Shown one piece after another: positions 1 through 60,133 of a stretch of 60,133 nucleotides of DNA. The notes beneath the pieces are model-generated. The model made no database searches, was not told the origin of the DNA, and saw nothing but the letters and a program-made list of their open reading frames with translations. Both the position numbers and the translations under genes were made by a program. The first letter of the stretch is position 1. Each line of letters opens with the position of its first letter. Source of the stretch: a bacterium (GTDB lineage Bacteria; Campylobacterota; Campylobacteria; Campylobacterales; Sulfurimonadaceae); assembly GCA_018824305.1 (NCBI GenBank), contig JAHJGM010000041.1, positions 1-60,133 on the forward strand. The letters are read 5' to 3'.

Positions 1-13
1 GAAATTCTATCAT
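1..13 (-). CDS. 5' end of a gene running out of the window
   Basis: An ATG on the minus strand at 13-11 is preceded by a good ribosome binding site (GGAG at 23-20, six bases before the ATG). Only four codons (M-I-E-F) lie in the window, so the product cannot be named. It would be co-oriented with the glycosyltransferase at 305-1036. The stretch between them (14-304) is AT-rich and shows no other gene. Confidence 0.45.
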
Positions 14-304
14 GGTTTTCTCCTTTTTTGTGGTAGGGTAGTGAAAATCTTTTCTTTTAAAAGCATAACATTTTATTTCTTTCAGGTCAATTTATAATGT
101 AATTTGATATAAAAAAAGACAAAAAATTGTTTTATATAACTTTTTTTAATACTATATAAGTCTCAATTTTAAGGTACAGGGTCAAATGAGCGTTTGAAGT
201 CTTTAGCGGTCACAAGTTTATGAAATGAAATGCCAAGTTGAATATGCTGCATTATCATTAATATTACGATTAAAAATGCAGATCAATCTAGATATCGATT
301 TTTT

Positions 305-1036
305 TCATGGTTTGTTAGAATAAAAAACTTTCCTGCTGTTACTTCCATATTTAACATTTAACATTGCCAATTCTAAATACTGAATACTTTTTGTTGGTTC
401 GATATTTTCTAAATAACAGAATCTTGCTACTGTTTGAATCAGTCTTAATCTATGTTGAAAATGGGATTGTGATGTTTGAATAGAATTTTCACGTTTTCGA
501 TATATATAGTTAATATTTTTATGGACATCATAAGAGTGCTCATTATGCAATAAGCGTAATACTAAAAGTACATCTGCAAAAACGTTAGCATCTTCAGGAA
601 GTTTATATTTTAACAATAACTCTTTTTTGATGACCATTGCATTAAAAACTGCTCGCGGTGCTAATATTAATTCCTCTACCGTCCATTTTTGTGGCATCTC
701 TACACGATTTGCATTACCAAAATGAATTTCATGCGGCATCTGCTGAGGAAGTTCTAAAAGCACATCATCGGAATCGACTCGGCAAATATATTCTCCTTGT
801 GCATGTAACACACCAACATTAAAAGGATGCCCGTCAAATCCTGATTGATACTCTGTTTTTATGTATTTACATCCCGATTGTTTTGCATAATCAATAAGCT
901 TCGCATCTGTAGAACAATCATCAACCAATATAATCTCACACGGTTTTAATTTTTTTACTGAGTTTACACATTCTATAAAAAGAGGTAATGGAGTATTGTA
1001 AAATGGGATGACTACTGATATTTGCAACTCACTCAT
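305..1036 (-). CDS. family 2 glycosyltransferase
   Basis: A 243-residue GT-A fold glycosyltransferase that would transfer a sugar from a nucleotide-sugar donor, probably in surface polysaccharide, LPS or glycoprotein assembly. The N-terminus has the GT2 pattern: ISVVIPFYN at 6-14, then the nucleotide-binding LVDD at 37-40, and the metal-binding D-S-D at 88-90. There is no membrane segment. The C-terminal half is poorly conserved, as usual for acceptor-binding regions, so acceptor and sugar cannot be told. No other polysaccharide genes lie in the window, and the gene sits in AT-rich DNA beside a tRNA-fragment junction, so it may belong to an acquired island. Confidence 0.85.
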   Translation of the reverse strand: MSELQISVVIPFYNTPLPLFIECVNSVKKLKPCEIILVDDCSTDAKLIDYAKQSGCKYIKTEYQSGFDGHPFNVGVLHAQGEYICRVDSDDVLLELPQQMPHEIHFGNANRVEMPQKWTVEELILAPRAVFNAMVIKKELLLKYKLPEDANVFADVLLVLRLLHNEHSYDVHKNINYIYRKRENSIQTSQSHFQHRLRLIQTVARFCYLENIEPTKSIQYLELAMLNVKYGSNSRKVFYSNKP

Positions 1037-1349
1037 CTCAAACCTTTTTAAATCATATTCTTCTCAACATCTTACCAAAGAAAAAACTTATCACAACTTT
1101 TTTATCTACTTGTTTAATTATTAAAACATTATTTTTGTGTCAAATTTTTTCTCTCTAAATAGATAAAATGAAAATAGAGAAGAAAAGAAAACTCCTTAAT
1201 TGATTAGAGGAAGTGTAACTTAAAAGAATAGATGATTGTAAAAAGTGCCACCTAAAGTGTCACAAGATTTTGAAAAAATAACCCTAATTAACATTAATTG
1301 TAAACAGCCAAATCCCTATGTTACCGTGTATGACGATATCTCAACTTTT

Positions 1350-1394
1350 CTCATAAGCCGGGGGTCGGGGGTTCAAGTCCCTCTTTTGACACCA
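1350..1394 (+). other. 3' half of a CAU-anticodon tRNA; probable attachment-site junction
   Basis: The bases read as a tRNA from the anticodon loop to the CCA end: loop CTCATAA (1350-1356, anticodon CAT at 1352-1354), anticodon-stem 3' strand GCCGG (1357-1361), variable loop GGGTC (1362-1366), T stem GGGGG/CCCTC with loop TTCAAGT (1367-1383), acceptor 3' strand TTTTGAC (1384-1390), discriminator A and CCA (1392-1394). No acceptor 5' strand, D arm or anticodon-stem 5' strand precedes it, so it is not a functional tRNA. A break in the anticodon loop with the 3' half kept is the classic footprint of tyrosine-recombinase integration into a tRNA gene. The tRNA is Met or Ile2 type. Confidence 0.75.
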
Positions 1395-1466
1395 TCCACA
1401 AACTCCTATTTTAAAAACTTTCCAACTTTTTTAAACAATCAGTCAAAATACGATATCCTTTGTCTA

Positions 1467-1475
1467 TGCTACAAT
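1467..1475 (+). promoter_or_regulatory. extended -10 promoter element
   Basis: TGC followed by TACAAT (1470-1475) fits the extended -10 used by sigma-70 promoters of Campylobacterota, where -35 boxes are weak. It would start transcription near 1482, about 37 bases before the gene at 1519. It lies outside the tRNA fragment, on the core-genome side. Confidence 0.45.
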
Positions 1476-1518
1476 TCGTTTTTTTAAGAGTTGTGTACAA
1501 ATATTCAAGGTTTCTATT

Positions 1519-1908
1519 GTGAGTATATTCGCTTTACAATCTCCAGCCGGCGGGTTTCTGGATGAGGATTTAAAACATTTTAATAAAAGATTTGATGAGT
1601 GGTGCGTTCAATTTAAGAGCTACGAAGATGCTATGAGTATAGTGCAAACACTCAAAAGACCCGAGAGTGTGGACGTTGTTGAGATAACGCCTCTTAGCTA
1701 TCCTCAATACTACTTTCCCTCTCTTCAAGGCACTGTCCATGCTACACGCCAGATCGGGGAAAAGATCATCTGTATCGTAGAGCCGTTCATGGGTTCCAGC
1801 TTCCGTATTGCGGTGTGCGATCTCAAAACCAAAACAGTCAATGTAACAAAAGCCCACTACAAAAATGTCTTGAGTGTAGAGGGGGCTTTTGCCAACTTCA
1901 GCGAGTAA
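1519..1908 (+). CDS. conserved hypothetical protein, 129 aa
   Basis: Not recognised as a named family. The reading frame starts at a GTG with AAGG at 1507-1510 at good spacing, and an extended -10 lies upstream. The product is soluble, mixed alpha/beta by composition, with no signal peptide, membrane segment or obvious catalytic motif. It has two cysteines, one at residue 29 in the sequence EWCVQF. It is the first gene after the tRNA-fragment junction and is convergent with the kinase gene at 1944-3203. Base composition is close to that of the core genes rather than the AT-rich DNA to its left. Confidence 0.7.
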   Translation: MSIFALQSPAGGFLDEDLKHFNKRFDEWCVQFKSYEDAMSIVQTLKRPESVDVVEITPLSYPQYYFPSLQGTVHATRQIGEKIICIVEPFMGSSFRIAVCDLKTKTVNVTKAHYKNVLSVEGAFANFSE

Positions 1909-1943
1909 ATGTCATCAACCCTTAATGATTTTATCTCGTTTTT

Positions 1944-3203
1944 TTAAAGTGTGATCTCACTAAAAAGAGGTCTCTGTTTCACATTTTCATTCATACATCT
2001 TTGGCTAAGATTTACAAGACTTTTGTATAAAGATGTTTCTTTATCACGACAGTTTTGAAGTAGGTCATCGACAAGGCATCCGAATGCTCTTACTTCAATT
2101 TTCTCAAATTTTTTGTTATTTACGTCATAAAAGGTGGCTGCCCCAAAGTCACCAAAATAGATATGTCCGTTTTTCTGGTTAAAAAGAATGTTGTGGGCAT
2201 ACAGGTCACCGTGCATCATACCTTTTGCATGTAGGTGTACAGAAACACTAAGCATCGCTTTGGCGATACCGTAAACGGTTTCAATAGTAAAAGAGATATC
2301 TTTAGCAAAGGTGTCACGAGTACAGGTGTCAAAATCGGGAGGGAACCCAAGATTCTGATAAGCTTTAGGTATAAGTTCTAACACCAAGCCCTGTGGGTCA
2401 TTCCCCTTGATTTTAGCTTTAACACTTATAAGATTAGGATGATCTGCTATACTCATATAAGCCTGCATCTCATCTTTGGCATAACCGTCTGTCGTCAGAT
2501 CTCCTTTAAAGAGTTTAACTGCCACCTCTTTTTCAAATGATTTGGCATATCCTTTATAGATCTGACCTGATGCACCTTCTCCCAACAGTTCATACAGCTC
2601 CAAACTTTCATACTCGATCTCTTCAAGTTTGGAATCAGAAGCCGCACTGCACGGATTTCCGGAAAATGCCAACCAAGAAAGTTTTGGTAATTCTAACAGC
2701 CACTCAGGTATTTGTGTGAGCTTATTTGCAGAGAGTCTAAACAGCTCTAGGTTCTTACAGTTTGCCATCTCTTTAGGAAGTGATGTGAGCTCATTACCGG
2801 CAAAAGTACATTTTTGTAATAAGGTCAACTTCCCAATGGAACTCGGCAGGCTTTTGAGTTTGTTGTCCGTTAGGATTAACCAACGGATACTGGTAGGTAA
2901 AATATCTTCGTCAAACTTTTCGATTTTATTGGCTTTGAGCCCAAGCATATAAAGATTATGGCACTGTTTAAATGCAGATGGTACCGCCGTAAAGCAATTG
3001 TTCGACAAAAATGCGATTTTAAGTTTGGTAAGTTGTGAGATCTCATCCGGAATCGAAGAAAGCTGATTATTGCTAAGATCAAGTATCTCTAAACTATCTG
3101 CCAGATCTAATATCTCAAGAGGAAATGAAGAGAGGTTCTCTGATAGTGTCAGACGTTTGACCCCTTTGAGCTTGCCCGATTTTAATTCGCTAAGCGTATG
3201 CAT
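1944..3203 (-). CDS. leucine-rich-repeat protein kinase
   Basis: A 419-residue fusion of a leucine-rich repeat sensor or scaffold with an eukaryotic-like Ser/Thr kinase. Residues about 14-185 hold seven or so repeats of about 23 residues of the LxxLxLSxNxLxxLP type. Residues about 204-419 are the kinase: glycine loop GEGASG (208-213), VAVK with the ATP-binding lysine at 230, catalytic loop HGDLYAHN (331-338; HGD replaces HRD) and DFG (352-354). All catalytic residues are present, so activity is plausible. No membrane segment or signal peptide is seen, so it should be cytoplasmic. There is no cognate phosphatase nearby. LRR-kinase fusions are known in bacteria but uncommon; the substrate is unknown. 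Confidence 0.88.
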   Translation of the reverse strand: MHTLSELKSGKLKGVKRLTLSENLSSFPLEILDLADSLEILDLSNNQLSSIPDEISQLTKLKIAFLSNNCFTAVPSAFKQCHNLYMLGLKANKIEKFDEDILPTSIRWLILTDNKLKSLPSSIGKLTLLQKCTFAGNELTSLPKEMANCKNLELFRLSANKLTQIPEWLLELPKLSWLAFSGNPCSAASDSKLEEIEYESLELYELLGEGASGQIYKGYAKSFEKEVAVKLFKGDLTTDGYAKDEMQAYMSIADHPNLISVKAKIKGNDPQGLVLELIPKAYQNLGFPPDFDTCTRDTFAKDISFTIETVYGIAKAMLSVSVHLHAKGMMHGDLYAHNILFNQKNGHIYFGDFGAATFYDVNNKKFEKIEVRAFGCLVDDLLQNCRDKETSLYKSLVNLSQRCMNENVKQRPLFSEITL

Positions 3204-3299
3204 AATATTCCATTTTTACTGTTATTTTAGCTAAAACTCACTTCGACAAACAATAATAAAATCGTTTTAAAAAATAAAATAGTTGGCATGTAATATTAT

Positions 3300-3926
3300 T
3301 TATATATGTACTTTTCTTGTATTATGGGCAAGTATATTTACGACTTTCAAGCTGACAAATAATTCATGTTCTTTTTCAAATACCTTTAGTTCAGTATCTA
3401 TCGGTACTTTTTCTTTTACTAGAGTACCTTGCAGAGTATGCAGTACATGAAAATAGTACTGTTTCATAGGCAGTGTGATAAGATCGATATGATCTCTTTG
3501 AACGATATCCGCCAATAGCCCCATCGCACAGTAGTAAACTCTTTTGTTTATAGAACGTTGTATGATGTAATCATGCATAAGCTTTATGTTTGTTTCTAAA
3601 ACCTCTTTTTCTTCATCGCTCAATATAGTGTTCTCATGTGCTCTTTGTATGTTTTCCTCGATTTCATGCTCAACGCTATGGTTTGTTTTATTTACAAGTT
3701 CATCAAAATTCGGGCATCTTTTTTCTAAGATACTTAACATTTCTCTATCTGACAATGTTGTATCTAATACTCGATTATATGTTTTATCTTCCAAATATTC
3801 CTGATCAAGTGCTTCGATTAGCTGTGCTGCTATATTTAGATAAACATATTTGTCCTCTTTGTTCATATCAAAAGAGATGCTTGTATGAGATATTACGGGT
3901 TTAGGTCCTACATATTTTATTTTCAT
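3300..3926 (-). CDS. hypothetical protein, 208 aa
   Basis: Not recognised. The product is soluble, acidic and mostly helical by composition, without signal peptide or membrane segment. Residues about 75-115 (NFDELVNKTNHSVEHEIEEN and following) are rich in Glu and could form a coiled coil. It stands alone between non-coding gaps (3204-3299 and 3927-4070, both AT-rich with nothing recognised). Codon use looks native. It may be restricted to relatives of this organism. Confidence 0.6.
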   Translation of the reverse strand: MKIKYVGPKPVISHTSISFDMNKEDKYVYLNIAAQLIEALDQEYLEDKTYNRVLDTTLSDREMLSILEKRCPNFDELVNKTNHSVEHEIEENIQRAHENTILSDEEKEVLETNIKLMHDYIIQRSINKRVYYCAMGLLADIVQRDHIDLITLPMKQYYFHVLHTLQGTLVKEKVPIDTELKVFEKEHELFVSLKVVNILAHNTRKVHI

Positions 3927-4070
3927 CGATAAACCTTTTAAAAATTGACTAACTGTTTTCTAAATCGTATCATAAACTTTATAGTATATCAATATTGTTT
4001 GCTATATTCTATTTATTAAATACTTTTTTATAGTATGATTGACATTTCTAGAAATAAATAATCTGTATTT

Positions 4071-5528
4071 TTACCTTTGACGAACTAGATTTCTACCATC
4101 ATTTTTAGCCATGTATAGAGCCTGATCAGCACGTTCTATAGTCTGGTCTATAGTTTCCTTTTGCTTATAAAGTGTAACTCCAAAGCTACATGTAATATGG
4201 TCTACTGTATCAAAATGGTGTTTTTCGACTTTTGTCCTAATATGCTCCGCGACCTGTTGTAACCTTTCAAGTGATTCGATCTCAAGGACAACAATGAACT
4301 CTTCTCCGCCCCATCTGATCAAGATATCTTTTTCCCTTATCGATTTTTTCACTACTTTCACAAGAGTTTTGAGTACATCATCGCCTACATTGTGTCCGAA
4401 GGTATCATTGACATCTTTAAATTTATCGACATCAAACATTATTAGTCCTAAAAATTTGTCGTTTTTATAAATACTCTCTCTGATAATTTTTATATTATTT
4501 TCAAAAAAATACCTATTGTACGCATTTGTCATGCTGTCATGAAAAACTTTCTTCTGAAGGGAAAGATGTTCCAAAATAGTTTCGCTGATATCTGAAAATG
4601 AAACGATAAAATCATCATCCTCAAAGTGATTTATTGAAATACTAAAAGCGTGTGCGGCAAGTTCTTTGTCTAACATAGAGACTATACGCTCTTTTTCAGG
4701 CGCTTTTTCCAGTACTTCTGTCCATATTTTTCCTTCAGGTACTTTTCCGAGATGAAAAAACTTATCATTTGTAATAAATCTGTCACATATACATGTATAG
4801 ATTTTTAAAAAATCTTCCACAGAAGAAAAACCGAAAAAGTCCAGAAATGCCTGATTTGCTTTTTTTAAATTTCTCCCATTTGTCTGGATAATGATATTGG
4901 TCTGAAGATCAAAAAGTCTCTGCATCTTTTCAGAGCTAAGTACTCTTTCTGTTACATCGTAAACAGTGCCGACAGATTTTACTATCTGCCCATTGTTATC
5001 ATAGTAATGTTTACATTTTTCCTCTACGTATCGAATACTCCCGCTCTTTTGAACAACTCTGTGAGTAATCTTGTAATCACGTTTTTCTTCTATTGAGATC
5101 ACATACTCTTGATTTAAGTTCTCTCTGTCACCTGGATGAACGTATTCTAAAAATGCCTCATACGTGGCTGTAAATTCCTGTGCTTGAAGACCAAATATTT
5201 TATAGACCTCATCGCTCCAATAAAGAGAATTTTTTTTAACATCCAATTCCCAAAAACCGATATTTGCAACTTCTTGAACATCTTGAAGCTGTTTTTGGAT
5301 CTCTGTTAAATATCGGATAAGATAAGCACTCAGTAAGAAAACGATAAAACCGGTAAATGTAGGGGTAATAAAACCCACTATCATATGATCTTTATCTAGG
5401 AAATTTCCTGTTGACCAAAAGTTTTGAAGCAGAATTAAAAACTCTGATATGAGCACCGCAAATACAGTAAACAGCATGACATAACGCCAAAACCCGAGTT
5501 TTGATAAGAAGGTTATAAATTTATCCAT
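4071..5528 (-). CDS. membrane PAS-GGDEF diguanylate cyclase
   Basis: A 485-residue protein predicted to make c-di-GMP from two GTP. Two membrane helices lie at about 13-36 and 48-72 with almost no periplasmic domain. A PAS domain with a PAC segment follows (about 82-195), then a second divergent PAS-like module (about 198-318), then the GGDEF domain (about 325-485). The signature is GGEEF at 407-411, with the inhibitory RxxD site (REKD) five residues before it, so the enzyme is probably active and product-inhibited. The second PAS-like module closely resembles the one in the 954-residue cyclase at 15368-18232, including a shared Y-x-C-I motif. Signal unknown. Confidence 0.9.
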   Translation of the reverse strand: MDKFITFLSKLGFWRYVMLFTVFAVLISEFLILLQNFWSTGNFLDKDHMIVGFITPTFTGFIVFLLSAYLIRYLTEIQKQLQDVQEVANIGFWELDVKKNSLYWSDEVYKIFGLQAQEFTATYEAFLEYVHPGDRENLNQEYVISIEEKRDYKITHRVVQKSGSIRYVEEKCKHYYDNNGQIVKSVGTVYDVTERVLSSEKMQRLFDLQTNIIIQTNGRNLKKANQAFLDFFGFSSVEDFLKIYTCICDRFITNDKFFHLGKVPEGKIWTEVLEKAPEKERIVSMLDKELAAHAFSISINHFEDDDFIVSFSDISETILEHLSLQKKVFHDSMTNAYNRYFFENNIKIIRESIYKNDKFLGLIMFDVDKFKDVNDTFGHNVGDDVLKTLVKVVKKSIREKDILIRWGGEEFIVVLEIESLERLQQVAEHIRTKVEKHHFDTVDHITCSFGVTLYKQKETIDQTIERADQALYMAKNDGRNLVRQR

Positions 5529-5694
5529 TTAGGATTATATACCACTTTTATTTAAGAGGCTGTACATTAACAGTATTAAACTTATAATAAAACATACTTT
5601 AAAGATTATCTGCCAAAAGGAATTTGTAAAAATAGAATGTATATAAATTGTCTTGATTTAAATATGAGGGTGTAAGATTAAGAATAAATGAAAG

Positions 5695-5713
5695 TGAGCG
5701 GAGAACCCGCTCA
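5695..5713 (-). terminator. hairpin terminator of the cold-shock gene
   Basis: TGAGCGG (5695-5701) pairs perfectly with CCGCTCA (5707-5713) around a five-base loop, just past the cold-shock stop codon. On the minus strand it is followed by a moderately T-rich stretch. The remaining bases to 5528 hold nothing else recognised. Confidence 0.6.
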
Positions 5714-5721
5714 GTGAAAAG

Positions 5722-5940
5722 TTACAGAGCTGTAACGTTTTCTGCTTGTGGACCTTTTTCGCCTTGTCCTACTTCGAAAGTCACTTTTTGACCTTCATCT
5801 AGTGATACACGGCCGTATCCATTGCTGTTGATTTGACGAAAGTGTACAAATACATCTTTTCCGCCGTTTTCTTGTTCGATAAATCCGAAACCTTTTTCAC
5901 TGTTGAACCATTTAACTGTTCCGTTTACTAATGTTGCCAT
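5722..5940 (-). CDS. cspA: cold-shock domain RNA chaperone
   Basis: A 72-residue single-domain OB-fold protein that binds single-stranded RNA and DNA and melts mRNA structure. RNP1 (KGFGFIEQE) and RNP2 (DVFVHF) are both present, with the family's NGTVKWFN start. The start is set at the ATG at 5940, preceded by AAGGA at good spacing; a longer in-frame reading to 5970 adds ten residues outside the family and is not supported. The 5941-6154 stretch upstream has no gene and probably carries the promoter and a long leader, as is usual for cold-shock genes. A hairpin terminator follows. Confidence 0.95.
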
Positions 5941-6154
5941 TGTAATTCCTTGTTTGTTGAAGTACACCAAATTTCTAAGGTGGTAAAAATCTAATATGAA
6001 GTTTTCTTTTAGGTGTAATGTACTGTCAACTAGAAGTCATCAATATAAAGCAGACCAAAGATGTAACTCGAATCATCTTTTATTACCTGAAGTATAACTG
6101 AATAATAAAGAAAGTGCAAGGGGAAATGGATATTTTCCAATTTCCTCTGTTTAT

Positions 6155-6628
6155 TTAACCTAGCTTCCAATCTAATGGAAAATTTTCTTTTAGCTTATGC
6201 GATTCTATCAACTCTATTAATTTTAGAACCTCCTGTTTTATTTTTTCTTTTACGGCTCTTATTTTTTCAAGTTTTTCCTCAGTAGTTCCGCCAAAACTAC
6301 TCGGGTCTTCAAAACTCATCATAATCCTTTCTCTTACACCAGGAAAGATAGGACATCTTTGTGCATTTGCCTCATCACACACCGTGACGATATAATTAAA
6401 TAGTTTTCCCTGCTTTACAAAATCAAAAGCGGATTTAGTTTTATTCTCTGATATATCTATGCCTTCCTCTTTCATGACCTCTACCACTAACGGATTAAGT
6501 TCACCCGGCTCAAGTCCTGCACTTTCGACATAAAACTTATCAGATCCATATTTTTTTAAAAATGCTTCTGCCATCTGACTTCTTGCACTATTGTGGATAC
6601 ATACAAACAATACTTTAAACTCTTTCAT
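6155..6628 (-). CDS. arsC: arsenate reductase, thioredoxin-coupled type
   Basis: A 157-residue low-molecular-weight phosphatase-fold protein that reduces arsenate to arsenite, which ArsB then exports. The phosphate loop is CIHNSARS (Cys10-x5-Arg16), and two further cysteines (84 and 92, in VTVCDEANAQRC) form the disulfide cascade of thioredoxin-linked ArsC; plain tyrosine phosphatases lack them. The best start is the ATG at 6628, seven bases after AAGGG; ATG 6631 and TTG 6634 are alternatives. Upstream is an extended -10 (TATACT, 6666-6661) next to an 18-bp palindrome identical to the one at arsR, so regulation by ArsR is likely despite the 22 kb distance. Confidence 0.9.
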   Translation of the reverse strand: MKEFKVLFVCIHNSARSQMAEAFLKKYGSDKFYVESAGLEPGELNPLVVEVMKEEGIDISENKTKSAFDFVKQGKLFNYIVTVCDEANAQRCPIFPGVRERIMMSFEDPSSFGGTTEEKLEKIRAVKEKIKQEVLKLIELIESHKLKENFPLDWKLG

Positions 6629-6668
6629 CATCAATCCCTTTTTAATAATTTACATGCAGTAGTATACC

Positions 6669-6692
6669 ATATATCAAGATATATTGATATAT
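6669..6692. promoter_or_regulatory. ArsR-type operator in front of arsC
   Basis: The inverted repeat ATATATCAA (6669-6677) and TTGATATAT (6684-6692) surrounds GATATA. Its inner 18 bases (6671-6688) are identical, on the opposite strand, to 29080-29097 beside arsR. It sits immediately upstream of the arsC -10 element, where a bound repressor would block RNA polymerase. Confidence 0.75.
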
Positions 6693-6712
6693 TAGATTCA
6701 AACTAGTATTTA

Positions 6713-6730
6713 AATATATCAAGATATAAT
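6713..6730 (+). promoter_or_regulatory. galU promoter with a second half-operator
   Basis: The sequence AATATATCAAGATATAAT holds a half-site like the arsC operator (ATATATCAAGATAT) fused to a consensus -10, TATAAT (6725-6730). Transcription would begin near 6737, about 23 bases before the galU ATG. This suggests that galU transcription could also sense ArsR occupancy, but only half of the palindrome is present. Confidence 0.5.
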
Positions 6731-6759
6731 TGCATATTAATTACAAGTTAGGATATTTT

Positions 6760-7581
6760 ATGATCAAAAAATGTTTGTTTCCTGCTGCTGGATACGGTAC
6801 ACGATTTTTACCTGCTACCAAAGCGATGCCAAAAGAGATGCTCCCCATTCTTACAAAACCTTTGATCCAATATGGTGTAGAAGAAGCGATACAAGCCGGA
6901 TGTGACACAATGGCCATAGTCACGGGACGTGGAAAACGTGCGATAGAAGACCATTTTGATATCTCTTATGAACTTGAACACCAGATTAAAGGAACCTCCA
7001 AAGAGCATTATCTCACAGAGATACGCGATGTTATCGACAAATGTACATTTTCATATACAAGACAGATAGAGATGAAAGGTCTTGGTCATGCGATCCTCTC
7101 AGGTGAGACGCTCATAGGGCATGAGCCATTTTGTGTAATACTCGCAGATGACCTCTGCGACAACAATGGAGGCGACTCTGTACTTTCCCAGATGACCGAA
7201 CTTTATAAAAAATATGAGTGCTGCATCGTAGCAGTTGAAGAGATAGATATAAAAAATTCAAACAAATATGGGATCGTTGACGGTGATTTTATAGAAGAAG
7301 GCGTTGTAAAAGTCACAAATATGATCGAAAAGCCTGATACAAAGGATGCTCCTACAAATTTGGCCATTATAGGGCGCTACATCCTTACTCCCGATATCTT
7401 TGATGTCATCAGAGAGACAAAACCGGGTAAAGGCGGAGAGATCCAGATAACGGACGCGCTTTTAGAGATGGCAAAACATGGCAAAGTAATAGCTTACAAG
7501 TTTAAAGGTCATAGATTTGATTGCGGAAGCGTCGAAGGTTTTGTCGAAGCGACGAATTACTTTTTTGAAAAAGAAAAATGA
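6760..7581 (+). CDS. galU: UTP-glucose-1-phosphate uridylyltransferase
   Basis: A 273-residue nucleotidyltransferase that makes UDP-glucose from UTP and glucose-1-phosphate for surface polysaccharide synthesis. The N-terminus has the GalU signature (LFPAAGYGTRFLPATKAMPK), followed by KPLIQYGVEEA, and LADDL for metal binding near residue 127. The start is the ATG at 6760 with AGGAT before it; an upstream in-frame TTG at 6730 overlaps the -10 element and is rejected. The stop overlaps the next gene by four bases (ATGA). The phosphohexomutase at 13996-15354 could supply its substrate. Confidence 0.93.
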   Translation: MIKKCLFPAAGYGTRFLPATKAMPKEMLPILTKPLIQYGVEEAIQAGCDTMAIVTGRGKRAIEDHFDISYELEHQIKGTSKEHYLTEIRDVIDKCTFSYTRQIEMKGLGHAILSGETLIGHEPFCVILADDLCDNNGGDSVLSQMTELYKKYECCIVAVEEIDIKNSNKYGIVDGDFIEEGVVKVTNMIEKPDTKDAPTNLAIIGRYILTPDIFDVIRETKPGKGGEIQITDALLEMAKHGKVIAYKFKGHRFDCGSVEGFVEATNYFFEKEK

Positions 7582-7820
7582 AGATAGACAATCCGTTTGA
7601 ATCAGGTCAAATAAAGAATTATCTCCTCTTTTATGCAGGCATAGTGGTCATTATGATCCTTTTTTTTGTAGCTACGACTCTGTTTCATGATATAAAAGAG
7701 GAAAAGACAAAGATCTTTGATACAAATATCACGATAAAAGCCCATATAGACTCCCCGGATGAAAATAAAACGGACGATAAAAAACCGTCTATCATCTTGA
7801 TGAAAAAAAATGTTTATTGA
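7578..7820 (+). CDS. small single-pass membrane protein
   Basis: An 80-residue protein of unknown function whose start overlaps the galU stop (ATGA), so it is probably translated by coupling. One membrane helix lies at about 15-36 (YLLFYAGIVVIMILFFVATT), followed by a charged C-terminal tail with several Lys and Asp. It has no recognised domain. The pairing with galU suggests a role at the cell envelope, but this is only context. Confidence 0.65.
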   Translation: MKIDNPFESGQIKNYLLFYAGIVVIMILFFVATTLFHDIKEEKTKIFDTNITIKAHIDSPDENKTDDKKPSIILMKKNVY

Positions 7821-7822
7821 TC

Positions 7823-7841
7823 CTTATATTAAAAATATAAG
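7823..7841 (+). terminator. AT-rich hairpin after the galU operon
   Basis: CTTATATT (7823-7830) and AATATAAG (7834-7841) pair perfectly around three A residues right after the small membrane protein's stop. It has no GC clamp or clear T-tract, so termination would be weak. Confidence 0.35.
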
Positions 7842-7909
7842 CGAATAATAGACTGTGCTTAAACTGATTCAGTCAGAATCTACGCACCATTTGAATAATA
7901 GGATATAAA

Positions 7910-9892
7910 ATGAATAAAATGAGTTTAAGTAAGCAGATCAGTATCGGGTATGGGATGCTTCTATTGATCCTTTTAATAATGGGATTTTTTGGTCTCAGCA
8001 GTATAGTTAAAGCTGTTAATAACTCAGATAAACTTGCGAACCAATACGTAAAAGAAGTGCAGATACTTTCTGAAGTAGCCAGCCATTTTGCAAGTGTAAG
8101 AATCAATGCCGGAAAATTTTTGTATTCTGAAGATAAAAAATATAAGTCAATGATCGATGAAGACTTCAAAGAGGTTAATAATTACATCAAAGAAGCAGAA
8201 GATCATGTAGCCAAATTTCCAAATCTTGTAAAACTTAAAGAAGAAATAAAGCCGTTAAAAGAGTCAGTAGCCAATTATCAAACTGCTTTAGATACAATAG
8301 ATAAAGCATTTAAACACAAAAATGAGCTAAGAGCTAAGCTGGATAACAGTGCAAATATTTTTATGACGACTACAAATACTCTCATCCAAGAACAAAAAGA
8401 ACTGTTAAATAAAGGTTCTAAATCGGATGAGAGACTCAAAAGAATCCATCTTCTGTATGATTCAAGTCTCTTGGCTAGCAACATTAGAATTGCAAACTTC
8501 AAATCAGCTGCAAGAAGAGATAGTCAAATATTACAAGACGGGCTGAAGATATTTAAAAAAATCGATACGCTTTATGATGAGCTTAAAAAAATAACTCATG
8601 CAAAGAATGACATAGAATCTATAAATCGTGCAGCGAATGCTGTAAAAGATTACAGAGATGAACTAGTCAAGCTCCACGCCGTATCTCTTGAAGTAGAAGA
8701 ATATACAAAAACAGTAACAGAAAACGGGACTAAAGCTCTTCAATATATAGAAACAGTAGATAACGCGGGATTAGAGGGCACTGTTAAACTCAGTAACTCG
8801 TCGATGGAATCTTTAAGCAGTTCAAAAAACGTTATGATAAATGCCCTGATCTTCGGTCTTATATTTGGATCGATCCTTGCAGTATATACCATTAAAATCG
8901 GTCTTAATAAACCGCTAAGTAAGTTTAAAAACACTCTGACAAAGATAGGAAATGAAAACGACTTAACGCTACATATAGACGAAGATGCACCGCAAGAGAT
9001 AAATGAGATGGCAAAAAGCTTCAACCGCTTTTTAGATCAGCTTCGCAATCTTATTGAAAACTCAAAAACATCATCATCGGAAAATGCGGCTATCTCGCAT
9101 GAGTTATCTACGACATCACTGAATGTAGGGACAAATGTCGAGCGTTCCGTCAAAATAGTGAATGAAGCTACAGACTTTGCTTCAAACATTAAAACTGAGA
9201 TAGTATCTGCCATATCTGATGCACAAAGCAGTAAAGAGAACATTATCCAAGCCAATGAAAACCTCAAAAGTGCAAGAGACAACATTATTATCCTGACATC
9301 AAAAGTACAAGAAACGGCACAAACAGAGATTGAACTTTCCCGCAATATGGAATCTCTTTCAAGAGATGCAAGTGAAGTAAAAAGCGTCTTGGAGATCATC
9401 TCAGAGATTGCGGAACAGACAAACCTGCTGGCTCTTAATGCTGCCATTGAAGCAGCTCGTGCAGGTGAACACGGACGCGGATTTGCAGTTGTTGCGGATG
9501 AAGTAAGAAAACTTGCCGAACGCACACAAAAATCACTTACTGAGATCAATGCAACGATCAATGTTGTTGTTCAGTCCATCATTGACGCATCGGGAAAAAT
9601 GAGTGAAAACTCAAAAGAGATAGAAGAGCTTTCAAGACTCTCTGAAGATGTAGAAGAGAAGATAAACCATACGGTCGATATCGTTTTATCTGCGGTAGAA
9701 GCAAGTGACAAGACATCAAAAGATTTCGTGACAACCGGTGAACATGTACAAACCATCGTTACTAAAATGGAAGAGATAAACTCTATATCATCTACAAATG
9801 CAAGAAATGTAGAGGAGATAGCTTCTGCTTCTGAACATCTTAATTCACTCACTGAAGAGTTAAACATAAAACTTGAAAAATTTAAAACATGA
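7910..9892 (+). CDS. methyl-accepting chemotaxis protein
   Basis: A 660-residue transmembrane chemoreceptor that controls CheA through CheW. The first membrane helix is at about 12-33 and the second at about 305-325. The roughly 270-residue periplasmic region between them is almost entirely helical, a size and composition that suggest a helical-bundle or bimodular helical sensor rather than a Cache domain. A HAMP segment follows. The signalling domain has the highly conserved hairpin tip near residues 497-535 ([20 protein letters not shown] and [19 protein letters not shown]). No C-terminal receptor-docking pentapeptide is seen. The start ATG has AGGAT upstream. Ligand unknown; no che genes are nearby. 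Confidence 0.93.
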
Positions 9893-9916
9893 GATAAGCA
9901 AAAAGAGTAATGTAGA

Positions 9917-10162
9917 TTAACTGTTTATAAGTTCGATCTTCTCAGCTCTTCTTAGCTTTTTAATAGCATATTCTCGTTTGGCAGCACTGCTTCTGTCTGC
10001 TGCTGCTTCTTTATACAGCAACTTTACCGGTCTTCTTACTTTTGTATATTTTGCGCCTTTTGTTGAGCTATTATGCTCCTCTAGACGCTTTGACACATCT
10101 TTTGCGATGCCTGTATAAAAAGTATTGTCGCTGCATTCCAGTATATAGACGAAATAGGACAT
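9917..10162 (-). CDS. GIY-YIG nuclease-fold protein
   Basis: An 81-residue stand-alone GIY-YIG domain of the YhbQ/UPF0213 type. The motif is split as YVYILECSDNTFYTGIAKD, with VSKRLEEHN carrying the conserved Arg and a C-terminal KREYAIKKL segment. Members have been linked to DNA repair, but the cellular role is poorly known. Its ATG overlaps the exbD stop by one base (TAATG), making it the last gene of the pyrC-exbD operon. Confidence 0.85.
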   Translation of the reverse strand: MSYFVYILECSDNTFYTGIAKDVSKRLEEHNSSTKGAKYTKVRRPVKLLYKEAAADRSSAAKREYAIKKLRRAEKIELINS

Positions 10163-10542
10163 TAATCTTTTGTGACTATATAGAGTTGCTCATGATTTAA
10201 GCGTTTTAGAATGTTCATAACACTCACAAAATCTTGAAATTTTGATTCTTTGTCACTTCTTAGGACTACTGTCTGTGTTGGGGCAACGGTTGAGAGTTTT
10301 TTCTCCAACTCGTCCAATGTCACTTTATCCTTCTCATAATAGATCTCACCTTTGCTGTTCACATAAATAGCGACCTCTTTTTGAAGGTCGTTTTTCTCTT
10401 TTGTCTTTGCTTCTGGAAGATTTACAGGGATAATCCCCTGCTTCACAAATGTTGCGGTGGTAAGTACCATAACAAGAAGTACAAGCATAATATCGATAAA
10501 GGGGATGACGTTTATCTGGTCAAACTTTCTTCTTGGTTTCAT
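10162..10542 (-). CDS. exbD: ExbD/TolR-type energy-transducing protein
   Basis: A 126-residue inner-membrane protein with a short cytoplasmic N-terminus, one membrane helix at about 14-34 (VIPFIDIMLVLLVMVLTTAT) and a periplasmic domain. The Asp in FIDIML is the proton-channel residue of the family. With ExbB it forms the proton-driven motor that energises TonB or Tol. It lies directly after exbB with no gap. No tonB or tolA is in this operon, so which partner it drives cannot be told. Confidence 0.9.
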   Translation of the reverse strand: MKPRRKFDQINVIPFIDIMLVLLVMVLTTATFVKQGIIPVNLPEAKTKEKNDLQKEVAIYVNSKGEIYYEKDKVTLDELEKKLSTVAPTQTVVLRSDKESKFQDFVSVMNILKRLNHEQLYIVTKD

Positions 10543-10992
10543 CTACTTATTCGCCTCACGAGCGATATCGAACTTAGTCACGATCTTTTCCATCTTGCGA
10601 AGCAGGATCGTATAAAACGAGATAGCCGGGATCGCAACGACAAGGCCTAAAGCCGTTGCCTTAAGCGCAAGAGCAAGCCCCATCATGATCCGCTTAGCAT
10701 CGACTGCCCCGATATCTCCAAGAGAGTAAAACGTAAGCATGATCCCTATGACTGTTCCTAAAAGCCCAACATACGGAGCATTTGCACCCATCGCACCTAT
10801 GGTTGAAAGATTATCGCTCAAATCTAGTTCCAATGCGTCTTTATTATCATAATCTTCTATTCGTACGGATTTATAGAACATAAGTCTTTCTATAAAAAGC
10901 CACAATGTTACTATACTCATAAGAAAAAGTATTCCCATTATCCCATAATCAAGTGCGTTTTCTGCGTAGGTTAAAAAAGTCGATGTTTCCAT
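10543..10992 (-). CDS. exbB: MotA/TolQ/ExbB proton-channel protein
   Basis: A 149-residue polytopic inner-membrane protein, the partner of ExbD. Three membrane helices are seen at about 16-36, 74-96 and 111-133. The family signature is present as NAPYVGLLGTVIGIMLTF and LALALKATALGLVVAIPA. It is a short form without an N-terminal periplasmic extension, typical of Campylobacterota. Its start overlaps the end of the histidine kinase by one base, so it is translated from the same mRNA as the two-component system. Confidence 0.9.
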   Translation of the reverse strand: METSTFLTYAENALDYGIMGILFLMSIVTLWLFIERLMFYKSVRIEDYDNKDALELDLSDNLSTIGAMGANAPYVGLLGTVIGIMLTFYSLGDIGAVDAKRIMMGLALALKATALGLVVAIPAISFYTILLRKMEKIVTKFDIAREANK

Positions 10993-11822
10993 TAATTGCC
11001 TTTAAAGTCTAAAAATATGGTAGTCCCGCTACCTTTTTTTGATTCTATATTGATCTTTATTCGATGCGTGTCGCAAAATCTTTTTACCATATATAAGCCG
11101 ATGCCAAACCCGGGCATACTGTCATCATTTTGATAATACCTGTCAAAAATTCGAAGCAGTACCACTTCATCGATCCCTATTCCGTAATCTTTGATACTTA
11201 AGACTCTATTTTTAAGTGTTATATCGATCTTTCTGGCATTTTTTGAGTATTTTACACCATTATCGATGATATTGTCTATAACTTTGCTCAACCCGATTTT
11301 ATCCATATTTATAACATAACTTTCTAAATCCTGCGTAAACATTGTATCAAAATAGATATTACGTAAAAACTCTACTCGTTCTTCGACTAACTCTTTTAGA
11401 TCAAACTCTTGGACTATCTCTCTTTTTGTCTGTTTCTTTATCATATAATCAAGTTCATTGTATCTTTGAGTCAGCATATTACAGGCTGTTTTGATGCGTC
11501 CAAGACGTTTGAGAGATTTCTCATCCGTGAGTTTTTTTTCGATCATATCTACATTTGTTTTAATCGTAGAGATAGGAAGATTGAGTTCATGCAGAGTGTC
11601 ACGCGAAAGTTCTTCAAGATTTGTAATGTACTCCTCTAAAGGTTCTATCGCGAGTTTTGATATAACAATGCCCGATATGACGATAAGCAGTAAAAAAATT
11701 GCGCCTAAGATATAGATATCTACAAATACAAGTCTCTCTTTGGCATACAAAAAACCGCCGCCAAAGATGACGACTGTTATGAAATAATAAAAAAAGATAT
11801 ATATTCTAAGATTGAAGAACAA
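10992..11822 (-). CDS. sensor histidine kinase
   Basis: A 276-residue membrane kinase. Two helices lie at about 6-24 and 34-55 with only about ten residues between them, so it lacks a real periplasmic sensor and may sense within the membrane. The phosphorylated histidine is His78 in LHELNLPIS (E and P are conserved after it). The ATPase domain has an N box (DNIIDNGVKYSKNA), G1 (IKDYGIGID) and G2 (GFGIGLYMV). The gene overlaps the response regulator by 17 bases, so the two form a pair. Confidence 0.92.
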   Translation of the reverse strand: MFFNLRIYIFFYYFITVVIFGGGFLYAKERLVFVDIYILGAIFLLLIVISGIVISKLAIEPLEEYITNLEELSRDTLHELNLPISTIKTNVDMIEKKLTDEKSLKRLGRIKTACNMLTQRYNELDYMIKKQTKREIVQEFDLKELVEERVEFLRNIYFDTMFTQDLESYVINMDKIGLSKVIDNIIDNGVKYSKNARKIDITLKNRVLSIKDYGIGIDEVVLLRIFDRYYQNDDSMPGFGIGLYMVKRFCDTHRIKINIESKKGSGTTIFLDFKGN

Positions 11823-12468
11823 GTCTATATCCTACTGCACGTATGTTTTCTATCATATTATCATCAAGAAAGTTTTTTAAACGGTTTATATAGACACGAA
11901 TAGCACCGTCGCTGACATCTTCGTTGGAGTTCCAAAGTTCATCGACTATCATCTCTTTTGTAACGACCTCATTTGCATTTTTCATCAGCAGAGAAAGCAA
12001 CATATACTCTTTTTGTGAAAGGTCAAGCTCTTTTTGATTGTAGTGGATCCGTTTTCTGTTTTTATCATTGCACAATGAACCGACACACTCGTTATCATCT
12101 CCCTTATAGCGCTTCAAAACAGCTTTGACACGCAAAAGCAGTTCATAAGAATCAAAGGGTTTCGTTATGTAGTCATCTGCTCCGTTAAGAAATCCTCGGG
12201 TGAGCATATCCTTTTCTTTGTGTGATGTAAGGAAAATGGTCGAGGTCTTATCGTTTGAGTTTCTGAGCTCTTTTAACAGCTCGAGACCGTTGATGATAGG
12301 GACGTTGATATCCAAAAGATAGAGGTCAAATCTTTCTTTATAGGTCAGGTCAAGAACCTCTTGACCGTTCTTGCACTGCTTGACCTCATACCCGTCATCT
12401 TCAAGCAAGTCTGCAATCGTCTCGCACAGAAGAAGATCGTCTTCTAAGAGTAGGATCTTATTCGACAC
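11806..12468 (-). CDS. OmpR/PhoB-type response regulator
   Basis: A 220-residue transcription factor: receiver domain (1-118) with acidic pocket EDD at 9-11, phosphoacceptor Asp53 (YLLDINVP) and Lys in ITKPFD; then a winged-helix DNA-binding domain (about 130-220) with the recognition helix in [16 protein letters not shown]. It overlaps both pyrC (11 bases) and the kinase (17 bases). Its targets cannot be read from the sequence; autoregulation of this operon is possible. The closest named relatives by layout are the short-sensor systems of Campylobacterota. Confidence 0.92.
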
Positions 12469-13465
12469 TTTCTATTGACCAGCCTATCATCTCGCCTGCA
12501 TACATCGGCACGACTCCAAAATAACTTTCAGGGACTTTAAAAGGTGCATTGACCAAAGTGATCTCTTTAAATTCAGGACAGATCCCATAAATGCGCTGTG
12601 CATTGTCGCTTATAAAATCCTGCAGGTTTTCAAGTGCATCGAACTCATCGAATATCTCACAAAGAACCTGCAGAGCTATCGGAGCCGTAAATACACCTGC
12701 TGCGCATCCGCAAGACTCTTTCTTGCTTTGAGGATGCGGAGCGGAGTCTGAACCGAACATCACTTTTGGATGTCCCTCCAGTGCCACTTTTAAAAGCGCT
12801 TCTCTATCCTCTGGACGTTTTGCGATAGGCTTGCAAAAAAGATGCGGTTTCATCATCCCGCCCACCACATCGTCAAGTGTGATAAGTAGATGATGAAGCG
12901 TTATGGTCGCATAGAGATTTTCATATTTATCCAGCATATCCACAGCAGCTTTTGTCGTGATATGTTCCATCACTATCTTCAGTTTTGGAAAATTTTGAGC
13001 CAAAAGTTCATAAATACTCATAAACTCTGCTTCTCTATCCATAACAAAACCATCAGTCTCCCCATGTATACAAAGGGGAATATCAAGGTCGCTCATAGCA
13101 TTTAATGTCGGACGCATCGCTTCGATATCAAAAGATTTCACACCGCCCTCGGAATTTGTCGTGATACCTGCGGGATAGAGTTTGATCGCCAAAATATTGT
13201 CCACAACACTCTGTAAAAAAGCTTTCTCATAGTTTTGATAAAAAAGTGTCATATAAGGTTCGAAGTAGTCATTGGGAACTGCAGCCATAATGCGCTCTTT
13301 ATAAGCGATGACGGCATCTTTTGTCGTCACAGGCGGAACAAGATTTGGCATCACAAGAGCGCCGCTGAAACTGTATGCACTAAGAGGTGCGACATTTTCA
13401 AGCATCACCCCGTCGCGAAGATGAAGATGCATATCCAACGGCATTAAAAGAGTATGAGTTTTCAT
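12458..13465 (-). CDS. pyrC: dihydroorotase
   Basis: A 335-residue zinc amidohydrolase that closes N-carbamoyl-aspartate to dihydroorotate in pyrimidine synthesis. It is the short class II type. Visible metal ligands include the HLHLRDG motif at about 13-19, Lys in AIKLYPAG (carboxylated lysine), His in CIHGE and VMEHITT, and the catalytic Asp in FGSDSAPH. It is the first gene of an overlapping six-gene operon that then encodes a two-component system and ExbBD, an unexpected partnership. Confidence 0.95.
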
Positions 13466-13517
13466 TATTTTCCTTACTGAATTATGCCGATAAGTATAGC
13501 AAAATCCATATAAAAAT

Positions 13518-13874
13518 TTAGATTACTACTATTTTATTGACCCAAAGTACAATCGACAAAAACAATATCACTAAAGTCAAGAGAGGAAGATACTTGTATG
13601 CACTGCTAAGCCCGAACATCGGTTTTCCATCGACAAATATCCCAAGCTGTATGACCGTGATCATCAATGATGCGGCGATAACGAACAGCAAGACAGAGAG
13701 CATAAAAAAGTACCAAGAAACATATAGCACACCATAATACAAAAGAACAACGGCACATATTCCCACAACAAAATGTTGGAGAAGTACAAGAGAACTCATT
13801 CTCTCCTCTTTTTTATGCACGCGAGCGATCTTAAAATATACAAATGCAAAAAACAAAGTAACGTAAAATATCAT
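13518..13874 (-). CDS. integral membrane protein, 118 aa
   Basis: Not recognised. Four hydrophobic helices are visible (about 2-14, 31-50, 53-76 and 91-117), joined by a loop [19 protein letters not shown]. It contains no catalytic motif. It stands between pyrC and the phosphohexomutase with AT-rich gaps on both sides; the 13875-13995 gap shows no gene. Confidence 0.6.
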
Positions 13875-13995
13875 TTTCCAAACTTCCTTGAGGTTTTAAA
13901 GTCTGGAATTCTATCTTAGTTAAAATTAATTATATGTGAAAGTTATATTAATTATAAATTTTTTTATCGACACAACCTCTTTAAAACACTCTATC

Positions 13996-15354
13996 TTATA
14001 AAGATTCTTTTGCCTTTTGGATAAGATCGTTTAAAACCTGCTCATACATCTTCACATCTTCCTTACATGTAGACTCAAAACGAGTCACCAAAACCGGAGT
14101 TGTATTACTCGCACGAACAAGCCCCCAACCCGTATCAAAGATGACTCGCACACCATCGACATCAATGATATCTCTGATATGAGGAAAACCTGCAGGAGGG
14201 GTTTTTAGCAGCTCTTTTAATCTGTCTATGATCTTAAATTTCTCAGCTTCCGTCGTCTCGACTTTTATCTCTTCAGTTGAAAAGACTTCGGGAAGTTTTG
14301 CCAGCTCCGCATCCAGATCGATGCCCTCATGCACTAGTTCCAACATTCTAAGAGTCGCATAGATAGCATCGTCGTAACCAAAGTAGCGGTTTTTGAAAAA
14401 CACGTGTCCGCTGACCTCACATGCAAGGTCGGCACCGACCTCTTTCATCTTCACTTTAAGATTTGAATGTCCTGTTTTATACATGATAGCCTTGCCCCCG
14501 CGGCGCTCAAGCTCATCATACATCACTTGTGAACATTTCACTTCTCCAACGACTACGGGTTTATCCATTTTCATAGAGTATAAAAGGGCCATCATATCCC
14601 CTTTTATATTATTCTTATGCGTCAGTACGGCTATGCGGTCTGCATCGCCGTCATAGGCAAAAGCGATATCGCCCTCACTAGCCAAAAGTGCTTTGACATC
14701 TTCAAGATTATGCTCTACCGAAGGATCGGGATGATGATTTGGAAATGTACCGTCTGGATCTATATAGATCCCCTTTACATGTAAGCCCAGTGTTCCAAAT
14801 ATCTTCTCTGTCACGATTCCGGCCACACCGTTTCCGCAGTCATAGACGATGCGCTCTTTCATCCCTTTAAGATGTGCGAACTCTTTGATCATAAAATCGA
14901 TATAACGCTCGACTGCATCTATCTCTGTTACATCTCGCTCTACGTCATGGGGCATCTCCATCGTTTGTATCTCACGGCCCAGCGCATAGATATCTTCTCC
15001 AAAGAAAGGTGCTTTATCTACGGTGATCTTAAAACCGTTGTATTCACTTGGATTATGCGAACCCGTTATCATGACCGAAGCACTCGGAGTGATACCGTTC
15101 CACTCCATATAATTAGTAAAATAATTCACAGGAGTCGGGACCATTCCCATACCTAAAACTTTTTTTCCGCCTGCATTGAGTCCGCGCACAAGGTACTCAA
15201 AAAGCACAGGCGAGTGGCTCCTAGCGTCATATCCTACTGCGACATATTCTCCATTTATGCGTTTTGCAAGTCCGTAACCTATGCGAACTACACTCGATTC
15301 GTTTAACTCTTTTTCAAATATTCCGCGTATGTCATACTCTCTATAAATACTCAA
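13996..15354 (-). CDS. manB: phosphomannomutase/phosphoglucomutase
   Basis: A 452-residue alpha-D-phosphohexomutase that interconverts hexose 6- and 1-phosphates for nucleotide-sugar synthesis. The four family signatures are visible: REYDIRGIF at the start, the phosphoserine loop MITGSHNPSEYNG (about 96-108), the metal loop YDGDADRIAV (about 235-244), the sugar loop CEVSGHVFF and the phosphate loop RASNTTPVL near the end. Length matches the ManB/AlgC group. It could feed galU with glucose-1-phosphate. Whether it prefers mannose or glucose cannot be decided here. Thirteen bases separate it from the 954-residue cyclase upstream. Confidence 0.92.
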   Translation of the reverse strand: MSIYREYDIRGIFEKELNESSVVRIGYGLAKRINGEYVAVGYDARSHSPVLFEYLVRGLNAGGKKVLGMGMVPTPVNYFTNYMEWNGITPSASVMITGSHNPSEYNGFKITVDKAPFFGEDIYALGREIQTMEMPHDVERDVTEIDAVERYIDFMIKEFAHLKGMKERIVYDCGNGVAGIVTEKIFGTLGLHVKGIYIDPDGTFPNHHPDPSVEHNLEDVKALLASEGDIAFAYDGDADRIAVLTHKNNIKGDMMALLYSMKMDKPVVVGEVKCSQVMYDELERRGGKAIMYKTGHSNLKVKMKEVGADLACEVSGHVFFKNRYFGYDDAIYATLRMLELVHEGIDLDAELAKLPEVFSTEEIKVETTEAEKFKIIDRLKELLKTPPAGFPHIRDIIDVDGVRVIFDTGWGLVRASNTTPVLVTRFESTCKEDVKMYEQVLNDLIQKAKESL

Positions 15355-15367
15355 TTATTTTTCCTTT

Positions 15368-18232
15368 TTAAAATTTTATTTTTACTCTATTTCTGCCTGC
15401 TTGTTTTGCTTCGTACAATGCCTCATCAGCTCTTTTTATCGCACTGAGGATGTTCTCGCCTTTGACATATTGACTGATCCCGAAACTGCATGTAACCGTC
15501 CCAGCATAGTCAAAGCTCTCTTCCTCTATCGCAGCTCTTACGTTATTTGCGATCCTCACCAAAATATCCATAGAATCTACATAAAGAAGGATGATGAACT
15601 CCTCTCCGCCCCAGCGTATGACGATATCTTCCGCTCTTATGTTTTTATGGATAAGCTCGACTATTCTTTTTAAAATATAATCTCCCGCATCATGTCCGTA
15701 TGTGTCATTTACACTTTTAAAATAATCTATATCACAAAAGATGATTCCCAAGCTGCCTGCATTATTTTTATTGCTGAGAATATCTTCTATATTCGAATCA
15801 AAATATTCTCTGTTGAAAGCTTTTGTCAGATTGTCTTTATATGCTTTGTTGATAAATTGAAATTTATCTTTCATCGTATCACTGATGTCCGAAAACTCCA
15901 AAAGATAATTTTCGTCTATTTTGCTATCTTTTATTGAAAAAAAATGCACCTCGCCGTTTTTATCCATCATCGACACGACTTTATCTTTGCTATTCATCTT
16001 CTCTAATTCGTATATCCACTCTTTTGTTTTTTGGAATCTGTCTATATTCAGTAAACGGTTATCCTCTAAAAATTTTTCTGTTATGCAACGATAATGGAGT
16101 TTAAATTCGTCCAATGATCCAAATCCAAAAAAATCCAAAAACTTTTTGTTCGCATCGACCATCTCTTCATCATTGGTAATGATGATAATGGAGTCCTGCG
16201 TATCAAGAATACGTTGCATTTTACGCAGCAGCAGTTTATACTCTTTTTTTATCGACAACTCTTTATACATGTATAAAAATACAAACAATAAAAGTATAAA
16301 TCCGACTAGAAGAGCTATGGCTATATTATTATGCAGAGTCACATAGATGGCCTCATCTTTTTGCAAAACGATCACTGCGACAACTTTTTTATCTATCGGA
16401 TTTACCAGCGGTACAAATGTAAAAAAGTAGTTCCCATCTTCTACTTCTATGGAAAATATCTCGCCCTTAATGACACTCTTTTCTATGAACTGATAACTTT
16501 TTGGATCGATTAAAGAGATATCTGCATCGACCGACAGATTTTTCAGTTTTTCCGTGACTCTCTTGTCAAAAGACCACCCTTTGTAAATCGAATCGGTATA
16601 GTTCGATCTTTGGCTGCTGTAAACTTTTTTGTTAATGACATCTGTATTGATCAAGAGTGTACTTTTAAATTGATACAGCCGTGAGAGATCTCTGATAAAA
16701 TAAAATGAACTGAACGATACCTCCACACTTCCCAGATACAATATATTCGAGGAATCGTATTCATCAAAGATCGGATAGATATATCGAAATCCGCTGTTGA
16801 GTCTTCCCTCTTCGAAACCTTCTACCTTTTCATGATATTTATTTACCCATTTTACCGTCTGCCTTATTTCTGAGAGGTCATCTCCGTACGCTGCAAGATT
16901 ATCAAATCTCAAGAAACTTTCATTATTTTTAAGATGAAACTGGATCTGTCTGACACCGAATGGTTTAAAGAGTTCATAGTCATATTTCAAAAGATCATAC
17001 AACTTCTCTCTTGCTCTGTCTTTTTTACTGCTGATCTCTACTGATTTTAAAATATCTATGACTTCCGGTGTCTGCAGATCCGTTTTATAAATAAGATCCG
17101 CCATATTTGCATATCTGTTTGTCACATTATCATACTCGACTCTAATGTGATCGTTATAAGTACGTATGTACTCATTTTTTTGCTCTTTATAATAGAGTGT
17201 TACTAAAATGAAATATAAAAAATAAACGACTGCAAACAAAAGCAACAACTTATAAAAAGTCCTGTCTATTTTGACTATAGGGATATGGCTGAGAGATAAA
17301 ACATAAAAGCCGATCACTATCAAAAGGATGACGATCGCAGTAGAGATGTTCATTTTAATTTTTGTATTATCTATATCTTGCAGATCAAAAGATGAAAGTT
17401 TTTTAAAAACAAAAAGATTAGCGATCAAAAGCTCTTTTTTATCAAATAAAGCATAATTAAAGACCACACTCCCATCATCTATGACATAGCTGTGATAGGG
17501 CGATATAAAATGATCTATGCCATTGTTTTGTATATAATCCAACAGGCTTTTATCTGCATCTTTATTTGCGACGTAACTATCACCTATGAATCTTTTTGTT
17601 CGCGGATCTTTTAATTGCTTTTTATATCTTTTATCGACAAGAAAGACTGCCTTATACCCAAGAGTATCAAGGGTGTCCGAAAGAGCATCGAAATTTGAGA
17701 TCAGCTCCATCGCACCCAAAAACTTATGACTCTCGTCAAAAATCGGCACCATAGTCTTAAAGGTCATATCAAACCAGCCCACACTTATGCTGTTGATGAC
17801 TCTTGGCCTATTTATCATACTTAAAACATCATTACGGATCAAGGAAAGATTGTCGCCTCTATCATTCCTCCAGCTTCTTGCGATACATATTCCCTTGTTG
17901 TCGATAAACTGAAACCATGCATCTTTTAGCCCCACGGCAGTATCCAGTCTATTTGCGACATACTGCATACTGTTTAGATCGTACGCTTTTGTTTTTAATA
18001 CTTGTATAACTTTCTTATCCTGCACCAACTGTTGGATTATCAGCAGTTGATTCTCTTGTCTCGCTTTGATTAGTTTTTTTATTTCGTTATTGACTTTGAT
18101 GGATTCATTATTAAAGTATTCGACTCTCTTTATATCAACGAGGTCTTTTTTGTACATATATGAAACATACAACACTAAAGAACTGACAACAACAAATAAA
18201 ACGATGTACACGACTTTTACTATGTTCTTCAA
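15368..18232 (-). CDS. large dual-sensor diguanylate cyclase
   Basis: A 954-residue c-di-GMP synthase with unusual architecture. Membrane helix 1 is at about 5-26. A first periplasmic sensor of about 255 residues follows, resembling a Cache domain (DAWFQFIDNKGICIARSW, VPIFDESHKFLGAMELISNF). Two helices (about 292-312 and 326-347) lead to a second periplasmic sensor of about 280 residues, also Cache-like (RYIYPIFDE, LGSVEVSFSSF). A fourth helix at 632-656 is followed by a PAS-like module (about 670-790) and a GGDEF domain with GGEEF at 875-879 and RxxD (RAED) before it. Both sensors face the periplasm, so two ligands could be integrated. Confidence 0.88.
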   Translation of the reverse strand: MKNIVKVVYIVLFVVVSSLVLYVSYMYKKDLVDIKRVEYFNNESIKVNNEIKKLIKARQENQLLIIQQLVQDKKVIQVLKTKAYDLNSMQYVANRLDTAVGLKDAWFQFIDNKGICIARSWRNDRGDNLSLIRNDVLSMINRPRVINSISVGWFDMTFKTMVPIFDESHKFLGAMELISNFDALSDTLDTLGYKAVFLVDKRYKKQLKDPRTKRFIGDSYVANKDADKSLLDYIQNNGIDHFISPYHSYVIDDGSVVFNYALFDKKELLIANLFVFKKLSSFDLQDIDNTKIKMNISTAIVILLIVIGFYVLSLSHIPIVKIDRTFYKLLLLFAVVYFLYFILVTLYYKEQKNEYIRTYNDHIRVEYDNVTNRYANMADLIYKTDLQTPEVIDILKSVEISSKKDRAREKLYDLLKYDYELFKPFGVRQIQFHLKNNESFLRFDNLAAYGDDLSEIRQTVKWVNKYHEKVEGFEEGRLNSGFRYIYPIFDEYDSSNILYLGSVEVSFSSFYFIRDLSRLYQFKSTLLINTDVINKKVYSSQRSNYTDSIYKGWSFDKRVTEKLKNLSVDADISLIDPKSYQFIEKSVIKGEIFSIEVEDGNYFFTFVPLVNPIDKKVVAVIVLQKDEAIYVTLHNNIAIALLVGFILLLFVFLYMYKELSIKKEYKLLLRKMQRILDTQDSIIIITNDEEMVDANKKFLDFFGFGSLDEFKLHYRCITEKFLEDNRLLNIDRFQKTKEWIYELEKMNSKDKVVSMMDKNGEVHFFSIKDSKIDENYLLEFSDISDTMKDKFQFINKAYKDNLTKAFNREYFDSNIEDILSNKNNAGSLGIIFCDIDYFKSVNDTYGHDAGDYILKRIVELIHKNIRAEDIVIRWGGEEFIILLYVDSMDILVRIANNVRAAIEEESFDYAGTVTCSFGISQYVKGENILSAIKRADEALYEAKQAGRNRVKIKF

Positions 18233-18342
18233 TAATGCTCCTAATATTTTATTTTACACAAACTCCCATAAACTGAAGCTAAATTTATAGTTTATTGCAT
18301 TTTAAGAGGGTACAATACCGTGATATATACGGAGTATGAAAG

Positions 18343-19584
18343 ATGCATAGAATTCTAATTGTTGAAGATAATAAAACATTGGCAAAGTTGATCGCAAAAA
18401 AACTAACTAGCCGCCTTGATTTTGAAATAGATGTAGCTTTTTCGATGCAAGAAGCAAAACTTTTTACTAAAAAATATGAGTATTTTATAGCCCTTCTAGA
18501 CTTGAACCTTCCCGATGCTCCTAATGGAGAGATCGTTGATTATATGCTTTCAAAAAACATCAGATCGATCGTACTGACAGGCAATGTTGACAAAGAACTA
18601 AGAAAAACGATCCTGCAAAAAGAGGTCATCGATTATATTAAAAAAGATGGTGTCGAGAACATCGACTATATCATCGCGACGATCATGCGTCTTTTTAAAA
18701 ACCAAAACCATAAAGTGCTTATCGTCGACGATTCTATGGTCTTTAGAAATCAGATGCAAAAAATGGTCAAGAACCTGTTTTTTAATGTCTACTCCGTTGC
18801 TCACGGCGAAGAAGCGCTCGGTATGCTTCAAACACATCCCGATATTAAGATCGTTTTGACCGATTATAATATGCCTGTCATGGATGGACTCTCCCTCACA
18901 AAAGAGATACGAAAGACCCACTCTAAAAATGAACTCAGCATCATCGCTCTCTCATCAAACCAGGATGATGAGATAACCGCGCTGTTTTTAAAAAACGGAG
19001 CAAACGATTATATCTATAAACCCTTTTCAAAAGAGGAGTTTTCATGCAGGCTCAACAACACCATAGAAGCTTTAGAAAACATAGATATGATCACACACAA
19101 TGCGACCAGAGATTTTCTCACGGGTGTCTATAACCGCAGATATTTCTATCAACATGCGACAGAGTATTTTGATACGGCAAAAGAGAATGCGCAGAGTTTT
19201 GGTATTGCCATCATAGATATCGATGATTTTAAAAAGATAAACGACAAATTCGGACATGAAGCAGCCGACAAGGTCATAGTCCACTTATCTCGGGTCTTAA
19301 CGACAAATGTAGATATAAACGATATCGTCGCAAAATTCGGAAATGAAGAGTTTTGTGTTCTCTTTAAAGACACAAGCACACATGAGATCATGGAAAAACT
19401 GCAATCTATCAGACATAAGGTAGAGAACTCTTATGTCAAAGAGAATGACACCGAGATCTCTTTTACCCTCAGCATTGGCGTGTGTACATCATCCGAAGAC
19501 ACATTACAAGAGATGGTAAACACCGCAGACATGCTTCTTTACAATGCAAAAAACAGCGGCACAAATCAGATACTCGCTAACTGA
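18343..19584 (+). CDS. double-receiver response regulator with degenerate GGDEF domain
   Basis: A 413-residue soluble protein: receiver 1 (1-118, Asp53), receiver 2 (about 123-243, Asp174 in LTDYNMPVMDG, Lys in IYKPFS), then a GGDEF domain (about 250-413). The active-site motif reads GNEEF (333-337) instead of GG(D/E)EF, and no RxxD inhibitory site precedes it. The metal-binding Asp in IIDIDDFKKIND is kept. Layout matches the PleD family, so it may make c-di-GMP weakly or act as a GTP sensor. GGAG precedes the start. Its 3' end overlaps the convergent vWA gene by eight bases. Confidence 0.88.
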   Translation: MHRILIVEDNKTLAKLIAKKLTSRLDFEIDVAFSMQEAKLFTKKYEYFIALLDLNLPDAPNGEIVDYMLSKNIRSIVLTGNVDKELRKTILQKEVIDYIKKDGVENIDYIIATIMRLFKNQNHKVLIVDDSMVFRNQMQKMVKNLFFNVYSVAHGEEALGMLQTHPDIKIVLTDYNMPVMDGLSLTKEIRKTHSKNELSIIALSSNQDDEITALFLKNGANDYIYKPFSKEEFSCRLNNTIEALENIDMITHNATRDFLTGVYNRRYFYQHATEYFDTAKENAQSFGIAIIDIDDFKKINDKFGHEAADKVIVHLSRVLTTNVDINDIVAKFGNEEFCVLFKDTSTHEIMEKLQSIRHKVENSYVKENDTEISFTLSIGVCTSSEDTLQEMVNTADMLLYNAKNSGTNQILAN

Positions 19585-20734
19585 TCTCTATCACCCTTCC
19601 AAAAGGCACTTCTTTGTCTTTTGGTGACACCCACACCACGTCAAAAAGCGGTTCTTTCGCCGGAAAATCCCCGTCAAGATCAGTGAAATACAGCAGCAAA
19701 GAGGTATCGTAAAGATTTTGTTCTATATACTCAAAAACAGGTCTAAAATCGGTTCCGCCGCCGCCTTTTAGAGTACAAAAAAGCTCATCACCCTCATAAA
19801 ATGTATCATGTGACTGCACTGCGGCATCTGCGACTATGATATCTATCTCATAATTTGAGATGCTCAGCATAATGGAGTTGACTTCACTCATAAAAACAGC
19901 CAAAAGCGCCTCATCTACCGAACCGGAACTGTCGATTGCGATAATAAGCTTTAATCTGTTGCTTGTAAGTGAGGGCAAGTACGTCCCAAGATAAAGAAGT
20001 TTCTTTGAAGGGGGAAGGACTCTGTAATCATCTTTGTGAAATCTGTCTATGGCATGGCTGAGTTCTTCTCTCCAATCGACCCTACATGTAGGCCTCAGAT
20101 CAAAAAATCTCTCCAGTCCCAAAGGGAGATTTCCGCGACTCAGTTCATCTTGGATGAGCTTTTCATTCATGTAAGAAAAAGACTCTTCATCAACGACGTT
20201 TTCAACCTCTATCTTAGGTGCATTTTCATCTTTTTTCTCATCGCTGTTTTTTGAGTTATGCTTTGGGTTATGGCGTTTGTCGTTTTCATTAAAACCAGTT
20301 TCGTCACGCTCATCATCACTAAACTCTTCGTTTTTGATCTCTGAGCGAAGTATCTCATAGATCTCTTCGGCATAAAGACCCTCAAAACGCGCATCGTAAT
20401 TTACGCCATGGGGCATCTCAAGTCCGTTTTGAAGCAGCATGGAGTTGATGGCATAGTCGGTGGAGAGCTGCCACAGCCAACTTTGTCTGGAACTCTTGCG
20501 GTTTTGATGAGAAAGCACCGTGTGCATCACACCGTTACTGAGTGCAAATTCAAGCTCGCTGATCTTTAATGAGGCAAGATAATCATCATTATATTCCAAA
20601 CGCATCCCGTCGCTTAAAAACGTAGGAATATTCTCATTTTTTGTAAGTTCCAGACGGCTTGCAAGTGTCCCGAAATAAGGATGATCCACCAAAAGCTTCG
20701 CCTTTGCCCGGGATATCTTCTCTTGCAGGTTCAT
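19577..20734 (-). CDS. DUF2201/vWA metallopeptidase-like protein
   Basis: A 385-residue protein with an N-terminal DUF2201-type domain (about 20-150; putative metallopeptidase, containing FALSNGVMHTVLSHQNRKSS and LSTDYAINSMLL) and a C-terminal von Willebrand A-like domain starting near 262 (IAIDSSGSVD, a MIDAS metal site). A charged Asn/Lys/Glu linker lies between. HTVLSH replaces a standard HExxH, so protease activity is doubtful. Such proteins are nearly always paired with MoxR ATPases, and here the start overlaps the MoxR stop (ATGA). It is the last gene of a six-gene operon and probably the substrate adaptor or effector of the ATPase. Confidence 0.85.
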   Translation of the reverse strand: MNLQEKISRAKAKLLVDHPYFGTLASRLELTKNENIPTFLSDGMRLEYNDDYLASLKISELEFALSNGVMHTVLSHQNRKSSRQSWLWQLSTDYAINSMLLQNGLEMPHGVNYDARFEGLYAEEIYEILRSEIKNEEFSDDERDETGFNENDKRHNPKHNSKNSDEKKDENAPKIEVENVVDEESFSYMNEKLIQDELSRGNLPLGLERFFDLRPTCRVDWREELSHAIDRFHKDDYRVLPPSKKLLYLGTYLPSLTSNRLKLIIAIDSSGSVDEALLAVFMSEVNSIMLSISNYEIDIIVADAAVQSHDTFYEGDELFCTLKGGGGTDFRPVFEYIEQNLYDTSLLLYFTDLDGDFPAKEPLFDVVWVSPKDKEVPFGRVIEIS

Positions 20735-21729
20735 GATAAGAGGTAACTAAACTTTCGTACCCAGGCTTTAAACGCATCCGAGTGTTCCATCCTCACACCG
20801 TAACGCTGCAGTTCTTGGACTATCATAACGGCAAACTCACTTTGAAGTTCCAGGGTATAACGAAGAAGATTATCCACAAATGCTTCATTTCTCATCGTTT
20901 TAGAGACCAGTCCGGCACTCAAAACATACAAGACATCCACATCACTCGGATAGTCGCCCTCGCCCGTTTGAAGGATCGCATCTAAGTCGGGAAGTCTCTG
21001 TGCGACTTTGCAAAAACTCAAAAAATCCACCGCGATGTCATGCCCGACTGCCCCGCCGATACTGCCAAGAAGCAGTTTTTCACTCAGTGTCGATTTCATG
21101 ACTTTATCTACAAACTCCCAGCTTCTGGGCGTTGCAAAACTTTTCTCGTTTTTTGTCGCATCAAATGTAAAAAGATTCTCGTTTTTGTACCCTATGTAAG
21201 CGATGATGCGCTCATCTATGCCGCTTTTATATGCCCACTCTTTGTAATCGTCCACGTCCACGTCCATCTCTAGGTGAACAAAACGGTTGGCAAGGGGTGA
21301 GGGCATCCTATAGACTACGCCTCTGTCGCTCTCGCGATTTCCAGCAGCGACGATCGCCCAGCCTGAGGGGAGTTCGTACTCGCCTACTTTTCTGTCCAAT
21401 ATCAGCTGATATGCCGAAGCCTGAACCGCCGGAGGAGCGGAGTTTAGCTCATCCAAAAAGAGTATTCCGCTGCCATCGCGCGGTAAAAACGAAGGTGGCG
21501 CCCACACCGCAGAGTGCTCATGCTTGTCATAAAAAGGGATTCCCTTCAAGTCGGTCGGGTCCATCAAAGAGAGTCTCAGATCGATAAAGCCCATCTCTTT
21601 TTGCTCTGCGATCTGCCTGATAATAGAGGATTTGCCTATCCCGGGCGCACCCCAGAGAAAGGTAGGAATACGCTGTTCTATCATCGCTTCTATCGAGTTT
21701 TTTATATCGCTTGCTTTCAATCTTTCCAT
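20731..21729 (-). CDS. MoxR-type AAA+ ATPase
   Basis: A 332-residue AAA+ chaperone-like ATPase. Walker A is GAPGIGKSS (about 26-34), Walker B is ILFLDELNSAP (about 89-99), with the sensor-1 Asn in VAAGNRESD and an arginine-rich SPLANRFVHLEM segment (arginine finger region). The MoxR family works with vWA proteins to remodel or activate other proteins. It overlaps the repeat protein by 13 bases and the vWA protein by four, so the three are likely made together as a complex. Confidence 0.9.
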   Translation of the reverse strand: MERLKASDIKNSIEAMIEQRIPTFLWGAPGIGKSSIIRQIAEQKEMGFIDLRLSLMDPTDLKGIPFYDKHEHSAVWAPPSFLPRDGSGILFLDELNSAPPAVQASAYQLILDRKVGEYELPSGWAIVAAGNRESDRGVVYRMPSPLANRFVHLEMDVDVDDYKEWAYKSGIDERIIAYIGYKNENLFTFDATKNEKSFATPRSWEFVDKVMKSTLSEKLLLGSIGGAVGHDIAVDFLSFCKVAQRLPDLDAILQTGEGDYPSDVDVLYVLSAGLVSKTMRNEAFVDNLLRYTLELQSEFAVMIVQELQRYGVRMEHSDAFKAWVRKFSYLLS

Positions 21730-23057
21730 CCGATATTTTCAGTTTTGATATGCTCTGTAAACGCCTTGTTTTCATTGACGAGACGCGTCAATCTTTGGTC
21801 AAGTCTAAACTCATAAAGGATATCTATGGGAGTTGAAGGGTTTTTACAAAGTGCTTTTATCACCTCGATGTCTCCCTCATAAGAAAGCTTTCTTAAAATA
21901 TCGACAGGAGTCTTTTGATTTCCTGCAAGTGAGAGGTAGTTTTTTTCATGCAAATAAGCCTCTCTTAGATCATCCTCTTTGACCATCTCGTTTGAAAAAA
22001 GAGAGAAGTTGATCTCATCGTCGCTCAGAAGCAGTATCTCCTCCGCAAGATTTTCATTGATACTTTCATTTGTCGCAAGAGCGGCTGTCACCTCTTGTTT
22101 GTTTAAAGATAACAACTTCTCCTGCATCTCTCTTGTAAGAGTATTGTTTTTAGCCAGATGTGCAGGAGTCTTATGAAAAAACAGCTCAAAAAAAGTATCG
22201 TCCAGTTTGATGGATTCGGCAATGATATCACTATAGCGATCTTGCAGTTTCTTAGCCAACTCTATATCAAGGTCAGGATTTTGACAAAGTGCACGATTGA
22301 CCTCATCATCGTTAAGTACAAAGAGCATCTCCTGTACATCTTTATCCAGATTTTCTTTTAGTGCAATGATCTTTTTCATCTCGGTAGTGCATTTTTGTAC
22401 CAGCAGCTTCAAGGTAGATGTGGGTGTGCTGTTGTTCTTTGCGATTGCCAAAACGATAGGATATAAACTGGAATCGACAAAACTTTTTTTAATGGGAGCC
22501 AGTGTGCTTATCGCTTCGATAAGAGCTTCGTCATTGCTTTGTTCTACGAGGTGCATAAGCCCGAGTGTCGCATACTGGACATTATGATTTCTTTCGATAT
22601 TTTCATAAAACCTCGATATGAGTGCTGCCGTTACGTCACGATTGTCGTCATTTTCAAAAAAGCCCTCACCCTGCCAATCATAGAGTTTTATGAGTTTCAA
22701 AAAAAGCGTGTCACTGATCTTCGAGTTTTTTATATATGACAGAAGTCTCTCTTTGTCGTGAGAGAGTTTCAAACTCATCAGAAGCAAGTTGTCATCGATA
22801 TTGTCGATCAGGGCTTGTTCCAACGCATCGATATCTATGAACTTCTCTTTTAACCCCTTTTCATAAAGTCTATCCAGCTCATCCTGCTCGTATGGAGTGA
22901 TGAGTCTTCCCTCGACTATGTAAGAGACATCCGAATAATATTCACTGGCGATGTTTACATGTAGGGTATGGAGCTGATATTTTAGTTCATCCTGATTAAA
23001 AGCTCTCGGCTTGCCAAAAAATAGAATCGTCCTGTTTTTTAGCTCATCTGGTTTCAT
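21717..23057 (-). CDS. leucine-rich-variant/ARM-like repeat protein
   Basis: A 446-residue helical protein. The first about 60 residues (RTILFFGKPRAFNQDELKY, then VSYIVEGRLITPYEQDELD) look like a small alpha/beta domain and recall a BRCT-like fold, though this is weak. From about 170 to 430, helical repeats of about 24 residues appear, with the LRV-like pattern NPSTPIDILYEFRLD and NQKTPVDILRKLSYEGDIEVI. Such superhelices bind proteins or nucleic acids. It lies between the exonuclease (14-base overlap) and the MoxR ATPase (13-base overlap), so it may be the targeting subunit. No known function. Confidence 0.7.
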   Translation of the reverse strand: MKPDELKNRTILFFGKPRAFNQDELKYQLHTLHVNIASEYYSDVSYIVEGRLITPYEQDELDRLYEKGLKEKFIDIDALEQALIDNIDDNLLLMSLKLSHDKERLLSYIKNSKISDTLFLKLIKLYDWQGEGFFENDDNRDVTAALISRFYENIERNHNVQYATLGLMHLVEQSNDEALIEAISTLAPIKKSFVDSSLYPIVLAIAKNNSTPTSTLKLLVQKCTTEMKKIIALKENLDKDVQEMLFVLNDDEVNRALCQNPDLDIELAKKLQDRYSDIIAESIKLDDTFFELFFHKTPAHLAKNNTLTREMQEKLLSLNKQEVTAALATNESINENLAEEILLLSDDEINFSLFSNEMVKEDDLREAYLHEKNYLSLAGNQKTPVDILRKLSYEGDIEVIKALCKNPSTPIDILYEFRLDQRLTRLVNENKAFTEHIKTENIGWKD

Positions 23058-23793
23058 GGGAAAGCACTTTTTCTATAGAGTATTTCAGGTCTTCATCCAA
23101 CGTGTCCATCGATTTTAGCATCCATCTCAGATAACCTGCGTCTTCCAATGCTACATCAGAGAGATTTTTACCCTTGTATTTTCCAAACCTGAAAGTTTTT
23201 ACAAAGATCGGTTCCTTTGTTAAAGCCACCATCTTTTCAACAGGGTTCTCATCCCTGAACTTCCCTTGAACCGACTTTCTAAGTTCACTCAAAAACAGTT
23301 TCAATGTCAAAACATCGCCTATGGCATCATGGGCTTTTACCTCGATACCGAGTTTTTTCGCTTCATCTTCCTCTTGTTTATAAAGACCCATCTTATAACG
23401 AAAATATTGCAGCCTGTGCGCTTCTTCATCCTCATAGACATGTTTTGCACATCTGAGGGTATCGATGAGCTTCATGTTTAAAACAAAACCCTCTTTTTCA
23501 AGCATCCCTATGTCAAAAGGCGCATTATGGATGATGATGTAGTTATCCTCCGTATTGAGTTCAAGCAGTCTTTTGTAGGCTTTTGTCTGTGTACATTCGG
23601 GTTTGTCCTCTATCATGTCCGGCGTGATGTGGTGGACTTCCATCGCACCAAATGAGATAGGCACATCAGATGAACAGAAATCGTTTTGAACTTCTATGTC
23701 ACCGTTTCCAAGAACCATATATCCCAGTTGAATGATACGATCACCCTCACCGGCTCCTGTTGTCTCAGTATCTAAAATAATATATTTTGCCAT
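23044..23793 (-). CDS. DEDDh 3'-5' exonuclease, ExoX-like
   Basis: A 249-residue DnaQ-fold exonuclease. Exo I is LDTETTGAG (Asp8, Glu10), Exo II is IIHNAPFDIGML, and Exo III is HDAIGDV with His and Asp, so it is the DEDDh class and complete. The C-terminal part (about 205-249; FGKYKGKNLSDVALEDAGYL) matches the small accessory domain of ExoX-like enzymes. It should remove nucleotides from 3' ends of single-stranded or nicked DNA. Its start overlaps the preceding gene by one base (TGATG). Its operon with a MoxR/vWA pair is unusual. Confidence 0.88.
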   Translation of the reverse strand: MAKYIILDTETTGAGEGDRIIQLGYMVLGNGDIEVQNDFCSSDVPISFGAMEVHHITPDMIEDKPECTQTKAYKRLLELNTEDNYIIIHNAPFDIGMLEKEGFVLNMKLIDTLRCAKHVYEDEEAHRLQYFRYKMGLYKQEEDEAKKLGIEVKAHDAIGDVLTLKLFLSELRKSVQGKFRDENPVEKMVALTKEPIFVKTFRFGKYKGKNLSDVALEDAGYLRWMLKSMDTLDEDLKYSIEKVLSHETR

Positions 23794-24182
23794 CAGTTGA
23801 CCTCTAAAAAAGGATCTGTCATATAATTTTTCATCGCTTCCAGGTACATCTCGTTCAACTCTATCTCCATATATAACTCCCCATCTTTCTCGATCTCGTT
23901 AAATGCACAAAACTCCAATATCTTCTCGGGATATTTTTTTCCCAGAAACTCAAAATCTTGGACTTTTATGGGTTCCATCAACTCTAAAAACATCTCAAGC
24001 ACTCTTTCTCTTGAACGAGATGAATCATCGAGCCCAAATAGAGCATAGAGTCTCTTCAAAGGTATATACATGTAAGGATCGTCGTCGTTTGCGACAAAAG
24101 TACTGTATATAACCTGTGCGAGTTTTAGCGTATCTTTATCCAACGGCTCTTTTATGAGCTGTTGTTTTTCAATCATCTGCAT
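23793..24182 (-). CDS. hypothetical protein, 129 aa
   Basis: Not recognised. The start is set at the ATG at 24182, with GAGG six bases upstream; TTG 24194 and ATG 24176 are alternatives. The protein is acidic and mostly helical, with a middle segment (IPLKRLYALFGLDDSSRSRE) that could be a helix-turn-helix or winged-helix core, followed by beta-type strands. No membrane segment. It overlaps the membrane protein upstream and the exonuclease downstream, so it belongs to the same six-gene unit and could be a DNA-binding partner, but that is a guess. Confidence 0.65.
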   Translation of the reverse strand: MQMIEKQQLIKEPLDKDTLKLAQVIYSTFVANDDDPYMYIPLKRLYALFGLDDSSRSRERVLEMFLELMEPIKVQDFEFLGKKYPEKILEFCAFNEIEKDGELYMEIELNEMYLEAMKNYMTDPFLEVN

Positions 24183-24474
24183 ATAATTCCTCAAACAACC
24201 TGTCTAGATCGAACTTGACTAACGGATCATCTCTAAAAATAAAATGAGGTATGACCTCTAAAAAGAGATATCCCGCAAGGATCATAGGATAAAAAGCGAT
24301 AACCTCTTTGTATAACAGCTTGTACGAATGATGTTTTTTTATCCATTTCAATGCTATTTTTGAACCGCTCATTCCCAGGACGACCTCAAAGGCGACTATA
24401 AAACCCCACACCATATATGTGAGTAGCGCGCCCAAAAACAGATACCAAAATGAAAATTCCAGATTATAAAACAT
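24169..24474 (-). CDS. small membrane protein, first gene of the MoxR/exonuclease operon
   Basis: A 101-residue protein with two or three membrane helices (about 8-34 and 57-77) separated by a positively charged cytoplasmic loop (KIALKWIKKHHSYKLLYKE), and an acidic C-terminal tail (DLDRLFEELYADD). It has no named family. It is the promoter-proximal gene of the operon running down to 19577. Its 42-base upstream gap to the divergent gene at 24517 must carry both promoters. Confidence 0.65.
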   Translation of the reverse strand: MFYNLEFSFWYLFLGALLTYMVWGFIVAFEVVLGMSGSKIALKWIKKHHSYKLLYKEVIAFYPMILAGYLFLEVIPHFIFRDDPLVKFDLDRLFEELYADD

Positions 24475-24501
24475 AGGATTATTATCTCACATTCAAGCTT
24501 A

Positions 24502-24510
24502 TGCTACAAT
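24502..24510 (+). promoter_or_regulatory. extended -10 promoter, probably leaderless start
   Basis: TGC followed by TACAAT (24505-24510) lies so close to the ATG at 24517 that transcription should begin at or within a base of the start codon. The same TGCTACAAT occurs upstream of the gene at 1519. Confidence 0.5.
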
Positions 24511-24516
24511 TTGGTT

Positions 24517-25053
24517 ATGATAACATCACCTCTATTATATCTGTTAATTATTGCTGCAATCGGGACATTTTTCGGCTACTTAAAACAAAAAAGCAGTTTT
24601 AAAGTTTTTTCCTCACATTTAGTTGCAGTTCCCCTGATCTTTTTCTTGACCGCTTTGCTTTCATATCTTGGCGTTTTTGCCCATACGCAGGAGATAAACA
24701 GATTGTATACCGTAGTGACGAACAATCTTTTTCCTGCAATGGTGTTTTTGTTCTTTATCGACATAGATTTGAAAAATCTGCTCAAAGGTTCCGCTCTTGG
24801 CTGTTCATGCAGCATCGGTCCAAAACGCTACTGGCTTATTTTGGGACTCAGTTTCTTTGTGAGTTTCTTGTGTCAGTTCATAAGCTTACATGTAAGCTTC
24901 ATCGACCGGCATTTAGCAGCAGTGAACGTGGCAGCTTTTTTTGGCATGTTCGCTTCATTCACGCCGATTAAAAACATAAACGGCATCAAAGATATCGCTA
25001 CGACGATGCTTTATCTGCTATCTGCACTTTTTGGTTCTATGATGGAAATATAA
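24517..25053 (+). CDS. shortened DUF819-like membrane protein
   Basis: A 178-residue integral membrane protein with about six helices. It resembles the N-terminal half of the DUF819 family (the segment FPAMVFLFFIDIDLKNLLKG is characteristic), whose members are usually about twice as long. The end (SALFGSMMEI) comes without a frame break nearby, so it is either a truncated relic or a stable half-size form. ATG 24517 fits the promoter spacing better than an in-frame TTG at 24511. It contains an 18-base perfect palindrome at 24882-24899 built round TACATGTA. Confidence 0.6.
   Translation: MITSPLLYLLIIAAIGTFFGYLKQKSSFKVFSSHLVAVPLIFFLTALLSYLGVFAHTQEINRLYTVVTNNLFPAMVFLFFIDIDLKNLLKGSALGCSCSIGPKRYWLILGLSFFVSFLCQFISLHVSFIDRHLAAVNVAAFFGMFASFTPIKNINGIKDIATTMLYLLSALFGSMMEI
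24882..24899. repeat. best example of the TTACATGTAAG palindrome
   Basis: AAGCTTACATGTAAGCTT is a perfect 18-base palindrome within the DUF819-like gene. Its TACATGTA core was counted at 22 places in the window, for example 4187, 4790, 14064, 14776, 16266, 20083, 22956, 24067, 27609, 30319, 30346, 31123, 31332, 34081, 34658, 35575, 35696, 46807, 47925, 49858 and 52825 (start of each octamer). Confidence 0.7.
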
Positions 25054-25058
25054 TGGGT

Positions 25059-27416
25059 TTAGTTTTTTTGCAAGACTGCTTCTACATCTTCTAAAGACAT
25101 AGGCTTGTAGTAATAATACCCCTGTATCGAATCGATCCCGCAAAGATTTAAAAATTCAAGTTCATCATACGTCTCAACGCCCTCTGCGATCACTTCTATC
25201 CGTAATCCTTTTGCAAGAGCGATGATAGTCTGAACTATGGTCTGATTTTTTTGTTCACCCATAATGCTCTGAATAAAAGATTGGTCGATCTTCAATTTGT
25301 TTATAGGAAGATTTTTTAGATATGACATAGAAGAGTATCCTGTTCCAAAATCATCTAAAGATATATGAAAACCTTTATCTCTCAACTTTTCTAAAAGGAG
25401 TATGATCTTCTCAGGATTTTCCAAGATCGAGCTCTCCGTTATCTCGATCTCTATCCACTTCGGATCGCACTTCGTCTCCTCTAAAAGATTTTCCAAAATC
25501 ATTAAAAAATCAGGGTGTATAAGCTGACGCGCTGAGACATTCACCGATATTCGCCCGTTTAAAAGCCCCAAAGCCGACCATTTCACAGCCAGCTTAAAAC
25601 ACTCGTTCAAAACAAATCTGCCTATATCAAATATCAAACTGGACTCTTCGGCAATAGGTATGAAAACAGCAGGTGAAATAGTTTCTTCGGGCGTGAACCA
25701 GCGGATAAGCGCTTCGGCACCTATTATTTTTTCTGTTTTAGAATCTACCTGCGGTTGAAAATAGACGGTAAGCTCATCAGAGGTAAGGGCTTTTTTCAGA
25801 TTTGTCATGATAGTGGTTCTATAGAGAGTATTTTTTGTCATATCCGCATCATAAAAACTAAAAGTGTTTTTGCCTATTTTTTTTGCATGATACATCGCCG
25901 TATCGGACTTTTGCAGTAGTTCTTCATAACTTCTTGCATCATCGGGATAAAGAGCGATACCGATGCTGGCTGTGATATATATATCTATATTTAAGACGCT
26001 CAGAGGATGATTTAAATGCATTATCAGATTTTCGATCGACTCTTTGATACCGTTTTTGTCTTCACGGCATTTTAAGATGATGACAAACTCATCACCGCCC
26101 GTACGGACAATAAAAGCATCTTTTGGAAATACGGACTGAAGCATAGATTTGATTTGAATAAGCAGCTGATCGCCAAATGCATGGCCGTAAGAATCATTGA
26201 TCTCTTTAAAAGCATCAAGGTCAATAAACATGAACGCAAAAGGAGCAGGTTCAAGGCTCATCGCTTTCGTATATTCCATCAGACTCAGATTATTTGGCAG
26301 TCCCGTTAGGATGTCATGATGTGCGGTGTAATCATAACGCTCTTTTTCACTCTTTAGCTGTTTCTGATCAGCCTTTTGCTGGGTAATATCGCGTGATATT
26401 CCAAAAAGACCGAAAAGTTCGCCATCACTGTTTTTTATAGGACCTTTTGTCACTAAAAACATTTTTTCTTCGCCGTTTGCCGTGATCAGATCCTCTTCAT
26501 GGCTTTGAACGCTCCCGCTTTCAATGATCTGGTTATCTAGTTTTTTAATCTCCATTGCAGCTTGCGAAGAAAAGACAAACTCATCGGTACGGCCTATCAC
26601 TTTATCAGCTGGTATACCCACCGCATTTGCCGCACCTTCATTAAATAAAAGATATTTTCCCTCCAGGTCTTTAACAAAGATAGCATCGGGCGAGCTGTTT
26701 ACGATGGTGTTAAGAAAAGTGTTATATCTATCTATCTCCTGTTGTGCATTTCTTTGCTCCGTTATATCTTGTATAACCCCTTGCACTTTAATGACTTTTT
26801 CTGCCCTCATAAGGGGAGCACCGATATTCCTAATCCATTTGTGAATACCCGATCTGGTGATGATCTCCAATTGGAGATCAAAAGGAACCCCTCTTTCCAT
26901 GATATCGTCGATCGCTTTTTCGATTATGGGACGTGATTTCGGAGCGTAAAAACCTAAAGCTTTTTCAAGATCGATAGATTCATCTGGCGGAACTTCATGC
27001 ATAAAGGCCAACTCATCCGTCCATTTTCCCTGTAATGTAGATGTATCAAAGCTCCATCCGCCTATTTTTGCGATGTGATTAGTCTGAGAAAGCAACTGAT
27101 CTTTTGCTCGAAGGGATGCTTGAAGTCTGTTTTGTTCATAGAGATTTTGTTTATATTCAGTAAACTGTCTGTGTAAAAACCGATATGTCAGTATGAATAA
27201 TAAAAGAGTGGTAATAAAAATAAAAAACCAGCCCTTATAGGTCTGAAGCAAACCAAGAGCGTGACTGTTCATGGAGATCATCTCTGCGACTCTGTCTGAA
27301 AAATAGATCCAGATCATTCCAAACAGAAGATAAGCCGCAGCGATGACAAATGCATTTTTAAAGACGACAGTCTCTTTAATATTGTCAATATGCTGATTAT
27401 CCATTAAACTTTTCAT
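25059..27416 (-). CDS. PAS-GGDEF-EAL c-di-GMP protein
   Basis: A 785-residue membrane protein that could both make and break c-di-GMP. Two helices lie at about 22-41 and 54-77. Two PAS domains follow (about 105-225 and 232-350; the second has ISRDITQQK at its end). The GGDEF domain (about 360-545) has GGDEF but no clear RxxD site. The EAL domain begins at 568 (EALIRW) and keeps all phosphodiesterase residues: Asn in SVNVSARQL, Glu in EITES, DDFGTGYS near 688, KIDQSF and EVIAEGVE. Phosphodiesterase activity is therefore likely. AGAGGG precedes the ATG. No partner genes. Confidence 0.92.
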   Translation of the reverse strand: MKSLMDNQHIDNIKETVVFKNAFVIAAAYLLFGMIWIYFSDRVAEMISMNSHALGLLQTYKGWFFIFITTLLLFILTYRFLHRQFTEYKQNLYEQNRLQASLRAKDQLLSQTNHIAKIGGWSFDTSTLQGKWTDELAFMHEVPPDESIDLEKALGFYAPKSRPIIEKAIDDIMERGVPFDLQLEIITRSGIHKWIRNIGAPLMRAEKVIKVQGVIQDITEQRNAQQEIDRYNTFLNTIVNSSPDAIFVKDLEGKYLLFNEGAANAVGIPADKVIGRTDEFVFSSQAAMEIKKLDNQIIESGSVQSHEEDLITANGEEKMFLVTKGPIKNSDGELFGLFGISRDITQQKADQKQLKSEKERYDYTAHHDILTGLPNNLSLMEYTKAMSLEPAPFAFMFIDLDAFKEINDSYGHAFGDQLLIQIKSMLQSVFPKDAFIVRTGGDEFVIILKCREDKNGIKESIENLIMHLNHPLSVLNIDIYITASIGIALYPDDARSYEELLQKSDTAMYHAKKIGKNTFSFYDADMTKNTLYRTTIMTNLKKALTSDELTVYFQPQVDSKTEKIIGAEALIRWFTPEETISPAVFIPIAEESSLIFDIGRFVLNECFKLAVKWSALGLLNGRISVNVSARQLIHPDFLMILENLLEETKCDPKWIEIEITESSILENPEKIILLLEKLRDKGFHISLDDFGTGYSSMSYLKNLPINKLKIDQSFIQSIMGEQKNQTIVQTIIALAKGLRIEVIAEGVETYDELEFLNLCGIDSIQGYYYYKPMSLEDVEAVLQKN

Positions 27417-27506
27417 CGACTACCCTCTATCTCATTTAGCAATGAGTCAATTGTAACTTATATCATATAAAATAGAGTGTAAATGAATCGTTTAATTTTT
27501 TTTTGG

Positions 27507-28769
27507 TTACAAAAGCCCCAAAAGTGCCGTTAACAGCACAGGCGGGGTTATGATGAGTCCTACTTTCATATACTCGCCCCATGTGATCTTCACACCTTTT
27601 TTAGCTAATACATGTAACCATAAAAGTGTCGCAAGCGAACCGATAGGCGTCATCTTCGGTCCTAAATTCGAACCTAAGATATTTGCATAAGCCAATGCTT
27701 CATTTCCGACATATCCTACTTGGTTTATAGAGATATCCATAAGCATAATGGTCGGCATATTGTTCATGATAGAGCTTATGACCGCCGATAGGAATCCCGT
27801 TCCTATGATTGCAACCGCGTCTCCGTGTTTCATCAGTTCAGATATCCAAGAAGCGATGATCTCCGTGATCCCTGCATTTTTAAGCCCGTAGACGACTACG
27901 TAAAGTCCGATGGAAAACCATACGACCTGCCAAGGTGCGGCTTTGATGGTCATCAGAGGTTTTACGGCTTTGTAGTGGTTTGCTATGAGTAGAAAAAGTA
28001 TCGCTCCGCCAAGGGCAAAAAGTGAGACCGGCAGATGATATCTGTCTCCTACAAAATACCCGACCATCAAAAAAAGAAGAAAAAACCACGAAAGTTTAAA
28101 CATCGTCATATTTTTGATGACCGACTCCGGTGTCGCAAGAGTCGAGATATCGATGTGCTTTGGTATGTCATTTTTAAAATATATCCACAGCACCGCCACA
28201 GAAGCAAAGATGCTCAACAGGTTTGGCAGGAACATATTTTTTGCATATTCACTAAAGCCTATATGAAAGTATCCTGCCGTGACGATGTTGGTCAGGTTAG
28301 AGATGACAAGCGGATTTGACGCACTGTCACCGATGAAACCTCCTGCCATCAAAAATGCAAAAACAGGGACGGGTTTCATCTTGAGATGTTTCATCTTTGC
28401 CAAAAGAATCGGGGTCAAGATAAGTGCCGCTCCGTCATTTGCAAAAAATGCAGCAACAACTGCACCTAAAAGCAAGATATAAACAAACATCAGATGACCG
28501 TTCCCGCCGCTGAGTCTGGCCATCTTCAGTGCCGCATATTCGAAAAAACCTATCTCATCAAGAACCATAGAAAGGATGATGATACCGATAAATGCCAAAG
28601 TGGCGTCCCAGACGATGTTTGTCACAACAAAAACATCGTTTAGACTAACAACTCCCAAAATAACGCTGACTAGTGCACCAATGACTGCAGTGGTACCTAT
28701 CTGCAAACCTCTTGGCTGCCAGATGATAAAGAGAAGCGTTATTAAAAAGAGTGTGCTGGCTAGCAGCAT
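27507..28769 (-). CDS. arsB: arsenite efflux transporter
   Basis: A 420-residue membrane transporter of the ArsB/NhaD superfamily with about eleven helices. The N-terminus (FIIWQPRG), FANDGAALILTPILLA, the GDSASNPLVISNLTN segment and MNNMPTIMLMDISI with NILGSNLGPKMTPIGSLATLLW are hallmarks of ArsB. It exports arsenite or antimonite, driven by the proton-motive force. No arsA ATPase is present. It overlaps the Cys-rich small gene by ten bases and is transcribed away from arsR, across the operator at 29080-29097. Confidence 0.92.
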   Translation of the reverse strand: MLLASTLFLITLLFIIWQPRGLQIGTTAVIGALVSVILGVVSLNDVFVVTNIVWDATLAFIGIIILSMVLDEIGFFEYAALKMARLSGGNGHLMFVYILLLGAVVAAFFANDGAALILTPILLAKMKHLKMKPVPVFAFLMAGGFIGDSASNPLVISNLTNIVTAGYFHIGFSEYAKNMFLPNLLSIFASVAVLWIYFKNDIPKHIDISTLATPESVIKNMTMFKLSWFFLLFLMVGYFVGDRYHLPVSLFALGGAILFLLIANHYKAVKPLMTIKAAPWQVVWFSIGLYVVVYGLKNAGITEIIASWISELMKHGDAVAIIGTGFLSAVISSIMNNMPTIMLMDISINQVGYVGNEALAYANILGSNLGPKMTPIGSLATLLWLHVLAKKGVKITWGEYMKVGLIITPPVLLTALLGLL

Positions 28770-29026
28770 TGTGAATTTATCACTTTAGATTTTGCCAAAG
28801 CTTCTTCGATCTCTTCTTTTAAAATATCTCCGCTGAGAGTCAGATTCACATCCCCGTCTTCTCCGCTTACTTCCATATTTTTTATCTTTTTCTTTGTCTC
28901 ATCGCTCATACACTCACACTTGCCGCTCTGGCAGTTTTGAACCATTGCCACGACATTTTCTTTTTTCACTTCGCCCGTAAATGAGATATTTACACCGTTT
29001 TTCAAACTGTTTACTGTTTTTTGCAT
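28760..29026 (-). CDS. small Cys-rich protein of the arsenic operon
   Basis: An 88-residue soluble protein without a family I can name. Six cysteines stand out: three in NCQSGKCECMS (residues about 31-40), none in the helical middle, and a C-terminal QCC pair. It is made upstream of and coupled to arsB, under the ArsR operator. Position and cysteine pattern suggest an arsenite-binding or delivery protein with a role like ArsD, but it shows no ArsD sequence signature. Good start ATG with an upstream AGGA. Confidence 0.7.
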   Translation of the reverse strand: MQKTVNSLKNGVNISFTGEVKKENVVAMVQNCQSGKCECMSDETKKKIKNMEVSGEDGDVNLTLSGDILKEEIEEALAKSKVINSQCC

Positions 29027-29079
29027 CTTTTATCCTTTATTTATCTATTAGCAAAACTATAGCATCTTTTCATCAATAA

Positions 29080-29097
29080 ATCAATATATCTTGATAT
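29080..29097. promoter_or_regulatory. ArsR operator between arsR and the arsB operon
   Basis: ATCAATATATCTTGATAT is an inverted repeat (ATCAA/TTGAT) lying between two divergent extended -10 elements: TATAAT at 29111-29116 for arsR, and TATAGT on the minus strand near 29063-29058 for the small gene and arsB. It is identical to the reverse complement of 6671-6688 at arsC. A repressor bound here would control both directions. Confidence 0.8.
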
Positions 29098-29110
29098 TTA
29101 AAAACTGTGC

Positions 29111-29116
29111 TATAAT
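29111..29116 (+). promoter_or_regulatory. arsR -10 element, probably leaderless mRNA
   Basis: TATAAT preceded by TGTGC gives an extended -10. The arsR ATG at 29123 starts only six bases downstream, so the transcript should begin at the start codon. No ribosome binding site is present. Confidence 0.6.
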
Positions 29117-29122
29117 TTTTGA

Positions 29123-29452
29123 ATGGAAATATTTTTACAAACAGTATCGGCACTCAATGATGAAACTCGCATAAAGCTACTGCGTTTTATAGATGAAAAC
29201 GGAGCGATGTGCGTCTGTGATCTGCAAGAATCATTTGATATGATCCAGTCACGTCTCTCCCGCCATCTCAAGATCTTAAAAGATGCGGGTTTTTTGCGGG
29301 TAGACAGGCGCGGGACTTGGGCTTATTATTCTGTCAGGATGCCTTTGGACAGATTTCGTACAGAGGCTTTAAATGAGATAAAGACTCTGGATATCAAACT
29401 GCCCAAATTCATCAAATTCTCTTCTAATGATGCAGGATGTGCCATTAAATGA
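29123..29452 (+). CDS. arsR: ArsR-family arsenic-sensing repressor
   Basis: A 109-residue winged-helix repressor that leaves DNA when it binds arsenite. The metal site is CVCDL (Cys30, Cys32) at the start of the DNA-binding helix, as in classic ArsR, and a third cysteine lies near the C-terminus (Cys106). The recognition helix is in SQSRLSRHLKILKDAG (MIQSRLSRHLKILK). The product is encoded divergently from arsB. It overlaps the following yihY gene by four bases (ATGA). The same operator occurs at arsC. Confidence 0.92.
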   Translation: MEIFLQTVSALNDETRIKLLRFIDENGAMCVCDLQESFDMIQSRLSRHLKILKDAGFLRVDRRGTWAYYSVRMPLDRFRTEALNEIKTLDIKLPKFIKFSSNDAGCAIK

Positions 29453-30312
29453 ACAAAGAGCTAAAGCATTTACTGTATGAGATAAAGAGTATTGTCTTAG
29501 GATTTGTAGATAAAGAGCTCACCCTCTTTGCCGCAAGTCTTAGCTTCTATACCATCTTTACCATCATCCCTCTTTTAATGATCGTGATGACGCTCATCAC
29601 CTCCCTTCCCAATTTCAGTGAACATTATGAGACTATAAAAAGTTTTATCTTCTCAAATCTCATGCCCGTCAACTCGCAAGCGATCATGGGCTATATAGAC
29701 GGATTCTTAAAAAACTCGGTAAAAATGGGCGTCATCGGATTTGCCAGCGTCATCGTAGCTTCAATGCTCTTTTTTCAAAACTTCGAGTACATCGCAAACC
29801 GCATCTTTCACGCGCAAAAAAGAACTGTCTGGGAATCACTTACGACATACTGGACACTTATCACACTCACACCCATAGCTCTTGGCGTATCATTTTACCT
29901 CTCGGGAAAACTTGCTCTCATAGTAGATGAGAGCATCCTCTCTGGCTGGATCAATATCATCAAAGTATTCCCTTACCTCATTATCTGGGCACTTTTCTTT
30001 CTTATCTACCAGATAGCCGCGAATATCAAGATAGAACCAAAAGCATCGCTTGCTGCCTCATTTATCACATCGACGATCTTTTCAATAGCCAAATCCTCGT
30101 TTATCTATTACGTCGTTTACAACAAGACGTATACAACGATGTACGGTTCTTTTGCTATGGTGATATTTCTGTTTTTCTGGATATACGTCTCTTGGATCAT
30201 CTTTATCTACGGCATGAAACTATGCTACATTTTGCATCGCGTATATCAGGAAAAAAAAGCTGTAAAGCCAAAGAAGATAAAAGACTCTCCTGTACAAAAC
30301 AGCCAAGAGTGA
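29449..30312 (+). CDS. yihY: YihY/BrkB-type membrane protein
   Basis: A 287-residue inner-membrane protein with about six helices, of the UPF0761/YihY family (once called ribonuclease BN, a name now known to be wrong). Signature regions are LTLFAASLSFYTIFTIIPLLMIV near the start and YGSFAMVIFLFFWIYVSWIIFIYG near the end. Function is unclear; a transport or envelope role is suspected. It is coupled to arsR by an ATGA overlap. Its last 93 bases, coding a charged tail (EKKAVKPKKIKDS), overlap the 3' end of the convergent comEC gene, an unusually long overlap. Confidence 0.85.
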   Translation: MNKELKHLLYEIKSIVLGFVDKELTLFAASLSFYTIFTIIPLLMIVMTLITSLPNFSEHYETIKSFIFSNLMPVNSQAIMGYIDGFLKNSVKMGVIGFASVIVASMLFFQNFEYIANRIFHAQKRTVWESLTTYWTLITLTPIALGVSFYLSGKLALIVDESILSGWINIIKVFPYLIIWALFFLIYQIAANIKIEPKASLAASFITSTIFSIAKSSFIYYVVYNKTYTTMYGSFAMVIFLFFWIYVSWIIFIYGMKLCYILHRVYQEKKAVKPKKIKDSPVQNSQE

Positions 30313-31476
30313 AACTCCTACATGTAAGTAAAAGAAAACTCCGTTTACATGTAAGTGTGAAGGATTTTCTCCAAGGGACAACAACTGCAAAAGCGATCCG
30401 TCAAACAACCCTCCAAAACCCATACCGTGCAAGATAATGCTCAGCGGATAAAAAAGTGTAAAGAGTGTCGTCCACACAATCGAGAGCGGATGCCAAGGTG
30501 AAAAAATTCCGAAGATGTAAAGAGAAAACGGCAGCATCGCGATGTACACGAAGATCGGCAGAAGCAAAAAGAGCATGACTTTTTTCATCCCGCCAAGATG
30601 GATCATAAACAAAAAAATATAAAAAACTCCGCTGACCGAGAGCCAAAACCCTATAGAAAAAAGAAGTTTCGGCATCAGAGCTATCAAAAGAAGAACCGTC
30701 AGCAAAAGTGTCTGCATAGAGATCACTTTTAGACCTCTGTCATACAGAAAGTATCCTACTATAAGCATCGCAAACGACCTAAGAAGCGAAGGAGTGAAAT
30801 CCAAAAACCAGACATACAGAAATAAAAACAGAGCGACTATCATAAACAGATCGCGAGAGCCGAATCTATAGGGAAAATATCTCATTTGAAACGGCTTGTA
30901 CAAAATCCCAAATAGAAAAAACAAAACTGCACTGAGCACTCCAAGATGAAATCCGCTGATCGCCATCAGATGACTTATCCCAAGTGATGAGAGCTTTTGT
31001 CGCAACGCTTTATCTTGCGGTGCGGCAGTGTAAAGCGCCTTATATATCGTGGCTATATCACTGTTTTGATGCTGCACGGAGATAAGGGAGTTCAGTTTTG
31101 TTTTAAAACCGTTCTCATCCTCTACATGTAAGATCTTGCTTTTTGCATAAAACCCTTTGAGATACCCCAAAAAATCAAGTTTATTCAGTGTCAATACCGC
31201 TGTTATCTTTTTACCCGTAAGATCACCGATATACAACCCTTTTGCTGTGTAAATGAGTGTATCGTCGCAGTTGAGCTTTAAGATATAGTAGCTGTGAGAA
31301 TTTTTACTTTTTTCATACTGGTTTATGACCTTACATGTAAGCGTTGCATTCTCATTGGAAGCGAGTTTTTTATAGAAGAAAAAATGGATGGAAAGTGAGA
31401 TTAAAAAGAGTACAAAGAAAAGAAGTAAAGCGTAAAGATAGTCGCGTCCGTTTAAAAGCTGTGGACGCTCTATCAT
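30220..31476 (-). CDS. comEC: ComEC/Rec2 DNA-uptake channel
   Basis: A 418-residue polytopic membrane protein. The N-terminal part (about 1-135) has a membrane helix and an OB-fold-like region, and the competence domain (about 150-400) has the motif HLMAISGFHLGVLSAVLFF and FTPSLLRSFAMLIV. This is the channel for single-stranded DNA entry during natural transformation. The C-terminal metallo-beta-lactamase nuclease domain of longer ComEC proteins is absent; Campylobacterota ComEC are often short in this way. The 3' end overlaps yihY by 93 bases. It lies four bases after the dnaB gene. Confidence 0.88.
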   Translation of the reverse strand: MIERPQLLNGRDYLYALLLFFVLFLISLSIHFFFYKKLASNENATLTCKVINQYEKSKNSHSYYILKLNCDDTLIYTAKGLYIGDLTGKKITAVLTLNKLDFLGYLKGFYAKSKILHVEDENGFKTKLNSLISVQHQNSDIATIYKALYTAAPQDKALRQKLSSLGISHLMAISGFHLGVLSAVLFFLFGILYKPFQMRYFPYRFGSRDLFMIVALFLFLYVWFLDFTPSLLRSFAMLIVGYFLYDRGLKVISMQTLLLTVLLLIALMPKLLFSIGFWLSVSGVFYIFLFMIHLGGMKKVMLFLLLPIFVYIAMLPFSLYIFGIFSPWHPLSIVWTTLFTLFYPLSIILHGMGFGGLFDGSLLQLLSLGENPSHLHVNGVFFYLHVGVSLLAVLYRRVFYLLWLYSFFFLIYAMQNVA

Positions 31477-31479
31477 CGT

Positions 31480-32934
31480 TTAAAGGATAGACATCGATAT
31501 CGAGTCGTTACCGACATCTACACTTGCAGATCTTGTATCGACATTTTCAAAAACAGTCTCAATCCCTTTGCCATACGCCGGTGCATCCACAAAACGGGTA
31601 AGTTTTTTCTGAAACATCAGCTTCACATGTCCGGTCGGACCGTTACGCTGTTTACCGATAATGATCTCCGCTTCCTCTTCCTCTTTTTCTACATACGTCG
31701 ATGTAAACTCTTTACCGTCGGCTTTAGCAGCTTTTTCACGCTCTTTTTCCTCTTTGTAAAGGTAGACATCGTCACGGTATACAAAGAGGATGATATCGGC
31801 ATCCTGCTCGATAGAACCTGACTCACGGATATCGCTTAGCATCGGGCGTTTGTCGTTACGCGATTCCAAACCACGGTTGAGCTGGGAAAGCGCGATGATC
31901 GGGATACCAAGCTCACGAGCGAGCATCTTAAGGCCACGAGACATCTCACTGACCTCTAAGTGACGGTCTTTTCCGCCAGTACCGGCCATGATCTGCAAGT
32001 AATCTATGACGGCGACCTCTATCTCAGGATGCTGATTTTTGAGTTTTCTCAATTTTGAGCGAAGCTGATTGATGTTTATGGAACCTTGGTCATCCACAAA
32101 AAGTTTTGCCTTGTTCATATGATCTATGGCACCGGTCAATCTGCTCCACTCATCATCATTAAGATCCCCGACACGAAGCTTTTGTAAAAAGATCGATGTC
32201 TGGATACTCAGCAGTCTCAGCATCAACTGCTCAGCAGGCATCTCTAACGAGAAAAATGCGACACCTTTGCCCTTATTTATCAGGTTGTTAACCGTATTTA
32301 GGACAAAAGATGTCTTACCCATCGCAGGACGGGCAGCGATGATGACAAGGTCTCCCTTGCCAAATCCGGTCGTCATCTTATTAAGCTCGTTATACCCCGT
32401 ATCGACGCCGACAAGCGTGGAGTTTCCTCTTGCTTTCATCTCTTTGATGTATTCCATCGTGTCAAACGTCACGGTAGGAGAGTCTTTAAAGTCGCTAGTC
32501 TGTGAATCCTGCGTTATCTCGTAAAGTTTTTTCTCTACAAGGTTTACGACCTCATCAGCTGGCAGTTCCTCTTCAAGCGTAACACGCTTTATCTCTGTCG
32601 TAAGCGTTAAAAGGTGGCGTTTTAGCGACTTGTCTTTTATCTCATTCACATACGCTTTGATGTTTGCGATAGGATTTGCCGAAAGGATATCAAGCATAAT
32701 GCTCTCATCGAACTTCTTCTGTTTTGAAAGCTCTTTTTTGATGAATTCCTCATCTATCGGTTCATCTTTACGCGTAAGAGAAACCATCGCTTTGTAGATA
32801 TCCTGATGTGCAGGCAGATAAAAATCATCATACTTGAGCATAGACTCCAGCTCATCGAACTGACGCGGTTCAAAGATGATGGAACTGAGTATCGATTTTT
32901 CAAATGTCAGGTTATAGAGATTATTTTCAGTCAT
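31480..32934 (-). CDS. dnaB: replicative DNA helicase
   Basis: A 484-residue hexameric helicase that unwinds DNA ahead of the replication fork. The N-terminal domain (about 10-110) binds primase. The RecA-like domain has Walker A ([12 protein letters not shown]), Walker B ([10 protein letters not shown]) and the DnaB signature [16 protein letters not shown] with the arginine finger region downstream. The ATG at 32934 is chosen over an in-frame TTG at 32952; it overlaps the ispG stop by eight bases. No intein is present. Confidence 0.95.
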
Positions 32935-33985
32935 TGTTTGCCATCTTTTCAATTTCGTCTACAAAGCGGTCAACCAGCTTGTCTTCATCCAGATTTGCTA
33001 CAACCTCGCCTTTTACCATTACCAGTCCTTTTCCTTTTCCATACGCGATAGCCACGTCGGCATGCTGTGCTTCACCTATGGCATTTACCACACAACCCAT
33101 CACTGAGACGTTTAGAGGTGTCTTTATATGTGCAGTTCTTTTTTCTATCTCGCTCACCGCACTCACCAGATCAGCCTCGATACGCCCACATGTAGGACAA
33201 GAGATGATATTCAGACCATCGGGCGCTGCGCCGCTGTCTTTGAGAATGGCACGCCCTACTTTGATCTCTTCTTCCAGCTCTCCCGTGATAGAGACACGAA
33301 GCGTATCTCCTATCCCATCAAGCAACAATGCACCCAGACCTATGGCGCTTTTTACCGTCGCATGAAAGATAGTCCCGGCTTCTGTCACACCCAAGTGAAA
33401 CGGATAGTGGTTTTTCGGACGAAGCATCCTGTACGCATCGACCGTTCGACCAACATCGCTGGCTTTAAGTGATATCTTTATATCCTCAAATCCAAGGTCT
33501 TCTAAAAACTTTATATTATACTCAGCAGACGCTACCATCGCTTCAGCAGTAGGTCCGTACTTGTTGTCAAACTCTTTTTCCAAACTTCCAGCATTGACTC
33601 CGATGCGAATAGGAAGATTTCTTGCCTGACACGCTTTTACGACTTCTCGTACCTTCTCTTTTGAACCGATATTTCCCGGATTGATACGGATACAGTCCAC
33701 AACTTCAGCAGCCACCAAAGCCAGTTTATGGTTGAAGTGGATATCTGCTATGAGCGGCAGGGAGATACGCTCTTTGATCGCTTTTAATGCAAGTGCATCT
33801 TCCATGTCAGGCACGGCGACGCGCACAATGTCACACCCTGCAAAATGCAGACGGTTGATCTGCTCGACCGTCGCTTCTACGTCTCTTGTGTTTGAGTAAG
33901 TCATCGACTGCACGCTTATCGGCGCATCACCGCCGACTGCTACATTTCCGACATAAATTTTTTTAGTTTCATATCTTTTTATCAT
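32927..33985 (-). CDS. ispG: 4-hydroxy-3-methylbut-2-enyl diphosphate synthase
   Basis: A 352-residue iron-sulfur enzyme (GcpE) of the MEP isoprenoid pathway. It has the [13 protein letters not shown] and [12 protein letters not shown] regions of the TIM barrel and the cluster-binding cysteines in SCPTCGR and [11 protein letters not shown] at the C-terminal domain. It lacks the large insert of plant enzymes. It shares an operon with dnaB, whose start it overlaps. The 34-bp gap upstream of priA is short, so the two may share transcription. Confidence 0.95.
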
Positions 33986-34033
33986 AGAGATATGATATCT
34001 CTTTTGGTATAAAAAAATGCTTTGGGACTAACT

Positions 34034-35875
34034 TTATGCAAACTCGATCGGGTCCATATCGACTTGCGCCAGATCACTTTTACATGTATGGATCGCTTTT
34101 ATGATATCCGTACTTTTTGAAGCTCTCAGAAGTATCATAAATCGGTATTTGTCTGCTATTTTTTCTATGGCAGAGGCACCAAAACCGACAACTTCTACAT
34201 CAGTAAAAAGCTTGAGTTTTTCTACCATCTCATTCATCTCGTTTTGCGCTTTTATGCCGTTTTTATGTGCGAACAAGACGCGGCAAAGCTTTTTAAACGG
34301 CGGATAGACTCCTCGCCTAAACTCCAGTTCATCCTTTAAGAAGCGTTCATAATCATCCATATAGCTTTCAAAAAATTCACGGTTAAATGTCTGAACGATG
34401 ACTTTTGCTTCCTTTTTACGCCCGCTTCTTCCTGCTATTTGGACAAGTGAGGAAAGCGCTTTTTCTCTGGCTCTGTAATCACTCATATTGAGCATATTGT
34501 CAAGTCCCAAAACGACGGCTAAGGTCACATCATGATAATCATGTCCTTTGCTTAGCATCTGCGTTCCCACAAGTACATCTATCTCTTTGTCGTTAAATCT
34601 TTTAAGTGTTTTTATCAGTTTGTTTTGCGTGGTTATCACGTCTCTGTCAAACTGCTCTACATGTAGATTCTCATGATTCTCTTGAAGATGTTGTACAGCC
34701 TCTGCCGTGCCTAGTCTTGCACTTTTTAAAGAGTGTTCTTGACACTCGGGGCAGACCTGAGGGATCTGTGTGGCAAAGTTGCAGTAATGGCATTTCAATG
34801 TCTTGCTTTTTTGATGCACACTCATCCCGACACTGCAATATGGACACTGGTATTTATGCCCGCAGCTAGCGCAGATAAGATATTTGAAATTCGCCCGAGT
34901 CGGAATAAAGACGATGCTTTGTCCGCCCATTTGTTTTGTCTTTACTATCTCGTTTTCTATTAAAGGCGTTATCGCTTCAAGTGATTTTTGGTAGATGAAC
35001 TCTTTTGTAGATTCAAAATGCCCGCCTTTGAGTCTAAAAGCGGGGAATTTTGCATAGCTTCCAAGCGATGGTGTAGCACTCCCCAAGACAACCTTGGCTT
35101 TACTTTGCTGTCCCATATAGATGGCCATATCGCGCGCATTGTAACGCGGTTTGCTAGATGACTTGTAACTATCATCATGCTCTTCATCGACTACGATGAT
35201 CCCTATATCTTCCAACGGAGTAAAAAGTGCCGATCTTGCCCCTGCGACTATATCAACTTCCCCTCTTCGGATTCGCCCCAGGATCTTCTCTTTTGCAGTT
35301 TTTGTGATCTTGGAGTGCCACATCACTACGCGCGAACCGAAATGTGCTTCAAGACGATGTTCCATCTGCGGAGTCAGCGAGATCTCAGGCATCAAAAAGA
35401 TGGCGCGTTTTCCCTCTCTTATAGCATCTGAAAAAAGCTTCATATATATCTCAGTCTTACCGCTTCCCGTATCTCCAAAGAGCAGAGACACCTCTTTAGT
35501 CTTTATAAACTTTATTGCCTCGCTTTGCTTTAAAGAGAGTTGTATCTCATCATTAAAATCGGTATCGATCCCCTTACATGTAAGAGATCTGTCATAGGAG
35601 ACAAAAAGAGAGAAAGCTTCGCCGAGTGAGCAGAGATAATAGCCGGAGATAAAACGTGCAAGTTCCAACTGTTTTTTTGAAAAATAAAACTCGCTTACAT
35701 GTAAGATATCAAGAGTATCAAATGCGGGCTGATCGGTTTTACCGATCACGACTCCTGATTTTGTCTTACCGTTGAGTAAAACATCCACCAGCGTACCCTC
35801 ATCTATATTCTCTACGCTTTGATATGTAAGAGAATTAAGAGGCGAGCCTAAAATAGAGAGTAAGTAATAATTCAT
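34034..35875 (-). CDS. priA: primosomal replication-restart helicase
   Basis: A 613-residue helicase that reloads DnaB at stalled forks. Walker A is GDTGSGKTEIYM, the DEEH box is VDEEHDDSYKSS, and zinc-binding CxxC pairs are visible (CASCGHKYQCPYC, CHYCNF, CPEC). It has the typical C-terminal helicase motifs (GTQMLSKGHDYHDVTLAVV, QIAGRSGR). It is somewhat shorter than the E. coli protein (about 730), as usual in this phylum. The last pilin gene ends 24 bases upstream. Confidence 0.95.
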   Translation of the reverse strand: MNYYLLSILGSPLNSLTYQSVENIDEGTLVDVLLNGKTKSGVVIGKTDQPAFDTLDILHVSEFYFSKKQLELARFISGYYLCSLGEAFSLFVSYDRSLTCKGIDTDFNDEIQLSLKQSEAIKFIKTKEVSLLFGDTGSGKTEIYMKLFSDAIREGKRAIFLMPEISLTPQMEHRLEAHFGSRVVMWHSKITKTAKEKILGRIRRGEVDIVAGARSALFTPLEDIGIIVVDEEHDDSYKSSSKPRYNARDMAIYMGQQSKAKVVLGSATPSLGSYAKFPAFRLKGGHFESTKEFIYQKSLEAITPLIENEIVKTKQMGGQSIVFIPTRANFKYLICASCGHKYQCPYCSVGMSVHQKSKTLKCHYCNFATQIPQVCPECQEHSLKSARLGTAEAVQHLQENHENLHVEQFDRDVITTQNKLIKTLKRFNDKEIDVLVGTQMLSKGHDYHDVTLAVVLGLDNMLNMSDYRAREKALSSLVQIAGRSGRKKEAKVIVQTFNREFFESYMDDYERFLKDELEFRRGVYPPFKKLCRVLFAHKNGIKAQNEMNEMVEKLKLFTDVEVVGFGASAIEKIADKYRFMILLRASKSTDIIKAIHTCKSDLAQVDMDPIEFA

Positions 35876-35899
35876 AAAGGAATTATACTTTAACTTATA

Positions 35900-36382
35900 T
35901 TACTTTGTTAACTTTGCGCAATAGTCTTGTTCTATAGCTGTTCCTGCTGTAGCGTCACAATTAAAAGTTCCTTCTGTAGCGTCATAGTAAAAAGGAATCC
36001 ATAGATTCTGTTTCACTCTATAAACATATTTATCTATATCGAGCTTCACCCAGCCACCGTCTGCATCTTTTGTCGTTATACCATATGTAAGAAGTCTGTT
36101 GGTCGCCGTACCGTTATCATCAAATACCGTAACACCTATTGTATTTACAGTAACATTTGCGTCCAGATGATTTATATAAGAACTGTCTCCCTGCATAAAA
36201 CGCTTTTGGCGTTCAGTCGATATTGCGGTACGGATAGAAGCTACGTCAGATCGCCCTTTTGCTATGACGGCATCCGTTCTGGTCGCGATAAATTTTGGCA
36301 GAGCAATTGAAGCCAAAATCCCTAAAACAACAATGACAAAGACAAGTTCTATCATTGTAAATGCAGATTTAAAGTTTTTCAT
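35900..36382 (-). CDS. type IV pilin-like protein 1
   Basis: A 160-residue prepilin. The N-terminus has the prepilin peptidase site SAFTMIELVFVIVVLGILA, with cleavage before Phe and Glu5 conserved, then a single long helix. The C-terminal globular domain has two cysteines (near FNCDATAGTAIEQDYCAKL), likely a disulfide. The start ATG at 36382 has AAGGA before it; a longer frame to 36412 is rejected. It differs in the globular domain from the two pilins upstream (36517, 37131). No pilus assembly genes are in the window, so the role (pilus, pseudopilus or competence) is open. Confidence 0.85.
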   Translation of the reverse strand: MKNFKSAFTMIELVFVIVVLGILASIALPKFIATRTDAVIAKGRSDVASIRTAISTERQKRFMQGDSSYINHLDANVTVNTIGVTVFDDNGTATNRLLTYGITTKDADGGWVKLDIDKYVYRVKQNLWIPFYYDATEGTFNCDATAGTAIEQDYCAKLTK

Positions 36383-36470
36383 ATTACATTTTCCTTTTAT
36401 AAACTTGAGCAATTATCATAGCATTTTTTTAACCTAAATGATACACGAAAGAGTACTGAAAAAGGTCATT

Positions 36471-36493
36471 ATTCCCAAGTCAAACTTAGGAAT
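36471..36493 (-). terminator. hairpin after pilin 2
   Basis: ATTCCCAAGT (36471-36480) and ACTTAGGAAT (36484-36493) pair with one wobble around a three-base loop. It lies just past the pilin 2 stop and before pilin 1. A similar hairpin follows pilin 3, so the pair looks duplicated together with the genes. Confidence 0.55.
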
Positions 36494-36516
36494 GGGAGAA
36501 AAATTGATGGTAATTG

Positions 36517-36990
36517 TTATAAAACAGCACCTGTACCACCAAACACAAAAGATTTATTGTGGTCAGTGGTAGTATCGTTTGCATCTGTGATATTAACGGC
36601 TGCTGCTGCGATACCTTTACAAATCTTAGATGCACTTGAAGCCGTATATTTTACATTTATCCCATCAGCATTTACTGAACCAGCTGTAGCTGTTGATGTA
36701 ATACTTATGCAACCCTCATATGTAACACTATTTCCTGTTGTGTTCATATCAATAGTATTATCATCAAAAGACACATTTGTCATTTTTGACACTAGACCTA
36801 AAGTTCCTTGTGCAGTGTAATAAGAAGCGATGTCAGCTACCGCAGTTGCTAACTCTGTTGCACCCTTCGCAATCTTTGCATCATCACGAGTAGCCGCAAG
36901 TTTTGGAATAGCAATAGCTGCCAAAATACCTAATATAACAATGACAAAGACAAGTTCTATCATGGTAAATGCAGATTTAAAGTTTCTCAT
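36517..36990 (-). CDS. type IV pilin-like protein 2
   Basis: A 157-residue prepilin with SAFTMIELVFVIVILGILA at the cleavage site. The globular part has two cysteines (YEGCISIT and SKICKGIA) and ends in FVFGGTGAVL. It is a close paralogue of pilin 3: identical length, matching N-terminal helix and repeated blocks (AIPKLAATRDDAK, AKGATELATA, MTNVSF). The pair probably arose by tandem duplication. Ribosome binding site AAGGA precedes the ATG. Confidence 0.88.
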   Translation of the reverse strand: MRNFKSAFTMIELVFVIVILGILAAIAIPKLAATRDDAKIAKGATELATAVADIASYYTAQGTLGLVSKMTNVSFDDNTIDMNTTGNSVTYEGCISITSTATAGSVNADGINVKYTASSASKICKGIAAAAVNITDANDTTTDHNKSFVFGGTGAVL

Positions 36991-37090
36991 AACTAATTTT
37001 CCTTTTTTAAATCAATAGAGCTATGATATCATGTTTTATATTTTGAAGTAGCAAAGATGAATAAAGATAAATGAAGAATTATATATAAAT

Positions 37091-37119
37091 TTCATTCCCA
37101 AGTAGAACTTGAGAATGAA
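37091..37119 (-). terminator. hairpin after pilin 3
   Basis: TTCATTCCCAAGT (37091-37103) and ACTTGAGAATGAA (37107-37119) pair with one wobble around a three-base loop, and on the minus strand an AT-rich run follows. The core CATTCCCAAGT closely matches the hairpin after pilin 2. Confidence 0.6.
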
Positions 37120-37130
37120 GATACGAAGAA

Positions 37131-37604
37131 TCAATCGAATGAAACGCCTGTGCCACCAAAGACAGCAGTTTTGTTACTATCAGCAGTAGTATCGTTTGTA
37201 TCTGTAAGTTTAGTTGCAGCTAGTGCAATAGCCTTACAAACTTTTGTCGCTCCAGAAGCAGTATATTTCACACTTATAGAATCTGCACCGGAGTTATTGC
37301 CATCTGAAGATACGGGTGTAAGACTTATACAACCCTCATATGTAATACTATTAGCAGTATCATTCATATCTACAGTATTGTCATTAAAAGACACATTTGT
37401 CATAGTAGATACTGTTGTTAAAACTCCTTGTGAAGTGTAGTATGCGGCCATATCAGATATAGCTGTCGCTAATTCTGTAGCACCTTTTGCAACTTTCGCA
37501 TCATCACGAGTCGCAGCAAGCTTTGGAATAGCAACAGCTGCTAAAATACCTAAAATAACGATAACGAAGATCAATTCGATCATTGTAAAACCAGCTCTTT
37601 TCAT
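37131..37604 (-). CDS. type IV pilin-like protein 3
   Basis: A 157-residue prepilin with RAGFTMIELIFVIVILGILA at the cleavage site and cysteines in YEGCISLT and TKVCKAIA. It is the paralogue of pilin 2 and ends FGGTGVSFD. The start is the ATG at 37604 after AAGGGG; an upstream in-frame reading to 37658 has no support. It is the first of three pilin genes on the minus strand. The 37605-37740 stretch should hold its promoter, but I see no clear -10. Confidence 0.88.
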   Translation of the reverse strand: MKRAGFTMIELIFVIVILGILAAVAIPKLAATRDDAKVAKGATELATAISDMAAYYTSQGVLTTVSTMTNVSFNDNTVDMNDTANSITYEGCISLTPVSSDGNNSGADSISVKYTASGATKVCKAIALAATKLTDTNDTTADSNKTAVFGGTGVSFD

Positions 37605-37740
37605 AAGAACCCCTTTTGTATAAAAAATTCGGACTACACTAGTAACCTTAATGCACATTATCTAGCAGTTGTCATTAATATATGCTTAAACATTTTTTTT
37701 AAACTAAATTATGATTTACAAGGAGAAAATTCTATCATTA

Positions 37741-37756
37741 TGGAATAATTGTTGCT
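37741..37756 (+). promoter_or_regulatory. sigma-54 promoter of the flgB operon
   Basis: TGGAATAATTGTTGCT matches the -24/-12 sigma-54 pattern with GG (37742-37743) and GC (37754-37755) separated by exactly ten bases and TTGCT at -12. It lies 38 bases before the flgB ATG. In Campylobacterota rod and hook genes are RpoN-dependent. Confidence 0.7.
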
Positions 37757-37793
37757 TGTTTAAAAACAAGTTATAAGATTCAAAGGATTTTAG

Positions 37794-38225
37794 ATGAGTA
37801 TCGAAATATCACGAGCACATGATTTAATGGCAAAAGCACTTGATTACCGTTCTATGCGTCAAGATATGATAGCATCAAACATCGCTAATGCTGATACTCC
37901 ATTTTATAAACCTCGTGATGTAAGATTTGAAGATATGCTCATCCAAAAGAAAAAAGAGATTTTTGCAGATAATACCGGTAAATTGGAAATGGCAAGAACC
38001 GACGGTGCCCATCTGGACGCACAGCCAAATGTAGATAATTCCAAGGCCGTTTTATTTTACAGAGACGGTCACATGGCAAGAAATGACGGCAACAGTGTCG
38101 ACATAGATGTCGAGACGACAGAGATGAGTAAAAACTCAACTATCTACAACGCGTTAATAGCATCGATAAAAAAAGATGCAAATATCTTTAAAAGTGTTAT
38201 CGACGCATCAGCAAAAGTAAGTTAG
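37794..38225 (+). CDS. flgB: flagellar proximal rod protein FlgB
   Basis: A 143-residue rod component that crosses the periplasm. The rod signature is ALDYRSMRQDMIASNIANADTPFYKP near the N-terminus, and the C-terminal helix (EMSKNSTIYNALIASIKK) pairs with it. Start ATG with AAGGA upstream. First gene of flgB-flgC-fliE, preceded by a sigma-54 promoter. Confidence 0.95.
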   Translation: MSIEISRAHDLMAKALDYRSMRQDMIASNIANADTPFYKPRDVRFEDMLIQKKKEIFADNTGKLEMARTDGAHLDAQPNVDNSKAVLFYRDGHMARNDGNSVDIDVETTEMSKNSTIYNALIASIKKDANIFKSVIDASAKVS

Positions 38226-38234
38226 GAATAAACA

Positions 38235-38729
38235 ATGAGTAATTTTTTAAACAGTTTTGATATTAGCGGTTACGGTCTTTCAGCTCAAAGAACACGGGTA
38301 GATGTTATCTCTTCTAACATCGCAAATGCACAGACTACCCGTACTGAAGAGGGTGGGCCGTATCGTCGTAAAGAGGTAGTCTTTAAAGCGATGAACTTTA
38401 ACGATGCGATCAATAAAGCAATAAACGGTGAAACATCTTCAGCAAGATATGCAGACCCCCTAGATGAGGGACAAGCAGGCCGTAAAGTAAATCCTGCTAT
38501 AATGAGCGTAATAGTTGATAAAATATCGCGTGACGATACTAAACCAAAAATGAAATATGACCCGACACACCCTGATGCTGATGCAAACGGTTATGTTGCG
38601 TATCCAAATATTAATCCTGTTGTGGAAATGGCCGATCTAGTCGAAGCGACTAGGTCGTATCAAGCCAATGTCGCAGCATTTGAAAGTGCAAAGAACATGG
38701 CGACTAGCGCTATTTCTCTTTTACAATAA
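38235..38729 (+). CDS. flgC: flagellar proximal rod protein FlgC
   Basis: A 164-residue rod protein. It starts with GLSAQRTRVDVISSNIANAQTTRTEEGGPYRRK (rod motif, residues about 14-46), and ends with the conserved ADLVEATRSYQANVAAFESAKNM. It follows flgB by nine bases. Confidence 0.95.
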   Translation: MSNFLNSFDISGYGLSAQRTRVDVISSNIANAQTTRTEEGGPYRRKEVVFKAMNFNDAINKAINGETSSARYADPLDEGQAGRKVNPAIMSVIVDKISRDDTKPKMKYDPTHPDADANGYVAYPNINPVVEMADLVEATRSYQANVAAFESAKNMATSAISLLQ

Positions 38730-38744
38730 GGTAAGGAATAAATT

Positions 38745-39047
38745 ATGGCAATCAATAATATTAACGGTCTCTCAACAGCAGACCTTTTAAATAAAAAATC
38801 TTCTGTAACACAAACACCAAACGCGGGTGAAGCATTTGCCGATAAGCTTAAATCAGCAATGAATGAAGTAAATGATCTTCAAGTCAACAGCGAAAAAGCG
38901 ATGAGCGACATAGCCACAGGTCAGGTCAAAGACCTTCACCAAGCGGCGCTGGCTATAGATAAAGCAGAGATAAGTATGAAACTGATGTTAGAGGTACGCA
39001 ATAAAGCATTGAATGCATACAAAGAGATTAGTAGAACTCAAATCTAA
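38745..39047 (+). CDS. fliE: flagellar MS-ring/rod adaptor FliE
   Basis: A 100-residue protein that links the MS ring to the rod and is exported first. The C-terminal pattern HQAALAIDKAEISMKLMLEVRNKALNAYKEISRTQI is typical of FliE. It lies 15 bases after flgC and 15 before the penicillin-binding protein gene, as in other Campylobacterota. Confidence 0.95.
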   Translation: MAINNINGLSTADLLNKKSSVTQTPNAGEAFADKLKSAMNEVNDLQVNSEKAMSDIATGQVKDLHQAALAIDKAEISMKLMLEVRNKALNAYKEISRTQI

Positions 39048-39062
39048 GTAATCTAACTTTTT

Positions 39063-40832
39063 ATGCACAATATATCTCACCGAACAAAATCAAATAAAAT
39101 CTTTCTTCTTTTTTCTATCATCGTTCTTGGATTTATTATTTTTTTAAGCGTTATGCTTTTTACGGCCATAAATCCAAGAGACATCCCATCACTTTTTACT
39201 TCCGATACCTCTAATGCAAAAAGAGGCAATATTTTGAGTGCAGATGGATTTCATATAGCGACAACACAAAAACTTTATAAAGCTATCGTCAACACAAACT
39301 ATATTGACCCTAAAAAAGAGGATCTTTTCATACAGCTTTTTAGTATCTACAGCGATATAAAGCCCGATGAGATTAGAAAGATGCTTTATCATAAACACGG
39401 AATCGTCGTATTAAGCTACAACATCAACTCAAAACAAGCCCAGTACCTTAAAAATCTGGCATTTGAGCTTAGACGCTACAAAGTTTTTATTGAGATCGAA
39501 AATCCAAGTACACATATACGATCTATGCAGGGACTGAGCATTATAGAAAGTGGTGAAGCCAGAGTCTATCCGTACGGAAATCTTTTGACTCCTGTTATTG
39601 GATACCCGCATAAGATCGAAGATGACGGTTATACAAAGATAAGAGGAGTCAAAGGCGTAGAAAAACGCTACGAAGATGAACTCTCTTCCAAACAAGATGC
39701 AAAACAGTTTGCCCCAAGAGATGTCAATAACTATATGATACTCAATAAAGACAGCTATACAAGACAAGGTATCGATGGTCTAGATGTTCAGCTTAATATC
39801 CCGGTTACCCTTCAGATCAAGATTGAAAAGATCTTAGATAAGATGAAACAAAATCTTGATGCAAAACACATAATGGCAGTCGTCATGTCATCTAAAGACG
39901 GCAGGATACTCTCACTTGCAAGTTCAAACAGATATCTTCCGCAAAGTATTTTAAAAAGCGATTATCCATCTTTAAATACTTGGGCGATCGAATACGCTTT
40001 TGAACCGGGTTCAGTTATCAAACCCTTAACATTCACTCTGCTTTTAGAGAAGAATCTGGTAAATCCCTACGACCTTGTAAACGGTCATAACGGAAAATTT
40101 CAGATTGGTAGGAAAGTGATCACGGATGAACATAAGTTCGACTGGCTGAGTGCAGAAAATGTTATCGTCTACTCTTCAAATATCGGTATGGCTCAACTAG
40201 CTCAAAGACTAACAGGGATCGATTTTTATGAGGGCTTGAACCGATTTGGACTTGCTCATAAGACAAATATCGACCTCTCTTATGAAAAAGAGGGACAGAT
40301 CCCGACATCTACACAACTTGATGATGAGATATATAAAGCTACAGCATCCTATGGCTATGGGATGAAGGTAACACTCATACAACTGATAAACGCCTACAAT
40401 ATGTTTAACAATAACGGCAGAGAAGTAATACCTACCTTGGTATCATCCTTTATAGATAAAGATGGCAAAGTCACAAAGATATCGATGGACACAAGCCACC
40501 AAGTCATAGATCCTGCCATTGCAAAAAGAATGAAGAACATTCTTATCAAAACCGTACAAGAGGGAACAGGGACAAAAGCCATAACTCCTGGACTTGAAGT
40601 CGGCGGTAAAACTGGAACGGCGCATATTGTCGAAGACGGTGAATATGTTTACAAATACAATACGTCATTTATTGGATTTGCAAATGACTCTCAAAACAGC
40701 TATACGATCGGTGTAGTTGTCGTGCAACCGCAAAGAAGTCATTTTGCGGCACAGACTTCTGTCCCTGTTTTTAAAGATATCGTGGACCTGCTTATCGATG
40801 AGAACTATTTAAAGCCAAATATTATCAAGTAA
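39063..40832 (+). CDS. ftsI: penicillin-binding protein, FtsI/PBP2-like transpeptidase
   Basis: A 589-residue class B transpeptidase that cross-links peptidoglycan, probably in septum formation. One membrane helix lies at about 12-34. The N-terminal pedestal has RGNILSADGFHIA. Catalytic motifs are SxxK in PGSVIKP (about residue 320), SSN in YSSNIGM and KTG in GGKTGTAH. It follows fliE in a conserved order for this phylum. Whether it is the main divisional FtsI or a paralogue cannot be told here. Its end overlaps the convergent panC by 24 bases. Confidence 0.88.
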   Translation: MHNISHRTKSNKIFLLFSIIVLGFIIFLSVMLFTAINPRDIPSLFTSDTSNAKRGNILSADGFHIATTQKLYKAIVNTNYIDPKKEDLFIQLFSIYSDIKPDEIRKMLYHKHGIVVLSYNINSKQAQYLKNLAFELRRYKVFIEIENPSTHIRSMQGLSIIESGEARVYPYGNLLTPVIGYPHKIEDDGYTKIRGVKGVEKRYEDELSSKQDAKQFAPRDVNNYMILNKDSYTRQGIDGLDVQLNIPVTLQIKIEKILDKMKQNLDAKHIMAVVMSSKDGRILSLASSNRYLPQSILKSDYPSLNTWAIEYAFEPGSVIKPLTFTLLLEKNLVNPYDLVNGHNGKFQIGRKVITDEHKFDWLSAENVIVYSSNIGMAQLAQRLTGIDFYEGLNRFGLAHKTNIDLSYEKEGQIPTSTQLDDEIYKATASYGYGMKVTLIQLINAYNMFNNNGREVIPTLVSSFIDKDGKVTKISMDTSHQVIDPAIAKRMKNILIKTVQEGTGTKAITPGLEVGGKTGTAHIVEDGEYVYKYNTSFIGFANDSQNSYTIGVVVVQPQRSHFAAQTSVPVFKDIVDLLIDENYLKPNIIK

Positions 40833-41630
40833 ACGTGTAGAACCGCTGAGGGCCTCTACTAAAATTATCGTATTATTTAGTTCCACTCTTTTAAGAGGTT
40901 CAAACTCTCTAGTCACTATCGCCACATATGAAATTTCCAGTGGCGCTAATACACTTCTCATCTCTTTGATTATTTTTTCACAATCATACTCGCCCGACAC
41001 TATCATACCGGTAGCTTTTTTCAACGATGCAGGAATTTTCAAAGCCTCTTTTTTTTCATCTTCACTCAAATAATCATTTCTGCTGCTAAGTGCAAGACCA
41101 AAGGAATCTCGCATCGTATCGACGGGTATGATATTTACATCCATAAACATCTGTTTAACCATTAAAGTGATCAATTTTAACTGTTGGGCATCTTTTTTGC
41201 CGAAATATGCATTCGTTGGTCTGACAATATTCAATAATTTCATAACAACTGTCAAAACACCGCTGAAATGTCCTGGACGGGATGTACCCTCAAGGATATA
41301 TCCTCTGACATTTGGAGCCAAGACACTTACTTCATCTTTTTCATACATATCACTTGTATTTGGATAATAAAGATAATCAACACCTGCAAGTTCACATACA
41401 CGTTTATCAGCCTGTTCACGTCTTGGATATTTATCTAGGTCTTCGCCCTTTAGAAACTGTGTAGGATTTACAAATATTGATACGACGACGATGTCGTTTT
41501 GCTCTTTTGCTTTTTTTATAAGGGAGATATGACCGTTATGAAGTGCACCCATAGTCGGAATAAAACCGATCTTTGCATCTAAACTTCTTAACTCATTTTT
41601 TAGTTCTAATGGAGATTGAAAAACTCTCAT
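40809..41630 (-). CDS. panC: pantoate-beta-alanine ligase
   Basis: A 273-residue ATP-dependent enzyme that makes pantothenate for coenzyme A. It has the HxGH site (FIPTMGALHNGHIS), VVSIFVNPTQF, the GTSRPGHFSGVLTVV region and the KMSKS-like MRDSFGLALSSRN. AGAGG precedes the ATG. It is divergent from prfB and convergent with the transpeptidase gene. Confidence 0.95.
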   Translation of the reverse strand: MRVFQSPLELKNELRSLDAKIGFIPTMGALHNGHISLIKKAKEQNDIVVVSIFVNPTQFLKGEDLDKYPRREQADKRVCELAGVDYLYYPNTSDMYEKDEVSVLAPNVRGYILEGTSRPGHFSGVLTVVMKLLNIVRPTNAYFGKKDAQQLKLITLMVKQMFMDVNIIPVDTMRDSFGLALSSRNDYLSEDEKKEALKIPASLKKATGMIVSGEYDCEKIIKEMRSVLAPLEISYVAIVTREFEPLKRVELNNTIILVEALSGSTRLLDNIWL

Positions 41631-41648
41631 TTTTAAGCCTCTGTGATA

Positions 41649-41664
41649 TATAATCGCAATTATA
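41649..41664. promoter_or_regulatory. divergent promoters of panC and prfB
   Basis: TATAAT on the plus strand at 41649-41654 serves prfB; on the minus strand TATAAT at 41664-41659, preceded by TG, serves panC. The two -10 elements lie back to back in a 52-base gap. Confidence 0.5.
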
Positions 41665-41682
41665 CAACAATAGGAAATTTTT

Positions 41683-42783
41683 ATGGATAATTATGAATAT
41701 ACGGAACTTTTAAAAACATTACAACTAAAAATGAAAAATATTGCAGGTGTTGTTGAACCTAAAAAAATTGAGTCTAGATTACAAGAGATCAAAGAGCTGG
41801 AAAATGGCCAAGATTTTTGGAACGATGCAGCCAATGCTGCAATCGTTCAAAAAGAAAAAACACAGCTAGAAAGAAAACTTCAAAAGTATAAAGATGCCTC
41901 AGGTGCACTTAATGATGCAAAAGAGTTGTATGAGATGGGAATGGATGAAAATGATGAAGACACTATCAAAACTTTATTTGATGAAGCAGAGAATCTGGAA
42001 AACTATGTAAGACAGATGGAGATAAGTGTGCTTCTCAGCGGTGAGACTGATGCTAATAATGCTATCTTATCGATCCATCCGGGTGCTGGAGGAACAGAAT
42101 CTCAAGACTGGGCATCGATACTGCTTAGAATGTACAAAAGATGGGCTGAGAGACATGACTTTAAAGTCGAGATGCTGGATTATCAAGACGGTGAGGAAGC
42201 AGGGATAAAAGATGCTTCTATATTGATCTCGGGTGAAAATGCATACGGATATTTAAAAGTCGAAAACGGTATCCACAGACTTGTGCGTATATCACCGTTT
42301 GATTCAAATGCAAAGCGTCACACCTCATTTACTTCGGTAATGGTATCTCCTGAAATAGACGACAACATCAATATCGTCATAGAAGATAAAGATATCCGTA
42401 TAGATACTTATCGTGCTTCGGGCGCCGGAGGACAACATGTCAACAAAACTGAGTCGGCTATTCGCATCACTCACATCCCTACAAATATCATGGTACAGTG
42501 TCAAAATGACAGAAGTCAGCATAAAAATAAAGCAACAGCAATGAAAATGCTAAAATCTCGTCTTTATGAATATGAATTAGGACTTCAAAAAGCAAAAGAA
42601 GCAGGCATAGAAAAAAGCGAGATCGGATGGGGACATCAGATACGTTCATATGTCTTACAACCATACCAACAGGTAAAAGACACAAGAAGCAATGAAGCTT
42701 TCACTAATGTCCCTGCAATACTTGACGGTGATATAGATGCAATGATAGAGGGTGTACTTATCGCACAAAACAGGTCAAAATAA
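41683..42783 (+). CDS. prfB: peptide chain release factor 2
   Basis: A 366-residue factor that ends translation at UAA and UGA. The GGQ catalytic loop is in [12 protein letters not shown] and the stop-codon-reading tripeptide SPF is in [11 protein letters not shown], which defines RF2 rather than RF1. The reading frame is continuous from ATG to stop, so the programmed +1 frameshift that controls RF2 in many bacteria is absent here. ATG preceded by TAGGA. Confidence 0.95.
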
Positions 42784-42790
42784 TAAAGAT

Positions 42791-43111
42791 TTATTCTTTC
42801 TTTTTTATAAAACTGTAACCAAAAAAAGCGATCCCACTTATAATCAACACAATCACAAGATAGCGGATATGTTCTTTTTGCTTATCCTTATATGCTTTCA
42901 TAAAAGGTGAACTCTTTGTTTCTTTTTTCGATGAAACTGTATTTTTCGGCAAACTTGCTTCCATTCTCGCGATGTTGGCTTCTGCTATCTCATTTTCTGT
43001 TAGAACTTTTTCAGGTTTCGACCAAAACAATGCGACGATCCCTATAATAATAAGAAAAATACCTACACTGCGAGACAAAATTACTTTATGTTTTATTATC
43101 AATTCAAGCAT
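42791..43111 (-). CDS. two-helix membrane protein, 106 aa
   Basis: Not recognised. Helices lie at about 13-30 and 83-101, flanking a charged central part (KPEKVLTENEIAEANIARME and a Lys/Ser-rich segment). It is convergent with prfB and divergent from bpt. No catalytic motif. Confidence 0.55.
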   Translation of the reverse strand: MLELIIKHKVILSRSVGIFLIIIGIVALFWSKPEKVLTENEIAEANIARMEASLPKNTVSSKKETKSSPFMKAYKDKQKEHIRYLVIVLIISGIAFFGYSFIKKKE

Positions 43112-43155
43112 ACAAAATTATACACTATTTATAGATATTATTATAAAATACCCAA

Positions 43156-43869
43156 ATGAAATTACTTAAAGAATGTACATTTACAGACAAATGTTCTTAC
43201 ATTAAAAACAAAAATCAAACAGCGCACTATAAGATATTGTCTGAATGTACTACAACATATTGTAGTACTTTGACACAAAGAGGCTGGCGTAGGTTCGGTA
43301 AAATGTTTTTCCGTCCTATTTGTGATGATTGTAATGAATGCCAAAGTATAAAAATAGATGTCAATAACTACAATTTTTCAAAATCCGAGCGCAGGATCAT
43401 TAAAAAAAACAGCCATATTAAGACTTTCATCCAACAACCAACTGTTACGAAAGAGCATATAGATCTTTTTAATAGATACCATCAATTTATGCATGAAAAA
43501 AGAGGTTGGGACAATAATCAAACCGATGCAAAAAACTACTACACCTCATTCGTAAGCGGTCATGATAATTTTGGATACGAAATATTATACTATGATGATG
43601 ACAAGCTCATAGGAGTAGATTTAGTAGATCTTTTGGATAATGGAATCTCTTCCATATATTTTTATTATGATCCGGAGTATAGAGATCTGTCTCTTGGAAA
43701 ATATTCGTTATTTAGACAAATCGTACTTGCAAAAGTCAATAATAAACAATGGGTCTATCTAGGATATTATGTCAGCGAGTGCCAAAGTCTGTCATATAAG
43801 AATCAATTCAAGCCCTATGTAACACTTCAAGGCAGACCTCATGAGCTAGAAGAGGACATGTGGATTTAA
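43156..43869 (+). CDS. bpt: aspartate/glutamate leucyltransferase
   Basis: A 237-residue aminoacyl-tRNA-protein transferase (Bpt/Ate1 family) that adds Leu to proteins with N-terminal Asp or Glu, marking them for ClpAP in the N-end rule. The N-terminal Cys pattern (CSYIKNKNQTAHY, RPICDDCNECQSIKIDV) and the C-terminal GNAT-like part (VDLLDNGISSIYFYYDPEY, LGKYSLFRQI, GYYVSECQSLSYKNQF) are family features. Its last four bases overlap the convergent gene. Confidence 0.9.
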   Translation: MKLLKECTFTDKCSYIKNKNQTAHYKILSECTTTYCSTLTQRGWRRFGKMFFRPICDDCNECQSIKIDVNNYNFSKSERRIIKKNSHIKTFIQQPTVTKEHIDLFNRYHQFMHEKRGWDNNQTDAKNYYTSFVSGHDNFGYEILYYDDDKLIGVDLVDLLDNGISSIYFYYDPEYRDLSLGKYSLFRQIVLAKVNNKQWVYLGYYVSECQSLSYKNQFKPYVTLQGRPHELEEDMWI

Positions 43870-44537
43870 TAGTTTTGTAACTCCTCTTTCTGCTCTTTAT
43901 ATATCTGTTTCTTTTTATCTTCAACCATCTTTTCAAGCTCTTTTTTTAAAGACTCCTGACGATTTTTGTCTTTTTCTCTAATTCTTTCTATTTTGGAAAG
44001 CTTTTCTTTTTTCTTATTTGCTTCTCTGATTTTTTTTAAATGAGCCTGTTCTAATCTTTCTTTCTCTAAGTCAGCTTTATAGAGGGTGTAATATATACTG
44101 TCTTGAAGTTCAAATTCATGATTTAATATAAAATTATTTACCTTGCTCTTGATTATACTTTTATTTATTATGTTCATATCTACCAAAGCTTTAAATGTCT
44201 GAATATCATCACTTTGTATAGAGTTTCTAAACTTTGAATTTGCTAATCTTACAAATTGGTCATTTTGCTTAGAAAGTTTTCTCAAACTGTTAAGATACTC
44301 ACTTTTATCATATTTTGTCTCACCTGATTCAATTGAAAATCCCTTTTCTTTTAAGGCTTCACATTGCATTACATAATCAGAGATTTTTTCTTTGTCTTCA
44401 CTAAATACTGCTATCTCTGATAATTTTTCAATCTCATCGGAATTGTTGTATATGACATCACCGAGTAAAGAATAGATAGTAGGGTTTTGTGCAAATGAAA
44501 AAATATATAAAAAAGTAAGTAAAAAGAGTTTTAACAT
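43866..44537 (-). CDS. secreted coiled-coil protein, 223 aa
   Basis: Not recognised. The start at 44537 (ATG with AGGA six bases before) gives a clear signal peptide MLKLFLLTFLYIFSFAQN. The middle is helical with scattered charged residues, and the last about 60 residues are a highly charged Lys/Glu coiled coil (ERIREKDKNRQESLKKELEK). Alternative starts at 44540 and TTG 44552 lie just upstream. Likely periplasmic. Single gene, convergent with bpt. Confidence 0.65.
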   Translation of the reverse strand: MLKLFLLTFLYIFSFAQNPTIYSLLGDVIYNNSDEIEKLSEIAVFSEDKEKISDYVMQCEALKEKGFSIESGETKYDKSEYLNSLRKLSKQNDQFVRLANSKFRNSIQSDDIQTFKALVDMNIINKSIIKSKVNNFILNHEFELQDSIYYTLYKADLEKERLEQAHLKKIREANKKKEKLSKIERIREKDKNRQESLKKELEKMVEDKKKQIYKEQKEELQNY

Positions 44538-44606
44538 CATAGTTCCTAACAATCATTGAGTAATGAAGTCACTATCGGCAAAAAATAGAAAAATTCAAAT
44601 AAGGAG

Positions 44607-44626
44607 ACATCCCCAAAAAGGGATGT
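44607..44626 (-). terminator. terminator of the fusA end of the super-operon
   Basis: ACATCCC (44607-44613) and GGGATGT (44620-44626) form a seven-base stem just past the fusA stop; on the minus strand a T-rich stretch (CTCCTTATTTGAATTTTTC) follows. It would end the long rpmG-fusA transcription unit. Confidence 0.65.
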
Positions 44627-44637
44627 AAGTGTAAGAG

Positions 44638-46728
44638 TTATCCGTTACGTTTTTTGATAATCTCTTCAGAAACGTTTCTTGGAACCTCTTCATAGTGGTG
44701 GAATTCCATAGAATAAGTTGCACGTCCTTGAGTAGCTGAACGAAGGTCAGTTGAATAACCGAACATCTCAGATAGAGGAACATACGCATCAACAATTTTG
44801 TTACCAGAACGATCACCCATGTTGTTAACTTGTCCACGACGACGGTTAAGGTCACCGATAACATCACCCATGTAATCTTCAGGAACTTCGACTTCAACTT
44901 TCATTAACGGTTCAAGAATTGCAGCACCTGCTTTTCTACAACCCTCTTTAAATCCCATAGAAGCAGCAAGTTTAAACGCCATCTCGTTAGAGTCGACTTC
45001 GTGATATGAACCGTCATATACTGTAACTTCGATATCTTCAAGTGGATAACCTGCAAGTACACCACCTTGCATCGCTTCAACAACACCTTTTTCAATTGCA
45101 GGAACGTACTCTTTTTGAATAACCCCACCTTTGATCTCGTTGTTAAATTTGAAACCGGCACCAGCTTCATTTGGTTTGATACGTAAGAATACGTGACCAA
45201 ATTGTCCGCGACCACCAGATTGTTTAGCGTATTTGTACTCTTGACTAACTTCTGATTTGATCGCTTCACGGTAAGAAACCTGAGGAGCACCAACTTCAGC
45301 TTCAACTTTAAACTCACGTTTCATACGGTCAACGATGATCTCAAGGTGTAACTCACCCATACCCGAAATAATCGTTTGACCAGTTTCTTCATCTGTATGA
45401 ACACGGAAAGATGGATCTTCAGCTGCAAGCTTGCTTAATGCGATACCCATTTTTTCTTGGTCGGCTTTTGTTTTTGGTTCAACTGCAACAGAGATAACCG
45501 GTTCAGGGAAAACCATACGCTCTAGAATGACTTTATCATCTTCATTACATAAAGTATCACCAGTCGTTGTATATTTAAGACCAACAACCGCACCGATCTC
45601 ACCAGAATAAATCTCTTTAACTTCTTCACGTTTAATAGCATGCATTTTCACGATACGACCGATACGTTCTCTTTTATCTTTCGTTGTATTGTGTACAAAT
45701 GAACCCGCTTCTAATGAACCACGGTAAACACGGATAAAAGTCAATGTTCCAACAAATGGGTCAGTCATAATTTTAAATGCTAAAGATGCAAATTTACCAT
45801 TATCAGTAGATGGAACAACAACTTCAACCTCTTCATCATCCATCATCGTACCACGAATAGGCGCACATTCTGTTGGAGCTGGAAGATACGCAACAACTGC
45901 ATCAAGTAGAGTTTGAACACCTTTGTTTTTAAACGCTGTACCTGCAGTCATTGGTACTATTTCCATAGCCAATGTAGCAGATTTAATACCAGCTATGATC
46001 TCATCTTCAGTTAACTCGATTCCCTCAAGAAATTTTTCCATCAACTCTTCGTTACCATCAACTCCAGAGATAGACTCTATCATTTTTTCACGGTACTCTT
46101 CAGCTTTTTCTTGCATATCAGCCGGAATCTCTTCTACGTGATAGTTTGAACCCATAGCAGCATCTTGATCCCAAACGATCGCTTTCATTTTTACAAGGTC
46201 AACAATACCTGCAAAACTATCTTCTGCACCGATAGGTAATTGTATAGGAACAGGATTACCTTTTAAGCGGTCACGGATTTGATTTTCAACTGCATAAAAA
46301 TCTGCACCTGTTCTATCCATTTTGTTAACGAAAACAATTGAAGGCACGCCATAACGGTTTCTTTGTCTCCAAACTGTCTCTGATTGAGGTTGAACACCAC
46401 CAACTGCACAGAAAACTGATACAGCACCATCAAGTACACGCATAGAACGTTCAACTTCAATAGTAAAGTCAACGTGGCCTGGAGTATCGATAATATTGAT
46501 CTGTTTGCCAGCCCATTCACAAGTCGTTGCAGCAGAAGTAATAGTAATACCACGCTCTTGCTCTTGTTCCATCCAGTCCATTGTAGCAGCACCGTCATGA
46601 ACCTCACCGATCTTATGCTCAACACCCGTGTAGAATAAAATACGTTCTGTTGTTGTTGTTTTTCCTGCATCTATATGCGCAGCAATACCGATGTTTCTTA
46701 CATCTTCTAATTTGTGTGATCTTGCCAT
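44638..46728 (-). CDS. fusA: elongation factor G
   Basis: A 696-residue translocase that moves tRNAs and mRNA after peptide bond formation. It has the P-loop [19 protein letters not shown] (about 17-35), the switch [19 protein letters not shown] and the domain IV loop near [15 protein letters not shown]. Full length. It lies last in rpsL-rpsG-fusA, with no tuf following. Two hairpins (46763-46838) sit between rpsG and fusA. Confidence 0.97.
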
Positions 46729-46762
46729 TCTTTTACCTTAAAAACGATTTATTTGAGAGCTG

Positions 46763-46806
46763 AACCTCTTTCATAAAATGATAAAACTCAGTTTATGAAA
46801 GAGGTT
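46763..46806 (-). promoter_or_regulatory. long hairpin before fusA
   Basis: AACCTCTTTCATAAA (46763-46777) and TTTATGAAAGAGGTT (46792-46806) form a perfect 15-base stem with a 14-base loop. It lies in the rpsG-fusA leader, ending 35 bases before the fusA start, and could tune fusA expression by processing or attenuation. Confidence 0.55.
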
Positions 46807-46815
46807 TACATGTAA

Positions 46816-46838
46816 GAACTTCACGTAAAGTGAAGTTC
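46816..46838 (-). promoter_or_regulatory. second hairpin in the rpsG-fusA gap
   Basis: GAACTTCAC (46816-46824) and GTGAAGTTC (46830-46838) pair perfectly around GTAAA, immediately after rpsG. A TTTACATGTAAG element lies between this hairpin and the long one. Confidence 0.5.
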
Positions 46839-46853
46839 AACAAAAAGTGACTA

Positions 46854-47324
<471 letters not shown>

Positions 47325-47391
47325 TTAATTTCCTTGTCTTCAATTATATTAATTTACTCAAAGATATTGCTATCTCTGTTTAACTAAATGA

Positions 47392-47769
47392 TTATTTATT
47401 TTTTGGTCTTTTTGTTCCGTATTTAGAACGAGCGACTTTACGATCTTTAACACCAGCACTATCTAACGCACCACGTACGATATGATATTTTACCCCCGGT
47501 AAATCTTTAATACGACCACCACGAACTAGTACTATTGAGTGTTCTTGAAGGTTGTGACCCTCTCCACCGATATATGAAATAACTTCAAATCCTGAAGTTA
47601 AACGAACTTTTGCTACTTTACGTAAAGCAGAGTTTGGTTTTTTTGGTGTAGTAGTGTAAACACGAGTACAAACACCACGACGTTGTGGACACGAAACAAG
47701 CGCAGGTGATTTTGATTTTTTAACCACTTTTTTACGCTCATTACGAATCAATTGGTTGATTGTAGGCAT
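47392..47769 (-). CDS. rpsL: 30S ribosomal protein S12
   Basis: A 125-residue decoding-site protein. [40 protein letters not shown] and [15 protein letters not shown] are all present. The lysines at the streptomycin positions (TTPKKPNS and PGVKYH) are wild-type, so no target mutation is visible. Confidence 0.97.
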
Positions 47770-47923
47770 ACAATTCCTTTCTTAAATGTTCCAGTAGAAT
47801 TTAATTCATTCCCATTTGCTATAAATGAGAGAATTATAAACGCGTAATTTTACAGAATAAGCTATTAAAGTTTGCTTATTTTAAGTATTTATTAAACTGA
47901 TGTAAAAGTATTGAATAGATTAT

Positions 47924-47953
47924 TTACATGTAAGCAGACAAGCTTACATGCAA
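47924..47953 (-). terminator. hairpin after rpoC built from TACATGTA elements
   Basis: TTACATGTAAGC (47924-47935) and GCTTACATGCAA (47942-47953) pair with one mismatch around AGACAA, just downstream of the rpoC stop. Each arm is itself nearly palindromic. It probably ends or reduces transcription between rpoC and rpsL; the rest of the 193-base gap (to 47770) would hold the rpsL promoter, which I cannot pinpoint. Confidence 0.55.
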
Positions 47954-47962
47954 TATGGAGAA

Positions 47963-56621
<8,659 letters not shown>

Positions 56622-56732
56622 CTACCTCTAAGTAAGTTAGTGCATAATCTATAGGTATAGATCATTAATATCGTGTTCAAGCGTCCTTGAACAGAACCAT
56701 AATTAAAGCTAATATGGATATAAACGACAGAA

Positions 56733-56776
56733 AGGCACTTTTATAGTATGACGTAAATCATACCACAAAAGTGCCT
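56733..56776 (-). promoter_or_regulatory. nested hairpin in the rplL-rpoB gap
   Basis: AGGCACTTTT (56733-56742) pairs with AAAAGTGCCT (56767-56776), and inside it GTATGA (56746-56751) pairs with TCATAC (56758-56763). In E. coli this gap has an attenuator and an RNase III site that lower rpoB expression relative to rplL; this structure is placed to do the same. Confidence 0.6.
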
Positions 56777-56785
56777 ATTTCTTTA

Positions 56786-56805
56786 TTGAAGGCAGATGCC
56801 TTCAA
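56786..56805 (-). terminator. short hairpin directly after rplL
   Basis: TTGAAGGC (56786-56793) and GCCTTCAA (56798-56805) pair perfectly around four bases. It may be the attenuator or the 3' end of the ribosomal protein transcript. Confidence 0.5.
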
Positions 56806-56819
56806 TTGAAATTAAATAA

Positions 56820-57188
56820 TTATTTAACTTCTACTTTAGCACCAGCTTCTTCAAGTTGTTTTTTTGCATCTTCTGCAGTTTCTTTATCAACGCCTTCTTT
56901 GATTGTTGAAGGAACGTTTTCAGTTGCATCTTTTGCTTCTTTAAGGCCTAAACCAGTAAGAGCGCGAACAACTTTAATTACGTTGATTTTTTTGTCACCT
57001 GCATCAAGGATAACAACATCGAATTCAGTTTTTTCTTCAGCAGCTTCAGCAGCTACAGCACCACCAGCAACCGCAACCGGTTGAGCAGATACACCAAATT
57101 TTTCTTCAAACTCTTTAACAAGTTCAGATAACTCTAATACAGATAATCCAGATATGAATTCTAATACGTCTTCTTTAGTAACAGCCAT
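56820..57188 (-). CDS. rplL: 50S ribosomal protein L7/L12
   Basis: A 122-residue acidic stalk protein that recruits elongation factors. The N-terminal dimer helix, the Ala/Val-rich hinge ([15 protein letters not shown]) and the C-terminal domain ([21 protein letters not shown]) are in order. Start at ATG 57188 after GGAG; a frame extending to 57200 adds four unlikely residues. Confidence 0.97.
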
Positions 57189-57257
57189 AGTGTTCTCCAT
57201 TTTTTATTTTTTTGTATAACTAAATAGTTATGTCTTTTTCTATATTAAGAAAGCTGA

Positions 57258-57737
57258 TTAAGCTTCCTCTTTTTGTCTTTTAAGCGCATCTAAACCGATT
57301 GTGAAGTTTCTGATCGGACCCATCCAAACAGAAGCAAGCATACCAAGAAGTTCTTCGCGTCCTGGAAGTTTTGCAAATGCAGCAATTTTAGCAGCATCAG
57401 CTTGTTCTTTATCCAAGTAACCAGCCTTGATAACAAACTTATCATTGCTTTTTGCAAAATCAGATGCCACTTTAGAAGCAGCGATAACGTCATTTGACCA
57501 TACAAAGATATTTGTATCTTTGATATTCAAACCTGACATACCAGCTTTTTCTAAAGCTATCATTGCCAAAGTGTTTTTTACAACCTGAACACTTGTGTCT
57601 TTTACTTTTGCAGCTCTACGTAATGTTTCTAGCTCAGCAACAGTCAAACCCTTATAATCACAAACAACTACAGCAGTAGAGTTTTGAAGAGAATTTGCTA
57701 ATTGCTCAATTACTTCAGCTTTTTTTGACTTTAACAT
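57258..57737 (-). CDS. rplJ: 50S ribosomal protein L10
   Basis: A 159-residue protein that anchors L7/L12 dimers. It has VVCDYKGLTVAELETLRRAAK and VVKNTLAMIALEKAG. Start at ATG 57737 after AAGGAG; a longer frame to 57758 is rejected. A structured leader precedes it. Confidence 0.96.
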   Translation of the reverse strand: MLKSKKAEVIEQLANSLQNSTAVVVCDYKGLTVAELETLRRAAKVKDTSVQVVKNTLAMIALEKAGMSGLNIKDTNIFVWSNDVIAASKVASDFAKSNDKFVIKAGYLDKEQADAAKIAAFAKLPGREELLGMLASVWMGPIRNFTIGLDALKRQKEEA

Positions 57738-57835
57738 ATAAATCTCCTTTCCAGACATAACTTCAAGCGGGGAGGGAAAGGCCTATTAAGCTACTACGAT
57801 TATGTAGATGCCCCCAACTATCTCTAGTCCAAGTA
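57738..57835 (-). promoter_or_regulatory. probable L10 leader
   Basis: On the minus strand the leader contains a GGGGGC block, GTAGCTTAATAGGCC and a CTTTCCCTCCCC block that can pair with it. The CTTAAT and pyrimidine segments recall the L10 leader family, where L10-L7/L12 binding represses rplJL translation. The assignment is by eye; a covariance-model match is needed to confirm it. Confidence 0.5.
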
Positions 57836-57908
57836 ATTCAGATTTTCAAAAAAATGAAAATCTTTATTCTGAGATATAACTATCACAAAATAAAAACTTT
57901 ACATTAAG

Positions 57909-57929
57909 TAGCCAAGACATACTTGGCTA
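57909..57929 (-). terminator. hairpin after rplA
   Basis: TAGCCAAG (57909-57916) and CTTGGCTA (57922-57929) form a perfect eight-base stem seven bases past the rplA stop; on the minus strand a T-rich run follows after about ten bases. A second AT-rich hairpin (AGATTTTC/GAAAATCT, 57840-57863) lies between it and the L10 leader. Confidence 0.55.
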
Positions 57930-57935
57930 TTTAAA

Positions 57936-58631
57936 CTATCTGATATCCATCAATTCCATTAAATCTAATTTAATTGCTGGACTCATAGTAAGGCTTAATA
58001 CACCATTTTTAATGTAACGCCCTTTTGCTGCTGCAGGTTTTTGCTTGTTAATCGCACCAACGAAAGCAGAAATATTTTCTGCTAGTTTTTCTGCTTCAAA
58101 ACTTACTTTACCAACACCTGCATGGATATTACCTTTTTTATCAACACGGAAAGCAACTTGGCCACCTTTTACGTTTTTAACAGCTGTTGCAACATCTGGA
58201 GTAACTGTTCCCGTTTTAGGGTTAGGCATCATACCTTTTGGCCCTAGAATACGACCTATTTTACCAACAAGTCCCATACAATCCGGAGCAGCAACAACTA
58301 CATCAAAGTTGAAGATACCTTCTTGAATTTGCTCAACTAAGTCGTCAGTACCAACGATATCAGCACCCGCAGCTTTTGCTTCATCAGCTTTTACACCTTT
58401 TGCAAATACTGCAACACGTACAACTTTACCCGTACCGTGTGGAAGAACTACCGCACCTCTAACCATTTGGTCAGCGTGTCTTGGATCAACATTAAGATTT
58501 AATGCTATCTCAACTGTCTCATCAAACTTTGCTGATTTTAGATCTTTTACTGATACCGCTGCTTCTGCAACTGTAAAGACTTTTGTTGTATCTATCTTTT
58601 CTTTTAATTGTTTATAACGTTTTCCTGCCAT
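57936..58631 (-). CDS. rplA: 50S ribosomal protein L1
   Basis: A 231-residue protein of the L1 stalk that helps release deacylated t[54 protein letters not shown] and [20 protein letters not shown] are present. Confidence 0.97.
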
Positions 58632-58741
58632 TTGAATATCTCCTAAGATTTCTGCCGCAAATTTTAAGATAACATAAAGTTATCTGGTCGTGTACATATA
58701 TGAATCAATGCGGTCGTTGATCTTTAGTACACTTGTAGATA

Positions 58742-59167
58742 TTAGTCTACGATTTCAACACCCATTGAACGTGCAGAACCGGCAATTGTGTTTGCTGCCA
58801 TATCTACATCAGTAGTATTTAAATCTTCCATTTTAGTTTTAACAATTTCCATAAGTTGAGCTTTTGTTATTTTCCCAATCTTATTTTTAAGAGCATTGTC
58901 AGTACCTTTTTTAAGACCAGCAGCTTTCATAATTAATTGTGATGCCGGTGGTTGTTTAGTAATAAATGAAAAACTTTTATCACTGTAAACAGTAATGATT
59001 ACTGGAACTTTAAATCCCATCTTATCTTTTGTTTTTTCATTAAATGCTTTACAAAATTCCATAATATTAACACCGCGTTGACCTAATGCTGGACCTACTG
59101 GAGGTGCAGGATTAGCAGCGCCAGCGTTAATTTGTAGTTTGATGTAACTAGTAACTTTTTTTGCCAT
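58742..59167 (-). CDS. rplK: 50S ribosomal protein L11
   Basis: A 141-residue GTPase-centre protein. [29 protein letters not shown] and [18 protein letters not shown] are clear. The 110-base gap to rplA has no gene and shows no clear structure. Confidence 0.97.
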
Positions 59168-59186
59168 GTTGCTTCCTTTTGTTGAG

Positions 59187-59717
59187 TTAAATTATTTTTT
59201 CTACTTGAGTGTACGATATATCTACAGGTGTTGCACGACCAAAGATTGATACATTAAGTTTTAATGTACCATGCTCTAGATCATACTCATCCACTGTACC
59301 TGTAAAGTTTGCAAACGGACCATCAACAATACGTACCATTTCACCCGAATCAAAAAAGACTTTTGGTTTAGGTGCAGCACGATTGTTTGCACGATCAAGA
59401 ATTACTTGAATATCACTTTCACTAAGTGGAGTCGGGTGATTTGCCTCACCAACAAAACCAGATACACGTGGTAATGATTGGATTAGGTGTTGTAACTCAT
59501 TGTTTAAATCAATATATATAAATACATATCCAGAGTATAAAGATCTTTCAGTGATCTTTTTTTTACCCTCTTTTACTTCAATAACGTCTTCAGTCGGAAC
59601 AAGCAGATCTTTGATAGATTCTTGTAACCCTTGTTCAATAATTATATTTTGTATTGCAGCTTTAACACTACGTTCACTTCCAGAATATGTCTGAATTGAA
59701 TACCATTGATGTGCCAT
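59187..59717 (-). CDS. nusG: transcription factor NusG
   Basis: A 176-residue elongation factor that links RNA polymerase to ribosomes or Rho. N-terminal domain ([27 protein letters not shown]) and C-terminal KOW domain ([21 protein letters not shown]). Confidence 0.97.
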
Positions 59718-59726
59718 ATTTTTTCC

Positions 59727-59909
59727 TTAACCTAGTAAAGCTGAAACAGTTGAAGACATGATAAAATCTACTAATGCTAAAAATAGCGATATAAATGTTA
59801 CAACGATAACAACAGAAATATAAGCTTGCTTCACTTGCATTTTATTTGGAAAAATAACTTTGCTAAGTTCTAGCTTTGCATCTCTGATATAACTATTTAA
59901 ATTTTTCAT
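59727..59909 (-). CDS. secE: preprotein translocase subunit SecE
   Basis: A 60-residue single-helix form, as in most non-enteric bacteria. ELSKVIFPNKMQVKQA precedes the membrane helix (about 31-52). Start at ATG 59909 after AGGA; the TTG at 59915 would add two residues. It lies ten bases before nusG. Confidence 0.94.
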   Translation of the reverse strand: MKNLNSYIRDAKLELSKVIFPNKMQVKQAYISVVIVVTFISLFLALVDFIMSSTVSALLG

Positions 59910-59977
59910 TATCAATCCTATCTACAATTACATTTCCGATAAATAAATCTCTAAAGAATCATTTATTGAAAATCTAG

Positions 59978-60053
59978 TGGCAGGCGAAGGGGGACTCGAA
60001 CCCGCAACCATCGGATTTGGAATCCGGCGCTCTACCATTGGAGCTATTCGCCT
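59978..60053 (-). tRNA. trnW: tRNA-Trp (CCA anticodon)
   Basis: Minus strand: acceptor AGGCGAA (60053-60047) pairs with TTCGCCT (59988-59982), discriminator G and encoded CCA. The D arm reads AGCTCCAATGGTAGAGC, the anticodon stem/loop GCCGGATTCCAAATCCG has anticodon CCA, and the T arm is GGTTCGAGT. A complete 76-base gene. Trp tRNA before secE is typical of this phylum. Confidence 0.97.
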
Positions 60054-60062
60054 GTGTGAACT

Positions 60063-60088
60063 TATAAGTAGAAGATTTTCTACTTATA
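60063..60088 (-). terminator. hairpin between rpmG and tRNA-Trp
   Basis: TATAAGTAGAA (60063-60073) and TTCTACTTATA (60078-60088) form a perfect 11-base stem with a four-base loop. It has no T-tract, so it may be a processing site rather than a true terminator. Confidence 0.5.
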
Positions 60089-60094
60089 GGCTAA

Positions 60095-60133
60095 TTATAA
60101 TTTCATCTCTTTATGAACAGTATGCTCACGACA
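60095..60133 (-). CDS. rpmG: 50S ribosomal protein L33, C-terminal part
   Basis: The last twelve codons read C-R-E-H-T-V-H-K-E-M-K-L and stop at TAA. HTVHKE(M/I)KL is the usual L33 ending. The rest of the gene lies beyond the right edge of the window. Confidence 0.85.
   Translation of the reverse strand, partial: CREHTVHKEMKL

Follow-up and report, generated by a model that had tools for sequence, protein, structure and literature searches.

A displaced CAU tRNA 3' half very probably marks the right end of a decayed genomic island

Genomic islands that have integrated into tRNA genes at the anticodon loop are a class for which the closest described collection is Islander, which reports anticodon-centred sites in 2083 islands and includes 125 tandem entries (PMC4383910). 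In such islands an intact tRNA gene is regenerated at one end, and a 3' fragment in the same orientation is found at the other. Closer in target are the zot prophages of Campylobacter, since several of the tRNA-Met attachment sites given in Table 2 of the respective study begin with CTCATAA and run past the CCA (PMC5025632), and the CJIE4 prophage of Campylobacter jejuni, which is integrated beside tRNA-Met (PMC3995785). Among the publications listed by literature searches for islands or prophages of Sulfurimonas-type bacteria, none names this site in its title or abstract opening.

The feature described here is very probably a new, decayed tRNA-integrated island, an arrangement that as such is common, well understood and textbook. 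Its right end lies in the window, i.e. the whole stretch of 60,133 nucleotides that was analysed, which represents the entire contig C50 of a draft genome of 71 contigs (G000). As in the Islander class, the crossover would fall at the anticodon loop, with an intact tRNA gene at one end and a displaced 3' fragment, probably in the same orientation, at the other, and tandem cases are likewise known there; it is unlike that type in that only a relic of the integrase is present, that the 3' half occurs three times and that the island is split over contigs (PMC4383910). Three of the features by which islands of this type are recognized were observed, namely an intact target tRNA gene, a displaced 3' fragment that spans the tRNA from an established crossover subsite up to the CCA, and an uninterrupted site in a relative. 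With the zot prophages the locus shares a site that begins with CTCATAA in tRNA-Met and runs past the CCA, but these prophages reside in other genera and, judged by the tabulated sites, use an initiator-like tRNA sequence, the likeness concerning the attachment sites (PMC5025632). CJIE4, in turn, is a full prophage, unlike the island described here, and the likeness to it concerns the tRNA-Met location (PMC3995785).

As the initial annotation had proposed, the 45 nucleotides at positions 1350 to 1394 (forward strand) are a CAU tRNA 3' half. They begin with the first base of the anticodon loop, end with the CCA and differ by one mismatch from an intact gene elsewhere in the same genome (C17:37480-37556). 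The additional statement that all 3' stems are intact holds for the 3' strands only, and the single substitution is located in the T arm. ARAGORN calls no complete tRNA at these positions, which are the sole site of this tRNA half in the 60-kb window (0 in 100 shuffles). The identity to the C17 copy extends by one base to the left (T1349) and by 19 bp past the CCA (1395-1413). At the other end of the window, a tRNA-Trp gene at 59978-60053 stops 80 bp short of the contig edge and is, as far as seen, unrelated to the fragment.

An intact gene sharing this 3' half had been predicted elsewhere in the genome; the one on C17 is the only intact copy found, and ARAGORN annotates it as tRNA-Met. A CAU tRNA may also be tRNA-Ile2 with a modified base, and the gene may be either. 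A second, degenerate 3' half, which has lost several bases, lies on C17 1.0 kb downstream of the intact gene, and DNA searches of the own genome (E 0.001) revealed no further copies. From the three copies of the 3' half, i.e. the intact gene and two fragments, we conclude that the island is composite or tandem.

The inserted side of the fragment became apparent from the comparison with G006, a complete genome of the same genus assembled as a single contig, in which groEL, groES (identified by reading the sequence), tRNA-Met, a spacer of about 150 bp and a homologue of the window gene 1519-1908 (forward strand) follow each other without interruption. The chromosomal flank of the tRNA gene in the window (1395-1518, forward strand) aligns with this spacer, including an exact match of 33 bp, and the gene at 1519-1908, a small conserved gene of unknown function without a Pfam match, is 90% identical at the protein level to the gene directly after tRNA-Met in G006. 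On C17 the order is groEL, groES and tRNA-Met as well, followed by other DNA than in G006. Because G006 is contiguous at this position, the DNA right of the tRNA gene on C17 and the DNA left of the fragment on C50 are both inserted relative to G006, and because tRNA-Met is joined directly to the equivalent of 1395-1908 there, the inserted side of the window is 1-1349, the fragment is the attR and 1519-1908 is the first chromosomal gene right of the island. The view that the window begins within the right end of a genomic island was thus borne out by a relative that lacks the insertion. The neighbourhood of tRNA-Met and this gene is not widely conserved, since no tRNA-Met was present in the flanks of its homologues in 52 other loci, many of which have short flanks; in G001, G002 and G007, a different sequence precedes the homologue and no tRNA half is evident. 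Further right, the ORF at 1944-3203 on the reverse strand seems, judged by eye, to encode a fusion of leucine-rich repeats and a protein-kinase-like domain.

The inserted right end itself (1-1349) has a GC content of 29.5%, which is the lowest among 1176 sliding windows of that size in the contig and compares with 38.1% for 1395-60133. It contains a glycosyltransferase family 2 gene on the reverse strand (305-1036; PF00535, E 1.8e-15), which is the last island gene before the attR, and both the AT-rich DNA and the glycosyltransferase had been recognized in the initial annotation. About 90 bp inside the fragment, at 1245-1263 (forward strand), lies a direct repeat with a spacing of 12 bp, GTGCCACCTAAAGTGTCAC, which differs by one change from the form present in an element of G219, where the direct repeat GTGTCACCTAAA(G/C)TGTCAC is found at both ends. 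With up to 3 mismatches, the repeat matches once in the 60-kb window, with 0.01 matches expected. The same repeat also occurs at the integrase ends in L064, L065, L066 and G002, and it is regarded here as a putative arm-type integrase site. For the remainder of the element right arm up to the tRNA fragment (1264-1349, forward strand), alignments were obtained with the G025 arm and with the one that precedes the second 3' half of C17, and the window arm as a whole aligns with these and with the ends in G219 and G167. An insertion-sequence end as the origin of this shared left flank was rejected, because the same repeats stand at the integrase end of intact elements.

Near the intact tRNA gene on C17, an integrase relic is located on the opposite strand, which matches residues 363-416 of a 419-aa tyrosine integrase (54 residues, 46%, E 9e-9). 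This integrase is intact in G002, a genome of the same genus, where it immediately follows the same tRNA (PF00589). The expectation that an integrase lies next to one of the tRNA copies was therefore correct in so far as the relic adjoins the intact copy, but only 54 C-terminal residues are left, and the assembly, in which the island itself is incomplete, yielded no intact integrase of this type. Three other integrases of the genome were considered as the island's own and rejected: the C4 integrase is not beside this tRNA and adjoins ileS, and those on C24 and C13 (281 and 271 aa) are short and presumably Xer-like. The C4 protein (L039:146-1108; 320 aa, PF00589 and Phage_int_SAM_4) lies near the left edge of its contig, next to ileS, and may resemble integron integrases. 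Another type of element occupies this site in G002:C15 (L045:5529-6861), where a second, different tyrosine integrase adjoins a further tRNA-Met 3' half and is preceded by GTG(A)CAC repeats. Between the spacer of G006 (C1, in L046) and the 3' end of the relic there is an exact match of 17 bp, which was not reached in 500 shuffles; this may be a vestige, in which case the site in G006 would be empty through the loss of an element and not because none had ever been present.

Using the G002 integrase as a query (E 1e-8), matches were obtained in 140 of 398 genomes of the order, and no relative was confirmed in the viral contigs that were scanned with it. Among the 30 best-matching loci, the integrase is accompanied by a tRNA or tmRNA gene in 23 (15 CAU, 4 Ala, 2 Ser, 1 Pro and 1 tmRNA), and in each of these the two genes point towards each other, with 14-99 bp between their 3' ends. 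ARAGORN calls no tRNA at the remaining 7 of these 30 loci; in one of them, L067 (G167), the integrase lies beside a 3' half, and an intact tRNA gene about 10 kb upstream makes this a tandem arrangement.

Elements of the same build exist in other genomes. In the complete genome G219, which consists of one contig, an element of about 21 kb is flanked on one side by an intact tRNA gene (1029591-1029667), with the integrase (1029748-1030959) next to it, and on the other by a 45-nt 3' half (1050626-1050670). In the complete genome G167 (C1:908188-973000), an intact tRNA-Met gene is followed by two 3' halves with an integrase after each, forming a tandem array. An arm homologous to that of the window (63.5% over 222 bp) is joined in G025, which belongs to another genus, to the 3' half of a tRNA-Arg(GCG), beginning at its anticodon loop; it follows from this junction that the element homology stops near the start of the tRNA homology, whichever tRNA is used. 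A weak match in G026 (L043) was rejected as a further arm, as no tRNA fragment adjoins it in the stretch read.

Taking together the intact gene and its fragments, the uninterrupted site in a relative, the integrase relic, the shared end repeats and the elements of like build elsewhere, we consider it very probable that a tyrosine integrase inserted a genomic island into a CAU tRNA gene and that 1350-1394 forms the core of its attR, which supports the island interpretation of the initial annotation. Recombination by the integrase would have taken place at the anticodon loop, between the chromosomal tRNA gene and the attP of the element, which carried a copy of the tRNA 3' half. This copy would have rebuilt an intact tRNA gene at the left end (attL), now on C17 beside the integrase 3' end, while the chromosome's own 3' half would have been displaced to the right end, in the window, with the original flank after it. 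Nearly all of the integrase would have been lost later by decay, and repeated insertion or deletion could have led to the composite island with its additional 3' half close to the tRNA gene. The exchange itself, the exact crossover and the order of these events are inferred, and a plain attP x attB exchange does not fully account for the identity of 19 bp past the CCA between C17 and the window or for the 17-bp match in G006.

That identity past the tRNA would instead fit 3' halves that arose by local duplication or rearrangement (homologous recombination or transposition) without site-specific integration, as would the presence of three copies, one of them degenerate, and the absence of an intact integrase from the assembly. 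However, the fragment starts at the first base of the anticodon loop, a starting point shared by the fragments of G219 and G167 as well as by that of a different tRNA in G025, an integrase relic adjoins the intact tRNA gene, and the element-end repeat is found at the expected place, so that we regard such an origin as highly improbable. Still less credible is a decayed second tRNA-Met gene that never served as an attachment site, since, even though one substitution in the fragment and several missing bases in the second copy on C17 are what a non-functional remnant would show, the right flank continues the single tRNA-Met locus of G006, where no tandem intact tRNA-Met genes exist, and the DNA left of the fragment matches element ends elsewhere.

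Under the preferred reading of the fragment as an attR, the island would run from C17, probably via C57, to C50. On C17, the tRNA gene is followed by the relic, genes for an MntA-like nucleotidyltransferase and a HepT-like ribonuclease (PF18765, PF01934) and the second 3' half, beyond which an M23 peptidase, HlyD, ABC and TolC-type proteins and a very large RTX-like ORF are encoded; the label RTX reflects our reading of its repeats. The N-terminal part of this ORF appears to lie on C57, and the gene, which is accompanied by a type I secretion set, is apparently split at its repeats across the right end of C17 and C57. The best HlyD matches in the genus outside the own genome reach 24-35% identity, and no prophage genes were present in the island parts examined. 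The overlap between C17 and C57 consists of repetitive sequence only, none was found between C57 and C50, and the left end of the window showed no overlap with C17 or C57. The island ends therefore lie on different contigs, their order and orientation being deduced from the synteny with G006, and the size of about 27 kb, summed over the three pieces, is a rough minimum on this putative path. The proposal that the element lies between two tRNA copies was accordingly supported with regard to the insertion, but there are three 3' halves, and the stretch from C17 to the window is not assembled contiguously.

The MntA/HepT-like pair (C17:37849-38503; L005:1839-2493) stands alone in a unit of 1.0 kb with 28% GC, which extends from the intact tRNA-Met gene to the degenerate 3' half. 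A unit of 1.4 kb in G025 (C78; L042:4860-6600) lies between an intact tRNA-Arg(GCG) gene and its 3' half and contains a single ORF of 145 aa without Pfam or PADLOC match; the unit gave no match to the integrases tested. Such short, integrase-poor units in two genera could conceivably be mini-islands that form a class of their own, and not just what deletions have left behind. They would retain nothing but the tRNA half and the right-arm repeats, depend for their movement on integrases supplied in trans by full-length relatives, and change their tRNA target from one genus to another; we consider this reading unlikely.

The attR sets the boundary between island and chromosome of the contig almost to the base. 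The first 1.35 kb are acquired, and so, probably, are the T1SS/RTX and MntA/HepT genes on the other contigs. The analysis further links a tRNA-Met-associated integrase subfamily of this order to a repeat with a spacing of 12 bp that stands at both ends and can be used to find other island ends.
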